Assembly: GCA_938091655.1 (NCBI GenBank)
Contig: CALKOA010000045.1
Coordinates: 1 to 52,129 of the forward strand
DNA length: 52,129 bases
Origin: an uncultured Balneolaceae bacterium
GTDB taxonomy: Bacteria; Bacteroidota; Rhodothermia; Balneolales; Balneolaceae
Direction of reading: 5' to 3'
The notes beneath the pieces were generated by a model. The model ran no database searches and was not told the origin of the DNA. It was given only the letters and a program-made list of their open reading frames with translations. Positions 1 through 52,129 of this stretch are shown in pieces; position 1 is the first letter of the stretch; every line of letters begins with the position of its first letter. The position numbers and the translations under genes are program-made.

Positions 1-90
1 AAGGCAGGAATTGTAAAACCCACACAAAGTGACGAAAGCGAAGAGATGTTAATGTTGGTAATGCCGGTTATGTTAAATAGCTATAGCTAG
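1..90 (+). CDS. C-terminal end of an unidentified protein (partial)
   Basis: An open frame enters from the left edge in frame 1 and stops at TAG 88-90, giving 29 residues that end in MLMLVMPVMLNSYS. The Met/Leu-rich tail is not one I recognise. It ends 35 bases before the SAM hydrolase on the same strand, so the two could be co-transcribed. With so little sequence, a chance open frame cannot be excluded. Confidence 0.4.
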   Translation, partial: KAGIVKPTQSDESEEMLMLVMPVMLNSYS

Positions 91-125
91 AGCTGCCATG
101 AACCCTTGTCGCTCTTAGTACATCT

Positions 126-914
126 ATGAGCAAAATAATTACCCTTACTACTGATTTTGGGCTTCAAGACCACTATGTAAGTGCTATGAAAGCCGTCATG
201 TTAGGAATTTCTCCTGATGTAAGGTTTGTTGATATTTCTCATGAAATACCCCCCCAAGATATTATGGCTGGCGCCTGGGTCATTCGGAATGCCGCCTTTC
301 TCTTCCCCCCTAAAAGTATTCATTTAGTGGTCGTTGACCCTGGGGTTGGAACCGACAGAAACCCTATTGTATTGGAGGTAAACGATCAGGTTTTTGTGGG
401 CCCAGATAACGGCATTTTTTCGCTTTTTTTTGAGGAATTCAACTACAAAGCGTACAAATTAAACAAGCCAAAATACTGGAGAGATGTTCGATCAAGAACC
501 TTTCACGGACGCGATATATTCTCACCCATTGCTGCTCATCTAGCCAAAGGTGTGAGCTTGCAAGAGTTGGGAGATCCCATTAGTGAGTTAGTGAGTTACC
601 ACTGGGCTGTCCCCATAGGGGATAAAGATGGTTTACAGGGATGGGTAATTCACATAGATCGTTTTGGAAACTTAATCACCAACATATCCGAAGAATTGAT
701 CGAACAAACCATTGGCCGCAGAAAAGTTCGAATATACGTAGGCAATACCATGATCGATCACCTGGTTAATACCTTTGAAGATGTGGCCCCAGGTGAGCCG
801 GCCGCTTTTGTTGGGAGCTCCGGGATGATGGAAATAGGGATAAATCGAGGGAACGCCGCTGAAATGTTAAGTGTAGATAAAGGCACACAAATCTCATTGG
901 TCCTCCAAAAGTAA
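126..914 (+). CDS. SAM hydrolase (SAM hydroxide adenosyltransferase, DUF62)
   Basis: Family members hydrolyse S-adenosylmethionine to adenosine and methionine using an activated water; they are related to fluorinase and chlorinase. The 262-residue length is normal. The N-terminal TTDFGLQDHYV is typical, and the family's Asp-Arg-His triad can be placed at D71 (VVDPGVG), R78 and H127 (TFHGRD). The GPDNGIFSL loop and IDRFGNLITNI near residue 185 are also family hallmarks. The C-terminal GINRGNAAEML matches the smaller nucleoside-binding domain. No halide-specific insertion is evident, so the hydrolase role is preferred over halogenation. It probably acts in the cytoplasm, where it may limit SAM levels; that physiological role is inference. 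Confidence 0.92.
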   Translation: MSKIITLTTDFGLQDHYVSAMKAVMLGISPDVRFVDISHEIPPQDIMAGAWVIRNAAFLFPPKSIHLVVVDPGVGTDRNPIVLEVNDQVFVGPDNGIFSLFFEEFNYKAYKLNKPKYWRDVRSRTFHGRDIFSPIAAHLAKGVSLQELGDPISELVSYHWAVPIGDKDGLQGWVIHIDRFGNLITNISEELIEQTIGRRKVRIYVGNTMIDHLVNTFEDVAPGEPAAFVGSSGMMEIGINRGNAAEMLSVDKGTQISLVLQK

Positions 915-1074
915 GCTTTAGCTCGTTAGATTGGTTAAGCGAACGCAGTACCTTAAAGCTTCGTTTAATAGGCATGTGTGTTCGTAACGTTTAGTACCAC
1001 AGCTCGTATACCTATGTGAATGACGGCAATCATGATGCAAATAATCCACTAATTTCAACTATAAGTTAGAAGCT

Positions 1075-1875
1075 ATGTCATTGGAACTTCGTGCCCCACA
1101 CAATGAACGCCTTTCTTTAGAACTACCGGTAGAGGCTGCGCAGCTAGGTACCCCTTTTAATGGGTCTATTTGTGCGGAAGATGGGCGGCTCTTATCTATT
1201 GATCGTAATATTGTGCAACTCGTTGAAAATAAGAGAACGTTTGATACCCTCGCTCAACTATCCAACCATATACCAGTTACTGCACAAGTATATGAGGATT
1301 TATGGAGACGACGCTCTATAGGTTTACTAAGTGGAGAAGATTTTAGTTTAGAAGAGGAAAAAAAACTATTACTAGATTGGACCGAGCCGAAAGGTGGGGA
1401 AAAGATATTAGACGTAGGCTGCTCCACGGCCTTTTATGCAAGAAGCCTACAAGATTACGAGCCTGGTGCACAGACAGTTGCACTAGACCTTTCCTTTCCC
1501 ATGCTCCAAAAAGCTCGTGAAAAAGCGGTGGACGAAGAAGTTGACCTATTTTTATTGCAAGCCGACGCACGTCAACTTCCTTTTTTTGGTGATAGCTTCG
1601 ATTTAGTTGCCATGGGAGGGACCTTAAACGAAGTATCCAATACCGCTCAGGTACTTACTGAAATTCGGAGAGTTCTACGACCGAATGGCCGCTTTTTTAT
1701 TATGTATCTTCTAAAAAGTACCCATTGGTTAGGAAGAGTAGCTCAGGAATCCAGTTCATTGGGGGGCTTACATTTTTGGACCTATGAAGAATCTAAAAAC
1801 CTATTTAGAGGGGCGGGTTTCACCATAGATCGAGTGGAAACGAAAGGTATTGTAGCCTTTGCACTACTGGGTTAA
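1075..1875 (+). CDS. Class I SAM-dependent methyltransferase
   Basis: A 266-residue soluble protein. Residues about 1-100 form an N-terminal part without clear homology. From about 108 a Rossmann-type methyltransferase domain follows: motif I is ILDVGCSTAFYARSL (111-125), the acidic residue after strand 2 is in VALDLS (135-140), and LLQADARQLPFFGDSFDLV (160-178) is the adenine-binding and post-motif region, as in UbiE-like Methyltransf_11 enzymes. RRVLRPNGRFFIMYL is the usual strand-5 stretch. The substrate cannot be read from sequence; quinone or lipid methylation is possible but unproven. It faces argS with 41 bases between the stops and no obvious terminator. Confidence 0.82.
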   Translation: MSLELRAPHNERLSLELPVEAAQLGTPFNGSICAEDGRLLSIDRNIVQLVENKRTFDTLAQLSNHIPVTAQVYEDLWRRRSIGLLSGEDFSLEEEKKLLLDWTEPKGGEKILDVGCSTAFYARSLQDYEPGAQTVALDLSFPMLQKAREKAVDEEVDLFLLQADARQLPFFGDSFDLVAMGGTLNEVSNTAQVLTEIRRVLRPNGRFFIMYLLKSTHWLGRVAQESSSLGGLHFWTYEESKNLFRGAGFTIDRVETKGIVAFALLG

Positions 1876-1916
1876 CGGTACAACAATCTAAGTGCAACTA
1901 TTCCAGAATACTTGCC

Positions 1917-3554
1917 TTACATTTGTTCCGGCGCATGGATACCCAAAATACCTAGTCCATTAGATAAAACCCTAGCGGTTTGTCTCGCCAATAGAACTCG
2001 AGCTTGTGCACACTCTTGTTCTACCCCCATAATTCTGCAGTCATGGTAGAAAGAGGTGAAGTCGGTCGCCACATCATTCAAATAATTAATTAACCGATGG
2101 GGTTCATTTGCGTCAGCGGCTCCTGCAATTGCTTTAGGTAATTTAAAGAGTGTTTTCATAAGGGTTAATTCCGAAGGATGAACCAGTGGTTTTAACTGCT
2201 CAAGAGTAGGGGATTCTGGAGCCGCGCCATATTCTTCTTCCGCTTTACGTAGGATACTGTGAATACGTGCATGTGCATACTGAAGATAAAATACTGGGTT
2301 CTTTTCGCCAGCCTCTTTGGCTTGTCCTATATCAAATTCCAAGTGAGTATTTGAAGATCTCATCAGGAAGAAAAATCGAGTAACATCCGAACCTACCTCA
2401 TCCATTAATTCATCTAAAGTAACAAAATTAGCTTTTCGTGTACTCATTTTAAAAGGTTGGCCGTCTTTTACTAAGGTCACAAACTGATAGACAATAACAC
2501 GTATTCGTTGCTCATCATAACCCAGTGCTTGTAATGCGGATAATACATCTGGGTAAGTTGCAATATGATCGGCACCAAATACGTCCACGCACTCATCGTA
2601 GCCTCTGTCTAATTTATTGGCATGATAGGCAATATCGGGTAGGCGATATGTTGGCTCTCCGGTACTTTTTACCAAAACAGTATCTTTTTCTTTTCCGAAC
2701 TCGGTGGTTTTAAACCAGGTTGCCCCATCCGCTTCGTAGACCAAGCCTTTTTCTTTTAGCGCTGCCAGCACCTTCTCAATGTCTCCATTCTCATATAGAT
2801 CAAATTCATTAAAGAAACTGTCCATATGAATATTCATTCGCTCCAATGTCTGACTAATGTCCGCAAAGATGGCTTCTTGGGCTACTTTTTTGAACGCCTC
2901 CCAATCCTTTTCTTCCCACTCTTTGCCGTATTGGTCAACAATTCCTTGGGCAATATCAATGATATAAGCACCCTCGTATCCTCCCTCTGGTAGCTCAATC
3001 GACTGACCTAATAACTGCTGGTATCGGGCTTGTACACTTTGACCTAATACCCTCATTTGGCGACCCGCATCGTTAAAATAATATTCCCGATCAACAGACG
3101 CCCCTGTCCATTCCAATAAGCGGGCAATCGTATCTCCTAATACCGCATTTCTTCCATGTCCCACAGTCAATGGCCCGGTAGGATTCGCACTCACAAATTC
3201 AATTTGGATCCGTTGCCCTTTTCTAGACGCTGTTTTACCAAAATCTGAGCCTTCTTCTATAATCGCCCTTAATTGTTGATATACATATTCCTTCGCAAAT
3301 CGAAAGTTTATAAAGCCAGGCCCTGCAATTTCGATGGCCTCTAGCACTTGTGGGTCTAGTGGCATAGTATCGAGCAGTTGCTGGGCAATGGCACGAGGGT
3401 TTTGGCGCAGTGGTTTTGCTAAAAGCATGGCAATATTGGTCGATATGTCGCCATGTTCGGCGACTTTAGGAGATTCTAGTTGAATCTCAGGCGGCTCGGA
3501 GATATCAAGTCCGGATAAGGCCTTTTGGAGTAAATCATAGATGTAACTGTTCAT
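1917..3554 (-). CDS. argS: Arginyl-tRNA synthetase
   Basis: Class I aminoacyl-tRNA synthetase that charges tRNA-Arg. The HIGH-like motif lies in NPTGPLTVGHGRN (about residues 124-136), and the KMSKS loop appears as FKMSTRKANF near residue 368. The C-terminal 110 residues (QYAHARIHSILRK onward) are the all-helical DALR anticodon-binding domain. The frame stays open 44 codons upstream to 3686, but I chose the ATG at 3552-3554 (MNSYIYDLLQ): it gives the usual family N-terminus and a length of 545, whereas the longer frame would run into radC and through a strong hairpin at 3590-3620. It follows radC on the same strand, so the leader probably contains that hairpin. Confidence 0.95.
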   Translation of the reverse strand: MNSYIYDLLQKALSGLDISEPPEIQLESPKVAEHGDISTNIAMLLAKPLRQNPRAIAQQLLDTMPLDPQVLEAIEIAGPGFINFRFAKEYVYQQLRAIIEEGSDFGKTASRKGQRIQIEFVSANPTGPLTVGHGRNAVLGDTIARLLEWTGASVDREYYFNDAGRQMRVLGQSVQARYQQLLGQSIELPEGGYEGAYIIDIAQGIVDQYGKEWEEKDWEAFKKVAQEAIFADISQTLERMNIHMDSFFNEFDLYENGDIEKVLAALKEKGLVYEADGATWFKTTEFGKEKDTVLVKSTGEPTYRLPDIAYHANKLDRGYDECVDVFGADHIATYPDVLSALQALGYDEQRIRVIVYQFVTLVKDGQPFKMSTRKANFVTLDELMDEVGSDVTRFFFLMRSSNTHLEFDIGQAKEAGEKNPVFYLQYAHARIHSILRKAEEEYGAAPESPTLEQLKPLVHPSELTLMKTLFKLPKAIAGAADANEPHRLINYLNDVATDFTSFYHDCRIMGVEQECAQARVLLARQTARVLSNGLGILGIHAPEQM

Positions 3555-3589
3555 GTCCCAAAGATACAGTTTTCCCTTGAATGGTGTAA

Positions 3590-3620
3590 GCCCAAAAGGG
3601 GGACAAAATCCCCCTTGGGC
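3590..3620 (-). promoter_or_regulatory. Strong hairpin between radC and argS
   Basis: Bases 3590-3603 pair with 3609-3620. The stem has GC-rich outer (GCCC/GGGC) and inner (GGGGGA/TCCCCC) blocks, two A-T pairs between them, a two-base A bulge and a CAAAA loop. It sits 5 bases past the radC stop and about 35 bases upstream of the chosen argS start. No T-run follows on either strand, so a classical intrinsic terminator is unlikely. An mRNA-end stabiliser or an attenuator-type element in the argS leader are alternatives. Confidence 0.5.
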
Positions 3621-3624
3621 GTCT

Positions 3625-4320
3625 TTATACCAAGCCCTCACTTCGCATAGATACATAGTCATAGCCGGCAATAATGATATGATCATCTAGGGGCACTCCT
3701 AACATGGTACCGGCTTCTTGAATACGCTTTGTTAACTGTATGTCCGCATGAGATGCCCGTGCATTCCCAGAAGGGTGATTGTGTAAGACAATAATGGATT
3801 GGGCGTGGTGCAAAATAGATAGTCTCATAACTTCAGCCGGTTCTACTACGGTGGCACGACTACCGCCCGAACTAATTTGCTTAAAATCGATCATTTGTTT
3901 TTGATTATTCAAGAAGCAAACAATGAACACCTCTTTGGTTAAATGGCGCAGTTTGGGTCCAAAAAACGCAGCTACCGCTTCTGGGCCCGTCATTTGAACG
4001 GGTACGATATCCGAAGGACTTTGCACCCGCCTAGAAAGTTCAAAACAAGCTTCTAAGGTAAGTGCTTTGACCTGGGCAATACCTGGAACTACCCGTAACT
4101 CTTTCCATTCTTTCCGGGACATACCATGCAGGCCTCCTGTCTCTTTTAAAAGTAATCGCGCCGTGTCTAACACATTATACTTTTTGGAACCCGATCGAAT
4201 TAGTATGGCCAATAATTCTGCGTCCGTTAATAAGGAGGCGCCATGCCGTTTTAATTTTTCCCGTGGTTGCTCTTGGGAACTTAATTCTTGCACCCTGAAG
4301 TGGGACTGTTCATCATTCAT
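3625..4320 (-). CDS. radC: RadC family JAB1/MPN-domain protein
   Basis: A 231-residue RadC (UPF0758) protein. The N-terminal third is helical with the RERLLxxGxxxLxDAELLAILI-like start (KLKRHGASLLTDAELLAIL). The C-terminal MPN/JAMM domain has the zinc motif H-x-H-x7-S-x2-D in HNHPSGNARASHAD near residue 178 and ends with the typical HIIIAGYDYVSMRSEGLV stretch (split here at its core). Family members were once linked to DNA repair, but the biochemical role is not established; metal-dependent protease or nuclease activity has been proposed. It lies between the secreted protease and argS on the same strand. An imperfect inverted repeat lies 6 bases upstream of the start. Confidence 0.93.
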   Translation of the reverse strand: MNDEQSHFRVQELSSQEQPREKLKRHGASLLTDAELLAILIRSGSKKYNVLDTARLLLKETGGLHGMSRKEWKELRVVPGIAQVKALTLEACFELSRRVQSPSDIVPVQMTGPEAVAAFFGPKLRHLTKEVFIVCFLNNQKQMIDFKQISSGGSRATVVEPAEVMRLSILHHAQSIIVLHNHPSGNARASHADIQLTKRIQEAGTMLGVPLDDHIIIAGYDYVSMRSEGLV

Positions 4321-4325
4321 AGTTT

Positions 4326-4362
4326 GCTCTGTTTTAACATTAATATTCTGTTAAAAAAGAGC
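4326..4362. promoter_or_regulatory. Inverted repeat just upstream of radC
   Basis: Arms GCTCT-G-TTTTAACA (4326-4339) and TGTTAAAA-A-AGAGC (4349-4362) are complementary at 13 of 14 positions around a 9-base AT loop. The element ends 6 bases before the radC ATG and about 30 bases after the stop of the zinc protease gene. It may be an operator dyad for radC or an RNA hairpin at the end of the protease mRNA; no T-run follows outside the stem. Function unknown. Confidence 0.4.
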
Positions 4363-4395
4363 GCCGAACGAGTGAGTTCTTACCTTATTATTTAA

Positions 4396-6915
4396 TTAAA
4401 AATCAGTACTACAATACCGCATCCAATCCGATCCAATAGGAGAACCAGGGGGCACTCTCAACGCGGGGGAAGCTTCGAAAATAGCGGGATCATCGAGATA
4501 TTGATCTATCATTAGCGCCGCTTGTCTGGCCATTGGCCGCATAAAACCCTCCATCATAGATGCTACCGATTCAAGTTTATCGAGCACAATCGCCTTGGTA
4601 AGTGGACTAGACTGACTTGACGCATGTAATGCAATCATATGGCGAACTACCTCATAATTGACCACTTCCTGAATGGCTCCCTGGTAACTCTGCGACTCCT
4701 CTTTCCCCCAAGTTACCGTCAATAGCGCATCCAAGGTTTCCTCCAAGCTTAGGTTATTGTCTCTGGCTCCGTACTCTACCAGGCGATTGGCTCTCTCCGG
4801 ATGCAACAACAACCCAAGAGTCATATTTGCAGAAGACTGAGCAATACTTAAGGCATCCAGGGATGGACCGGTTCTACCGCTGAATAATTCTCTGGTCGAT
4901 GGGAGCCCGGCCGGCCGCGGCGGTATCATATCGAGCAGTGAAGGGGGTAGAGCCAAGACCTTCGGCTCTAAGGTAGATAATACGGCTTGTAGGGCATTTC
5001 GCTGAGCACTTGCGCGGACAATCCGAGGGCTAGGCTGATTATCTCCTTTAATTTTGTAGGTATATTCCATACCCCCAATTAACTTCACAGTACCTTCAAC
5101 CTGGTATCGGTGGAAAAAATAAATGGGCACCAGAACATCTTCCAAATAAGTTGTAGGACGACCACTGGGTATATTTGCCATTCCAAATTGTGTAAGCGCA
5201 ATGTCTCGCACCTCTAAAATATGAGCCAATTGTTCGATCGGATCTTGTCCATAATCCCATAAATGCGCCGTTGGATGCGCCCCCCCTTGTGGTCGTGCAT
5301 CATTGTCAGAAATATAATCCAATCCCCTAGCATGGACCTGCTCAAGTAGTTCATTCAAGGCCTTTGTTTCATCTACATTGTCGGGGAAATCTTGGTATCC
5401 ATAGGCTATGGTAACTTTATCCCAATCGCCAATGGCGGTATCGTATGCATCATCCAGATTCAATTCTCCATCAATAATATCCACCTTAGGGTGAGGGTAA
5501 TCCATAACGGACGCTCGATCGTTTACACTTGAAGCAAAATTGTGATAGATTCCTAAAGTGTGCCCTACTTCATGCGCAGAGAGTTGTCGAATTCGCGCTA
5601 AGGCCATCTCCATCATGGGTGAGTTTGCTAGGTTTTCCAGCACACCCTCACTTTCAGATTCTTCGCTAAATGGAGCCAATAAGCCGGTGGCAATCATATA
5701 ATCTTGGCGCACTCGTAATGAGCCCAAAAGAACATTCCCCTTGATAATTTCACCGGTTCTCGGATCAACCACAGATCCTCCATAGGACCATCCTCGAGTG
5801 GAGCGATGCACCCAGTTAATCACATTGTATCGAATATCTAGGGGATGAGCATCGTCAGGTAGTACTTTTACCTGAAAAGCATCTTTATATCCAATAGCTT
5901 CAAATGCTTGATTCCACCATCGAGCTCCATCCAATAAGGCTGATCGAACGGGCTCGGGAGTCCCGTTATCTAAATAATAGATAATCGGTTCAACGGCCTC
6001 ACTTACTTCCGCTGTAGGATTTTTTTTCTCTAGCCTGTGACGATTAATAAATCGAACGGCCATATCTTGCTCAATAGGTGAAGCATAATCCATAAAGGTC
6101 GTTGGGTAATAGCCCGCTCTAGGATCATAGACTCTTGGGGTATACTTATTATCTGGAAGCTCAACAAAAGAATGATGTTGCCGCACCGTTATGGCCGACG
6201 GGTCAGGTACCACTGATCGTACTTCGCGACCAGGATTACTCCCTGTAAACGTAAGCATGGTTTCGAATTCTGTATTCTTTGGGAAGTTGAACGTCCCTTC
6301 TGAGTACAGAGCTGAACGGCTCTTATCCAAGCTATAAGAACCTTCCCGCATCCCGCGTAAACGATCGGTAACTCCATGAGCATCTCGCATCAAAAAAGGG
6401 GTTAAATCGATCAAATATGCTCCATTTTCTTCGGCCTCTATAGGAAAACCGTACAGTATCGATGAGGCAAACGCCTCCCGTACCGACTTTTTTTCTAACT
6501 CATTATCAGATTGGGCTATATACCGTAGATTGGGCTGTATAAGAAATAATTTAGGCCCTCTTTTTTCGAAATACACCACTCGTTCACCGCCCTGCTGACT
6601 CCTATCCAAACCAATATCATTGGATCCAACCCCAGCAGCTAAGTAGTTAGCATAAAGAAATTCGTTATTTAACTCGGTTACTTTTAACCAAAGCTTATCT
6701 TCATTCTGATCAAAATAATAGGTGAAAAAGCCCTCTGTGGCCTCTAAATCAGCTACTTTCTCTGAAATATTTTGGGCGTAACTAGCTCCAACAAAAAGGA
6801 TCTGAATCAAGAAAAGAAACAGCAACTTGTGCCCGGCCAAACGATAGAATAATTTACTTTTTCGGGTTGATGGTATCGCCGTAGACTCAACGGTTCTTGA
6901 ATAATTATTCCACAT
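4396..6915 (-). CDS. Exported zinc-dependent metalloprotease (DUF5117/DUF4953 type)
   Basis: An 839-residue protein. A hydrophobic stretch LLFLFLIQILFVGASYA (about 31-47) followed by Q fits a Sec signal peptide with an unusually long, positively charged N-region. The mature part starts with the DUF5118/DUF5117-like region (TEGFFTYYFDQ, LDRSQQGGERVVYFEKRGP). The catalytic motif HEVGHTLGIYH near residue 445 fits the extended metzincin-like HExxHxxGxxH zinc site, and VMDYPHP about 20 residues later resembles the Met-turn. The C-terminal 250 residues are mainly helical, as in DUF4953. Families of this build are frequent in Bacteroidota and are predicted periplasmic or secreted; the substrate is unknown. 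There is no adjacent TonB-dependent transporter. Confidence 0.88.
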   Translation of the reverse strand: MWNNYSRTVESTAIPSTRKSKLFYRLAGHKLLFLFLIQILFVGASYAQNISEKVADLEATEGFFTYYFDQNEDKLWLKVTELNNEFLYANYLAAGVGSNDIGLDRSQQGGERVVYFEKRGPKLFLIQPNLRYIAQSDNELEKKSVREAFASSILYGFPIEAEENGAYLIDLTPFLMRDAHGVTDRLRGMREGSYSLDKSRSALYSEGTFNFPKNTEFETMLTFTGSNPGREVRSVVPDPSAITVRQHHSFVELPDNKYTPRVYDPRAGYYPTTFMDYASPIEQDMAVRFINRHRLEKKNPTAEVSEAVEPIIYYLDNGTPEPVRSALLDGARWWNQAFEAIGYKDAFQVKVLPDDAHPLDIRYNVINWVHRSTRGWSYGGSVVDPRTGEIIKGNVLLGSLRVRQDYMIATGLLAPFSEESESEGVLENLANSPMMEMALARIRQLSAHEVGHTLGIYHNFASSVNDRASVMDYPHPKVDIIDGELNLDDAYDTAIGDWDKVTIAYGYQDFPDNVDETKALNELLEQVHARGLDYISDNDARPQGGAHPTAHLWDYGQDPIEQLAHILEVRDIALTQFGMANIPSGRPTTYLEDVLVPIYFFHRYQVEGTVKLIGGMEYTYKIKGDNQPSPRIVRASAQRNALQAVLSTLEPKVLALPPSLLDMIPPRPAGLPSTRELFSGRTGPSLDALSIAQSSANMTLGLLLHPERANRLVEYGARDNNLSLEETLDALLTVTWGKEESQSYQGAIQEVVNYEVVRHMIALHASSQSSPLTKAIVLDKLESVASMMEGFMRPMARQAALMIDQYLDDPAIFEASPALRVPPGSPIGSDWMRYCSTDF

Positions 6916-6942
6916 ATTAATACGATTTAAATTAGGGTCGGG

Positions 6943-8280
6943 TTACTCTTGAAGGGATTCATTTTTCATCCTATCAAAATAATCATGAGCAGCGCTCATG
7001 ACTTTTGGAGACAACAGAATGGCCGCTGTCATTGTAGGAATGGCCATTAATGCAAACATTCCATCGGTAAAATTCAAGACGGCTTCAATGGTGGCTACCG
7101 AACCAAAAATAATGGCCGCCGCATAGAAATAGTTAAAGTACTTCTGCCGCTCCGCTCCAGCCAAAAAGCCTAAACACTTTGTGCTGTAATACGAATAGGT
7201 GAACAAAGAGCTAAAGGCAAATATGAGTACACAAACCATGAGCACATACACCCCTATGGGACCCATCGCCTCCTGAAATGCCGAGGCCGTCAAGCTAATC
7301 CCATTAACATCACCAGAGGTCCAAACTCCCGTCACTAAAATGGCCAAAGCAGTCATGGTACAGACCACTAATGTATCAATAAACGGTCCCATCATAGCCA
7401 CCAAGCCCTCACGCACTGGCTCTTTAGTTTTGGCTGCACCATGAGCCAATGTCGCGGTTCCTATTCCTGCTTCGTTTGAAAATGCAGCTCTTCGAACCCC
7501 TGTTATAATCAAGGCCCCAACGGCTCCACCCATTACCGAATTTGCGGTAAAAGCGTCCGTAACAATTAAGAGCAGATACTCTCCAAGCACATCCACATGT
7601 ACTAGTAAAATATAGGCTACACTTCCTACGTAAAGCACCACCATAGCCGGCACCATTTTTGACGCAACCTTCCCGATTCGCTTTATGCCCCCAAAAATGA
7701 CCAACGATACCACCGCTAAAATGACTAAGCCACTTATTAAATCAGTATTAAAGTGGTTATTGGGGTCGGAAATTCCATTCGGAATAAGTAAAAAATCACG
7801 TACAATTTGAGTCACTTGATTGGCTTGAAAGATGGGTAACGGGCCAAACAACCCAGCCACTGCAAAAAGTCCCGCCAACGGTTTCCATTTTTTACCCAAT
7901 CCCTCGGTAATAATGTACATAGTCCCCCCTTGCAAATGTCCCTCGGAATCATGTCCTCGATACATAACAGAAAGTGTACAGGTAAAGAACTTCGTCGCCA
8001 TACCAACTATGGCACTAATCCACATCCAAAAAACAGCGCCAGGGCCCCCGACGGCAATCGCTACCGCCACCCCACTTATGTTCCCCATTCCTACCGTTGC
8101 CGCTAGTGCACTTGCCAAGGCTTCAAAGTGACTAATATCTCCTGGGTCGTCTGGGTTATCGTATTTTCCCCGCAATACTTCAATAGCATGCCAGAAATAT
8201 CGGTAGGGGATAAATCGAGAGTAAATTAGAAAGTACAGACCACCACCTACTAATAGTACGACTAATGGAGTCCCCCACAT
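6943..8280 (-). CDS. Sodium:alanine/amino-acid symporter, AGCS family
   Basis: A polytopic inner-membrane protein (445 residues from the first ATG, about 10-11 helices). FSNEAGIGTATLAHGAAKT (about 265-283) is the AGCS signature, and ALASALAATVGMGNISGVAVAI near residue 60 is the family's substrate/sodium-site helix. Family members import alanine or glycine with sodium. The first ATG falls inside the first transmembrane segment. The frame is open for 18 further codons upstream (to TAA at 8335-8337) and encodes a sequence resembling the usual AGCS N-terminus, but contains no ATG, GTG or TTG. The true start may be a rare codon such as ATT or CTG. It lies downstream of the MarC gene on the same strand. 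Confidence 0.92.
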   Translation of the reverse strand: MWGTPLVVLLVGGGLYFLIYSRFIPYRYFWHAIEVLRGKYDNPDDPGDISHFEALASALAATVGMGNISGVAVAIAVGGPGAVFWMWISAIVGMATKFFTCTLSVMYRGHDSEGHLQGGTMYIITEGLGKKWKPLAGLFAVAGLFGPLPIFQANQVTQIVRDFLLIPNGISDPNNHFNTDLISGLVILAVVSLVIFGGIKRIGKVASKMVPAMVVLYVGSVAYILLVHVDVLGEYLLLIVTDAFTANSVMGGAVGALIITGVRRAAFSNEAGIGTATLAHGAAKTKEPVREGLVAMMGPFIDTLVVCTMTALAILVTGVWTSGDVNGISLTASAFQEAMGPIGVYVLMVCVLIFAFSSLFTYSYYSTKCLGFLAGAERQKYFNYFYAAAIIFGSVATIEAVLNFTDGMFALMAIPTMTAAILLSPKVMSAAHDYFDRMKNESLQE

Positions 8281-8427
8281 GAATGACGAAAAACCGGCTA
8301 AAATACGATCTATTGTTTCCAGAACTGCGTTAATTTAGTTACTAATAAAGGTCTTAAACTCGTTCTAAAAGAGGGAAATCACAAATAAAAAAGGCGATTA
8401 ATTACAGAATCTTGAAGCGGTTAACAA

Positions 8428-9057
8428 TTACACCCAATCAAAAAAGCGCCCCAGGCCATTTATAACAAACTGTACTCCTATGGATAGGGCAATAAAGCCC
8501 ATCATCCGGGTAATCACTGTCATACCGGACTTTCCAATAAATTTGTTCAACCATGGCGCCACCCTAAGTATGACAAAAGCTGACAGGGCCGTCAAGAAAA
8601 CTGCAACTCCATTTACCATATAATCGGTCAAGCTAGCTGCTTGAGATCCAAATCCAATAACCACGGCAATGCTACCTGGGCCTGAGAGCAACGGCATTGC
8701 TAACGGACTAAAAGAAACATCTTCTTTTTCCATAGCGGCCACTTGATCTTCTTTTGATAGCTTTCTTCCCCCTGTTTCAGGGTTCATCATGGAAAAACCG
8801 GCTTTCATAATTACCAGGCCTCCCGCTATTCGAATTCCCGACATACTAATTCCAAAAAATTGCAGTATATATGTACCGGCAAATAAAAAGGTAATTAGCA
8901 CAAAAAACATATAAACGGTGGCTTTTCGGGCCGTCAGTTTGCGTTCAGCTTCGGTGTCTTCCTTAGTTAAAGCCATAAAAACCGGCATTGCGGTAATGGG
9001 ATTAACCACCGAAAATAACGAGGTAAAACTAGCAAATAAAAGGGCTCCAATACCCAT
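8428..9057 (-). CDS. MarC family (UPF0056) inner-membrane protein
   Basis: A 209-residue hydrophobic protein with about six transmembrane segments. SLFSVVNPITAMPVFMALT at residues 13-31 is the characteristic MarC N-terminal helix, and PLAMPLLSGPGSIAVVIGF in the middle is the second conserved membrane motif. A charged loop (about 95-110, GGRKLSKEDQVAAMEKED) separates the two halves. Despite the name, MarC is not a proven multiple-antibiotic-resistance factor; a small-molecule or amino-acid transport role has been suggested for relatives. It lies 5' of the AGCS gene with a gap of about 150 bases and diverges from the GAF-domain gene across 184-240 bases. Confidence 0.9.
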   Translation of the reverse strand: MGIGALLFASFTSLFSVVNPITAMPVFMALTKEDTEAERKLTARKATVYMFFVLITFLFAGTYILQFFGISMSGIRIAGGLVIMKAGFSMMNPETGGRKLSKEDQVAAMEKEDVSFSPLAMPLLSGPGSIAVVIGFGSQAASLTDYMVNGVAVFLTALSAFVILRVAPWLNKFIGKSGMTVITRMMGFIALSIGVQFVINGLGRFFDWV

Positions 9058-9298
9058 AATCGGTAGGAAATTTAAGGTTTGACACCCTTATAGGACACTC
9101 TGAGGGTAGCTTTTATGATTATTAATTTACAGACGTGCTGAATAAATTAAAGATACGGACTCTACATCGAATTTCATCCATACAGAGTTAATTTTCCTAA
9201 AATAATGCACGCTATTTTTAAGCTTCGTATTTTTTACATAATTGTTGAATACTCAACACCTTTACTCAACAAGCGCAGCTAGCACAAACTATATAAGT

Positions 9299-9739
9299 AT
9301 GTTACAACATATAGATTCCATCCTTGAGCGTCATCTTGATCTAAGCCAAACCTTAACTGAGGTTGCGCAAGTACTACACGCCGAATTTGAGCATTTTGAT
9401 TGGGTGGGTTTCTACCTCGATGATCAAGACAAAAAAGGCTTTTTAAAACTTGGTCCTTATATAGGGCCAGCCACCGATCATGTTTCTATTCCATATGGTA
9501 AGGGTATTTGTGGACAAGTTGCGGTCTCACTACAAACATTTGTTTCACAAGATGTGAGTGCAGAAGATAACTATATTGCCTGCAGTACCGAGGTGCAGTC
9601 GGAGATCGTAGTGCCCATTCTAAAAAATGGGGTATTTGTCGCTCAGATAGATGTTGATTCAAACACAAAGAATTCAATCACCAAAGAGCAAACCGAGCTG
9701 CTAGAAGCAATTTGCACTAAATTATCACCTCTTTTTTAA
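9299..9739 (+). CDS. GAF-domain protein, free methionine-(R)-sulfoxide reductase-like
   Basis: A small soluble single-domain GAF protein. WVGFYL, IPYGKGICGQVA, the IAC motif and SEIVVPI are diagnostic of the fRMsr/YebR group, which reduces free methionine-R-sulfoxide. That family normally has three cysteines in the active-site pocket. Two are visible here (GKGICG and IAC), but the first, usually in a GPxxGxxAC stretch, is replaced (GPYIGPATDH). Activity is therefore uncertain, or the enzyme uses a two-cysteine cycle. I chose the ATG at 9299; the frame opens at a TTG at 9242 that would add 19 residues, and family length (about 150-165) does not decide between them. Confidence 0.82.
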   Translation: MLQHIDSILERHLDLSQTLTEVAQVLHAEFEHFDWVGFYLDDQDKKGFLKLGPYIGPATDHVSIPYGKGICGQVAVSLQTFVSQDVSAEDNYIACSTEVQSEIVVPILKNGVFVAQIDVDSNTKNSITKEQTELLEAICTKLSPLF

Positions 9740-9835
9740 CGTTTTCTCTCGGTTTCTGGGACCTTAGTGTCTCTCAAAAGCTTTGGTTTTTCCAGAACCT
9801 TAGCATAGTACTGGACCCGTGTTCCTACTAAATCC

Positions 9836-10873
9836 TTAAAAAGGACACCTAGGCCCGCTAATTAACTGAATTTCGTTAATCTCATCAGGAATAATCACTC
9901 GGGTATAGGATTGATCAAGCCATTCGGTATACCACTGATCGCGAACCTGTCCTCGGAGTTCCACGTAAAAATGCTGCTCAGAAGCCCCATCAATGAGCAC
10001 GGGATAGGCGCTTGTAACGACAAGATCTTCTAAATGACCATCGAAGTACCACGTTTCACTTTCATCACACAAAACAAACTCTGGTCCTGATGGCCCCTTC
10101 ATATACCCTCGATACACATTAAAATTGTCCCGCTGTATCGTTGCATCACGTAAAGCCTTCATCTGTGCGACCATATTTAACACATCGCTGCTCGTGCTAC
10201 TCATTTCATAGGTGTCTGGGCTTAAGTGCTGATATCGTCTAAAATAATTCTCAACACGGGCCTCCACATGCAACACCCATTCATCCTCCAGCGACAAGCT
10301 ATCCCTTACCAACGAATCCGCTGGTTCTAACGTCCAGATATCAGATTGATCAAATTTCTGATATACTCGTTGCCAATCAGGTTCTTCAAACCATTCTGGT
10401 ATACAGTATTCGAATTGAGCCGTCTCCTTAAAATCTTTGCATTCTCCTTCAATAAACCAGCGAATATTATGTTGAGGTGATTCAACATCAATGGCGAGAT
10501 TTTTCTCCCAAAACAGAATATAAGCCCCCTCAATATCTTTGGTTTTTTTTATCCTCAAGGCATGATAGGGAGATATAGGCGAGCTCAATACCACCCTAAA
10601 CTCTTCCTCTTCTGCCCCTAGGGTACCTTCATACATTGCACCCCACCCCAGTGAATCGGCAATTTCTTGAGGAAAAGCTCGCGGGCTGCTTAATAGGGTC
10701 GTTGGTAACACTACGTGCTCAACCTTTGACATTTTATGTGTACTTCCGCAGGAACTAAACATGGAAACGCTAATAAACACGACAAGCGCAGTGAGGATAA
10801 CTGACTTCCTATTGGTTTGTGTTCTATTTGTGCCCTGCATATCACTGGTCTCAATTACTTCCATATTAATCAT
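9836..10873 (-). CDS. Predicted lipoprotein of unknown function
   Basis: A 345-residue protein not recognised from any family. SVILTALVVFISVSMFSSC (24-42) is a hydrophobic segment ending in a lipobox-like FSSC followed by GST, so a diacylglyceryl-modified Cys42 and envelope location are predicted. The long N-region suggests the real start may be M12 (10840). The rest is rich in W, Y, E and D and in short strand-like segments, suggesting a beta-sandwich, but no catalytic motif is evident. It starts 2 bases after the TIM-barrel gene, which lies 29 bases after lgt, so the three are probably one transcript; a lipoprotein in an lgt operon is biologically apt. Confidence 0.7.
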   Translation of the reverse strand: MINMEVIETSDMQGTNRTQTNRKSVILTALVVFISVSMFSSCGSTHKMSKVEHVVLPTTLLSSPRAFPQEIADSLGWGAMYEGTLGAEEEEFRVVLSSPISPYHALRIKKTKDIEGAYILFWEKNLAIDVESPQHNIRWFIEGECKDFKETAQFEYCIPEWFEEPDWQRVYQKFDQSDIWTLEPADSLVRDSLSLEDEWVLHVEARVENYFRRYQHLSPDTYEMSSTSSDVLNMVAQMKALRDATIQRDNFNVYRGYMKGPSGPEFVLCDESETWYFDGHLEDLVVTSAYPVLIDGASEQHFYVELRGQVRDQWYTEWLDQSYTRVIIPDEINEIQLISGPRCPF

Positions 10874-10875
10874 CG

Positions 10876-11793
10876 CTATTTAAGAGTGCACAGCTCAATG
10901 GCATTAGCTAGAGAATCAAACTTATTTTCTGCAGTAGGTAAAAATTCCTGTGCCACATAGCCCGTAAACCCAGTGTCTTGTATCGCCTGCATAATAGCTG
11001 GGTAATTTAATTCTTGGCTTTGATCAATTTCATTTCTTCCGGGTACCCCAGCCGTATGATAGTGAGCAATATAAGGGTGATATTTCTGAATCGTTGCGAT
11101 GATATCGCCTTCCATCACCTGCATGTGGTAAATATCATATAATAATTTAAAATGGTCTGAGCCTATTTTTTCGCACAAGCTTGCACCCCAAACCGTATGA
11201 TCACACTGATAATCTTTGTGGTCCACCTTAGAGTTCAACAACTCCATAACCAATGTAATCCCATATTTTTGAGCTAGAGAAACAATGGGGTCTAAACCAA
11301 TAGCGCATTGCTCCATTCCCTGCTCGTCTCCTATGCCACGCCTATTTCCAGAGAAACAAATAAGATTCTGAATGCCTAAATCGGCCAAAACAGGAATAAG
11401 CTGACTATATTCTTTTTGTAATGCCGCATGATAAGCAGGATCATTGAAACCGTTCGTTAAACTTAAGGGAACGCTATTAGCAACGGCGCAATGTAGCCCC
11501 CTCTGCTGTACTTTTTTAATATCAGGGGGATCCAGTAGCTCAATAGAATCAATTTTGAGCTCAATGGCCACTTCGCACAGTTCTTCCAGTGGCACCGAGG
11601 AATAGGTCCACCTACAAACCGAGTGTTTATATCCCTGCGCAGAAACCTTAGAACCACTCGTGTCATTGGATAGTGTTTGCTCGTTCCGCGTAAACGCCCC
11701 TTGAGCATCTGAAAAGCTAGAAATCGTAGCTTTAGCTGCTTGTATACCAAGTGCGGAGGCAAAAATACCTTTAATCGCTTTTTTTCTATCCAT
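10876..11793 (-). CDS. Exported xylose-isomerase-like TIM-barrel protein, hydroxypyruvate-isomerase related
   Basis: A 305-residue AP_endonuc_2-type TIM barrel. YDIYHMQVMEGD and HTAGVPGRNEI in the C-terminal third are strongly reminiscent of hydroxypyruvate isomerase (Hyi), and the metal-binding glutamates are likely those in VMELLNS and AQEF. Unlike cytosolic Hyi, it starts with MDRKKAIKGIFASALGIQAA, a basic and then hydrophobic stretch resembling a Tat/Sec-like leader as found on many exported sugar isomerase-epimerase proteins in FCB bacteria. The substrate is probably a keto-sugar or sugar acid, but this is inference. It sits between lgt and the lipoprotein with short gaps. Confidence 0.82.
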   Translation of the reverse strand: MDRKKAIKGIFASALGIQAAKATISSFSDAQGAFTRNEQTLSNDTSGSKVSAQGYKHSVCRWTYSSVPLEELCEVAIELKIDSIELLDPPDIKKVQQRGLHCAVANSVPLSLTNGFNDPAYHAALQKEYSQLIPVLADLGIQNLICFSGNRRGIGDEQGMEQCAIGLDPIVSLAQKYGITLVMELLNSKVDHKDYQCDHTVWGASLCEKIGSDHFKLLYDIYHMQVMEGDIIATIQKYHPYIAHYHTAGVPGRNEIDQSQELNYPAIMQAIQDTGFTGYVAQEFLPTAENKFDSLANAIELCTLK

Positions 11794-11822
11794 TTTTAAT
11801 ACCCACTTTAGCTGGTCATGAG

Positions 11823-12701
11823 TTAACTGGTCTTAAGCTGCGCTTTTTTAAGATACTTCATCAACAAGATACCAGCAATAATGACATAGGCAAGCAAACT
11901 AAGCTGCAGATTGGTCATATTTGCAAAAGCTACAAACTCTCTGTCTCCTCTTATAAATTCTAAAGCAAAGCGAAGTAACGCATAACCACCAGTATGTACA
12001 TAAAATATAATGGGCGAATTTTTGTTACTCTTCCAATATTTGTTAAATAAATAGATAACCACGGCAAGTATGGCAAAGTCCCCCAGCATTTCGTACAGCT
12101 GCGTCGGATGTAAAGGGGCCGTCATCGTAGAGCCCGCTTCTACAAGCCCTCGTTCAAATGACCATTGCCAAGCGGAAGATGAATAGGCTAATTCTGTTTC
12201 AAACGATGGGATCCATGTACCATATCGCGGGAACTGAACCCCAAACATACTGTTGGTGGCTGTTCCATAGGCGTCTCCATTTAAAAAACAACCGATACGT
12301 CCAACTGCTTGGCCTATTAAAATACCGGGTGATAGCAAAGAAAAATATTCGAAATAATTTAATTTCTTTCTTTTGGTAAAAAAATAGCCCCCTAGCATAC
12401 CCCCCAAAAGTCCCCCTGTTATACTATTGCCCGCTCCGCTTAGACTAAACAGGATGGATGGATTACTCAAGAATAGATCTAGATTCCAAAAGAGAAAATG
12501 AGAGAGCCGAGCACCTAACAAAGCCCCCAAAATAGACCAAGTCACCAAGCCTTCAAACCATTCTGTTTTGCCTCCGTTGGCTTTTACCCACCTATAACAG
12601 ACATATACCCCAAGACCTATCGAGATCAAAAAGTAAAGACCTTCATAAAAATAGATTTGATTGAAGCCTATATCTAAATGGATGGGAAACATGATAATCA
12701 A
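11823..12701 (-). CDS. lgt: Prolipoprotein diacylglyceryl transferase
   Basis: Inner-membrane enzyme that moves diacylglycerol from phosphatidylglycerol to the lipobox cysteine of prolipoproteins. The 292 residues hold about seven transmembrane helices. The Lgt signature is recognisable as GQAVGRIGCFLNGDAYG (about 149-165; canonical GRxGNFxNxExxG, here Cys for Asn and Asp for Glu), and HPTQLYE follows near residue 198. LARLSHFLFW-type helix and FALEFIRGDRE near the C-terminus are also typical. The start may be M4 (12692), giving the usual short periplasmic N-terminus. It lies upstream of a predicted lipoprotein gene. Confidence 0.93.
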   Translation of the reverse strand: MIIMFPIHLDIGFNQIYFYEGLYFLISIGLGVYVCYRWVKANGGKTEWFEGLVTWSILGALLGARLSHFLFWNLDLFLSNPSILFSLSGAGNSITGGLLGGMLGGYFFTKRKKLNYFEYFSLLSPGILIGQAVGRIGCFLNGDAYGTATNSMFGVQFPRYGTWIPSFETELAYSSSAWQWSFERGLVEAGSTMTAPLHPTQLYEMLGDFAILAVVIYLFNKYWKSNKNSPIIFYVHTGGYALLRFALEFIRGDREFVAFANMTNLQLSLLAYVIIAGILLMKYLKKAQLKTS

Positions 12702-12839
12702 AGGTTAGTTTGGGCGCTTCGTTTATAGCCACTTTTTTTAGTTCTTCCTTAATAATACTGAAAGCACATTTATGATGGTATTATCAATTTAAGAGGAATC
12801 GTCTCTTAATGTATCCACCTGAATACACCAATTCTTCTA

Positions 12840-15779
12840 TTATAATTGCCCTAGTCCTTTCAAATAATCTTTTAAGAAGCGGCCTGTGTGGCTATCATTC
12901 GTGGCCATTATTTCTTCAGGTGTTCCCTCTGCTACCACTTGTCCACCCCTAAATCCGCCGTCTGGACCTACATCAATTACCCAGTCGGCACTCTTTATGA
13001 CATCGAGATTATGCTCGATAATAATTACCGAGTGCCCGGCCTCAACTAATTCGTTGAAGGCTTTGAGTAACTTAGCAACATCATCGAAATGAAGGCCAGT
13101 GGTTGGTTCGTCAAAGAAATAAACGGTGTGTTCATGGCTTGTTTTGGTTAAAAACCGTGCCAATTTGACCCGCTGAGCCTCTCCACCGGAAAGGGTGGTC
13201 GCGCTTTGACCTAAGGTAAGATACCCTAACCCCACTTTTTCTAGGGGTTCTAGTTTTTTCACAATATTTGGCTCATCCACAAAAAAGTCAATGGCTTCTG
13301 ATATAGGCATGTTTAAAACCTGCTCAACGCTTCTACCTCGGTAGTGTACCTGCAGAATATCCTTCCGAAACCGAGCACCGTTGCATTCTTCGCAAATGAG
13401 CTCTATGTCTGCCATGAATTGCATTTCAATCTTTTGAACCCCTTCACCCTGGCAGCTTTCGCAACGACCACCTGGCACGTTAAAACTAAAGTGACCAGGA
13501 GTATAGCCCATGATTTTAGCTTGCCTAGTGCTTGCAAAAACATCTCGTATACCGTCGAAAGCCTTTGTATAGGTAGCTGGGTTTGATCGAGAAGATCGCC
13601 CAATTGGGGATTGATCGACCATTTCAACATGATGAACCCTCCCCATCCCTGTTAAGGACCGGTGGCGCCCCACTGTTTCGTTATAATTGCCAAAATGCTT
13701 TTTTATCCCTTTATACACTGTATCGTGCACAAGGGTTGATTTTCCTGATCCTGAAACCCCGGTTACTACCAGCAATAACCCAAGTGGGATGTTCACATCC
13801 ACATTTTTCAGATTATGCTCGCTTGCTCCCTTCAACTCTAAGAAATGACCTGAACCTGAGCGTCGTTGAGCAGGTACGGGGATGAGCGCTTGTCCACTCA
13901 AATAACGACCTGTTAAGGTTGGGGCCTCCAATAATTGAGGGTATGCCCCCTCAAAAACCACTTCACCCCCAAGCACCCCAGCAAATGGCCCAATATCGAT
14001 AATATGGTCTGCAGCTCGCATCATTTCACTGTCATGCTCAACTACCAGCACCGTATTTCCAATGTCTCGAAGAGATTCTAGAATTTTAATAAGTCGGTCA
14101 TTATCCCTGGGATGTAGACCTATGGTGGGTTCATCGAGGACGTATAAACTACCTATTAAAGAACTTCCCAAAGCGTTTGCTAAACTTATTCGTTGTGACT
14201 CTCCACCGCTCAGGGTATTGGCTAGCCTGTCAAGAGTTAGATAATCTAAGCCAACCTCAACCAAATATTTAAGTCGTTTTTTTATCTCGTACACCAATTG
14301 TCCAGCAACACCTAGTTCGAATTCACTTAACTTAAGTTCATCAAAATACTTCTTTGCATGACCAATGGTTAATTCAGAGACCTCACCAAGGTGCATCTCA
14401 CCCACTCGTACATACTGTGCATCTTTTCTAATGCGATACCCTTCACATTCTGAGCAACGACTATATCCTCTATAACGAGCATACAGTACTCGCATATGTA
14501 CTTTATAATTTTGTGATCGTACCTGATCAAAGAAAGCGTGAATACCGATGTACTCATCCTTTCCTTTCCATAGCGCTCGCTTAACCTCTTTCGATAGCTC
14601 ACGGTAAGGTAGATCAATAGGCCATCGTTCGCGCGCAGCCACTCGGATTAGGTCACGTAAATGCTGTGAAAATTTAGGAGAGTCAAAAGGAGCGATGGTA
14701 TTGTTTCTAATACTTTTCTCGTGATCAGGTATGACAAGATTCTCATCTATCCCGGCCACCCGACCAAAGCCTTCGCATTGAGAACAAGCACCAAATGGAT
14801 TGTTGAATGAGAACATTTGTGGCGTTGGCTCTACAAACTCCATACCATCACGCTCAAAACGTTCACTAAAGGGCTGTTCCTGTTCCCCCCGAATCTTAAT
14901 AGAGGCTTTACCTAGACCTTGCCTAAATGCGGTTTCAAGGGAATCTGCCATGCGAGATCTAGTGGTATCATCGGATTTATTGACCAGTCGATCGACCAAT
15001 ACTCTGTAATCGCTGGGGCGGTGATTATCAGGTAACACTAGATGATCATTGTTCGCTTGTGAAGAGTTTTTTTTCGCCGCTCTGGCTGATTTTGTCTCTG
15101 ACTTTTTACCCGTTTCTTTCCCCTCACCCTCTATTTGGGATGGTGGAGTTAAGGTGCTAATATCCAACACTTCTTCTGTTTCCATGTGCAATAGCCGAGT
15201 AAAACCTTTCTCCTTCAGTAGTTTTAACTCATCGCTAATCGAATGACTGCCGTGATCAGGAATAGGATACAGCACATAGAATCGAATGCCTTCCTCAAGT
15301 TTCTCTTCAATATAATTAACCACATCCCCTGGTGTATCTTTTGTGACTAATTCACCCGATTTCGGACTATAGGTTTTTCCGATGCGTGCAAATAACAAAC
15401 GTAAATAATCATAAATTTCTGTGGTCGTACCAACTGTTGAACGAGGATTGGATGAGGTGGTTTTTTGTTGAATGGCCATGGCTGGAGAGATGCCATGAAT
15501 ATGATCTACCTCCGGCTTATCCATCCTCTCTAGGAATTGCCGAGCATAACTAGATAGGCTTTCAACATATCGTCTTTGCCCTTCGGCGTATATAGTGTCA
15601 AAGGCTAAACTAGACTTTCCAGAGCCGGAAACCCCGGTTATAACCGTTAGACTATTCCGAGGTATTTGAACCTCAATATTCTTCAGATTATGCGTTCGCG
15701 CACCTTGTACTACGATAGGTCGCGACTTTTGTCGGTTATCTTTCTTTTGGCTGGTATGTTCCGTGGCTTGTTTAGGCAC
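12840..15779 (-). CDS. uvrA: Excinuclease ABC subunit A
   Basis: Damage-recognition ATPase of nucleotide excision repair. The 979 residues contain two ABC ATPase modules: Walker A GVSGSGKSSLAFDTIYAEG at about 49-67 and GVSGSGKSTLVHDTVY near 678, with signature motifs LSGGESQR and LSGGEAQR. CxxC pairs in CSQCEGFGR, CSECEGY, and CESCQGEG/CEECNGARF are the zinc-binding modules. A low-complexity, Lys/Glu/Ser-rich insert at about 211-245 (GEGKETGKKSETKSARAAKK) accounts for the extra length over the usual 940-950. It starts 35 bases after comEC on the same strand, suggesting co-transcription. Confidence 0.97.
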   Translation of the reverse strand: MPKQATEHTSQKKDNRQKSRPIVVQGARTHNLKNIEVQIPRNSLTVITGVSGSGKSSLAFDTIYAEGQRRYVESLSSYARQFLERMDKPEVDHIHGISPAMAIQQKTTSSNPRSTVGTTTEIYDYLRLLFARIGKTYSPKSGELVTKDTPGDVVNYIEEKLEEGIRFYVLYPIPDHGSHSISDELKLLKEKGFTRLLHMETEEVLDISTLTPPSQIEGEGKETGKKSETKSARAAKKNSSQANNDHLVLPDNHRPSDYRVLVDRLVNKSDDTTRSRMADSLETAFRQGLGKASIKIRGEQEQPFSERFERDGMEFVEPTPQMFSFNNPFGACSQCEGFGRVAGIDENLVIPDHEKSIRNNTIAPFDSPKFSQHLRDLIRVAARERWPIDLPYRELSKEVKRALWKGKDEYIGIHAFFDQVRSQNYKVHMRVLYARYRGYSRCSECEGYRIRKDAQYVRVGEMHLGEVSELTIGHAKKYFDELKLSEFELGVAGQLVYEIKKRLKYLVEVGLDYLTLDRLANTLSGGESQRISLANALGSSLIGSLYVLDEPTIGLHPRDNDRLIKILESLRDIGNTVLVVEHDSEMMRAADHIIDIGPFAGVLGGEVVFEGAYPQLLEAPTLTGRYLSGQALIPVPAQRRSGSGHFLELKGASEHNLKNVDVNIPLGLLLVVTGVSGSGKSTLVHDTVYKGIKKHFGNYNETVGRHRSLTGMGRVHHVEMVDQSPIGRSSRSNPATYTKAFDGIRDVFASTRQAKIMGYTPGHFSFNVPGGRCESCQGEGVQKIEMQFMADIELICEECNGARFRKDILQVHYRGRSVEQVLNMPISEAIDFFVDEPNIVKKLEPLEKVGLGYLTLGQSATTLSGGEAQRVKLARFLTKTSHEHTVYFFDEPTTGLHFDDVAKLLKAFNELVEAGHSVIIIEHNLDVIKSADWVIDVGPDGGFRGGQVVAEGTPEEIMATNDSHTGRFLKDYLKGLGQL

Positions 15780-15814
15780 TAGCTCTCGTTCACTCCTGAT
15801 AGTATGCTAATTAG

Positions 15815-18793
15815 TCAATCCTGAAAGATAGCATTTTCATGGGCCTTATCTAAGCTGTTTATCGGTATTTTATTTCGCTTTTTTCTGTATTTCCAGTCAA
15901 AATGAACCCATTCTTTTCCATCCGACTCTAAAAACAAGGCCTCTCTTTCACGCAAATCCCAGAGGGTTATTTGGTTATTTTTTAACCGGTCAAATACCAC
16001 CGGTGAGGGATGCGAGTAACGATTGTTAATGCCTGCCGATATGACCGCATAATTGGGCAATACCCTACCTAACAAACCGGCTGAGCTGCTGGTTTTACTA
16101 CCATGATGGCCAATTTTTATAATTTGTGCTGCAAGAGTGGAATCGTACGTAGCTATTAGTTCTTTTTCTAATTCGATCTCCGCATCCCCCATAAGTAAAA
16201 CTGCGGTATCATCGTATTGTAGATGCACGGTGATAGAAGAATTATTCACGGTGGTTGAATATGGGCTAAGGCTAGGGCTTAGTATTCGGATTAGTACCCT
16301 TGGATCTAAATTAAGGGTCTCACCTTGCTTAAGCATGAGCACCGGAATTTCCATGGATTGAGCCGTTTCCAGCCATTCGCTATGTGTGTTTGATGCGTAT
16401 GGATAACCGCTATGAGCTATTTGTCGCACCCTCCCTTGTTCTATTAGGGTTTTGCTACTACCTATATGATCGGCATGGGGATGGGAATGAATTAATAGGT
16501 CAATGGCATCAATGTCGAGTTTATCCAGGGTTGCAATGATGCTACGGCTATTAGAGCGTCCAGCATACCAAGCCGGTCCTGAGTCAACAAGTAGGCTTTT
16601 CCCATTGGGCAACTGTACTAGAGTTGCATCACCCTGACCCACATGTAAAAAGATTACACGCAGCGTAGGGCTTGTCCAACGTAGATTGAATACGAACAAT
16701 CCCATCATCATAACAAAAACAACCATAACCAAACTCATCGATAATGGGGACCTGCTACTTGCTAAACTCCTTTTCCTGCCATGCCCACCAAATCCTTGGA
16801 TTGGAACCCTTGCAAAGGGGCGATTTATGACCAACCGGTCTACTGATTTGACCTGTATCCATTTCGACCATCTAACCAGGCCCACATATAATGAGGCAAT
16901 AGTAACGGCTACCAGCACAATCCACAAACTAGAGGCCATTCGCGGTACCTCCAACCAGCTACCCGGTAGCTCCACCATGCCCGCACCCCACCTTAAGCTT
17001 AGGTCAAACAAACTGTCTAAAGGGCGCAATAGTAGCGAAAAGGCTTGTTCATTAGGCCAAATCAAGCGAAGATAGCTTCCTATCATTGCCAATGGTAAGC
17101 AGAGTGAAAGTAAAGGCAGAAAGAAGGCATTTACCCATGGCCCAATGACCGAAAAAACATCGAAATACGTTAATTGTAACGGTAAAAGAGCCACTTGAAG
17201 GGTAAAGGAAATAAAAAATGAGGTAATTATGGTCTTAAAAGTCATGCTCACTAATCGGCGCCACAATGATAACCCGGATAATGGATGTTTCGATGATCCC
17301 CATCTTTTTGAGAATAACTGCTCCAATTCTGGGTAAGCAAGTAGTAAAAAGCTCACCGCTAGATAAGATAGCTGAAAACCCGGGGCAAATAACTGGTTTG
17401 GATCGCTAAGTAACAAGAAAAATGCAGACCATGCCATACTATTTATGGGGTTAACCTGTTGAAAGAACAATAATGTACCCACATAAAAAACCGCCATCAT
17501 CGTTGCCCTTTTTACAGAAACGCTGCCTCCCGTAAACGAAGCATATAAAAACATAGCCCCCATAAAAAACCCGAAGAACAGAGCTTTTTTTATAACCAGC
17601 ATCCCCCTAAACCTGCCAATTATGTACACACTACGCCGGTTGGAACGGCGACTACTGGTAAATAGTAACCCTGACTGTCCACCAGATTCATACCTTGGCT
17701 TATGATTAAGCCTACGGAGTAAAAGAAAGAACGGGGCCGCCACAAAACCTACATGCAAACCGGAGACAGCCATTATGTGAGAAAGACCTAATTTTGCAAA
17801 TATTTCTCGATGATGCGATGGTATTTCGTGTTTATACCCCCAAATAATACCCGCTAGTAACTCTTTATACCTAACCCCATGAACTCCCCCCGTTAGGTCC
17901 GCTATACCCTGAGGTCGAACTTCACTAATTCCTAGTTTTTTAGATGTGTTTACATCATCCAGCCAGACCCCCAATAATGATGCTTGAAGTTGTATGTTGC
18001 TATTTTTTAAAGAAGCTAGTTGATCAAAATCTCCTGGGTTCATACGCTCTTGACGAACAAAACCTTGCACTAAAAAAAGCCCCTTATTTTTGAGTAATTC
18101 CTGTCCTACAGTGGGCAGAGGTGATTGATCTGACCACATAATTTGCTCTAACCAATCATCCTGAACTAAGCTTGGCACCCCCTTAATCTCAACTGAGTCT
18201 GAACGGTCTATCTCGGGCACTGCTTGTGTGGTATAAGCCCAAATCTGTATCGGCCTTGCAAGGCGCTTACTAAACGCTAATTCTGACTCAAAGGCTCGCA
18301 TCTTATCTGCGCGTATGGTGTATCGAAATGCTTGCTTATTTTTGGTTGGGACCACCTCCATTATTTCACCTTCTACCACGCTTAATGCTCCTTCTCGTAA
18401 CTGCTGATGGCCTAAGGCCGTTATTTCCGCTTCGATTTGCTGCCATAATCCCGCGTGAAACAACCCACTTAGAACTAGCAGTACTGCGTATATCACATTT
18501 TTATTGACTCGTCTTTGAAAGAGCTTATGTTTCGGCCTGTTTATACATACATTCAATATTTTTATCTTAAGCCTTCCTTGGGTTAATGCTCTTTTCATCA
18601 GCTTTCCATGTTTCATTTGGTCCGTTAATAGGTATAAGGTGATGAGTAGTTGAGCGGCCAATACCAAGAGCACGACTCCTATACCTGCGTACATCGCTTT
18701 TTCATCCATCACAAATGAGTAGAAGGCCCATTTATGAAGAACTATACCGAGCATATATAACAGTAGAATCCTAAGCGCTGGTTGGGTATTCAT
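15815..18793 (-). CDS. comEC: ComEC/Rec2 DNA-uptake channel with metallo-beta-lactamase domain
   Basis: An inner-membrane protein proposed to carry single-stranded DNA into the cytoplasm in natural transformation. The 992 residues comprise N-terminal helices with a DUF4131-like soluble region (about 130-300), the competence domain from about 310 (LGLSHIMAVSGLHVGFV is diagnostic) to about 640, and a C-terminal metallo-beta-lactamase domain (IFLHVGQGDATLVQLPNG, then HSHPHADHIG near 768, GDAEIELEKEL and KIGHHGSKTSS). All three standard parts are present, so it looks functional. It is longer than many homologues (about 750-850) because of basic linkers near residues 90 and 370. uvrA follows 35 bases downstream. 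Confidence 0.94.
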   Translation of the reverse strand: MNTQPALRILLLYMLGIVLHKWAFYSFVMDEKAMYAGIGVVLLVLAAQLLITLYLLTDQMKHGKLMKRALTQGRLKIKILNVCINRPKHKLFQRRVNKNVIYAVLLVLSGLFHAGLWQQIEAEITALGHQQLREGALSVVEGEIMEVVPTKNKQAFRYTIRADKMRAFESELAFSKRLARPIQIWAYTTQAVPEIDRSDSVEIKGVPSLVQDDWLEQIMWSDQSPLPTVGQELLKNKGLFLVQGFVRQERMNPGDFDQLASLKNSNIQLQASLLGVWLDDVNTSKKLGISEVRPQGIADLTGGVHGVRYKELLAGIIWGYKHEIPSHHREIFAKLGLSHIMAVSGLHVGFVAAPFFLLLRRLNHKPRYESGGQSGLLFTSSRRSNRRSVYIIGRFRGMLVIKKALFFGFFMGAMFLYASFTGGSVSVKRATMMAVFYVGTLLFFQQVNPINSMAWSAFFLLLSDPNQLFAPGFQLSYLAVSFLLLAYPELEQLFSKRWGSSKHPLSGLSLWRRLVSMTFKTIITSFFISFTLQVALLPLQLTYFDVFSVIGPWVNAFFLPLLSLCLPLAMIGSYLRLIWPNEQAFSLLLRPLDSLFDLSLRWGAGMVELPGSWLEVPRMASSLWIVLVAVTIASLYVGLVRWSKWIQVKSVDRLVINRPFARVPIQGFGGHGRKRSLASSRSPLSMSLVMVVFVMMMGLFVFNLRWTSPTLRVIFLHVGQGDATLVQLPNGKSLLVDSGPAWYAGRSNSRSIIATLDKLDIDAIDLLIHSHPHADHIGSSKTLIEQGRVRQIAHSGYPYASNTHSEWLETAQSMEIPVLMLKQGETLNLDPRVLIRILSPSLSPYSTTVNNSSITVHLQYDDTAVLLMGDAEIELEKELIATYDSTLAAQIIKIGHHGSKTSSSAGLLGRVLPNYAVISAGINNRYSHPSPVVFDRLKNNQITLWDLREREALFLESDGKEWVHFDWKYRKKRNKIPINSLDKAHENAIFQD

Positions 18794-19042
18794 TTCTTTC
18801 TGTACTTGGGTAATAAATTGAGTTTGGTATCACGCAACCTGTTGAGGTGTGCTGACGTTGCTTTTTTGATGCAGCTTCATGGGTGTTTTTTGTGCTTTGT
18901 TTGTAGTAACCAGTAGACCTTAGTCGTAAATTAGCCTTACGTTAAATTTTGTTCGCCTGTATAGTATTACTGATTTGGTCTTGGTGATTGATGCTAATTT
19001 TTGCGTAATTCCATGCATCTAACTTTAATAAACGTTGCGGCT

Positions 19043-20491
19043 ATGAAGAGAAAAGATTTTTTAACCAGGGTTGGTTTAGCAGGCGCTGGATTTAGTATTG
19101 TTCCTCGTCATGTATTGGGAGGCAAGGGTTTCACTGCGCCTAGCGATACCTTATATATAGGGGCTATCGGGGCAGGTGGAAGGGGAAATGACAACCTACG
19201 TCAGTTAGCTCTACATCCAAATGTAAAAGTATCTCATCTGTGCGACGTAGACGAACGTATGGTAAGCCGCGCAAAGGAGGCCTATCCAAATGCGCCTTTC
19301 TATAAGGATTACCGAAAAATGCTGGATTCGCACGAATCCGAAATAGATGCCATAGTCGTATCTACTCCAGATCACAATCATGCGGTACAAACGATGGGGG
19401 CCATTCAGCGAGGCATGCATGTATATGTTGAAAAACCCTTAACGCATGATATCTATGAGGCTAGGATGCTGACGGAGGCTGCAAAAAAACATAAAGTAGT
19501 CACACAAATGGGCAATTACGGGTCTTCAGGTGACGGGGTTCGGCAAATGAAAGAATGGTTACAAGCGGGTATTATTGGGAAAGCTCATACCGTCTATGTT
19601 TGGACTAATCGCCCTGTTTGGCCCCAGGGAATTAGCTGGCCGGCCAGTCCCGCGCCAGTACCTGATGGATTGGACTGGGACTTATGGTTGGGTACGGCAC
19701 CATACAAAGAATATGTGGAGGGGCTCGCTCCTTTTAATTGGAGGGGATGGTCCGATTATGGAACCGGCGCACTCGGAGACATGGGATGCCATTTAATGGA
19801 AACTCCCTTTAATGTTCTTGATCTTGGCTACCCAGACCGAGTTGAATGTAGTGTTGGAGCGGTGTATGTTGACGAATTCCGGCGCGGAGAGTTTCCTGAT
19901 GGATTTCCGCCTTCTTCTCATGTGGTATTACGCTTCCCTTATCAAAATGGTGATTTTATAAAACTGCATTGGATGGACGGAGGTATTCAGCCTGCCAGAC
20001 CCGAAGAATTGGAACCTGATGAACTCATGGGTGATGGGGGTAACGGGGTAATTATTATCGGGGATCGCGGTAAAATGATGTGCGACACCTATGGTCGGAA
20101 GGCCCGACTTCTCCCTACTCGGCTAAATGGCCTTGTGCAAGTACCCCAAACGCTACCCCGTGTTCCCGAAGGACATCATCACCAATGGGTAAATGCTTGT
20201 TTAGCGGGGTATGGCGAGCATGAACTGAGTTCCTCTTTTGATATCGCAGGTCCACTAACCGAAAGTGTGCTGATGGGTAATTTAGCTATACGAAGCTATG
20301 ACTATAAGGAAGAATACAAAGAGACTTACACCGAAGAAGGGGTGGAGATGGAGAGAATGCGTACTCGCTACCCAGGTCGGGGTATTCAGCTTTTATGGGA
20401 CGGGCCAACCATGAAGGTAACCAACTTCGAACCAGCTAATGCTTTTATCCGTAGAAAATACCGAGAAGGATGGGGTTCAGGAGCGCTTTAA
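19043..20491 (+). CDS. Exported Gfo/Idh/MocA-family NAD(P)-dependent oxidoreductase
   Basis: A protein of about 482 residues. After a leader resembling the Tat-type MKRKDFLTRVGLAGAGFS, a Rossmann dinucleotide-binding fold begins (LYIGAIGAGGRGNDNLRQL), followed by CDVDERM and the hallmark EKPLTHDIYEARML containing the catalytic-site EKP. The C-terminal half is the mixed alpha/beta substrate domain. Related secreted proteins occur widely in Planctomycetota and Bacteroidota, mostly with unknown sugar substrates. The frame is open from 19001, but I chose ATG 19043 because it gives the typical leader. The gene converges on the PQQ dehydrogenase, with both stop codons in one TTAA. Confidence 0.88.
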   Translation: MKRKDFLTRVGLAGAGFSIVPRHVLGGKGFTAPSDTLYIGAIGAGGRGNDNLRQLALHPNVKVSHLCDVDERMVSRAKEAYPNAPFYKDYRKMLDSHESEIDAIVVSTPDHNHAVQTMGAIQRGMHVYVEKPLTHDIYEARMLTEAAKKHKVVTQMGNYGSSGDGVRQMKEWLQAGIIGKAHTVYVWTNRPVWPQGISWPASPAPVPDGLDWDLWLGTAPYKEYVEGLAPFNWRGWSDYGTGALGDMGCHLMETPFNVLDLGYPDRVECSVGAVYVDEFRRGEFPDGFPPSSHVVLRFPYQNGDFIKLHWMDGGIQPARPEELEPDELMGDGGNGVIIIGDRGKMMCDTYGRKARLLPTRLNGLVQVPQTLPRVPEGHHHQWVNACLAGYGEHELSSSFDIAGPLTESVLMGNLAIRSYDYKEEYKETYTEEGVEMERMRTRYPGRGIQLLWDGPTMKVTNFEPANAFIRRKYREGWGSGAL

Positions 20492-21603
20492 ACTCCCTCT
20501 ACCCGGAAAATTCCTTGTCCCGTAACACCCACGTAGATATACCCATCGGGTCCTTGTTTAATACTACGCACGCGGCCTATTCCCTGAAGTACTTCTGTTC
20601 GTGAAATAACGGTGTCACCTTCGAGTTGGAGTAATTCTACCAATCCAAATTTTAGAGAACCGACCAATAAATGCCCTTTCCAATTGGGGTATCGATCGCT
20701 GGTAACAAAGGTCATCCCCGAAGGGGCAATAGATGGAACCCAATACTGAATGGGCTGCTCCATACCCTCACGAACGGAATCCTCAGCAAAAGGAGTTCCA
20801 TTGTAATTTATTCCATAGCTAATGACAGGCCAACCATAATTCTTGCCTGGCTGTATGATATTCAACTCATCGCCTCCACGCGGTCCATGTTCATGCGCCC
20901 ACATTTGACCCGTGACCGGGTGCCGCTCCATTCCTTGCTGGTTTCGATGGCCATATGAATAAACCGCCTCAATGACGTTAGCCTGTCCTACAAAGGGGTT
21001 ATCTTGGGGTATACTTCCATCGTCATTTATTCGATAGACTTTTCCACCGTCGACAGAAAGGCTTTGAGGATTTACATCCCTATTACCACGATCACCGATG
21101 GTAAAATAGAGCGTGCCATCGGTTCCAAACTCGAGGCGACTGCCGTAGTGTACGCCTCTTTTGCTGTTCGGTGTGGCTTTATAGAGTGTTTCTACCTGCT
21201 CTAAGCCATTTTCCCCTAATTTTGCACGGATAATTTTGGTGTTCGCCCCCTCACCATCTCCCGCGGTGGATGAATAGCTAAAATAGATCCATCCATTTTC
21301 TGCATGATTAGGATGTGTTTGAACATCTAAAAATCCTCCTTGACGCTCAGGATAGAGGTCTCCAAGTACCTCCTTGTATTCCGCTACTATTTCGCCTTCC
21401 CGCACCACATATAAAATTCCTGATCGATCCGTAACCAATAACTCACCGCTAGACAACCAATCCATTCCCCATGGCACTTCTATGCCGTTTACATAACTAG
21501 TGAAGGTATATTCATTTTGTGCTTGGGGGGTGGAAGAAGCCGCACATGACAGCCAAAATAAAAGAGTAAAGCCCAGGGGGTAAAAAGTGGCTTTTTTAAA
21601 CAT
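20488..21603 (-). CDS. PQQ-dependent aldose sugar dehydrogenase-like lipoprotein
   Basis: A 371-residue six-bladed beta-propeller of the soluble GDH/Asd (YliI) type. GVHYGSRLEFGTDGTLYFTIG contains the catalytic His with its Arg neighbour, and VYSYGHRNQQG and AHEHGPRGGDELN are the diagnostic blade motifs for PQQ and calcium binding. The leader FTLLFWLSC at about 12-20 followed by AAS suggests a lipoprotein, though the residue at -3 is W rather than the usual L. It probably oxidises aldoses in the periplasm, passing electrons to the respiratory chain. PQQ biosynthesis genes are not in the window, so the cofactor may be scavenged or made elsewhere. Confidence 0.9.
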   Translation of the reverse strand: MFKKATFYPLGFTLLFWLSCAASSTPQAQNEYTFTSYVNGIEVPWGMDWLSSGELLVTDRSGILYVVREGEIVAEYKEVLGDLYPERQGGFLDVQTHPNHAENGWIYFSYSSTAGDGEGANTKIIRAKLGENGLEQVETLYKATPNSKRGVHYGSRLEFGTDGTLYFTIGDRGNRDVNPQSLSVDGGKVYRINDDGSIPQDNPFVGQANVIEAVYSYGHRNQQGMERHPVTGQMWAHEHGPRGGDELNIIQPGKNYGWPVISYGINYNGTPFAEDSVREGMEQPIQYWVPSIAPSGMTFVTSDRYPNWKGHLLVGSLKFGLVELLQLEGDTVISRTEVLQGIGRVRSIKQGPDGYIYVGVTGQGIFRVEGV

Positions 21604-21710
21604 ATTAGTGATGGTTAAGAATGGTTTGATGAGTAATCTACGTTAGAATTGACTTAATTATTGAACATTTGTAACGGGTTTATGCCCATGTGCCTACGTC
21701 ATGGCTATAC

Positions 21711-22169
21711 CTAACGATATAAAAACTGCCGAAGTTCATCGGTATTCATAAACCCAGTACGCCGCTTTAATTGATTGCCATTTGGATCTAATATTAAGGT
21801 GCCAGGAAAAACATAAATGCCCTGCTGTTGAGCCCACGTTCTAGAACTAAGTTCCTGCCCCTGGAAACGTAAAGGTTCATCGGTATTTCCGTTCACTTTT
21901 ACAGGGATATACCCAGCGTCTAAAACCGCCCGTACCGTGGTGTCTGGATATACTTCCCGCTCCATGGCTCGACAGTATTTACACCCATCTTCGTATACAT
22001 CAACCAGAACTAGCTTATCAGAATCTTTAGCTTCTTGCAAACCTACGTCCAAGCTACGCCAGTCAGGTGCGTTTTGGATTTCTACAGGGGCGGTTTTCTG
22101 TATAGCATTGTAGACAAATACACCTAAAAATGCCCCTAAAACAATGGCGATAATAGATTTTTTAGTCAT
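21711..22169 (-). CDS. Membrane-anchored thioredoxin-fold protein
   Basis: A 152-residue protein. Residues 5-20 (SIIAIVLGAFLGVFVY) form an uncleaved signal-anchor, placing the domain in the periplasm. VLVDVYEDGCKYCRAMEREVYPD holds the redox pair C63/C66 with the thioredoxin_7/DUF255-like context, and FPGTLILDPNG contains the expected cis-proline (P after F). Likely a thiol-disulfide reductant for exported proteins or cytochrome maturation; no client is visible nearby. It is transcribed away from the following small-protein/HTH pair, with 85 bases between the starts. Confidence 0.82.
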   Translation of the reverse strand: MTKKSIIAIVLGAFLGVFVYNAIQKTAPVEIQNAPDWRSLDVGLQEAKDSDKLVLVDVYEDGCKYCRAMEREVYPDTTVRAVLDAGYIPVKVNGNTDEPLRFQGQELSSRTWAQQQGIYVFPGTLILDPNGNQLKRRTGFMNTDELRQFLYR

Positions 22170-22254
22170 TACATTCTTTGCTTAGCCTCAATTTTATCTA
22201 ATTATAATAGTATCTTTAACACAACTAATAGTACAAAATATGGGCATTTGATAC

Positions 22255-22488
22255 ATGACAAATTCTGTAATAGAGCAATACAAACTTGGAGCCGTACAGG
22301 TAAAGGTAAGCGCCTCAGAACGACCCAACAAATATACTGTACATTGTTCCAATGGTATATTTTCATCGGAATTTACCGTTAGTGAGTACGAGTTTAAGCA
22401 TTATAGACGACTCATGAATCAGCGTATCACTGAAGCGTTTAATCAGGCAAATGACCCTCATTCCGAATCAGACTCTGACCATGCCTAA
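22255..22488 (+). CDS. Small protein of unknown function, coupled to HTH gene
   Basis: A 77-residue protein that I do not recognise. Residues about 1-45 are predicted beta-rich (QYKLGAVQVKVSAS, KYTVHCSNGIFSSEFTV), followed by a helix (EYEFKHYRRLMNQRITEAF) and a short acidic, Ser/His-rich tail. The stop TAA (22486-22488) lies inside the first codons of the next gene (ATGCCTAA), an 8-base overlap implying translational coupling. It may be a partner or modulator of the HTH protein; this is inference from the overlap only. Confidence 0.65.
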   Translation: MTNSVIEQYKLGAVQVKVSASERPNKYTVHCSNGIFSSEFTVSEYEFKHYRRLMNQRITEAFNQANDPHSESDSDHA

Positions 22489-22915
22489 GCAAATTGGTAG
22501 TTTAATCCTTTATTCTATTGACGATTTACACGAACAGCTTGGCGTTTCTAAGCTTACTTTGAGATCGTACCTTCGTTCTGGGCGTATTAGAGGACGTAAA
22601 TTAGGGGTAAGTTGGTATGTTACTGAAGAATCATTGCAGGAATACTTCAATGCGCCGGAAAAACGCTCAAGAGACGCAGAAAAACCCAGTAAATCAAACA
22701 CTCATAATTACCGATACATAGTTCAGGGTATTAATGACTTGGTTAGTGAAACAGAAGAATGTGAAACTACCTCCGATGTAATTGAATTACTTCAGCAACA
22801 AGCTATATTGAGTTTATTTCAGGTGAAAATTATGGAGCGTAAGAGTAAAAAAGTGGTTCAAATTCTAAACGCTCGGGATTTTATTGAGCAACATGGGGCA
22901 AAAGAAAAAAGCTAA
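22481..22915 (+). CDS. Excisionase/MerR-type helix-turn-helix protein
   Basis: A 144-residue protein. Residues 10-55 (YSIDDLHEQLGVSKLTLRSYL, then RSGRIRGRKLGVSWYVTEESLQEYF, split by one residue) form the winged HTH_17 domain of excisionases and small DNA-binding adaptors. A charged linker (about 56-75) leads to a C-terminal domain of about 65 residues with an alternating pattern (YRYIVQGINDLVSE, LLQQQAILSLFQVKIMERK) that I do not recognise. The frame opens at 22451, but the ATG at 22481 gives the usual domain start and the overlap with the upstream gene. No integrase or phage genes are near, so it is more likely a small regulator than an excision factor. Confidence 0.78.
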   Translation: MPKQIGSLILYSIDDLHEQLGVSKLTLRSYLRSGRIRGRKLGVSWYVTEESLQEYFNAPEKRSRDAEKPSKSNTHNYRYIVQGINDLVSETEECETTSDVIELLQQQAILSLFQVKIMERKSKKVVQILNARDFIEQHGAKEKS

Positions 22916-22972
22916 GGGGCACGCTTTTTGAGCTTCGCTATTTTTTTGGCCTTAGTCGGTCATAACCACTTT

Positions 22973-22989
22973 TTATCCAATATGGATAA
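22973..22989. terminator. Bidirectional terminator-like hairpin between converging genes
   Basis: TTATCCA-ATA-TGGATAA is a perfect 7-bp stem with a 3-base loop. Runs of T precede it (ACTTT) and follow it (TTTAT), so both strands present a stem then U-rich tail. It lies between the end of the HTH gene and the end of the NUDIX gene, where a shared terminator is expected. The stem is only moderately GC-rich. Confidence 0.5.
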
Positions 22990-23007
22990 TTTATAAGACC
23001 ATCACGC

Positions 23008-23592
23008 TCACGATTTCATTCTATCCCGCGCTAAAAAGCCTTGAACTCGAACGGTACTGCTAATGGTTTTGGCATCATTTATTTCGCCGCTATGTATCAT
23101 GTCAACTACTTCGTTAAAAGGCACCCTGTAAACGCTCAAAAATTCGTCCTCATCCGTATTTTGTCGCCCAGGAATAAGCCCTTCGGCTAGATAGACATGA
23201 ATAACTTCATCGGCATATCCTATGGCTGGATAAAAATGCCCAATGTAGGTCCATTCTTTAGCTCGATAGCCTGTTTCTTCCTCCAATTCTCTGTTGGCCG
23301 TAGTTAAAGGGTCTTCTCCGCGGTCTATTTTTCCAGCGGGGACTTCCCAAAATAATTGCTGAGCTGGATAACGAAACTGCTGAATGAGAACACAATCCCC
23401 ATTTTCAAACAAAGGCACTACTGCGCAAGCACCGGGATGCTGTATCCATTCTCTTCGGCCAGTGCTAGCATCTGGGAGGGCCGCCTCATCTTTGAATACG
23501 TGCAACAAATCTCCTGAAAACACCTTTTCACTGTGCTTTTTTTGCTCTGCAAGGCGTCCATTTAGCCGCAAATTTAAACGGGATTTTTTCAT
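23008..23592 (-). CDS. NUDIX hydrolase, ADP-ribose pyrophosphatase-like
   Basis: A 194-residue protein. The Nudix box G-x5-E-x7-R-E-L-x-E-E-x-G is intact: GKIDRGEDPLTTANRELEEE then TG, at about residues 93-114. The preceding QQFRYPAQQLFWEVPAGKID is typical of ADP-sugar pyrophosphatases (AdpR/NudF type), and GYADEVIHVYLAEGL follows as in that group. It probably cleaves ADP-ribose or a related sugar nucleotide to AMP and a sugar phosphate. Its ATG overlaps the probable start of the divergent phosphatidyltransferase gene in one CATG, leaving no room for separate promoters outside coding sequence. Confidence 0.9.
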   Translation of the reverse strand: MKKSRLNLRLNGRLAEQKKHSEKVFSGDLLHVFKDEAALPDASTGRREWIQHPGACAVVPLFENGDCVLIQQFRYPAQQLFWEVPAGKIDRGEDPLTTANRELEEETGYRAKEWTYIGHFYPAIGYADEVIHVYLAEGLIPGRQNTDEDEFLSVYRVPFNEVVDMIHSGEINDAKTISSTVRVQGFLARDRMKS

Positions 23593-24247
23593 GTGGCTTT
23601 ATCGAGGGATTGGTTTTAACTTTAGACGCAACAAATATCGTAATAAAACCTGGGTCTTGTCGGTTCAAAATAACATAGATGGTAAAAAATTAGAGGTTAG
23701 TGGTAAGGTTTTTACCATTTCTAATTTTATATCATTTTCTAGGGTATTTATTGTGCTACCGGTGGTATATCGGCACTATATCAATGGGTATTCGGTGGAT
23801 GTAATTATAGGGCTTCTTATAGGATACGGAGTGTTATCGGATTATCTAGATGGATATGTTGCGCGTAAAACTAACACTATTTCAGAGGTAGGGAAGATGA
23901 TTGACCCCGTTTCTGATAAGGTAGCGGCAGGGTTATTATTCATTTATACCGCTGTTATTGGCTGGGTGCCTTTGTGGTTCTTATGGCTTTTCATTGCACG
24001 CGATCTGCTTATTTTATTTGGCTCATCATTCATCAAGCTACGTTATGGAAAAGTGGCTATGAGCACCATTTCGGGGAAAATATCAGTGAATATCATCTCT
24101 ATTTATTGGATTTCTGTTTTCTTTTTTAGATCGGCCACACTGGTTCATACTGTCTTGCTTTGGTCATCGGTCACCATCATGTTGTTCTCATTTATTATGT
24201 ATCTTTTACGCTATAGAAACATAATGAAAGGCGCGCGTTTTAATTAA
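23591..24247 (+). CDS. CDP-alcohol phosphatidyltransferase, PgsA-like
   Basis: An integral membrane enzyme that transfers a phosphatidyl group from CDP-diacylglycerol to an alcohol, most likely glycerol-3-phosphate. The catalytic motif D-x2-DG-x2-AR-x8-G-x3-D-x3-D is complete in DYLDGYVARKTNTISEVG then KMIDPVSD, from about residue 86. About five or six hydrophobic helices follow. An open frame reaches back to 23384, but that part is antisense to the NUDIX gene; the ATG at 23591 is the first plausible start. The homologous part begins near KVFTISNFISFSRV, so a later start cannot be excluded. It ends 10 bases before ftsY, suggesting co-transcription. Confidence 0.85.
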   Translation: MWLYRGIGFNFRRNKYRNKTWVLSVQNNIDGKKLEVSGKVFTISNFISFSRVFIVLPVVYRHYINGYSVDVIIGLLIGYGVLSDYLDGYVARKTNTISEVGKMIDPVSDKVAAGLLFIYTAVIGWVPLWFLWLFIARDLLILFGSSFIKLRYGKVAMSTISGKISVNIISIYWISVFFFRSATLVHTVLLWSSVTIMLFSFIMYLLRYRNIMKGARFN

Positions 24248-24257
24248 TGGTGTATAT

Positions 24258-25211
24258 ATGGGATTTTTAGAAAAATTAGGCTTTAAAAAGAATACCCCCT
24301 TAGAGAAAGGGGTTGAAGAAAGTCGTAATGGGTTACTGAATAAACTAGGAAAGGCGATCGCAGGGAAAGACCAAATTGACGACGCCATTCTCGATGAGCT
24401 CGAAGAAATTTTAATAACCTCAGACGTCGGGGTAAAAACTACTCTCGATATTATCCGACGCATAGAAGAACGGGTTTCCAAGGATAAATATGTTACCAAA
24501 GAGGAATTGAATACGTTGCTTCGTGACGAGATTATTGGTCTTTTGATGGAAAACCCCATCGAGCGTTCTGCTGAATTTGATGCGCAATTCCCGGAAACAC
24601 CACATATAATTTTAGTGGTTGGGGTGAATGGAGTCGGTAAAACCACCACCATTGGAAAGTTGGCACATCGGTATAAATCGGCCGGTAAATCAGTCCTTCT
24701 AGGCGCGGCTGATACCTTTCGAGCGGCTGCAGTAGATCAGCTTAAAATTTGGAGTGAACGGGCTCATGTACCTATAATCGAGCAAGGACAGAATGCTGAT
24801 CCTGCTGCCGTTGCTTTTGACACCGTTGCCGCCGCTAAAGCGAGGGGGGTCGACCTAAGTATTATCGATACGGCTGGCAGATTGCACAATAAAAAAACGT
24901 TAATGGATGAACTCTCTAAAATAAAGAGAGTGCTCTCTAAAGTCGTTCCTGGCGCCCCTCATGAGGTTTTATTGGTGCTAGATGCATCGACTGGTCAAAA
25001 TGCCCTTCAACAAGCGCGCGCATTTACAGAAGCCGTGGATATTACTGGCTTGGTCTTGACTAAGCTTGATGGCACGGCTAAAGGAGGGATTGTCTTAGGT
25101 ATTTCTCATGAGTTATCCGTTCCGGTCAAATATATTGGTCTTGGGGAGGGCATAGAAGATTTACAAGTATTTGATAAAAAGGCTTTTGTGTATGCTCTTT
25201 TTGGTGAGTAA
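24258..25211 (+). CDS. ftsY: Signal recognition particle receptor FtsY
   Basis: SRP-receptor GTPase that docks ribosome-SRP complexes at the membrane. The 317 residues contain the NG domain: an N-domain helical bundle (about 10-105), P-loop GVNGVGKTTTIGKLAHRY at about 121, DTFRAAAVDQLKIW, G3 DTAGRLHNKKTLMDEL and G4 TKLDGTAKGG. The acidic A domain found in E. coli is essentially absent, as in many other bacteria. Ffh, its partner, is encoded at the right edge of the window. Confidence 0.97.
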   Translation: MGFLEKLGFKKNTPLEKGVEESRNGLLNKLGKAIAGKDQIDDAILDELEEILITSDVGVKTTLDIIRRIEERVSKDKYVTKEELNTLLRDEIIGLLMENPIERSAEFDAQFPETPHIILVVGVNGVGKTTTIGKLAHRYKSAGKSVLLGAADTFRAAAVDQLKIWSERAHVPIIEQGQNADPAAVAFDTVAAAKARGVDLSIIDTAGRLHNKKTLMDELSKIKRVLSKVVPGAPHEVLLVLDASTGQNALQQARAFTEAVDITGLVLTKLDGTAKGGIVLGISHELSVPVKYIGLGEGIEDLQVFDKKAFVYALFGE

Positions 25212-25228
25212 AGAGTATCACATAGATT

Positions 25229-25975
25229 TTAATCCTGCCCAAGAATCTCACTTACTGGCATTAAGTCTACATAAAATTCTGTTGGGCTATCGCCCAAATA
25301 AAGACGAATCTGCTTTTCTTTGATCATCTCTAAAACCGCTAAAAAGGTGATCGCGACAATTACTCGTTGTTTGACGTCCGCACACAGGCTTATAAAACTT
25401 TGCCTCCCTTTTTGTTGTAGTGTGTTTAAAACATATTCAGATTGCTGTTCTATGGTTGCCTCAACTTTTTCCACTCGGTGAACGACATTTTTTCGCTCGA
25501 TATCTGTTAATACTTTTTTGAACGCGGCGATTAAATCGAACAGTGTTACATCTTGCAGCGCCTCTCCAGATGCTTGCTGCTCAACTTCATCCGCCAGTGG
25601 ATACCCACGACCATATTTTTTCCGGGTTTCTTCATCTATATCCGACAACTTGAGCGACATCTCTTTATAGCGTTTATACTCCAATAACTGCTGCACTAGT
25701 TCATACCGTGGATCCCGCTCGTCTAGTAAATCATCTTCATTAGAGTCCTCTCTTGGCAACATCATTTTAGCCTTAATAGACATTAGATTGCTCGCCATCC
25801 ACACAAATTCACTTGCTACATCTAGGTCTAATTCTTCAAGTAGATGTAGGTATTCCAAAAACTGATTTGTTATGTAAGAAATAGGGATATCGTAAATATC
25901 TAACTCGTCTCTTTTAATAAAAAAAAGAAGTAAGTCTAAGGGTCCTTCGAAGTTCTGTAGTTGTACACGATACAT
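25229..25975 (-). CDS. scpA: Segregation and condensation protein A
   Basis: Kleisin subunit of the bacterial SMC-ScpAB condensin. The 248 residues begin with the diagnostic N-terminal domain (VQLQNFEGPLDLLLFFIKRD, then ELDIYDIPISYITNQFLEYL), which contacts the SMC neck. A charged middle region (about 80-165) binds ScpB, and the C-terminal winged-helix (VIVAITFLAVLEMIKEKQIRL) binds the SMC head. scpB and smc are not in the window. It converges on ftsY with a gap of only 17 bases. Confidence 0.93.
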   Translation of the reverse strand: MYRVQLQNFEGPLDLLLFFIKRDELDIYDIPISYITNQFLEYLHLLEELDLDVASEFVWMASNLMSIKAKMMLPREDSNEDDLLDERDPRYELVQQLLEYKRYKEMSLKLSDIDEETRKKYGRGYPLADEVEQQASGEALQDVTLFDLIAAFKKVLTDIERKNVVHRVEKVEATIEQQSEYVLNTLQQKGRQSFISLCADVKQRVIVAITFLAVLEMIKEKQIRLYLGDSPTEFYVDLMPVSEILGQD

Positions 25976-26033
25976 GCATTAAAGCTAATAGGTTATTTGG
26001 AGAAAAGCCTTTTAAAAAAATTAACTTTTTTAC

Positions 26034-26062
26034 TTGACTTGTTTGCATAACATTGATAACAT
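26034..26062 (+). promoter_or_regulatory. Sigma-70-like promoter for the sigma-factor gene
   Basis: TTGACT (26034-26039), a 17-base spacer and TAACAT (26057-26062) resemble TTGACA/TATAAT boxes. Transcription would start near 26069, essentially at the first ATG (26070), implying a leaderless mRNA if that codon is used, or a short leader if the ATG at 26109 is used. Predicted by eye only; many bacteria of this group have divergent promoters. Confidence 0.4.
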
Positions 26063-26069
26063 GTAACTT

Positions 26070-26624
26070 ATGAGTAAAATAAACTTTAACATATTTATGG
26101 GGGCGATCATGAACAATGATTCAGAAGCACTAAATGATTTAACACCTAAGTTGGTCAAGGTATTAACGCGTTATTTGCAAATACGCTTTGGAGCTAGTAT
26201 AGAAGACGCAGAAGATTGTGTCCAAACAGTGTTGATGAGGGGCGTTAAGCGAATTAAAGAAGATGGGATTGAGAAACCTGAGTCGTTGCTGGCTTATTTC
26301 CTTACCTCTGCTAAACATGAATATTTTAGATTAAAAAAAGCAAAGTATTCGGCCCACATTCCATTTGTAGCAGAAGAATATGGCTCAAAAGCATACCAAC
26401 TTGAGGAAATCTTACAGCAGGAGCGCATGACTATATTAACGGATTGCATTCAACAATTGAACCCTAGTTCGCGTGAGTACATTTTATATTGGTTGAAAAA
26501 CCCAAGTCACAATGCCCAAGATGTTGCCAATCACTTTGGGATTAATGTAAATGCTGCATGGACTCGAAAACATCGAATTTTAAAAGTACTCCAAGCTTGC
26601 TGCCAAAAAAAATTAGATCAATAA
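26070..26624 (+). CDS. RNA polymerase sigma factor, ECF-like sigma-70 family
   Basis: A 184-residue protein with the two-domain layout of ECF sigma factors. Region 2 lies at about 15-95 (LVKVLTRYLQIRFGASIEDA, EDCVQTVLMRGV, ESLLAYFLTSAKHEYFRLKK), and region 4 at about 125-178 (LNPSSREYILYWLKNPSHNA, then QDVANHFGINVNAAWTRKHR as the -35 recognition helix-turn-helix). The spacing NPxxREY followed by the HTH is typical. The start could instead be the ATG at 26109 (MNNDSEALNDL), preceded by GGGGGCG. A terminator-like hairpin follows at 26751, then a 59-residue protein resembling an anti-sigma N-terminus. Confidence 0.85.
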   Translation: MSKINFNIFMGAIMNNDSEALNDLTPKLVKVLTRYLQIRFGASIEDAEDCVQTVLMRGVKRIKEDGIEKPESLLAYFLTSAKHEYFRLKKAKYSAHIPFVAEEYGSKAYQLEEILQQERMTILTDCIQQLNPSSREYILYWLKNPSHNAQDVANHFGINVNAAWTRKHRILKVLQACCQKKLDQ

Positions 26625-26750
26625 TGTAAGGAACTTACAGGATTAGGCTCTTTAGGGGGGGCATCATCTCATATTCGCTTAAAAGCATCTGCCGTGGCTC
26701 GTACTGAGTTATCGCTTTTTGGGCTTTGCATCAACAAATAATTTAAATCC

Positions 26751-26788
26751 TTCAATCCGTTCATTTGAATGGTTGAAAAGGGTTTTTT
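26751..26788 (+). terminator. Terminator-like hairpin after the sigma-factor gene
   Basis: TTCAATCCGTTCA (26751-26763) and TGAATGGTTGAA (26766-26777) form an imperfect stem with one bulged T and one G-T pair around a TT loop. AAAGGG and six Ts (26783-26788) follow. It lies 127 bases past the sigma-factor stop and would separate it from the 59-residue gene. The stem is AT-rich, so readthrough is likely. Confidence 0.45.
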
Positions 26789-26803
26789 GCTCGCAGTCAG
26801 TGC

Positions 26804-26891
26804 AATTAAAAAGGACGTCTAAGGAAGGAAAAAAAAGTAGTAAAGAAGAAAAGTAGAAGTAAATAGTCAAAAAAAACCAAACAGGAAAAAC
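26804..26891 (+). promoter_or_regulatory. Purine-rich leader before the 59-residue gene
   Basis: From about 26808 to 26873 the plus strand is mostly A and G (GGACGTCTAAGGAAGGAA, then GTAGTAAAGAAGAAAAGTAG), ending in GGAAAAAC before the ATG. Such an unstructured purine leader favours ribosome binding where Shine-Dalgarno sites are weak. It suggests the small gene is translated well. Confidence 0.4.
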
Positions 26892-27071
26892 ATGTCATCT
26901 GCATTATCAAAGGAACATGCAATACTCAAAAAAATCGACCACTATGTAAAGGGCAAGCTTAGCGAAGACGAAAAAGAACAACTTTGGGCAGAGCTCTGCA
27001 AATCTGAAGAACTCTTTGATCGCCTTGAACTTGAGCTTTTATTAACACGCTGGGTCAAAATGCATGAGTAA
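26892..27071 (+). CDS. 59-residue protein, possible mini anti-sigma factor
   Basis: ATG 26892 to TAA 27069-27071 encodes 59 residues: MSSALSKEHAILKKIDHYVK, GKLSEDEKEQLWAELCKSEE, then LFDRLELELLLTRWVKMHE. The pattern I-x2-Y-x2-G-x-LSxxE, followed by a helix and another acidic-leucine helix, resembles the N-terminal sigma-binding part of FecR-like and other anti-sigma proteins. No membrane segment or zinc motif is present. Its position 267 bases after a sigma-factor gene on the same strand supports a regulatory partnership. Similarity is by eye; it could also be an unrelated helical protein. Confidence 0.6.
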   Translation: MSSALSKEHAILKKIDHYVKGKLSEDEKEQLWAELCKSEELFDRLELELLLTRWVKMHE

Positions 27072-27095
27072 AAAGGATGGCGTGTTAACGCATTA

Positions 27096-29216
27096 TTAGA
27101 CAGGCATCGGAATAGGGGCTTTAGAAGACGAAATGTGCTTCATCATAGCTTTATGTGTGCCTTTTTTTACTCCTTTTTCAGTAGTAGATGCCTTACTGTA
27201 GGTACCATCTGATTCAAGCATCCAGCGTTGTCTGTTATCTTTTAAATAGATTTCAAGAACAAAATGTAAGTACTTTTTTAGCTGTTCGCTTTCAATGGGT
27301 GTTATAGCCTCTACGCGAGCATCCAGATTTCGATGCATCCAGTCAGCAGAGCCTATGGTATAGATCTGCTCTCCGGAATGGTAAAAGTAGTACAGTCTAG
27401 AATGCTCTAAAAACCTACCTATTACCGAATGTACTCGAATACGCTCGCTTAACCCCGCAATTCCAGGCCTTAACCGACAAACCCCTCTCACTATTAAGTC
27501 TATTTCAACGCCTGCCTTGGAGGCTTCATATAGACGTTCAATGATTTGAGGATCTTCTAAGCTGTTCATTTTGGCAATAATTCTTGCAGGCTTGCTTGCT
27601 TTGGCTTCTTCAATTTCGTAATCGATTAAATCCAGCATCCCTTTTCTCATATATCTAGGCGCCACAAGTAATTTATCAAAGCGTTGTTCTGGTGCAAATC
27701 CTGTCAGCAAATTAAAGACATTAGTTACATCTTTAGCCATCACCTCATCACAGGTAAATAAACCTAAATCCTCATATAGTTGAGCCGTATCGGGATGATA
27801 ATTACCCGTACCAATGTGGCAATATGTTCGCAGGCCCTCTTCTTCTTCGCGAACCACCATTGTGAGCTTAGTATGGATTTTCAATCCTGGAATGCCATAC
27901 GCTACGTGGACACCTACGTTTTCCAATTGTTGTGCCCACAGTATGTTGCGCTCCTCATCAAAACGTGCTTTTATTTCTACTAAAACAGCCACCTGCTTGC
28001 CCTCCTCTGCCGCGTGCATTAATGCATGCATAAGGGGTGAATCCTTAGATGTGCGATAGAGGGTTTGCTTTATGGCTAATACCTTTGGGTCTTTGGCCGC
28101 CTCCTCAATAAATCGCTGTGTACTCAACTCAAAGCTGTGATAAGGATGATGAACCATAAAATCGCCCTTCTTAATAACAGAAAAGATATTAGGCAGCTGC
28201 TCTTCTGGGGGGTGATGAAAAACAGGGTGAAGTACCGGGCTCCAAGGCTCATCCTTTAAGCGAGAAAAACCCTTAATGGAGGCGATTTGAAAGACATCAA
28301 CCAGACCAATAGTGCCCTTCATTTCATACACATCCTCTGGAATTATTTCGAGGTGTTTAACTAAAAATTTTTTTATCGGTGCAGGGGTTTGAATATCCAG
28401 CTCTAAACGCACTATCTGAGCAAACTTACGCTCTCTTAATTCGTCTTCAATAACCTCTAGCAAGTCGTCGGCTTCTTCTTCGTTTCGCTCTAATGATGCA
28501 TTTCTAGTTACCCGAAAGAGATGTGCGGATAGCACCTCCATGCCCGGAAAAAAAAGCTCCATCTTTGCCTTAATTAGATCTTCAATAGGAAGGAATACCA
28601 TTTTTTTGGCACTTTCATGCACCGCAATAAATCGTGGCCGATTGGATGGGATTTTTATTCGAGCAAAACTCTTTTCATTGGTTTTTTTATTCCGTAATTG
28701 AATAGCGAAGGAAAGGCTTTGGTTCGAAATAAACGGGAAGGGATGTGACTCGTCTACTGCTAAGGGGGTAATTATTGGATATAATTGACGAGTAAAAAAA
28801 GAATCCGCTTTTTGCTGCTGTTCGGCAGTCAATTCTTCCATGCTCCTTATGGAAATCCCGTTACTTTCTAGGCTTGGCAATAGTTCGTTAAAAAAGCAGC
28901 CCCTATAACGCTCTATCATTTCCAGTACGCGCTTGCGAATAAGTTTTAGCTGTTCTTGAGCGTTTAGGCCGTCCACAGAAATAGTATGAACACCTGCGTG
29001 TAATTGCCTTTTTAACCCTCCTACTCTCTTCTGAAAAAATTCATCTAAATTGGAGCACACTATTCCTATAAACTTAACTCGCTCCAACAGCTTATTCTCC
29101 TCCGTTTCCGCCTCGGACAACACACGACTATTAAACTCTAGCCAACTAAGTTCATAGTTGAAATAATATTCTGGACCAAACAATCCCTTTTTTCCTGTTT
29201 GTTTCGTTTTTGGCAA
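27096..29216 (-). CDS. ppk1: Polyphosphate kinase 1
   Basis: Membrane-associated enzyme that reversibly polymerises ATP gamma-phosphate into polyphosphate. The 706 residues show the N-terminal domain (YFNYELSWLEFNSRVLSEA, typical start), the head domain, and two phospholipase-D-like catalytic domains. The autophosphorylated His is expected in CHIGTGNYHPDTAQLYEDLG near 468; the second conserved His is in FLEHSRLYYF near 603. The start is a TTG (29214-29216) because no ATG precedes the conserved start. The C-terminal 35 residues are basic and less conserved. It ends 24 bases from the small protein's stop, convergent with it. Confidence 0.96.
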   Translation of the reverse strand: MPKTKQTGKKGLFGPEYYFNYELSWLEFNSRVLSEAETEENKLLERVKFIGIVCSNLDEFFQKRVGGLKRQLHAGVHTISVDGLNAQEQLKLIRKRVLEMIERYRGCFFNELLPSLESNGISIRSMEELTAEQQQKADSFFTRQLYPIITPLAVDESHPFPFISNQSLSFAIQLRNKKTNEKSFARIKIPSNRPRFIAVHESAKKMVFLPIEDLIKAKMELFFPGMEVLSAHLFRVTRNASLERNEEEADDLLEVIEDELRERKFAQIVRLELDIQTPAPIKKFLVKHLEIIPEDVYEMKGTIGLVDVFQIASIKGFSRLKDEPWSPVLHPVFHHPPEEQLPNIFSVIKKGDFMVHHPYHSFELSTQRFIEEAAKDPKVLAIKQTLYRTSKDSPLMHALMHAAEEGKQVAVLVEIKARFDEERNILWAQQLENVGVHVAYGIPGLKIHTKLTMVVREEEEGLRTYCHIGTGNYHPDTAQLYEDLGLFTCDEVMAKDVTNVFNLLTGFAPEQRFDKLLVAPRYMRKGMLDLIDYEIEEAKASKPARIIAKMNSLEDPQIIERLYEASKAGVEIDLIVRGVCRLRPGIAGLSERIRVHSVIGRFLEHSRLYYFYHSGEQIYTIGSADWMHRNLDARVEAITPIESEQLKKYLHFVLEIYLKDNRQRWMLESDGTYSKASTTEKGVKKGTHKAMMKHISSSKAPIPMPV

Positions 29217-29414
29217 ATCTAATCGTGTTGTAGTGTTCTGGTGTTGTCTAGTTATAGGTGTTTAGCCTGCTTTAAGCAACTTCTTGTAGTAAAACCAATG
29301 GAATGTAATGCTTAGTGCACCACTGTTTTTTCCAAAATAGACATTTTACATACGCAATTCGACGTAAATCTAAGTATAATTCTATTAACTAAGCATTAAA
29401 TTGAATCCAACTAC

Positions 29415-30428
29415 GTGCAAAACCCTTTATTAAATCCGCAACATAAAGAAGATGCTTTTGAACAAAGTGTTCGGCCTTCGTCCATCGACGAATTTATTGG
29501 CCAACAAAAAGCCATTGATAACTTAAAAGTGTTCATAAAGGCGGCTAAACAACGCGGTGAAGCGCTTGATCATGTTATTCTGTCTGGGCCTCCGGGCTTG
29601 GGAAAAACCACCTTGGCGTATATAATTGCTGAAGAAATGGGGGTCAACATACGCCCAACTACAGGGCCAATCATTGACAAACCTGGAGATCTTGCCGGAA
29701 TGCTGACCAATTTAGAGGAGGGCGATGTACTCTTTATAGACGAAATACATCGACTTAACCCTGTTATTGAAGAGTACTTATATAGCGCCATGGAAGATTT
29801 TACCTTGGATATTGTGATAGATTCCGGTCCTAATGCCAGAAGTATTCAAATAGAATTAAATCGCTTCACTCTCATCGGCGCCACCACTCGAAAAGGAATG
29901 TTGACGGCGCCTCTACGCGCTCGCTTTGGAATTGACATACGGCTAGACTACTATGATGTGGAATTATTGCAACGAATAGCGCTTAGATCTGCTAATATTA
30001 TGGGTTTTGGGATTAATGACGCAGGCGCCCACGAGATCGCCAGCCGAAGTAGGGGTACGCCACGTATTGTTAACAAACTCCTTCGTAGAACGCGCGACTT
30101 TGCACAGGTCGACCTTTTAGATAGCATCGATGAGCATATCGCAGACAAAGCTCTTAATGCCCTGGATGTGGATAGAAACGGCTTAGATGACATGGATATT
30201 CGTATGCTTCGTGCCATTATTGAACACTATGGCGGCGGACCTGTTGGGCTTAGTACCCTTGGAGTTGCTGTTGGTGAAGACAAGGGGACTATTGAGGAAG
30301 TATATGAGCCTTTTTTAATTAAAGAAGGCTTCCTTCAGCGGACACCAAAAGGCCGGATGGCTACCAATAAAGCCTTTTCTTACTTAGGAATACAGCGCGC
30401 CGCAGATTCCGGTTCTCTATTTGATTAA
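29415..30428 (+). CDS. ruvB: Holliday junction branch-migration ATPase
   Basis: Hexameric AAA+ motor that works with RuvA and RuvC at Holliday junctions. The 337 residues start with the canonical QSVRPSSIDEFIGQQKAIDN, followed by Walker A GPPGLGKTTLAYIIAEEMG (about 57-75), Walker B DVLFIDEIHRLNP, the sensor-1 LIGATTRKGMLTAPLRARFG, and the C-terminal winged-helix (HYGGGPVGLSTLGVAVGEDK). The start is GTG (29415-29417). ruvA and ruvC are not nearby. metK follows 21 bases downstream, suggesting co-transcription. Confidence 0.97.
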   Translation: MQNPLLNPQHKEDAFEQSVRPSSIDEFIGQQKAIDNLKVFIKAAKQRGEALDHVILSGPPGLGKTTLAYIIAEEMGVNIRPTTGPIIDKPGDLAGMLTNLEEGDVLFIDEIHRLNPVIEEYLYSAMEDFTLDIVIDSGPNARSIQIELNRFTLIGATTRKGMLTAPLRARFGIDIRLDYYDVELLQRIALRSANIMGFGINDAGAHEIASRSRGTPRIVNKLLRRTRDFAQVDLLDSIDEHIADKALNALDVDRNGLDDMDIRMLRAIIEHYGGGPVGLSTLGVAVGEDKGTIEEVYEPFLIKEGFLQRTPKGRMATNKAFSYLGIQRAADSGSLFD

Positions 30429-30449
30429 GAATCTTCTTATCTTTATTAG

Positions 30450-31583
30450 ATGAAACACTTATTTACTTCCGAATCGGTCTCTGAAGGCCATCCAGACAAG
30501 GTAGCAGATCAAATTTCCGATGCTATATTAGATGAATTATTGCGCCAAGACCCCCTTTCTAGAGTGGCGGTTGAAACAATGGTTACTACGGGCCTAGCGG
30601 TGGTTGCTGGAGAAGTGACCACTCAGGCCTATGTTGATATACAAGAAATTGTTCGTGAGGTCATTCATGAAATTGGGTATACCAAGGCCTCCTATCGGTT
30701 CGATTCCGATAGCTGTGGGGTTTTATCGTCCATCCACACACAAAGCCCTGATATTGCAAGGGGAGTAGATGTTGATGGCGCAGGCGATCAAGGGATGATG
30801 TTTGGCTATGCAACCCGACAAACGCCTGAATTTATGCCCATGCCCTTACAGCTATCTCATAATCTACTTCGCGAACTAGCTGCTATACGTAAAAACACGG
30901 ATAAGATGCCTTATCTAGGCCCGGATAGTAAGAGCCAAGTAACCATTGAGTACAATCCGGACGGAAGCCCAAAACGAATCCATACGGTAGTTCTCTCAAC
31001 TCAGCATGATGCGGGTGTTACCCAAGGTGACATTGCAAATGATCTTAGAAAGCACCTCTTCTCATCTATATTGCCCGGTCATTTAATGGACGATGAAACC
31101 ATCTTTCACGTTAATCCTACGGGATCCTTTGTTATTGGCGGACCACATGGGGACGCCGGTTTAACTGGGCGAAAAATTATTGTAGACACCTACGGTGGGT
31201 TTGGCGCGCATGGCGGGGGTGCTTTTTCAGGAAAAGATCCTTCCAAAGTTGACCGAAGCGCCGCCTATGCTGCCCGACATATCGCAAAAAACCTAGTTGC
31301 TGCTGAACTAGCCGATGAGTGTTTGGTTCAATTGGCATACGCAATTGGCGTGGCAGAGCCCGTTTCAATTAATGTTAATACCTATGGGACTGGCAAGAAA
31401 AGCGACCTTGAATTAGCAAATCTTGTTTCCGAGACCTTTGATTGCACTCCAAAAGGTATTATTTCACGTTTTTCGTTGCGACAACCTATATACCGCCCTA
31501 CCGCCGCTTATGGGCACTTTGGCCGCGAGGAGTTCCCTTGGGAGGCCTTGGATTACGTCGACAAGCTATACAACGCATCATAA
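30450..31583 (+). CDS. metK: S-adenosylmethionine synthetase
   Basis: Makes S-adenosylmethionine from ATP and methionine. The 377 residues show [20 protein letters not shown] (start at about 10), signature 1 [12 protein letters not shown] and signature 2 [20 protein letters not shown], the latter including the phosphate-binding loop. There is no SAM riboswitch in the 21 bases between ruvB and metK. The window's SAM hydrolase and methyltransferase are other SAM-using genes but are 29 kb away. Confidence 0.98.
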
Positions 31584-32073
31584 TCGTGTTTTTAAACTGC
31601 TAATCCGCTACCGCTACTGTTACTTACTCTAGCGTTTGGTCCATCGTGCTCGTTCAAAATAATCTTACTTAGGTTTGCGCACTTTTTTATACAAGCTAAG
31701 AACTTTGGCGCCCGATCAGTTTATACATTCTCCCTCTGACTAAATCCCGCTACACGTCACTGGTGCTTGCCGGTTGTGAGTGCTTGGCTCAAAATGGCCA
31801 TATTTTTTCTATAGAAAGATTTTTTTAGACTAAAACCGGCTTACTTTTTTTGTCAAACTAGTTGCTATTAATTGATTATTAATTTTCTTTTAATTTACTT
31901 TACTTATTATTACTTATATAATCTAACATTAATTTGGTCAACATGCACTCCTTGTCGTATATTGCAAGAAGTTAATTTAAAAACGCACAATTACATCCCC
32001 TTCGCGTTTAAGACTCACCATCCGAAAACCCTTCTGTATTCTTGTTTCGGAAAAGCTAATTTCACTTCAAAAT
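31584..32073. other. 490-base gap between metK and the membrane protein gene
   Basis: No convincing gene in either strand. The first half is of normal composition with possible short stems; the element at 31769-31851 is the only clear structure. From about 31850 to 31960 the sequence is very AT-rich (TTAATT/TTATTA runs) and could hold a promoter for the downstream gene, but no box pair stands out. The short open frame that overlaps the next gene's start near 31872-32081 is not supported. Confidence 0.6.
31769..31851 (+). terminator. Multi-hairpin element ending in a T-run (terminator or small-RNA 3' end)
   Basis: GCCGGTT (31769-31775) pairs with AACCGGC (31834-31840), followed by TTAC and seven Ts to 31851. 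Inside are TGGC/GCCA (31785-31800) and the palindrome TTTCTATAGAAA (31806-31817), suggesting a three-way junction. It lies 186 bases after metK, far for a simple gene terminator, so it may end a small RNA. Confidence 0.4.
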
Positions 32074-32823
32074 ATGAGTGATTTCCTTTCTCCAACAGGT
32101 CAGCCCACTATAGAATTATTTGGTTTACCCATCATGGAGCCCATGGTTACATTTACAGACCTTTGGATAACCATGGTGTGTTTGTATGCTTTTTATAGTC
32201 TCCGCAAAAAAGCCTTTCTTGGGGTAATTCACCGATACATGCGGTATTATTTTTTAATAATGGCTTTGGCGACATTTTTAGGAGGGGTTTTGGGTCATGC
32301 CTTTCAGTATGCCGTTGGTATAGAGTGGAAATTACCTGGATGGTTAATAAGTATGATTGCCGTAATGGCTATTGAACGGGCAAGCATTTTTCAAGCACAA
32401 CCCTTTTTTTCAACCCGTTTTGGTCGTGTTCTGGAATGGTTCAATGTTGTTGAATTAATCACATTTGCCGTTATTACCTTTATCACCTTGAATTTTTTCT
32501 TTATCAAAGTTCATTCAGCTTACGGTTTAGGCCTAGTTGTGCTTCCCTTGCATATCATAATGTTTAGAAAAACAGGTCATCCAATGCATTTAGTATTTGT
32601 TAGAACGGTGTTATTTGCAGGATTATCAGCCGTTTTTTACACTCTTGAAATAGGTTTACACATATGGTTTAACCACCTTGATGTAGCCCACACCATCATG
32701 GCAATAAGTATGTATTTTTTCTATCGTGGAACCTTGTTGCTAGACCCCTCAGTACCTATGAAATTACTCAAGAAGCCCCTAAGTTATTCAGAAGCTGGTA
32801 TTGCAATCCTAGGACTTCGTTAG
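32074..32823 (+). CDS. Seven-helix membrane protein of unknown function (possibly CREST-like)
   Basis: A 249-residue hydrophobic protein with about seven predicted helices and no signal peptide. GHAFQYAVG near residue 75 and HLDVAHTIMAISMYFFYRG near residue 210 place His residues in the second or third and last helices, an arrangement seen in the CREST superfamily (alkaline ceramidase, PAQR/hemolysin III), where HxxxxH-like pairs bind zinc. Similarity is weak and judged by eye, so I give no function. It lies alone between the metK gap and the amidohydrolase operon, whose first gene starts 68 bases later. Confidence 0.6.
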   Translation: MSDFLSPTGQPTIELFGLPIMEPMVTFTDLWITMVCLYAFYSLRKKAFLGVIHRYMRYYFLIMALATFLGGVLGHAFQYAVGIEWKLPGWLISMIAVMAIERASIFQAQPFFSTRFGRVLEWFNVVELITFAVITFITLNFFFIKVHSAYGLGLVVLPLHIIMFRKTGHPMHLVFVRTVLFAGLSAVFYTLEIGLHIWFNHLDVAHTIMAISMYFFYRGTLLLDPSVPMKLLKKPLSYSEAGIAILGLR

Positions 32824-32891
32824 TTTTTTGATTTTTTACTTGGGTTAGCCGCTCGATTTTTTAACTTATCGAAAATCTTAATCTACCCATC

Positions 32892-34202
32892 ATGAAAAAT
32901 CGCTTTTTTCTCAATTCACTATCTATATTAATGCTACTCACGTGGGCTATCCCCGTAAGCGCACAAGAACGGCCCATTGCTTTCACTGGTGCAACGATCT
33001 ATCCTATTGAGCAAGCGCCTATTGAAAACGGGGTATTGCTCATTGAGGACGGGGTCATAACCGCTGTTGGTGACTCAAAAACCAGAATTCCTAGAAACGC
33101 CCTGATTAACGATGTTTCTGGAAAAGTAATCCTGCCCGGCCTGGTCGATACGCACTCTCATATAGGCGGGGGTGATGGTGGGGACCGATCGTCTGCCATG
33201 CACCCAGATGTCCGTGTTATGGACTCTTTTAACCCTCTTTCTCCGTCTATTAAAAAGGCTTTATCAGGCGGCATTACGACTGCCAACGTTATGCCAGGGT
33301 CTGGACTAGTAATGAGTGGGCAAACAATTTATGTTAAATTACGCACGGCAACCGATGTTCAGGACATGTTGCTCTGTTCAGAAGAATATCCAGAAGTATG
33401 TGGTGGTCTTAAAATGGCCAACGGAACTAACCCAATTGGCAGTGGTAGCTCCCCAGGAACTCGTGCAAAATCTGCCGCATTGGTTCGCGCCCTGTTTCTA
33501 GAGGCCCAAGATTACCAACAAAGAATCATCGCCGCACAAGTTGATGAAAGTAAAATGCCAACCAAAGACCTTCGTTTAGAAACCCTAATTGAAGTATTAG
33601 AAGGTAAACGTACGGTGCATCATCACACCCACCGTCACGATGATGTGCTCACAGCTATTCGACTTGCAGATGAATTTGGCTATGATATGGTTCTTCAGCA
33701 TGTGTCTGAAGCCTACAAGGTTGCTGATGAAATTGCTGCTTCTGGCTATCCCTCTTCTATCATAACCCTTGATTCCTTTGGGGGCAAAATGGAGGCGAAA
33801 GATTTTAGTAACACAAACGGCGCTGCCTTAGAGCAAGCAGGAGCTGAGGTTGGAATACATACAGACGATTATGTAACTGACTCTAGATTATTTCTTAGGT
33901 CTGCGGCCTTTGCTGTGCGTGAAGGCATGAGTCGAGATAAGGCGCTTGAAGCTCTCACCTTGGCCAATGCTAAAATGATGCGAATCGACAATCGTGTTGG
34001 ATCCCTAAAAAAAGGTAAAGATGCCGATTTAGTAATTCTTAGTGGCGACCCATTTAGCGTCTATACCCATGTAGAACAAACTTGGATTGAGGGGCAAAAG
34101 ATATGGGATAGGTCTAATCCAGAAGACAAAAAAATAGCCACTGGAGGGTATGGGGTGTTCCGCCTCAATACCCATACGCACACCCATGAGGGAGGGCAAT
34201 AG
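32892..34202 (+). CDS. Exported amidohydrolase, imidazolonepropionase-like (intact metal site)
   Basis: A 436-residue amidohydrolase of the imidazolonepropionase-like group. MKNRFFLNSLSILMLLTWAI followed by PVSAQ is a Sec signal peptide. The small beta-sandwich (GVLLIEDGVITAVGD) flanks the TIM barrel. Metal ligands can be assigned: HSH near 87, His residues in HHHTHRHDD near 240, His in LQHVSEAYK, and Asp in HTDDY near 326, so catalysis is expected. Substrate unknown, probably a peptide-like or cyclic amide. The tail NTHTHTHEGGQ is His-rich. It is the first gene of a tight operon, and its paralogue starts 2 bases after its stop. Confidence 0.87.
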   Translation: MKNRFFLNSLSILMLLTWAIPVSAQERPIAFTGATIYPIEQAPIENGVLLIEDGVITAVGDSKTRIPRNALINDVSGKVILPGLVDTHSHIGGGDGGDRSSAMHPDVRVMDSFNPLSPSIKKALSGGITTANVMPGSGLVMSGQTIYVKLRTATDVQDMLLCSEEYPEVCGGLKMANGTNPIGSGSSPGTRAKSAALVRALFLEAQDYQQRIIAAQVDESKMPTKDLRLETLIEVLEGKRTVHHHTHRHDDVLTAIRLADEFGYDMVLQHVSEAYKVADEIAASGYPSSIITLDSFGGKMEAKDFSNTNGAALEQAGAEVGIHTDDYVTDSRLFLRSAAFAVREGMSRDKALEALTLANAKMMRIDNRVGSLKKGKDADLVILSGDPFSVYTHVEQTWIEGQKIWDRSNPEDKKIATGGYGVFRLNTHTHTHEGGQ

Positions 34203-34204
34203 CG

Positions 34205-35464
34205 ATGAACTCATTACCTATATACTCACAAAGCATGACAAAAACCGTCCTTATTAAATCAATAACCACTCTATTCTGCTCTTTTTTACTAATCGCCCTT
34301 TTCAGCGCCACCTCATGGGCCCAAAGCAGCGACAATCTCTACATCATCGACGCAGATTCTATACATATTGGAACCGGAGAGGTTCTGTATAATGGCCGTA
34401 TTCTGGTAAATAATGGAATTATTCGGGCCGTGGGGGCACAATCTGAGATAGAAATACCCAGTGGGGCCACTCGTTTAGAAGCACAGGTAGTAACTCCTGG
34501 TTTCATTGATGCCCACACGGTGGTTGGGCTTGCTGGCTACCTAAATGATCCCGGTAATGATCAAGACCAATTAGACCGCTCTAGTGCTATTCAACCCGAA
34601 TTGCGAGCCCTTGATGCCTATAATCCTGCAGAACCCTTAGTTACCCATCTGCGTAACCACGGGGTTACTACTATTCAAACAGGGCACGCTCCTGGGGCGC
34701 TGATATCCGGTCAAAGTCTAATCATTAAAACAAATGCACAGCAAGCGCAGCAAGCTTTGGTACGTCAGTCAATGCTTACTTTTTCATTGGGCGGCGTAAT
34801 CAGTGGGGCGTTTTCAAAACCAGGTACCCGAGCCAAATCTATGGCCATGATACGGCAAGAGCTAATCAAGGCACAAGATTATGCTAAAAAACGATCCGCC
34901 GGAACACTGTCATCCACCGACCTTGGGATGGAAGCATTAGCGGATTTACTGGACGGTCGCACTCAGGCCTTGGTAAGCGTCCACCGAGCGCAGGATATTT
35001 TGACCGCACTTAGGCTACAAAAAGAATTTGGCTTTCAAATGGTTCTTGACGGGGTAGCAGAGATCTATTTAGTGCTTGATCAGGTCAAAGAGAGTGGGGC
35101 ACCGGTCATACTACATCCAACCATGTTGCGGGCTACTGGTGAAGCGGTTAATGTTTCCATGGAAACGGCGGCTTTATTGGCTGAAGAGGGAATTCCTTTT
35201 GCCTTTCAAAGTGGTTATGAAAACTATGTGCCAAAGACCCGCGTAGTCCTTTTTGAAGCCGGAGTAGCTGTTAATAACGGGCTAAACCCACGCCAAGCCG
35301 TTCAGCACCTAAGTCTGTATGCCGCCCAGCTTCTTGGTATTGACCAGCGAGTAGGTAGCCTTGAAGTGGGGAAAGATGCCGATTTAGTCTTGTTCAATGG
35401 GGACCCTTTTGAGTATACTACTACCGTTGATCAGGTTATGATTGACGGCCAAATAATGAAATAA
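34205..35464 (+). CDS. Exported amidohydrolase paralogue with depleted metal site
   Basis: A 419-residue paralogue of the preceding protein, with matching segments (RSSAIQPELRALDAYNP, SKPGTRAKSMAMIR, VGSLEVGKDADLVLFNGDPF). ALFSATSWAQ ends a signal peptide. Ligands are lost relative to its neighbour: HSH is HTV, LQHVSE is LDGVAE, and HTDDY is SGYENY; only the H in DAHT and VHRAQD remain. It is probably inactive or non-canonical and may be a structural partner of the intact enzyme. The start ATG at 34205 has a good GGAGGG site (34191-34196), 8 bases upstream; M11 (34235) is an alternative. Confidence 0.85.
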   Translation: MNSLPIYSQSMTKTVLIKSITTLFCSFLLIALFSATSWAQSSDNLYIIDADSIHIGTGEVLYNGRILVNNGIIRAVGAQSEIEIPSGATRLEAQVVTPGFIDAHTVVGLAGYLNDPGNDQDQLDRSSAIQPELRALDAYNPAEPLVTHLRNHGVTTIQTGHAPGALISGQSLIIKTNAQQAQQALVRQSMLTFSLGGVISGAFSKPGTRAKSMAMIRQELIKAQDYAKKRSAGTLSSTDLGMEALADLLDGRTQALVSVHRAQDILTALRLQKEFGFQMVLDGVAEIYLVLDQVKESGAPVILHPTMLRATGEAVNVSMETAALLAEEGIPFAFQSGYENYVPKTRVVLFEAGVAVNNGLNPRQAVQHLSLYAAQLLGIDQRVGSLEVGKDADLVLFNGDPFEYTTTVDQVMIDGQIMK

Positions 35465-35485
35465 CCGAGTTAAAACGCACTACAT

Positions 35486-37204
35486 ATGTTTATACACACT
35501 AATCCTGTCACCTATGACGCCGTAATTGTTGGCTCTGGCGCCGGAGGGGGCATGGCCGCAAAAGTACTTTCTGAATCAGGGCTCAAGGTGGCGGTCGTAG
35601 AAGCCGGTCCATTTTTTGACCCTGCAAATGATACTCAGCGTACCCAATTACGCAATCCCTGGGATTCTCCCCGAAGAGGAGCTGGCTCCACTCGGGTTTT
35701 TGGGGATTATGATGCCGCTTATGGTGGGTGGGAAATAGACGGGGAACCTTATACACGAAAAAATGGCACCCGTTTCGATTGGTTTCGTTCTCGCATGCTC
35801 GGGGGTAGAACAAATCACTGGGGGCGAATCTCTTTGCGTTTTGGGCCCCTCGATTTTAAACGCAAAGATGTTGATGGGCTTGGAGAAAACTGGCCAATAG
35901 GGTATGAGGATGTTCGTCCTTATTACGATCGGGTCGATAAGTTATTAGGTGTTTTTGGAAGTAAAGAAGGTATTCATAATGAGCCCGATGGCTTTTTCTT
36001 ACCGCCCCCTAAACCTCGCCTACATGAATTATACTATATCAAAGGCGCGCGCAAAGCTAATATTCCGGTTATCCCCTCCCGTTTATCCATTTTAACCAAG
36101 CGCATAAATAACGATCGTGGGGTTTGTTTTTACTGTAGTCAGTGTAACCGGTCTTGTTCTGTATACGCTGATTTTTCATCGGGAAGTTGCTTAATATTTC
36201 CTGCACAACGTTCTACTGGCCGGGTCGATTTATACACCGAGGCTATGGTTCGTGAAGTCGTGACCAACGGTGCGGGCGAGGCGAAGGGCATTATATACAT
36301 TAACAAAGAAGATCGTCAAGAGTATCAGATCAACGCAAAGGTGGTTGTCTTAGCTGCCTCCGCTTGTAGTAGCGCCCGGATATTATTGAACTCAAAGAGT
36401 AGTGAACACCCGCAAGGCTTGGGCAATAGTAGTGGCTTAATTGGGCGTTATTTACATGACTCCACCGGCTCCTCTCGCGCTGCGCTTGTTCCTGAATTAC
36501 TAAACCGAAAAACCTACAACGAAGATGGGGTAGGTGGGATGCATATATATACCCCATGGTGGCTAAATGATGCTAAACTAGATTTCCCTAGAGGCTATCA
36601 TCTTGAGATTTGGGGTGGGTTAGGAACCCCCTCTTATGGTTTTGGCTTTAACCCAGACAGCCTAAATGAACATTTTGGTCTCCAAATGGGCGGGTACGGA
36701 AATAAGCTTCGAGAGGACGTAAAGCGTTTTTATGGAGCTGTGATTGGGATTTCTGGTAGGGGTGAATCTGTACCCCAGTATGACAACTACTGTGAAATTG
36801 ATCCTGATACCGTCGATGAGTTTGGAATACCTGTTCTTCGTTTCCATTACAAATGGACCGACTACGAACGAAACCAAGCTAAGCACATGCACAAAACTTT
36901 TGAGGAAATATTTGATGCTATGGGAGCGATAACTCTTGGGGACACCCCCACAGCTGAGTCCGAATATGGTTTAGCCGCCCCTGGTCAAATCATTCACGAA
37001 GTCGGAACTACACGCATGGGCGATAACCCAGCTACATCCGTCACCAATTCCTACCAACAATTACATGATGCTAAAAACGTCTTTGTGGTAGATGCTGGGT
37101 CCTTTGTTTCACAGGCTGATAAAAACCCAACATGGACCATTATGGCTCTCTCTTGGAGAACCTCTGATTTTATCGTTGAACAACTCAAAAAACAGAATCT
37201 ATAA
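35486..37204 (+). CDS. GMC-family FAD dehydrogenase (gluconate/glucose dehydrogenase large-subunit type)
   Basis: A 572-residue GMC flavoprotein. The FAD-binding VIVGSGAGGGMAAKVLSES lies at about 13-31, and the second FAD motif is RSRMLGGRTNHWGR near 101-114. The C-terminal HEVGTTRMG (about 503) and NPTWT (about 548) carry the expected catalytic His and Asn. C214, C217, C220 and C224 form C-x2-C-x2-C-x3-C (CFYCSQCNRSC), at the position where bacterial FAD-dependent glucose dehydrogenase binds a 3Fe-4S cluster. No signal peptide is present; export as a complex with the Tat-leader-bearing downstream subunit would be consistent. It probably oxidises sugars or polyols, substrate unknown. Confidence 0.9.
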   Translation: MFIHTNPVTYDAVIVGSGAGGGMAAKVLSESGLKVAVVEAGPFFDPANDTQRTQLRNPWDSPRRGAGSTRVFGDYDAAYGGWEIDGEPYTRKNGTRFDWFRSRMLGGRTNHWGRISLRFGPLDFKRKDVDGLGENWPIGYEDVRPYYDRVDKLLGVFGSKEGIHNEPDGFFLPPPKPRLHELYYIKGARKANIPVIPSRLSILTKRINNDRGVCFYCSQCNRSCSVYADFSSGSCLIFPAQRSTGRVDLYTEAMVREVVTNGAGEAKGIIYINKEDRQEYQINAKVVVLAASACSSARILLNSKSSEHPQGLGNSSGLIGRYLHDSTGSSRAALVPELLNRKTYNEDGVGGMHIYTPWWLNDAKLDFPRGYHLEIWGGLGTPSYGFGFNPDSLNEHFGLQMGGYGNKLREDVKRFYGAVIGISGRGESVPQYDNYCEIDPDTVDEFGIPVLRFHYKWTDYERNQAKHMHKTFEEIFDAMGAITLGDTPTAESEYGLAAPGQIIHEVGTTRMGDNPATSVTNSYQQLHDAKNVFVVDAGSFVSQADKNPTWTIMALSWRTSDFIVEQLKKQNL

Positions 37205-37206
37205 CC

Positions 37207-37959
37207 ATGATGAATCGCAGACAATCAATTAAACGCCTTGTTTTAGGAACGCTTAGTGCGGGTTTGTTTTTTCCTAGCGCCACTGAGGCAAAAAAGCACC
37301 ATGGCTATTCCATTAGTCCCGCCGATTCCGGTCAAAATTTAGCCAGAATACCCTACGCCGAGCGTGACTGGGATTATGGGCGAACACCTGAAGAAAAAGA
37401 ACGGGACGAACGGCTTTTTAATCAGCGTTTTTTCGATGAGCATGAATTAGCCACCATAGAAGCGTTATGTAACCATATACTTCCTGCAAGCAAGACAGCC
37501 GGGTCTGCAGTTGATGCCGGCGTGCCTGATTTCATTGCCTTTATTGTGTTGGATATGCCTTATTTGCAAACTCGCTTACGCGGCGGAATCATGTGGCTAG
37601 ATGGCTTTTCTAGAAAGGAACATGGCGATGTTTTTACGCGCATTAGCAGCCCACAACAGGCCGCCGTTTTAGATCAACTCGCATATCCAGATCAAATAAT
37701 CCCTTCTACAGAACAAGGAGGGAGATTCTTTAGAGAAATTAGAAACCTCATTTTAACCGGCTATTACACTTCTGAGATAGGCGTCAAAGACCTCGGATTT
37801 CAGGGTAATACAGCCAACGTTTGGGATGGGGTTCCTCCTGAGGTATTAGCGGAGCATGAGGTTGACTATGAGCCAGAGTGGCTAGCCAAGTGTGTGAACC
37901 AAGACAAGCGTACTGAAATTGCCGAATGGGATAGCGAGGGGAATCTGTTAAACAACTAA
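37207..37959 (+). CDS. Gluconate 2-dehydrogenase subunit 3 family protein (gamma subunit) with Tat signal
   Basis: A 250-residue protein. MMNRRQSIKRLVLGTLSAG carries a twin-arginine-type leader, ending in the SATEA-K region near residue 29. The family core is at about 85-195: FDEHELATIEALCNHILPAS then VPDFIAFIVLDMPYLQTRLR, and FFREIRNLILTGYYTSEIGV. In relatives this subunit is a chaperone-like partner carrying the flavoprotein through Tat. It starts 2 bases after the GMC stop. No cytochrome c subunit gene follows; electrons may go to a carrier elsewhere. Confidence 0.88.
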   Translation: MMNRRQSIKRLVLGTLSAGLFFPSATEAKKHHGYSISPADSGQNLARIPYAERDWDYGRTPEEKERDERLFNQRFFDEHELATIEALCNHILPASKTAGSAVDAGVPDFIAFIVLDMPYLQTRLRGGIMWLDGFSRKEHGDVFTRISSPQQAAVLDQLAYPDQIIPSTEQGGRFFREIRNLILTGYYTSEIGVKDLGFQGNTANVWDGVPPEVLAEHEVDYEPEWLAKCVNQDKRTEIAEWDSEGNLLNN

Positions 37960-38022
37960 GCTCTCTTTGCTGGTCTTTTTCGGTGCACGGCCGCCGTTGG
38001 GAGGTTCAAATGTCTACGGTTT

Positions 38023-38048
38023 GGGTGACCACTGGATTGTTGTCACCC
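38023..38048. terminator. Possible shared hairpin between converging genes
   Basis: GGGTGAC (38023-38029) pairs perfectly with GTCACCC (38042-38048) across a 12-base loop. It lies between the ends of the dehydrogenase operon and the M14 peptidase gene. There is no T-run on either strand, so termination efficiency is doubtful. Confidence 0.35.
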
Positions 38049-38071
38049 TTGCTTCACGGAATGGTTCTAGA

Positions 38072-40693
38072 TTAATTTCCGGTGCTGCCGCTAATGGTTT
38101 GGCCAAAGAAAATTGCATTTGCAAACAGCTTATTGGTCCCGTACCAAAACGCTCTGAAATTAGGATTATCCGTCATGGCTATAACCTTTCCACTACCAGC
38201 TCTGCTTACTACTATGGCTGCGGTTCCTTTAATCGTTTCTTCGTTAGCCTTTGAAACGTACCCGCTTGCCAAGGGATCATCCGTGTAATAAAGAGGCGTG
38301 GAATATGGATTTTCCCCTTTTTTTAGAAACATAGTGCTGTTTCTAAAAACTCTAATCAATGACTGATTGTAACCATATGCCAAAGGGTGCGTTAAATCTA
38401 ATTGGGCATTAAAAATAGTGCCCCCAATAACCTCAGCCCCATTATCCGCGCCTTGTTTTACATAGGGTCGTGTTTCAGGAGACTCGCCACGATCGGGCCG
38501 AACATATTCTACACTTGCTAAACCTTGCTGGTTCGCCCATGAAACCCCTTGTTTCATTGCAATTAGAGTCCCCCCTTCTCGCACCCATGATTTTACCGCC
38601 TCAACCGTTCCTGTTGATAAGTCCCCGTAGCTATACCCCGTCATAATTATCACATTATACCTATCTAAATTAATGCGGCCAAGGTTGGCTTTGTCCAAAA
38701 TAGTTAAGGGCATTTCATATCGCCGATCTAAAAGATGCCACATTTCTCCTATTTCGTAGGAATTAGTTCCCTCGCCACCAATAACGGCAACCCTGGGCAT
38801 CTCCAGTGATTCAAACTGGTTGCTACCAAGATCTACCCCTGATGTGGATAGGCCTGTTGCGATATTGTATACATAAATTCCGTCGGTTGAAACAACCTCT
38901 TTTACTAAATCATGAACCCGCTGTTGATCGTCCTGAACACCAAGGGGGACCATAATTGTCCCATAATCAAACTCTTTCACTCCCTCATCGGTAATAGCTG
39001 AAAAAGGTGCGCTCGCCACTTTTAACTTTATTCCTGCTTCTTGTAATCTATACGCGGCGCGAGGAGCATAGTACTCATCCCATTCAAATGCATATGCGTA
39101 CCGTGATTCACCGCCTACTAATTTAGAGGCCGGCTCCCATGCCCCCGTAAAAGCAGCACCTAACAAATTTGAGTTAAATTGCCGGTCCCCTAATTCAGCA
39201 AAAGGTAGATTAAATGCATACGGCATGGTCCACGCAGATACATCATAAAACAAGCTGTCTTGAAAGCTTGTTCGTCGTTCAAACAAGGCTGTGATCAACT
39301 TATACTGTCGCTGGTTTGTGGGAACTATATAGTTTTTTCCCGCCTCAAACCGCTCGCCATTGACCTCAATACTTTTATCTAGCGTAAACACGTCTATTTC
39401 GTGGCGGTGTAACATTTCAGCTAAATGAAACCCTCGCGCCTGGTCGGCTTCTTCACCAAAAACATAGGCTTTGATGGGTGATCGGCTTGCCGCTTCCGCG
39501 GCGTCGCTATAAAATTGGCGCATATGACCTAATAACTCTTCTCTAAGCTCTATTGACGCTTTTAATGTGGAAAAGGAGGCGGTTACTTGGTTTCGAATGG
39601 TAAATGGAAAATGAAGAACGCCATGCACGCTTTCTTGAGCGTGCCCCCTAGAGCTAGCTTGTTCAAATAATATACCAATAGAACCTTGTACATCCGGATA
39701 CGTTGAACCCTTTCCGTAATAGTAATCGTCAAAACTTTCCTTACTATAATACAAAGACTGAATTTGATCCAGGGCATCGGCATGATACTCTGCAATGCTG
39801 CCGGTTAAATCTTGATTGCTCTGTGGAGTAAGTGGGTGGGTTCGACTGGGTATGCCCGGCTGAAAGAAAAAGGTGGAATTAGTACCCATTTCATGATGAT
39901 CGGTAAGAACATTTGGCCTCCATTCTTGATACTTAGCAATACGGCCCTGACTCTCTGGGTGCTGTACAAGCATCCAGTCTCTATTCAAATCAAACCAATA
40001 ATGGTTTGTTCTGCCTCCTGGCCAAACCTCATCAAATTCTCTGGATTGGGGGTCTGAAACAAGTGTTTTAGTGCTCTTGTGTATATTTGCCCAATAAGCA
40101 AAACGATTCAGCCCGTCAGGATTAATGCTCGGATCTACTAATATAATTGCGTTTGATAGCATGTTCTCCACTTCCGCGCCCTGACCTGCAGCGAGACGGT
40201 ATACAACCGCCAAAGAGGCGTTGGATCCACTAGGCTCATTTCCGTGCACGCTATAACTCAATTGAACTACTACCGGCATGTTGCTAATGTCTAGCTCTCC
40301 CGACTTCGAGGCATTGCTTAGTTGTTGGTGAATTTCCTTTATTTCTTCAAGTTTAGTGTGGTTTTCTGGGCTGGTGATAATGAGAGATAATAATTTTCTA
40401 TTCTCATAGGTCCTGGCATATTCTGAAATTGTTACTCGATCAGACGCCTCAGCGACCGCATACATGTACTCAATAAGCTGGTCGTGCCTAACATGCCACT
40501 CACCTAGTTCATACCCTAGCACTTCCTTTGGAGTGGGGATAGCGGGATCGTAATTAATGCTTTCATCTAAAAAATAAGTTAGGTCCTCTTGTTGGGCGAG
40601 GCTAACCGGCTGAAGCCCCGCTATTACAACAAAAAGCATGGTAAAAAAAACGCCTAGATTAATGAATCCTTTTGTAATTGTGCGATTATGCAT
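38072..40693 (-). CDS. Exported M14-family zinc carboxypeptidase-like protein
   Basis: An 873-residue protein with a Sec signal peptide (INLGVFFTMLFVVIAGLQPV then SLAQQE). Residues about 60-370 form the M14 peptidase domain: zinc ligands in YSVHGNEPSG (H-x2-E) and in TDHHEMG, substrate-binding NHYWFDLNRDW, and the catalytic Glu in ILFEQASSRG. About 500 further residues follow, including strand-rich and flavodoxin-like stretches (MPRVAVIGGEGTNSYEIGEM, TIMVPLGVQ) often found in large M14 proteins of this group. It likely trims peptides in the periplasm or outside. It faces the dehydrogenase operon. Confidence 0.9.
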   Translation of the reverse strand: MHNRTITKGFINLGVFFTMLFVVIAGLQPVSLAQQEDLTYFLDESINYDPAIPTPKEVLGYELGEWHVRHDQLIEYMYAVAEASDRVTISEYARTYENRKLLSLIITSPENHTKLEEIKEIHQQLSNASKSGELDISNMPVVVQLSYSVHGNEPSGSNASLAVVYRLAAGQGAEVENMLSNAIILVDPSINPDGLNRFAYWANIHKSTKTLVSDPQSREFDEVWPGGRTNHYWFDLNRDWMLVQHPESQGRIAKYQEWRPNVLTDHHEMGTNSTFFFQPGIPSRTHPLTPQSNQDLTGSIAEYHADALDQIQSLYYSKESFDDYYYGKGSTYPDVQGSIGILFEQASSRGHAQESVHGVLHFPFTIRNQVTASFSTLKASIELREELLGHMRQFYSDAAEAASRSPIKAYVFGEEADQARGFHLAEMLHRHEIDVFTLDKSIEVNGERFEAGKNYIVPTNQRQYKLITALFERRTSFQDSLFYDVSAWTMPYAFNLPFAELGDRQFNSNLLGAAFTGAWEPASKLVGGESRYAYAFEWDEYYAPRAAYRLQEAGIKLKVASAPFSAITDEGVKEFDYGTIMVPLGVQDDQQRVHDLVKEVVSTDGIYVYNIATGLSTSGVDLGSNQFESLEMPRVAVIGGEGTNSYEIGEMWHLLDRRYEMPLTILDKANLGRINLDRYNVIIMTGYSYGDLSTGTVEAVKSWVREGGTLIAMKQGVSWANQQGLASVEYVRPDRGESPETRPYVKQGADNGAEVIGGTIFNAQLDLTHPLAYGYNQSLIRVFRNSTMFLKKGENPYSTPLYYTDDPLASGYVSKANEETIKGTAAIVVSRAGSGKVIAMTDNPNFRAFWYGTNKLFANAIFFGQTISGSTGN

Positions 40694-40895
40694 ACTGTAA
40701 TTTTTTAAAGCTGAAATGATGGTATTCTAAGCATTAATGCCCTACTGGGGTTAACGCCGGAAATAGATTTATCGAAATATAGTACAATAGATTTATGAAA
40801 AAAGCAGTAAAAGTATGGTCACAATGTGCTTTTTTTGGATGTTTTTTTTTGCTACTCTGATTTGAATATTTCAGATATAATCTTAGTAGACAGGC

Positions 40896-42164
40896 ATGAA
40901 TCCTACAACAAAAAAATTTAGTAATACGCTAAAATATGCGCTTGGGCCGGGGCTCATCCTAGCGGCTGCAGCTATTGGGGTTTCTCATCTGGTTCAATCT
41001 ACGCGCGCAGGAGCCTTATACGGTTTTACTCTTATCTGGGCCATTGTTATCGCAAACTTAACTAAATATCCTTTCCTAGAGTTTGGCCCGCGATACACCG
41101 TTGTTATGAAAGAGAGTTTAATACAAGGCTACAAACGTTTAGGGACTTGGGCTATTGGCTCGTTTGGAGTCTTCACTGTGTTCACTATGTGCATTGTTCA
41201 GGCTGCGGTCACCGTGGTTACAGCTAGCTTGGCTAATGAGTTGACCGGCCTAGAATTATCTCCTCTGTTCATGAGCGCAATTATACTAGTAATTTGCTTG
41301 TTTTTACTTATTAAAGGGCAATACTCTGCTCTTGATGGTGCCATTAAAATTATCTTAGTCGTCTTAACTATTTCAACACTAATTGCGGTGGTGGTTGCTT
41401 TTTTTAAGCCCGATGCTATGGTAAAACCTAGCGCCCCCTCTATTTGGGACGCCGCAGGAATTTCCTTTTTAATAGCCTTAATGGGCTGGATGCCCATCCT
41501 ATTGGACGCTTCGGCCTGGCACTCTCTTTGGATTATGGAAAGGAGTAAACAAACCAAACAAGAATTACATTTAAAGGAAACCCTTATTGATTTTAACATC
41601 GGGATCATTGGTGCTGGGGTGCTTGCGTTGGCTTTTCTATCCCTAGGTGCTCTGATTATGTTTGGATCTGCTACTGATTTTGCAACCAGTGGGTCCGCTT
41701 TTGCTAGCCAGCTTGTAGAGTTATACACGTCTACCCTAGGGGATTGGGCATACTGGATTATCATTGTTTGTGCCTTTACCGCTATGTTTAGTACTACTTT
41801 AACCGTTACAGATGCATACCCTCGTACTTGTTCACATCTTTTTAACCTCAACCGGCTGGATCGTCCCGATGACATTCCCTGGTACTCTTCCTATAGGGGC
41901 CTACTGGTCATCATCTCCTTTTTTTCTCTCGTTATACTTTATTTTGCAGGAAGTAACTTTATTTTCATGGTAGATTTGGCCACTAGCGTTTCCTTTTTAA
42001 CCGCCCCTGTCTTTGCAATTATTAACTATAAGCTCATTTATTCTGACCATTTTCCAGAAGAAAAACGCCCATCAACCTGGTTAAAATGGCTTAGTTGGGT
42101 TGGGTTGGTTTTTATTACCAGTTTTGCTGTGTTATTTATGATTTGGAAGTTTATACTTAGTTAA
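40896..42164 (+). CDS. Nramp-like transporter lacking the canonical metal motifs
   Basis: A 422-residue polytopic protein (about 11 helices) with the Nramp fold order: GPGLILAAAAIGVSHLVQST at about 18-37 is helix 1. Canonical Nramp has a DPGN motif there; here the equivalent is GVSHLVQ. In helix 6 the canonical MPH is GWMPILLDASAWHSLW near 198-214, so the His is missing. Known divergent Nramp relatives include magnesium and aluminium transporters; the substrate here cannot be deduced. The rest (ITSFAVLFMIWK) is hydrophobic. The 202 bases upstream are AT-rich with a T-run and no obvious regulator site. Confidence 0.8.
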   Translation: MNPTTKKFSNTLKYALGPGLILAAAAIGVSHLVQSTRAGALYGFTLIWAIVIANLTKYPFLEFGPRYTVVMKESLIQGYKRLGTWAIGSFGVFTVFTMCIVQAAVTVVTASLANELTGLELSPLFMSAIILVICLFLLIKGQYSALDGAIKIILVVLTISTLIAVVVAFFKPDAMVKPSAPSIWDAAGISFLIALMGWMPILLDASAWHSLWIMERSKQTKQELHLKETLIDFNIGIIGAGVLALAFLSLGALIMFGSATDFATSGSAFASQLVELYTSTLGDWAYWIIIVCAFTAMFSTTLTVTDAYPRTCSHLFNLNRLDRPDDIPWYSSYRGLLVIISFFSLVILYFAGSNFIFMVDLATSVSFLTAPVFAIINYKLIYSDHFPEEKRPSTWLKWLSWVGLVFITSFAVLFMIWKFILS

Positions 42165-42275
42165 TAATATGCGTTGCTAGTACATTAGCCTAAGCTTACG
42201 ATAGTTGGTTTACACTTAAGGGCTAACCGTGTAATTAACCATCCAAAACGACCCTTTATTCACCCTTTTTCCAGC

Positions 42276-42926
42276 ATGAAAACACGAGAGCCTTTTAATA
42301 CTTGGAGTCATGCTTTCGGGGCTTTTGCCAGCCTCTTTTTCATTTATTTATTTTTTACCCACGCTCAGGATCGTTCACCGGCCGGAATTCTTGCTCTTGT
42401 GATCTACGGGGTTAGCACTTTAGCAATGTTTAGTTCAAGTGCTATATATCATGGGTTTAATGGTAGTGATCTGCAAATTAAACGCCTAAGGATGGTCGAT
42501 CATATGATGATTTATATCGTTATTGCTGGGGGCTATACCCCTATTGCTGCGTTTGTTTTACCTGATAGTATGGGAAAATTGGTGCTTTATGGTATCTGGA
42601 TTATTGCCGGATTGGGGGTCGTAAAAAAAAGCCTCTGGATGACCGCCCCTTCATGGTTTTCTACTTTGCTATATGTGCTAATGGGTTGGGTTTCTGTTCT
42701 CATTTTTCCAGTTATTTGGAGAGTAACAACGCCTTTATTTAGTTATGGTATAATCACTGGCGGTCTTTTTTATACAGTAGGCGCAATTGTATATGCCTTA
42801 AAAAAACCAAATATTTGGCCTAAAACGGTTGGTTTTCACGGGCTTTGGCACGTTTTTGTACTAGGTGGGGCATTGACACACTTGGTGTCACACTTATACT
42901 ATTTCAGTAACTTTTTAGAGAAATGA
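42276..42926 (+). CDS. Hemolysin III / PAQR-family membrane protein (TrhA-like)
   Basis: A 216-residue seven-helix protein of the PAQR/hemolysin III group (YqfA/TrhA). REPFNTWSHAFGAFASLFF is the usual start, SSAIYHGFN holds the second conserved site, VDHMMIYIVIAGGYTPIA the third, and GFHGLWHVFVLGGALTHL the C-terminal HxxxH pair that binds zinc in the CREST superfamily. In E. coli TrhA has been linked to membrane energetics; a true haemolysin role is unproven. Its TGA overlaps the next ATG in an ATGA (42923-42926), indicating translational coupling. Confidence 0.92.
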   Translation: MKTREPFNTWSHAFGAFASLFFIYLFFTHAQDRSPAGILALVIYGVSTLAMFSSSAIYHGFNGSDLQIKRLRMVDHMMIYIVIAGGYTPIAAFVLPDSMGKLVLYGIWIIAGLGVVKKSLWMTAPSWFSTLLYVLMGWVSVLIFPVIWRVTTPLFSYGIITGGLFYTVGAIVYALKKPNIWPKTVGFHGLWHVFVLGGALTHLVSHLYYFSNFLEK

Positions 42927-45910
42927 GAGGTTTTTTCAATCTTCGTAATTTGGTGCTAGCTGCTAGCCTCTTCAGTAGTGTTGCCATACTATCTCTATTA
43001 GATAATAGAGCCCTTTTTGCTCAAAATACTACCCCTTTTTATCCTATTGAATACCGACCCTACAAAGGGAATTGGTTGCAGCTTAACACCCCTCACTTTC
43101 GCATTATATACCCAGAAGGGCTTGACTCTATCGCATACAATAGTGGCCGTATTTTAGAGCAACAGTACCCTTTAGCACAATCTTTAACCGGTGGATCATT
43201 AAAAAACTTTCCCGTTGTAATTACTAATTATTCTGATCTGAGTAATGGTTTTGTACAATCTTGGAACTTCAAGTCCGAAATAATTTTGGCCCCCATAAAA
43301 GGAAAAGCGATGAATCCCCGAGGTGGGGACTGGTTAGAAACTGTGCTTTCTCACGAGTTATTGCATGCCACCCACGCAAATATTAAAGGCCGGTTTCTAT
43401 TGAATTCTTTCGGGAATCTTTTTGGCCCAGATTTTACTCGTAGTATAAACTTCTATCCGCCCGTTGGCATTCATGAGGGTCTAGCGGTGTATCATGAAGG
43501 TAAAAACGGTCTTTCTAGTAGTCATGGGGGTAGAGGTAATTATGGTTATTTTAAGGCAAAATATTGGGCAAATTTACTCAGTGATTCTCCCTGGAGTATA
43601 GGGGACGGGCTTATTCCTACAGAATATCACTACCCTTTAAACAGACATTATATTGCTGGATATTTTTTTACTGAATGGCTGCAAGAAGCATATGGTGAAC
43701 AGGTTTTTAGCAAAAGTTTTGAACGTCACTATAATCGCTTTCCTTTAGGATTAGGTTTCGCCCTGCGGGATGTTACCACAGATTGGCCAAGTAAAATGGC
43801 CCCAATGTATAGAAACTGGGCGTTGGATATGTATTCATCCGCCCATCGTGGACGAAAGAAAACTCCTATAAAACTCACTGATTATATAAGCCCGCCCACC
43901 AAAGAGGTTGATCAACGAAGACCTCTATGGATTAGCCCTTCAATATTCCTTTATGTTGAGCGAAAATATCATCAACAGCAAGGGGTTTATCTTATCGACA
44001 CCGAGAGTCATAAAACCCGCTTAATTATCGAAGATTTTTTTGTTGAAGATTATATCTTCGCTATTGACCAAACATCAAACGAACTCATTTATTCCGCTTA
44101 TAAAGGTGGCTCGTATTCTTTTGATGAAATCTACTCGTACTTATATCGAGTATCTTACAAAGAAGCAAACTCTAAAAGTACCCTTATACCTGGTTCAAAA
44201 AGAATGTATGCCCCCACTATAGACTCTCATAGAAAAAGCCTTTGGGCATTAAAAAATGAGCAAAATAGTGCACAAATATATGAATACCGAAACAAGATCT
44301 GGTCACAGTGTTCTCGATTTCGTGACACACGACCCATCTCAATAGCTATTCATCCAATAAAAGAAAATGTCTATGCTTTTTTAATGCAAAAAAGAGGGTT
44401 TCAAGGAATTTGGCTGGTTGATGCATTTGCAGATTGTTCAGAAATTATGCCCGCTCTTGATGGACTTGCAGATATTGGGTTTAATAACGCCTCTATTATC
44501 GATGTACAATGGCATCCAATACAACCAACCCTTTTATTAAGTGTAGATAATAAAGACGGGGTACGGATTGTAGAATACAATATTGAAACCGGTCAAACGA
44601 TTATAGTTCTGGATACAGACTTTGCAGCTTATGAAGCCTCTTACTCAGCAGATGGTGCATTAATAAGTTTTGTTGATGAGCAAAATCAAAAAAATATCAT
44701 TGCTGTGATAGACTCTACAAGAAAATTATCTCATCCCTTCGAGTTAACGGTGATGACTTCATTAGATATTAAAAAGAACTCAACTAGTCCATTATTGGGT
44801 TCTGAGCTTTTAGATAGCTCCGCTAATTGGACTATAAAGAAGTATGCTAAGGACCACTCTTGGTGGTCTCCTAGGGTAGTGCTTCCACAAATCATTGATC
44901 AATCTTCTTTTGGATCCGATGATTTTTCTGAGTTAGAAGTGGGTTTATTTATGCAATCTACTGACGTATTACAAGAACAAGGATATCGTTTTTCTGGGAC
45001 TTTATACAAGAATAACCTATGGCATCAACTCAATTATACAACCAAAAAATTCTGGCCTGGCTTAGACATTACACATTATAGACAACCTAACTACTTTATT
45101 TTTTCTCCCGACGGTGGATACTATATAGATTTAATATCGGATGAAAGAGGATGGTCTATCGGTATTCCTTTCAGTTACCGCTTTCGATCTTTAACTCGTT
45201 TTTCTTCGTTACATATTACCCCAACATTGTACTATGAGGGATTGCGATATATAAATGATACAGGGAGTGTGTTGTCAGACTATTTTACTCAAACTAAGTA
45301 CGGGTTTTCTTCATTTCTTCAACTACGTGTTCAACAATTAACTCGCGATATTCAACCTAGAAGCGGTTTTATTACTTCTATCAGTAGCCAAAAAACACTT
45401 CAAGCATCTAAAGGTGATTTTTCTTTAAACAACATTCGTTATACCTATAGTTTAAAAGATAAATATGCCGTTTATACCGAACAAAAAGTGTACATACCAA
45501 TATGGAAAAAAAAGAATATATCCACTTTAGTTAATGCAGCAGTATTAAAACAAAGTGAAAATTTATTGTTTAGCACAAATAATATTAGGAGCACTGGTTT
45601 TTCTACTCCTGTTTTTCCAAACAGTTCATATATAGGGCGTTTTACAACTGAAACGATTGTACCTATTTGGTATATAGATCAGGGATTTTTCACGGTACCG
45701 AGTTCACTAAACGCTGTTTATCTAAAACTATTTACTCACCGTATGTATGATTTAGCAAACCACACTAATGCCGGCTATCCCACTAGAACTAGTTTTGGTG
45801 GGGAACTGAATGTGTTATTTAAGGTATCAAATATTAATTTTTCAGCTGGAATAGGATGGTATTATGATGTGTTAGAAAAAAAATCCGACTTTTTTATTGG
45901 TTCTTTTTAA
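42923..45910 (+). CDS. Large exported protein: gluzincin peptidase, propeller and outer-membrane barrel
   Basis: A 995-residue protein starting with a Sec signal (LVLAASLFSSVAILSLL, then ALFAQ). Residues about 45-290 form a peptidase_MA-like gluzincin domain: HELLHATH near 144 and, 40 residues later, IHEGLAVYHE supplying the Glu ligand. Residues about 310-640 have repeated strand motifs (IFLYVERK, LIYSAYKGG, ALISFVDEQ) consistent with a TolB-like propeller. The C-terminal 300 residues look like an outer-membrane beta-barrel (alternating aromatic strands) ending in Phe (DFFIGSF). Family unknown. Its GC content is distinctly lower than genes to the left. Its 3' end overlaps purM by 17 bases. 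Confidence 0.75.
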   Translation: MRGFFNLRNLVLAASLFSSVAILSLLDNRALFAQNTTPFYPIEYRPYKGNWLQLNTPHFRIIYPEGLDSIAYNSGRILEQQYPLAQSLTGGSLKNFPVVITNYSDLSNGFVQSWNFKSEIILAPIKGKAMNPRGGDWLETVLSHELLHATHANIKGRFLLNSFGNLFGPDFTRSINFYPPVGIHEGLAVYHEGKNGLSSSHGGRGNYGYFKAKYWANLLSDSPWSIGDGLIPTEYHYPLNRHYIAGYFFTEWLQEAYGEQVFSKSFERHYNRFPLGLGFALRDVTTDWPSKMAPMYRNWALDMYSSAHRGRKKTPIKLTDYISPPTKEVDQRRPLWISPSIFLYVERKYHQQQGVYLIDTESHKTRLIIEDFFVEDYIFAIDQTSNELIYSAYKGGSYSFDEIYSYLYRVSYKEANSKSTLIPGSKRMYAPTIDSHRKSLWALKNEQNSAQIYEYRNKIWSQCSRFRDTRPISIAIHPIKENVYAFLMQKRGFQGIWLVDAFADCSEIMPALDGLADIGFNNASIIDVQWHPIQPTLLLSVDNKDGVRIVEYNIETGQTIIVLDTDFAAYEASYSADGALISFVDEQNQKNIIAVIDSTRKLSHPFELTVMTSLDIKKNSTSPLLGSELLDSSANWTIKKYAKDHSWWSPRVVLPQIIDQSSFGSDDFSELEVGLFMQSTDVLQEQGYRFSGTLYKNNLWHQLNYTTKKFWPGLDITHYRQPNYFIFSPDGGYYIDLISDERGWSIGIPFSYRFRSLTRFSSLHITPTLYYEGLRYINDTGSVLSDYFTQTKYGFSSFLQLRVQQLTRDIQPRSGFITSISSQKTLQASKGDFSLNNIRYTYSLKDKYAVYTEQKVYIPIWKKKNISTLVNAAVLKQSENLLFSTNNIRSTGFSTPVFPNSSYIGRFTTETIVPIWYIDQGFFTVPSSLNAVYLKLFTHRMYDLANHTNAGYPTRTSFGGELNVLFKVSNINFSAGIGWYYDVLEKKSDFFIGSF

Positions 45911-46916
45911 CTCTACCTATTTCATACCCTGTTTCACCAAACTTTTCAGCTGTCTCCAAAACTATATTTACTACAGTTTTATCTACAATTGCAATAAGAC
46001 CAATACCAAGGTTAAAAGTTGCTCTCATATCTTCTTCAGGTACATTACCTAAATCTTGGATTAGTGAATAAATTTTGGGTCGCTCCCATGAATCCCATAT
46101 AACATCTAAATCTAGACCATTTGGTACTATTCTTTTTGTGTTACCAATTATTCCCCCACCTGTAATGTGAGAAAAGCCTTGCACAAGCTTAATTTTTTTT
46201 AGTTCTGTGATGAGGCCTAGATACGATTTATGAACTTTTAAAAGTTCTTCTGAAAGAGTGGTACCTAATTCATTTACATAATCATCAATCTTGTAGGTTG
46301 AAAATAATACGTTTCGCGCCAAAGAATACCCATTGGTATGTAGACCAGAGCTTTTAAAACCGATTAAAATGGAATCTTCTTTTATTTCATCACCGTTAAT
46401 AATTTCATTTTCATCTACTATACCAACAATAGTACCAGCTAAGTCAAATTCACCTGGTTTGTAAATATCAGGCATTTCAGCTGTTTCACCACCAATTAAT
46501 GCTACATTATTCTCCTTACAAGCTGTCGCAAAACCTTTGATCACTTCTACACCTATCTTCTGTTCTAACTTACCTGTTGAAAAGTAATCAAGAAAAAATA
46601 ATGGGGTAGCTCCACAAACAGCAATATCATTTATACAATGGTTTACAAGATCTTGTCCAACCGTGTCATATTTTTGAGCCTTGTAGGCTACGATGAGTTT
46701 TGTTCCTACACCATCAACAGAACTCACAAAAACTGGATTTTTAATCGTGGTCAGATTTGGTTTAAAAAAACCACCAAAGCCACCAATATTACTCAAAACT
46801 TCAACCCCATGTGTATCTTTGACAAGGTCTTTAATCGTATGGACTAACTCCTCTCCGGCTTTTATATCAACACCTGAGTCTTTATATGTAAAGGTCTTTT
46901 TTTCCATGTTTTTCAA
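45894..46916 (-). CDS. purM: Phosphoribosylformylglycinamidine cyclo-ligase (AIR synthetase)
   Basis: Fifth step of purine synthesis: closes FGAM to aminoimidazole ribotide with ATP. The 340 residues have the PurM family order: KDSGVDIKAGEELVHTIKDL, the metal/nucleotide site SSVDGVGTKLIVAYKAQKYD, HCINDIAVCGATPLFFLDYF, and LIGGETAEMPDIYKPGEFDL. The start may be M4 (MEKKTFTY). Base composition is strikingly AT-rich (about 30% GC in sampled lines). The 3' end overlaps the large exported protein by 17 bases, and its 5' end faces the DnaA-box-rich region. Confidence 0.96.
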   Translation of the reverse strand: MKNMEKKTFTYKDSGVDIKAGEELVHTIKDLVKDTHGVEVLSNIGGFGGFFKPNLTTIKNPVFVSSVDGVGTKLIVAYKAQKYDTVGQDLVNHCINDIAVCGATPLFFLDYFSTGKLEQKIGVEVIKGFATACKENNVALIGGETAEMPDIYKPGEFDLAGTIVGIVDENEIINGDEIKEDSILIGFKSSGLHTNGYSLARNVLFSTYKIDDYVNELGTTLSEELLKVHKSYLGLITELKKIKLVQGFSHITGGGIIGNTKRIVPNGLDLDVIWDSWERPKIYSLIQDLGNVPEEDMRATFNLGIGLIAIVDKTVVNIVLETAEKFGETGYEIGRVKKNQ

Positions 46917-46937
46917 ATCAGTTTTTTTCAGTACCTA

Positions 46938-47377
46938 AATATAACATCTTTCAAAATCTTCCTTGAAAGGGATTTTTAGTTTTTTTCCACAGGGTCTTAT
47001 TAATAATGATTAGATGTATATATATAGTAGTATATAGTAGATACTGTGGACATGTTGATAATGAATTTATACATATGTAGTTAATCAATGAGGATAGATT
47101 GTTAATAAAAAGGTGGAGAACGTTCGATTAAATAAAGCTCATTAAGCTTCTATAAAGAGTATTTTCTTTAAAACACAGCACTTTTAAATGAACTTGTACA
47201 CATTAGTACCTGTTTTGTACATATATACTTTAATATAAAACTAACACATAATATACCTGGTATAAGTAGTGGATAAGTAAAATAAAATGTGGAAAGGAGT
47301 GGACAAATATAGCTACTTTGAATTATCCATTACTTATGAGAAAGATATCCACACCCCTATCCACAAAATGAACAACT
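46938..47377. other. Candidate replication origin (DnaA-box cluster) between purM and dtd
   Basis: A 440-base AT-rich gap between divergent genes. 9-mers at or near TTATNCACA: TTTTCCACA (46983, +, fits TTWTNCACA), TGTGGACAT (47045, minus), AGTGGATAA (47268, minus, one change), TGTGGAAAG (47288, minus, one change), AGTGGACAA (47298, minus), TTATCCATT (47323, +), ATATCCACA (47345, +, one change) and CTATCCACA (47357, +, one change). A TAGTAG-type tract (47016-47042) lies next to the box at 47045. No coding frame is evident. An origin is the simplest reading, but the dnaA gene is not here. Confidence 0.55.
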
Positions 47378-47821
47378 ATGAAAGCTCTAATACAGCGCGT
47401 CACTAATGCAAAGGTTCACATAAGTGGAATAACAAAAGGGTCTATTAATAAAGGCTTAGTTATTTTTGTTGGTTTTGCTGATAGTGATACGTTTGAAAAG
47501 ATTGAATGGGTTGTCAAAAAAATTGCAAAACTACGCATCTTTACAGATCAAGATGGGAAAATGAATAATTCAGTAGAAGATGTACAAGGAGAATTATTAA
47601 TTATATCTCAGTTCACGTTATATGCCTCAGTAAAAAAAGGGACCAGACCTAGTTTTATTGAAGCAGCTGAACCTATATATGCAGAAAATCTATATAACTA
47701 CTTTATAGAATATGCCCGTAAACAAACTACATTAAACATAGAAACGGGAAGTTTTGGTGCTGATATGAAAGTTGAATTAACCAATGATGGACCAGTAACA
47801 ATTTTAGTGGAAAAAGAGTAA
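47378..47821 (+). CDS. dtd: D-aminoacyl-tRNA deacylase
   Basis: Removes D-amino acids (and glycine) mischarged on tRNA. The 147 residues match the family: MKALIQRVTNAKVHI start, the SQFTLYA motif near 78, KGTRPSFIEAAEP, and the Gly-cisPro motif NDGPVTILVE near the C-terminus. The ATG follows the last DnaA-box-like sequence by 12 bases. The gene is AT-rich, like its neighbours. The patatin gene starts 6 bases after its stop, so the two probably form an operon. Confidence 0.96.
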   Translation: MKALIQRVTNAKVHISGITKGSINKGLVIFVGFADSDTFEKIEWVVKKIAKLRIFTDQDGKMNNSVEDVQGELLIISQFTLYASVKKGTRPSFIEAAEPIYAENLYNYFIEYARKQTTLNIETGSFGADMKVELTNDGPVTILVEKE

Positions 47822-47827
47822 TTAGGA

Positions 47828-48730
47828 ATGAAAAAAGTTCAACTTGTTTTAGGTAGCGGCGGTGCTAGAGGGATAGCACATATTGCTATTATAGAAGGGT
47901 TAGTTAAAGACGGTATAGAAATAGAAGCTATTTATGGATGTTCGATGGGCGCAGTCATAGGTGGTATTTTTGCTGCAGGCCATTTGGAAGAATATAAAGA
48001 ATGGTTACTTAGCCTGACTAAAAATGATGTTTTTGATTTAATGGATTTTACCTTAACAAAAGAGGGTTTTATTAAAGGAGATAAGATATTTGATAGGCAT
48101 CGAGAAATGACGGGTGAATTGTTAATTGAAGAGTTTGATATTCCTTTTACCGCTGTGGCTTTGGATATTAAATCAGGGAAAGAGATCTACTTTACTAAAG
48201 GTGATTTATACCAAGCATTACGAGGCTCTGTTGCTATTCCCGGATTTATTATCCCTCATAGAACCAAAAGCTATGTTCTCATTGATGGCGGTGTGACCAA
48301 CCCATTACCATTAAATCTAGCCATTCGAAAAGAAAAGAGCGTCGTTTTAGCCATTGATTTAAGCGGTCCAAAAGACCCTTTGTTTATACTAAAAGACATA
48401 AATAATGAGGAGAAAAATCCTGTTCCACATTGGTTTGAGCGAATTATTCCAAGCTATGTACAACCAACTAGAAAAGAAAAGAAGGATGATAAGAAAGAGG
48501 AGGAACAAACCCTCTCTTTATTACAACTTATGGAAACTACATTCATATTATCACAAAACAAACTAAATGAATTAATTATTGACAAATATGAACCTGAATT
48601 ATTAATTCGTTTACCAAGAAAAATGGCCCAAACCTTAGATTTTTTTAGAGCAAAAGAAATATACGGCTTAGGTGTTAAGGCATATAAGAAACACAGAAAA
48701 CAGATTTTAGAAAAAACCGAATCTAATTAA
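47828..48730 (+). CDS. Patatin-like phospholipase
   Basis: A 300-residue cytoplasmic patatin of the RssA-type group. The oxyanion-hole GSGGARGIAHIA lies at about 9-20, the nucleophile Ser39 in YGCSMGAV (GxSxG), and the catalytic Asp in LIDGGVTNPLPLNL near 154. A Lys/Glu-rich segment (about 218-230, TRKEKKDDKKEEEQT) links to C-terminal helices. It may hydrolyse phospholipids; substrate unknown. Its TAA shares a TTAA with the adk stop on the opposite strand. Confidence 0.9.
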   Translation: MKKVQLVLGSGGARGIAHIAIIEGLVKDGIEIEAIYGCSMGAVIGGIFAAGHLEEYKEWLLSLTKNDVFDLMDFTLTKEGFIKGDKIFDRHREMTGELLIEEFDIPFTAVALDIKSGKEIYFTKGDLYQALRGSVAIPGFIIPHRTKSYVLIDGGVTNPLPLNLAIRKEKSVVLAIDLSGPKDPLFILKDINNEEKNPVPHWFERIIPSYVQPTRKEKKDDKKEEEQTLSLLQLMETTFILSQNKLNELIIDKYEPELLIRLPRKMAQTLDFFRAKEIYGLGVKAYKKHRKQILEKTESN

Positions 48731-49278
48731 ATCACGTTTTTAATTCGTTCAAATACAGTTTTAACCGAACCTGTACCATCAATAACATTAACTAATCCTT
48801 GTTTTTCATAATAATCTAAAACAGGCTTTGTTTCGTTTTGATAAACAGTCAATCTGTTTTTAATACCCTCTACTGTGTCGTCTGTACGACCCTGCCCACG
48901 AGAAAGGATTCTATTTATTAGTTCTTCCTCAGGAACCACCAAGGAAATAAGGGTATGCACAGCGGTGTTTTTATTCGCTAACATTTGATCGAAAGATTTA
49001 GCTTGGGCTACGGTTCGCGGAAAACCATCAAAAACACATCCTTCAAGATAAACATCTTTAGTAGTTTCTTCTTGAACAAGGTCTACCACGACATCATCAG
49101 AAACTAGTTCACCGGCGTCTAATATAGATTTTACTTTAATTCCGAGAGGTGTTTCGTCTTGTATTGCAGATCGAAACATGTTTCCGGTAGATAAGTGGGC
49201 TAAATTGAAGTGCTTAACTATATATTCGGCTTGCGTACCCTTTCCTGCTCCTGGTGGGCCAAATAAAATAATATTCAT
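48727..49278 (-). CDS. adk: Adenylate kinase (short-lid type)
   Basis: Interconverts ATP+AMP and 2 ADP. The 183 residues contain the P-loop MNIILFGPPGAGKGTQAEYI, the AMP site HLSTGNMFRSAI, DGFPRTVAQA, and a short lid (RILSRGQGRTDDTVEGIKNR). The lid is the small form without zinc-binding Cys. It is last in the ffh-rpsP-rimM-trmD-rplS run on this strand, about 76 bases after rplS. It overlaps the patatin stop by 4 bases. Confidence 0.96.
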   Translation of the reverse strand: MNIILFGPPGAGKGTQAEYIVKHFNLAHLSTGNMFRSAIQDETPLGIKVKSILDAGELVSDDVVVDLVQEETTKDVYLEGCVFDGFPRTVAQAKSFDQMLANKNTAVHTLISLVVPEEELINRILSRGQGRTDDTVEGIKNRLTVYQNETKPVLDYYEKQGLVNVIDGTGSVKTVFERIKNVI

Positions 49279-49354
49279 GAGTGAGAGCTATGAATGTTAA
49301 TAAAGTAAGGTTTCAACCCAAAACGAGTTGAAACCTGGTAGATTAAAAGAGGTG

Positions 49355-49702
49355 TTATTTAGACTCTTTTTCTTTAATACGAGCAGCTTTACCTCGTAAT
49401 TCACGTAAATAAAAGAGCTTTGAACGTCTAACTTTTCCGTGCTTTTTCACTTCTATTTTAGCAATAAAAGGTGAGTTTATTGGAAAAATACGCTCCACAC
49501 CAATACTTCCGCTCATTTTTCGAACGGTGAAAGTTTTGTTTGGTCCGCTACCGCGTTCCGATAATACAACACCTTCATACTGCTGAATTCGTTCTTTTTC
49601 ACCTTCACGTACACGATAATGCACATTAACGGTATCACCCGCAGTGAAAGCGGGCATATCGTCATTGATTAGGCTTTGTTCAACTAGTTTTAGCTTGTCC
49701 AT
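49355..49702 (-). CDS. rplS: 50S ribosomal protein bL19
   Basis: Large-subunit protein at the interface with the small subunit. The 115 residues are full length, with [60 protein letters not shown] and the C-terminal [19 protein letters not shown]. It follows trmD by 58 bases in the conserved order. Confidence 0.98.
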
Positions 49703-49760
49703 AATAGTACCAATGGTATTAAATAATAGGTTTGAACCTATAGTTAAGTTAATAATCTTT

Positions 49761-50444
49761 TTAGTCGTCTTTTAATAAATCTTTTCGTCTAGACTTTGTC
49801 TTGTCAATTGATTGCTGATCTTGCCACGCTTTTATTTTTTTTGGATCACCCGATCTAAGAACATCTGGAACAAGCCACCCATTAAAATTAGCAGGACGTG
49901 TGTATACCGGCGCTTCAAGCAGTCCATCTTGAAACGAATCGTTAAGCGCACTACCCGCATCACCTATGGCTCCTGGCAATAGCCGAACAATAGCATCGAC
50001 AATCATCATTGCGGGCAATTCACCCCCTGAGAGAACAACATCACCGATGCTATACTCTTTTGTTATGAGGTGCTCTCGGATTCGCTGGTCAATTCCTTTG
50101 TAGTGACCACAAAGAAGGATAATATTTTTTTTAAGGCTTAAGGTATTTGCTTCTTTTTGTGTAAAAGGGATACCATCTGGCGCTGTAAATATTATTTCGT
50201 CATACGAGCGTTGCTCACAAAGGTGATTTATACAATCAAAAATAGGCTGGGGACTTAGTACCATTCCTGGATCACCCCCGTAGGGATAGTCATCTATTTT
50301 TAAATGTTTATCACTTGTAAAGTTTCGCAAGTCGTGAATATGTACATCCACGAGGCTTTTATCTTTAGCTCGTTTAACAATACTGTGGTCTAAAGGGCCG
50401 CTTAATAATGCGGGGACGGCTGAAATAATGTCGAAGCGTATCAT
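49761..50444 (-). CDS. trmD: tRNA (guanine-N1)-methyltransferase
   Basis: Methylates G37 of tRNAs read CNN codons, preventing frameshifting. The 227 residues show the trefoil-knot SAM site: [13 protein letters not shown], then [20 protein letters not shown] and [17 protein letters not shown], with the catalytic Asp expected in the linker after it. The C-terminal helical domain binds tRNA ([11 protein letters not shown]). The ATG overlaps the rimM stop (50441-50444, ATGA), indicating translational coupling. Confidence 0.97.
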
Positions 50445-50989
50445 AAATCTAAGAGGTTATCTACGTTCGAAAATTGAATCGTTTGTTCAGTGGTATTTAT
50501 CTCTACAAGGTAGGGCTCAACTAAGGGAATGAGTACAGACCCCTTAGTAGTAGCCACCTGAACCAAGGGTTGAACACTTGGTATATCGGTAGGAATAATG
50601 GTACCAATTAACTCACCGTTTTCGTCGAAGGCAGTAAAACCATCATAACCATTGTTTTTATCTGGAGCACTATGTGTCCACTCATCATATAGATGAGTAT
50701 CAATAAATAGGCGATGATGTTGGATAGCTTCGGCGTGCGACCGATTAGCAATTTGATCAAAAGTGACAAAGAACAAAGTGGCGTTCCGTTTATTTTCGGT
50801 TCGGATAGACAGAACTCTCAAAGGGTATAAATCACCTCTATTATTTTTTAGAAAAACGACTAAGTTTTCCTCATTGTGAATAACAGAGGGGTCTGGTAGC
50901 TCCCAAACAACCTTAACTTCTCCTTGAAGACCATGGGCGCGGTCAATATGACCAATGCTCATAAATCCAGAAGGGCTTGGGTTGCTCAT
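50441..50989 (-). CDS. rimM: 16S rRNA processing protein RimM
   Basis: Assembly factor for the 30S head that binds uS19. The 182 residues have the N-terminal RimM domain (MSIGHIDRAHGLQGEVKVVW) and a C-terminal PRC-barrel (YDGFTAFDENGELIGTIIPT, VLIPLVEPYLVEINTTEQTI). The length fits the family. It sits between rpsP (20-base gap) and trmD (4-base overlap). Confidence 0.95.
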   Translation of the reverse strand: MSNPSPSGFMSIGHIDRAHGLQGEVKVVWELPDPSVIHNEENLVVFLKNNRGDLYPLRVLSIRTENKRNATLFFVTFDQIANRSHAEAIQHHRLFIDTHLYDEWTHSAPDKNNGYDGFTAFDENGELIGTIIPTDIPSVQPLVQVATTKGSVLIPLVEPYLVEINTTEQTIQFSNVDNLLDL

Positions 50990-51009
50990 GGGATTAACTC
51001 AAAGGTTAA

Positions 51010-51924
51010 CTAGGCTTCTTTTTTTGCTTCCCAAGCAGCCAAAACCGTTTTACGCTCTTCACCATCAGCCACAAAGCCCTCAAGGTCTTCTAAGGAGGTT
51101 GCTGCTATATGATCAGCCGCTTCTTTAGCGGTCATATCGGCGGAGCTTTTTACGGATTGTTCCTCTGCTTCATCGCTAGTTTTTTCTGCTTGTTCAGCAG
51201 GAGTAGCATCTTCAGTAGTTGTTGATTCTGCTTCTTCAGAAGCCGCCTCAGATGATTTCTCTGCCTTTTCTTCTACCTCCGCTTCCGCATTAGAACTTGT
51301 TGTTTCTTCCGCTACAACCGCATCTTCTTCTGAAGGGGCGTCTTCGGTGGATACTTCAACCGTCGCCTCTACATCAGCTTCTACACCGGTCTTTACTTCT
51401 GCTCCTGGTTCTTCTGGCGCAGACTCTTCGGATACGTCATTTTCGGTAGCTTCAGCAATCTCTGTTTCAGCTGCTTTTTCGGCCTCTTGAGCCATTTCAG
51501 CAGCAGCGCTAGCTTTTTGCTCTATTTGTTTCTTTACTTCTTTCTCTTCCGCAATTAGAGTAGCGCGGACCTGTTCTTTTCGCGTGACCTCTGTGCTTGC
51601 TTTTGCTTCACGAGCCGCTCTCCACTCTTCAAGTGCTGTAGTAATTTCTTCTTCACTTTTGCCCCACATTTGTAGGTGGCGCTTGTAAAGAAAGCCTTCA
51701 TGACGAAGAATTTTTTCAACCGCATCGGTTGCCTTAGCGCCATTATCTAACCAATAGCTGATACGCTCTTCGTTAATGGTGGTTTCTTTTTTTTCAGTTA
51801 CCCCATCATAACGGCCAACTTGCTCTATTATTCGACCATCGCGTGGTGAACGGCTGTCAGCAACTACGATATGATAAATAGGACGACGAATACGCCCCTT
51901 TCGTTGTAGTCTAATTTTAATCAA
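51010..51924 (-). CDS. rpsP: 30S ribosomal protein bS16 with long acidic C-terminal extension
   Basis: Residues 1 to about 85 are a normal bS16: MIKIRLQRKGRIRRPIYHIV, DSRSPRDGRIIEQVGRYDGV, then ISYWLDNGAKATDAVEKIL. The family usually ends at 80-110 residues; here 304. After a Lys/Arg-rich helix (about 108-145) comes a Glu/Ala/Thr/Ser-rich, low-complexity region (about 145-260), and the last 40 residues (MTAKEAADHIAATSLEDLEG, then FVADGEERKTVLAAWEAK) look like a small helical domain. Function unknown; the tail would project from the ribosome. It is second in the conserved run after ffh. Confidence 0.95.
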   Translation of the reverse strand: MIKIRLQRKGRIRRPIYHIVVADSRSPRDGRIIEQVGRYDGVTEKKETTINEERISYWLDNGAKATDAVEKILRHEGFLYKRHLQMWGKSEEEITTALEEWRAAREAKASTEVTRKEQVRATLIAEEKEVKKQIEQKASAAAEMAQEAEKAAETEIAEATENDVSEESAPEEPGAEVKTGVEADVEATVEVSTEDAPSEEDAVVAEETTSSNAEAEVEEKAEKSSEAASEEAESTTTEDATPAEQAEKTSDEAEEQSVKSSADMTAKEAADHIAATSLEDLEGFVADGEERKTVLAAWEAKKEA

Positions 51925-51960
51925 TGATTTATCCTCAGTTGAGTTGTTGTTTAATGCTTC

Positions 51961-52129
51961 TTATCGCCCTAGAGACATATTTTTGAGCCCCTGAAGCGCA
52001 CGTCCTGTTTTTCCCATTTTTGACATGGTTTTCATCATTTTCTTCATCTGGTCGAACTGTTTTATAAGATCATTTATTTCTTTAACAGTTCTACCGGAAC
52101 CCTTAGCAATACGTCTACGGCGAGAGCCA
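51961..52129 (-). CDS. ffh: Signal recognition particle protein Ffh, C-terminal end (partial)
   Basis: The frame runs off the right edge; only the last 55 residues of the M domain are in the window: [20 protein letters not shown], then [20 protein letters not shown] and [15 protein letters not shown] before TAA (51961-51963). The SRRxRIAxGSG motif binds SRP RNA, and the Met-rich helix contributes to signal-sequence binding. It lies 36 bases upstream of rpsP in the standard order. FtsY, its receptor, is at 24258. Confidence 0.93.

Follow-up and report, generated by a model that had tools for sequence, protein, structure and literature searches.

The arrangement of purM and dtd in an uncultured Balneolaceae bacterium raises the question of whether its chromosome is replicated from a site remote from dnaA. 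The two genes lie in a window of 52,129 nucleotides, the entire contig C45 of a 2.05 Mb draft genome in 149 contigs, and are separated by an intergenic gap of 461 bases. The original prediction was that the gap contains a cluster of DnaA boxes between outward-reading genes, and is thus a candidate oriC with no dnaA nearby. The genes are indeed divergent, with purM on the minus and dtd on the plus strand, and the dnaA of this genome sits on another contig, C129. As described below, the purM-dtd gap is very probably the oriC of this bacterium and of the Balneolales generally. This view is based on the boxes, the change of GC skew at the gap in relatives, the dif-like sites opposite to it and a putative unwinding module, together with the lack of boxes and skew change in other orders.

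The GC content of the gap is 27.5% compared with 42.0% for the window. The gap contains eight 9-mers that differ from TTATNCACA by exactly one change (identified in the table below) and no exact match. In 1,000 shuffles of the gap sequence that preserve dinucleotides the expected number of one-change boxes was 1.2, and none of the shuffles reached eight; the box cluster is therefore real and its density above that of shuffled sequence. Similarly, 23 9-mers are within two changes of TTATNCACA (10.4 expected, 0/1,000 shuffles), while the core TCCACA is present in five copies against an expectation of 0.15. Box density in the window peaks in the gap, where the eight boxes in 461 bases compare with three in the best non-overlapping stretches, confirming that nothing else in the window matches it. 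The gap sequence is single copy, giving only one match in its own genome, and an Rfam search of the window returned no match.

Features of the purM-dtd region, with positions in the window; conserved positions are relative to dtd
Feature	Position	Strand	Basis or remark
purM, left neighbour	45894..46916	-	TIGR00878; tblastn of flanks, kept in 17/17 Balneolales
Predicted oriC, AT-rich gap with DnaA-box cluster	46917..47377	.	Box excess, skew change in relatives, one copy
DnaA box TTTTCCACA, outer left, faces unwinding zone	46983..46991	+	One change; family-conserved as TTTTCCACA or TTATCCACA
Predicted DNA unwinding element	46996..47044	.	Stability, alignment of 21 relatives, module count
DnaA box ATGTCCACA, inner of tandem pair, beside trios	47045..47053	-	Two changes
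DnaA box TTATCAACA, second of tandem pair	47053..47061	-	One change; alignment with relatives
Box-like TTATACATA	47067..47075	+	One change; position not family-conserved
DnaA box-like TTATTAACA	47100..47108	-	One change; conserved position, -248 in most relatives
Weak box TTCTCCACC	47112..47120	-	Position -236; relatives have TTATCCACA or TTACCCACA
DnaA box TTGTACACA	47194..47202	+	One change; conserved position -185
DnaA box TTATCCACT	47268..47276	-	One change; conserved position -110
Weak box CTTTCCACA	47288..47296	-	Box scan, alignment
Weak box TTGTCCACT	47298..47306	-	Conserved position -80; TTATCCACA in same-genus G006, G008
DnaA box ATATCCACA	47345..47353	+	One change; conserved position -33
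DnaA box CTATCCACA	47357..47365	+	One change; conserved position -21; starts 12 bases after preceding box
dtd (D-aminoacyl-tRNA deacylase), conserved right neighbour	47378..47821	+	TIGR00256

The box array is a property of the order rather than of the single genome. At least five boxes are present in the 470 bases before dtd at 57 of 58 loci, corresponding to 49 of the 50 distinct genomes with usable DNA upstream of the gene (eight genomes are counted twice), with a median of eight; only 0.7% of shuffles give five or more. The boxes recur at fixed places and in fixed orientations before dtd, at -21(+), -33(+), around -80(-), -110(-), -185(+), -236(-), -248(-), -295(-), -303(-) and -364(+). The left part of the array in the window is offset by 30 bases through an insertion common to the genus. 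Many relatives have TTATCCACA or ATATCCACA at the position of the inner box of the tandem pair, while TTATACATA is possibly a chance occurrence as its position is not conserved in the family. The Balneolaceae metagenome-assembled genome MES10 (VEMX01000017.1) contains 10 boxes in the gap, across which the skew is -0.056 / +0.113. Elsewhere in the fetched flanks, no cluster exceeds four boxes per 450 bases.

The sole locus with fewer than five boxes (L021) is in G055, from family f4, where dtd has different neighbouring genes and is not preceded by any box. Thus dtd alone was rejected as an origin marker, and purM, which tblastn of the flanks placed beside the gap in 17/17 Balneolales, may be the safer one. 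Among the checked relatives that lack a dtd match, four also have no purM match, while the other two display boxes upstream of purM followed by the end of the contig, which fits assembly breaks near the gap. Ten genomes from other orders of the class had no boxes and no skew change at dtd. An association of dtd with oriC beyond the Balneolales was likewise rejected, as none of 40 more named dtd loci, mainly from Bacteroidota, has more than three boxes upstream. As far as tested, a dnaA-distant oriC at purM-dtd is confined to the Balneolales.

The skew minimum, which the original prediction had put forward as a check, was evaluated in relatives and lent support to an origin at the gap. Flanks were sampled in stretches of up to 20 kb, and in 16 of the 17 Balneolales genomes, drawn from four families, GC skew is negative before the gap and positive after it; the same-genus G003, G006 and G008 are among the 16. 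The mean change in the 17 genomes is +0.089 versus an average of -0.004 at the dtd loci of 10 genomes from other orders (Mann-Whitney p = 1.4e-5); G034 was excluded from the set as one side had just 188 bases. The exception is G040, which has 15 boxes in the gap and in which skew rises from +0.023 to +0.050 with its sign unchanged. In the 1.62 Mb contig of G030 skew to the left of dtd is negative from 420 kb on and to the right is positive or near zero, the change occurring at dtd (983 kb) and not at dnaA (1,352 kb).

The cumulative-skew minimum of the fetched flanks is within ∼510 bases of the dtd junction in eight of the 17 genomes. Of the others, seven have it 4.5-8 kb away on the dtd side, G042 has it 1.2 kb away and G040 at the distal limit of the stretch. 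For genomes of the same genus, values are negative over the first 4.75 kb to the right (-0.017 to -0.063) and strongly positive thereafter (+0.080 to +0.130). Their displaced minimum coincides with a gap-facing operon of adk, rplS, trmD and rpsP, and the shift towards the dtd side is taken as a local gene effect. On the contig studied here skew is -0.021 in the left 20 kb and -0.014 in the right 4.75 kb, with no change of sign; these values are uninformative because the contig ends 4.75 kb to the right of dtd, within the operon that reads towards the gap.

Closed chromosomes extend the skew data to the whole circle. In G100 (3.75 Mb) dtd is at 320 kb and dnaA at 3,618 kb. Skew is negative from 0 to 320 kb (all four samples) and from 2.1 to 3.4 Mb (all samples); between 321 kb and 1.9 Mb it is either positive or close to zero. 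These signs fit an origin at purM-dtd and a terminus opposite. A dif-like site, CCTATAATTTATATTATGTAAA, at 2.225 Mb is separated from the gap by 50.8% of the circle and from dnaA by 37%, while in the closed genome G069 the dif-like site CGTATAATATATATTATGTAAA is 51.6% of the circle from dtd and 42% from dnaA. These sites were called by consensus pattern only, for which a reversed-pattern control gave a background of up to ∼1 match per genome at one mismatch. A nearly identical dif-like sequence is present in five genomes. In closed G042 skew changes at dtd, the rest of the circle is noisier, and the pattern search found no dif site; nor did it find one in the genomes from other orders. The genome under study contains a candidate dif, CTCATAATATATATTATGTAAA, at G000:C81:7657-7678, one change from the pattern.

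The gap also contains a candidate for the site of strand opening. By nearest-neighbour stability, no 40-base stretch in the window is less stable than 46996-47035. Trio-like TAGTAG motifs are present at 47025-47030 and 47035-47040, separated by a break of four bases (TATA), and a four-base spacer, ATAC (47041-47044), connects the second to the tandem boxes. An alignment of 21 relatives displays the same order of AT-rich DNA, TAG/TAA repeats, short spacer and a tandem pair of minus-strand boxes. The pattern TARTAR-N(2-6)-TGTGGA occurs at 41 of 58 loci (36/50 genomes) compared with 0.07 in shuffles. In Bacillus subtilis DnaA-box#6/7 and the DnaA-trios constitute a basal unwinding system that is also found in many other bacteria (PMC6669920, PMC8287927), and the published search rule for this system is a DnaA box at most 16 bases from at least three.A. 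trios (PMC8287927). Like this system, the gap has TAG/TAA (3′-GAT-5′) repeats that lead through AT-rich DNA towards tandem DnaA boxes and stop about four bases short of them. It differs from the B. subtilis system in its location away from dnaA and in its trio run, in which two TAGs are followed by a break of frame and then two more (TAGTAG-TATA-TAGTAG), too few at this spacing for the published rule, which requires three without interruption. A strict run of three at the tandem box of the window is obtained only with an 11-base spacer, while in the relatives G011 and G029 there are five or four uninterrupted, perfect trios.

By analogy with the B. subtilis unwinding module, we infer that the gap would function as follows. 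DnaA, made elsewhere, would bind the ∼10 boxes at their fixed places. The tandem pair at 47045-47061 faces the AT-rich stretch with the TAG trios at 47025-47040, and DnaA-ATP on this pair may extend as a filament along the trio strand. Such a filament would open 46996-47044, where the helicase could be loaded, and two forks would then leave to the left and right. Binding of DnaA and melting at this point are predicted from the B. subtilis work, and use of the origin in this very genome is likewise a prediction.

The dnaA locus provides the most obvious alternative location. Upstream of dnaA on C129 there are three exact TTATCCACA boxes, and exact boxes are not clustered anywhere else in the genome. 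In nearly all Balneolales two or three exact TTATCCACA boxes are found upstream of dnaA, with spacings of ∼99 and ∼163 bases (L001:738-1063, L033-L061). These boxes could be oriC, with the purM-dtd cluster acting as a DnaA titration or reactivation site, and both the exactness of the three boxes and their recurrence in relatives would favour such an arrangement. In relatives with both genes on one contig dnaA and dtd are 0.27-0.83 Mb apart, and the skew data separate the two locations. At dnaA there is no sign change in G030 (+0.009 / +0.065) or in G026, which is negative on both sides (-0.066 / -0.059) and changes sign at dtd; the values for G027 (-0.005 / +0.032) are weak evidence. In closed G100 the samples between dnaA and dtd are all negative, a pattern incompatible with an origin at dnaA, and the dif-like site is opposite dtd instead of dnaA. 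Furthermore, the region upstream of dnaA contains no good TAG/TAA trio run beside any box. Designation of dnaA as the origin on the exact boxes alone was therefore rejected by skew, and initiation at dnaA is very unlikely. The claim that the candidate oriC lies away from dnaA is upheld, with the skew of relatives changing at the gap and not at dnaA. The Balneolales dnaA promoter cluster resembles the gap in its conserved DnaA boxes, constant spacing and position upstream of a gene, but differs from it in lacking a good trio run and, in the genomes with the best sampling, any change of skew. This array likely serves dnaA autoregulation and is possibly the remains of an older origin. Several genomes of other orders (G105, G117, G080, G107 and G075; L256-L261) carry a second DnaA-like gene, and each of the two genes matches DnaA over a long stretch.

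It could also be argued that the boxes in the gap mediate DnaA control of purM and dtd transcription and that no origin is present. The most conserved boxes (-33 and -21) are close to the start of dtd, and as purM and dtd are divergent DnaA may well affect both. Transcriptional control, however, leaves the skew sign change, the opposite dif-like site and the trio element unexplained; as the sole function of the cluster it is even less probable than an origin at dnaA, although DnaA may control the two genes in addition to its role at the origin. That the cluster is merely a chance product of an AT-rich gap (72% AT) is the least credible explanation and can be virtually dismissed: while the boxes of the window are all imperfect, no shuffle of the gap reaches their number and their layout is kept across an order. 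The data thus favour the purM-dtd gap as oriC. With respect to its evolution, it is tentatively proposed that an ancestor of the Balneolales uncoupled oriC from dnaA, that the origin became fixed at purM-dtd with a constant array of ∼10 boxes, and that the dnaA array is now a remote regulator or a remnant of the older origin.

Origins distant from dnaA are already known as a kind, including the oriC at gidA-mioC in Escherichia coli and Yersinia (PMC10225481) and that of Synechococcus lividus PCC 6715 (DoriC 10.0, PMC6323995). The gap is similar to these origins in comprising a cluster of DnaA boxes far from dnaA, and differs from them in its flanking genes, purM and dtd, which are constant over an order. 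Searches of the literature on oriC with Balneolales, Salinibacter, dtd or purM did not find the purM-dtd location; DoriC may hold automatic predictions. The literature searched describes no origin for this order of environmental bacteria; the assignment would locate it for all of them, at a site that a rule based on dnaA would miss. This affects the start of chromosome numbering in Balneolales, growth rates estimated from coverage in metagenomes and the strand assignment of genes. The constant box array and recognizable trio module over several families also provide a data set on how origins are built and become separated from dnaA.

Ribosomal protein genes are usually co-directional with the replication fork. 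To the right of dtd, adk, rplS, trmD, a rimM-like gene and rpsP (48727-51924, minus strand) read towards the origin and are thus head-on to the predicted fork. The same orientation is observed in all eight relatives with rplS in the fetched flanks (L073, L107, L114, L117, L119, L121, L206 and L270). The product of rpsP (51010-51924), S16, is 304 amino acids long, of which the S16 model covers residues 2-78; its long C-terminal extension is acidic and rich in Ala, Glu and Ser. The protein has a full-length match in the same-genus genome G003.
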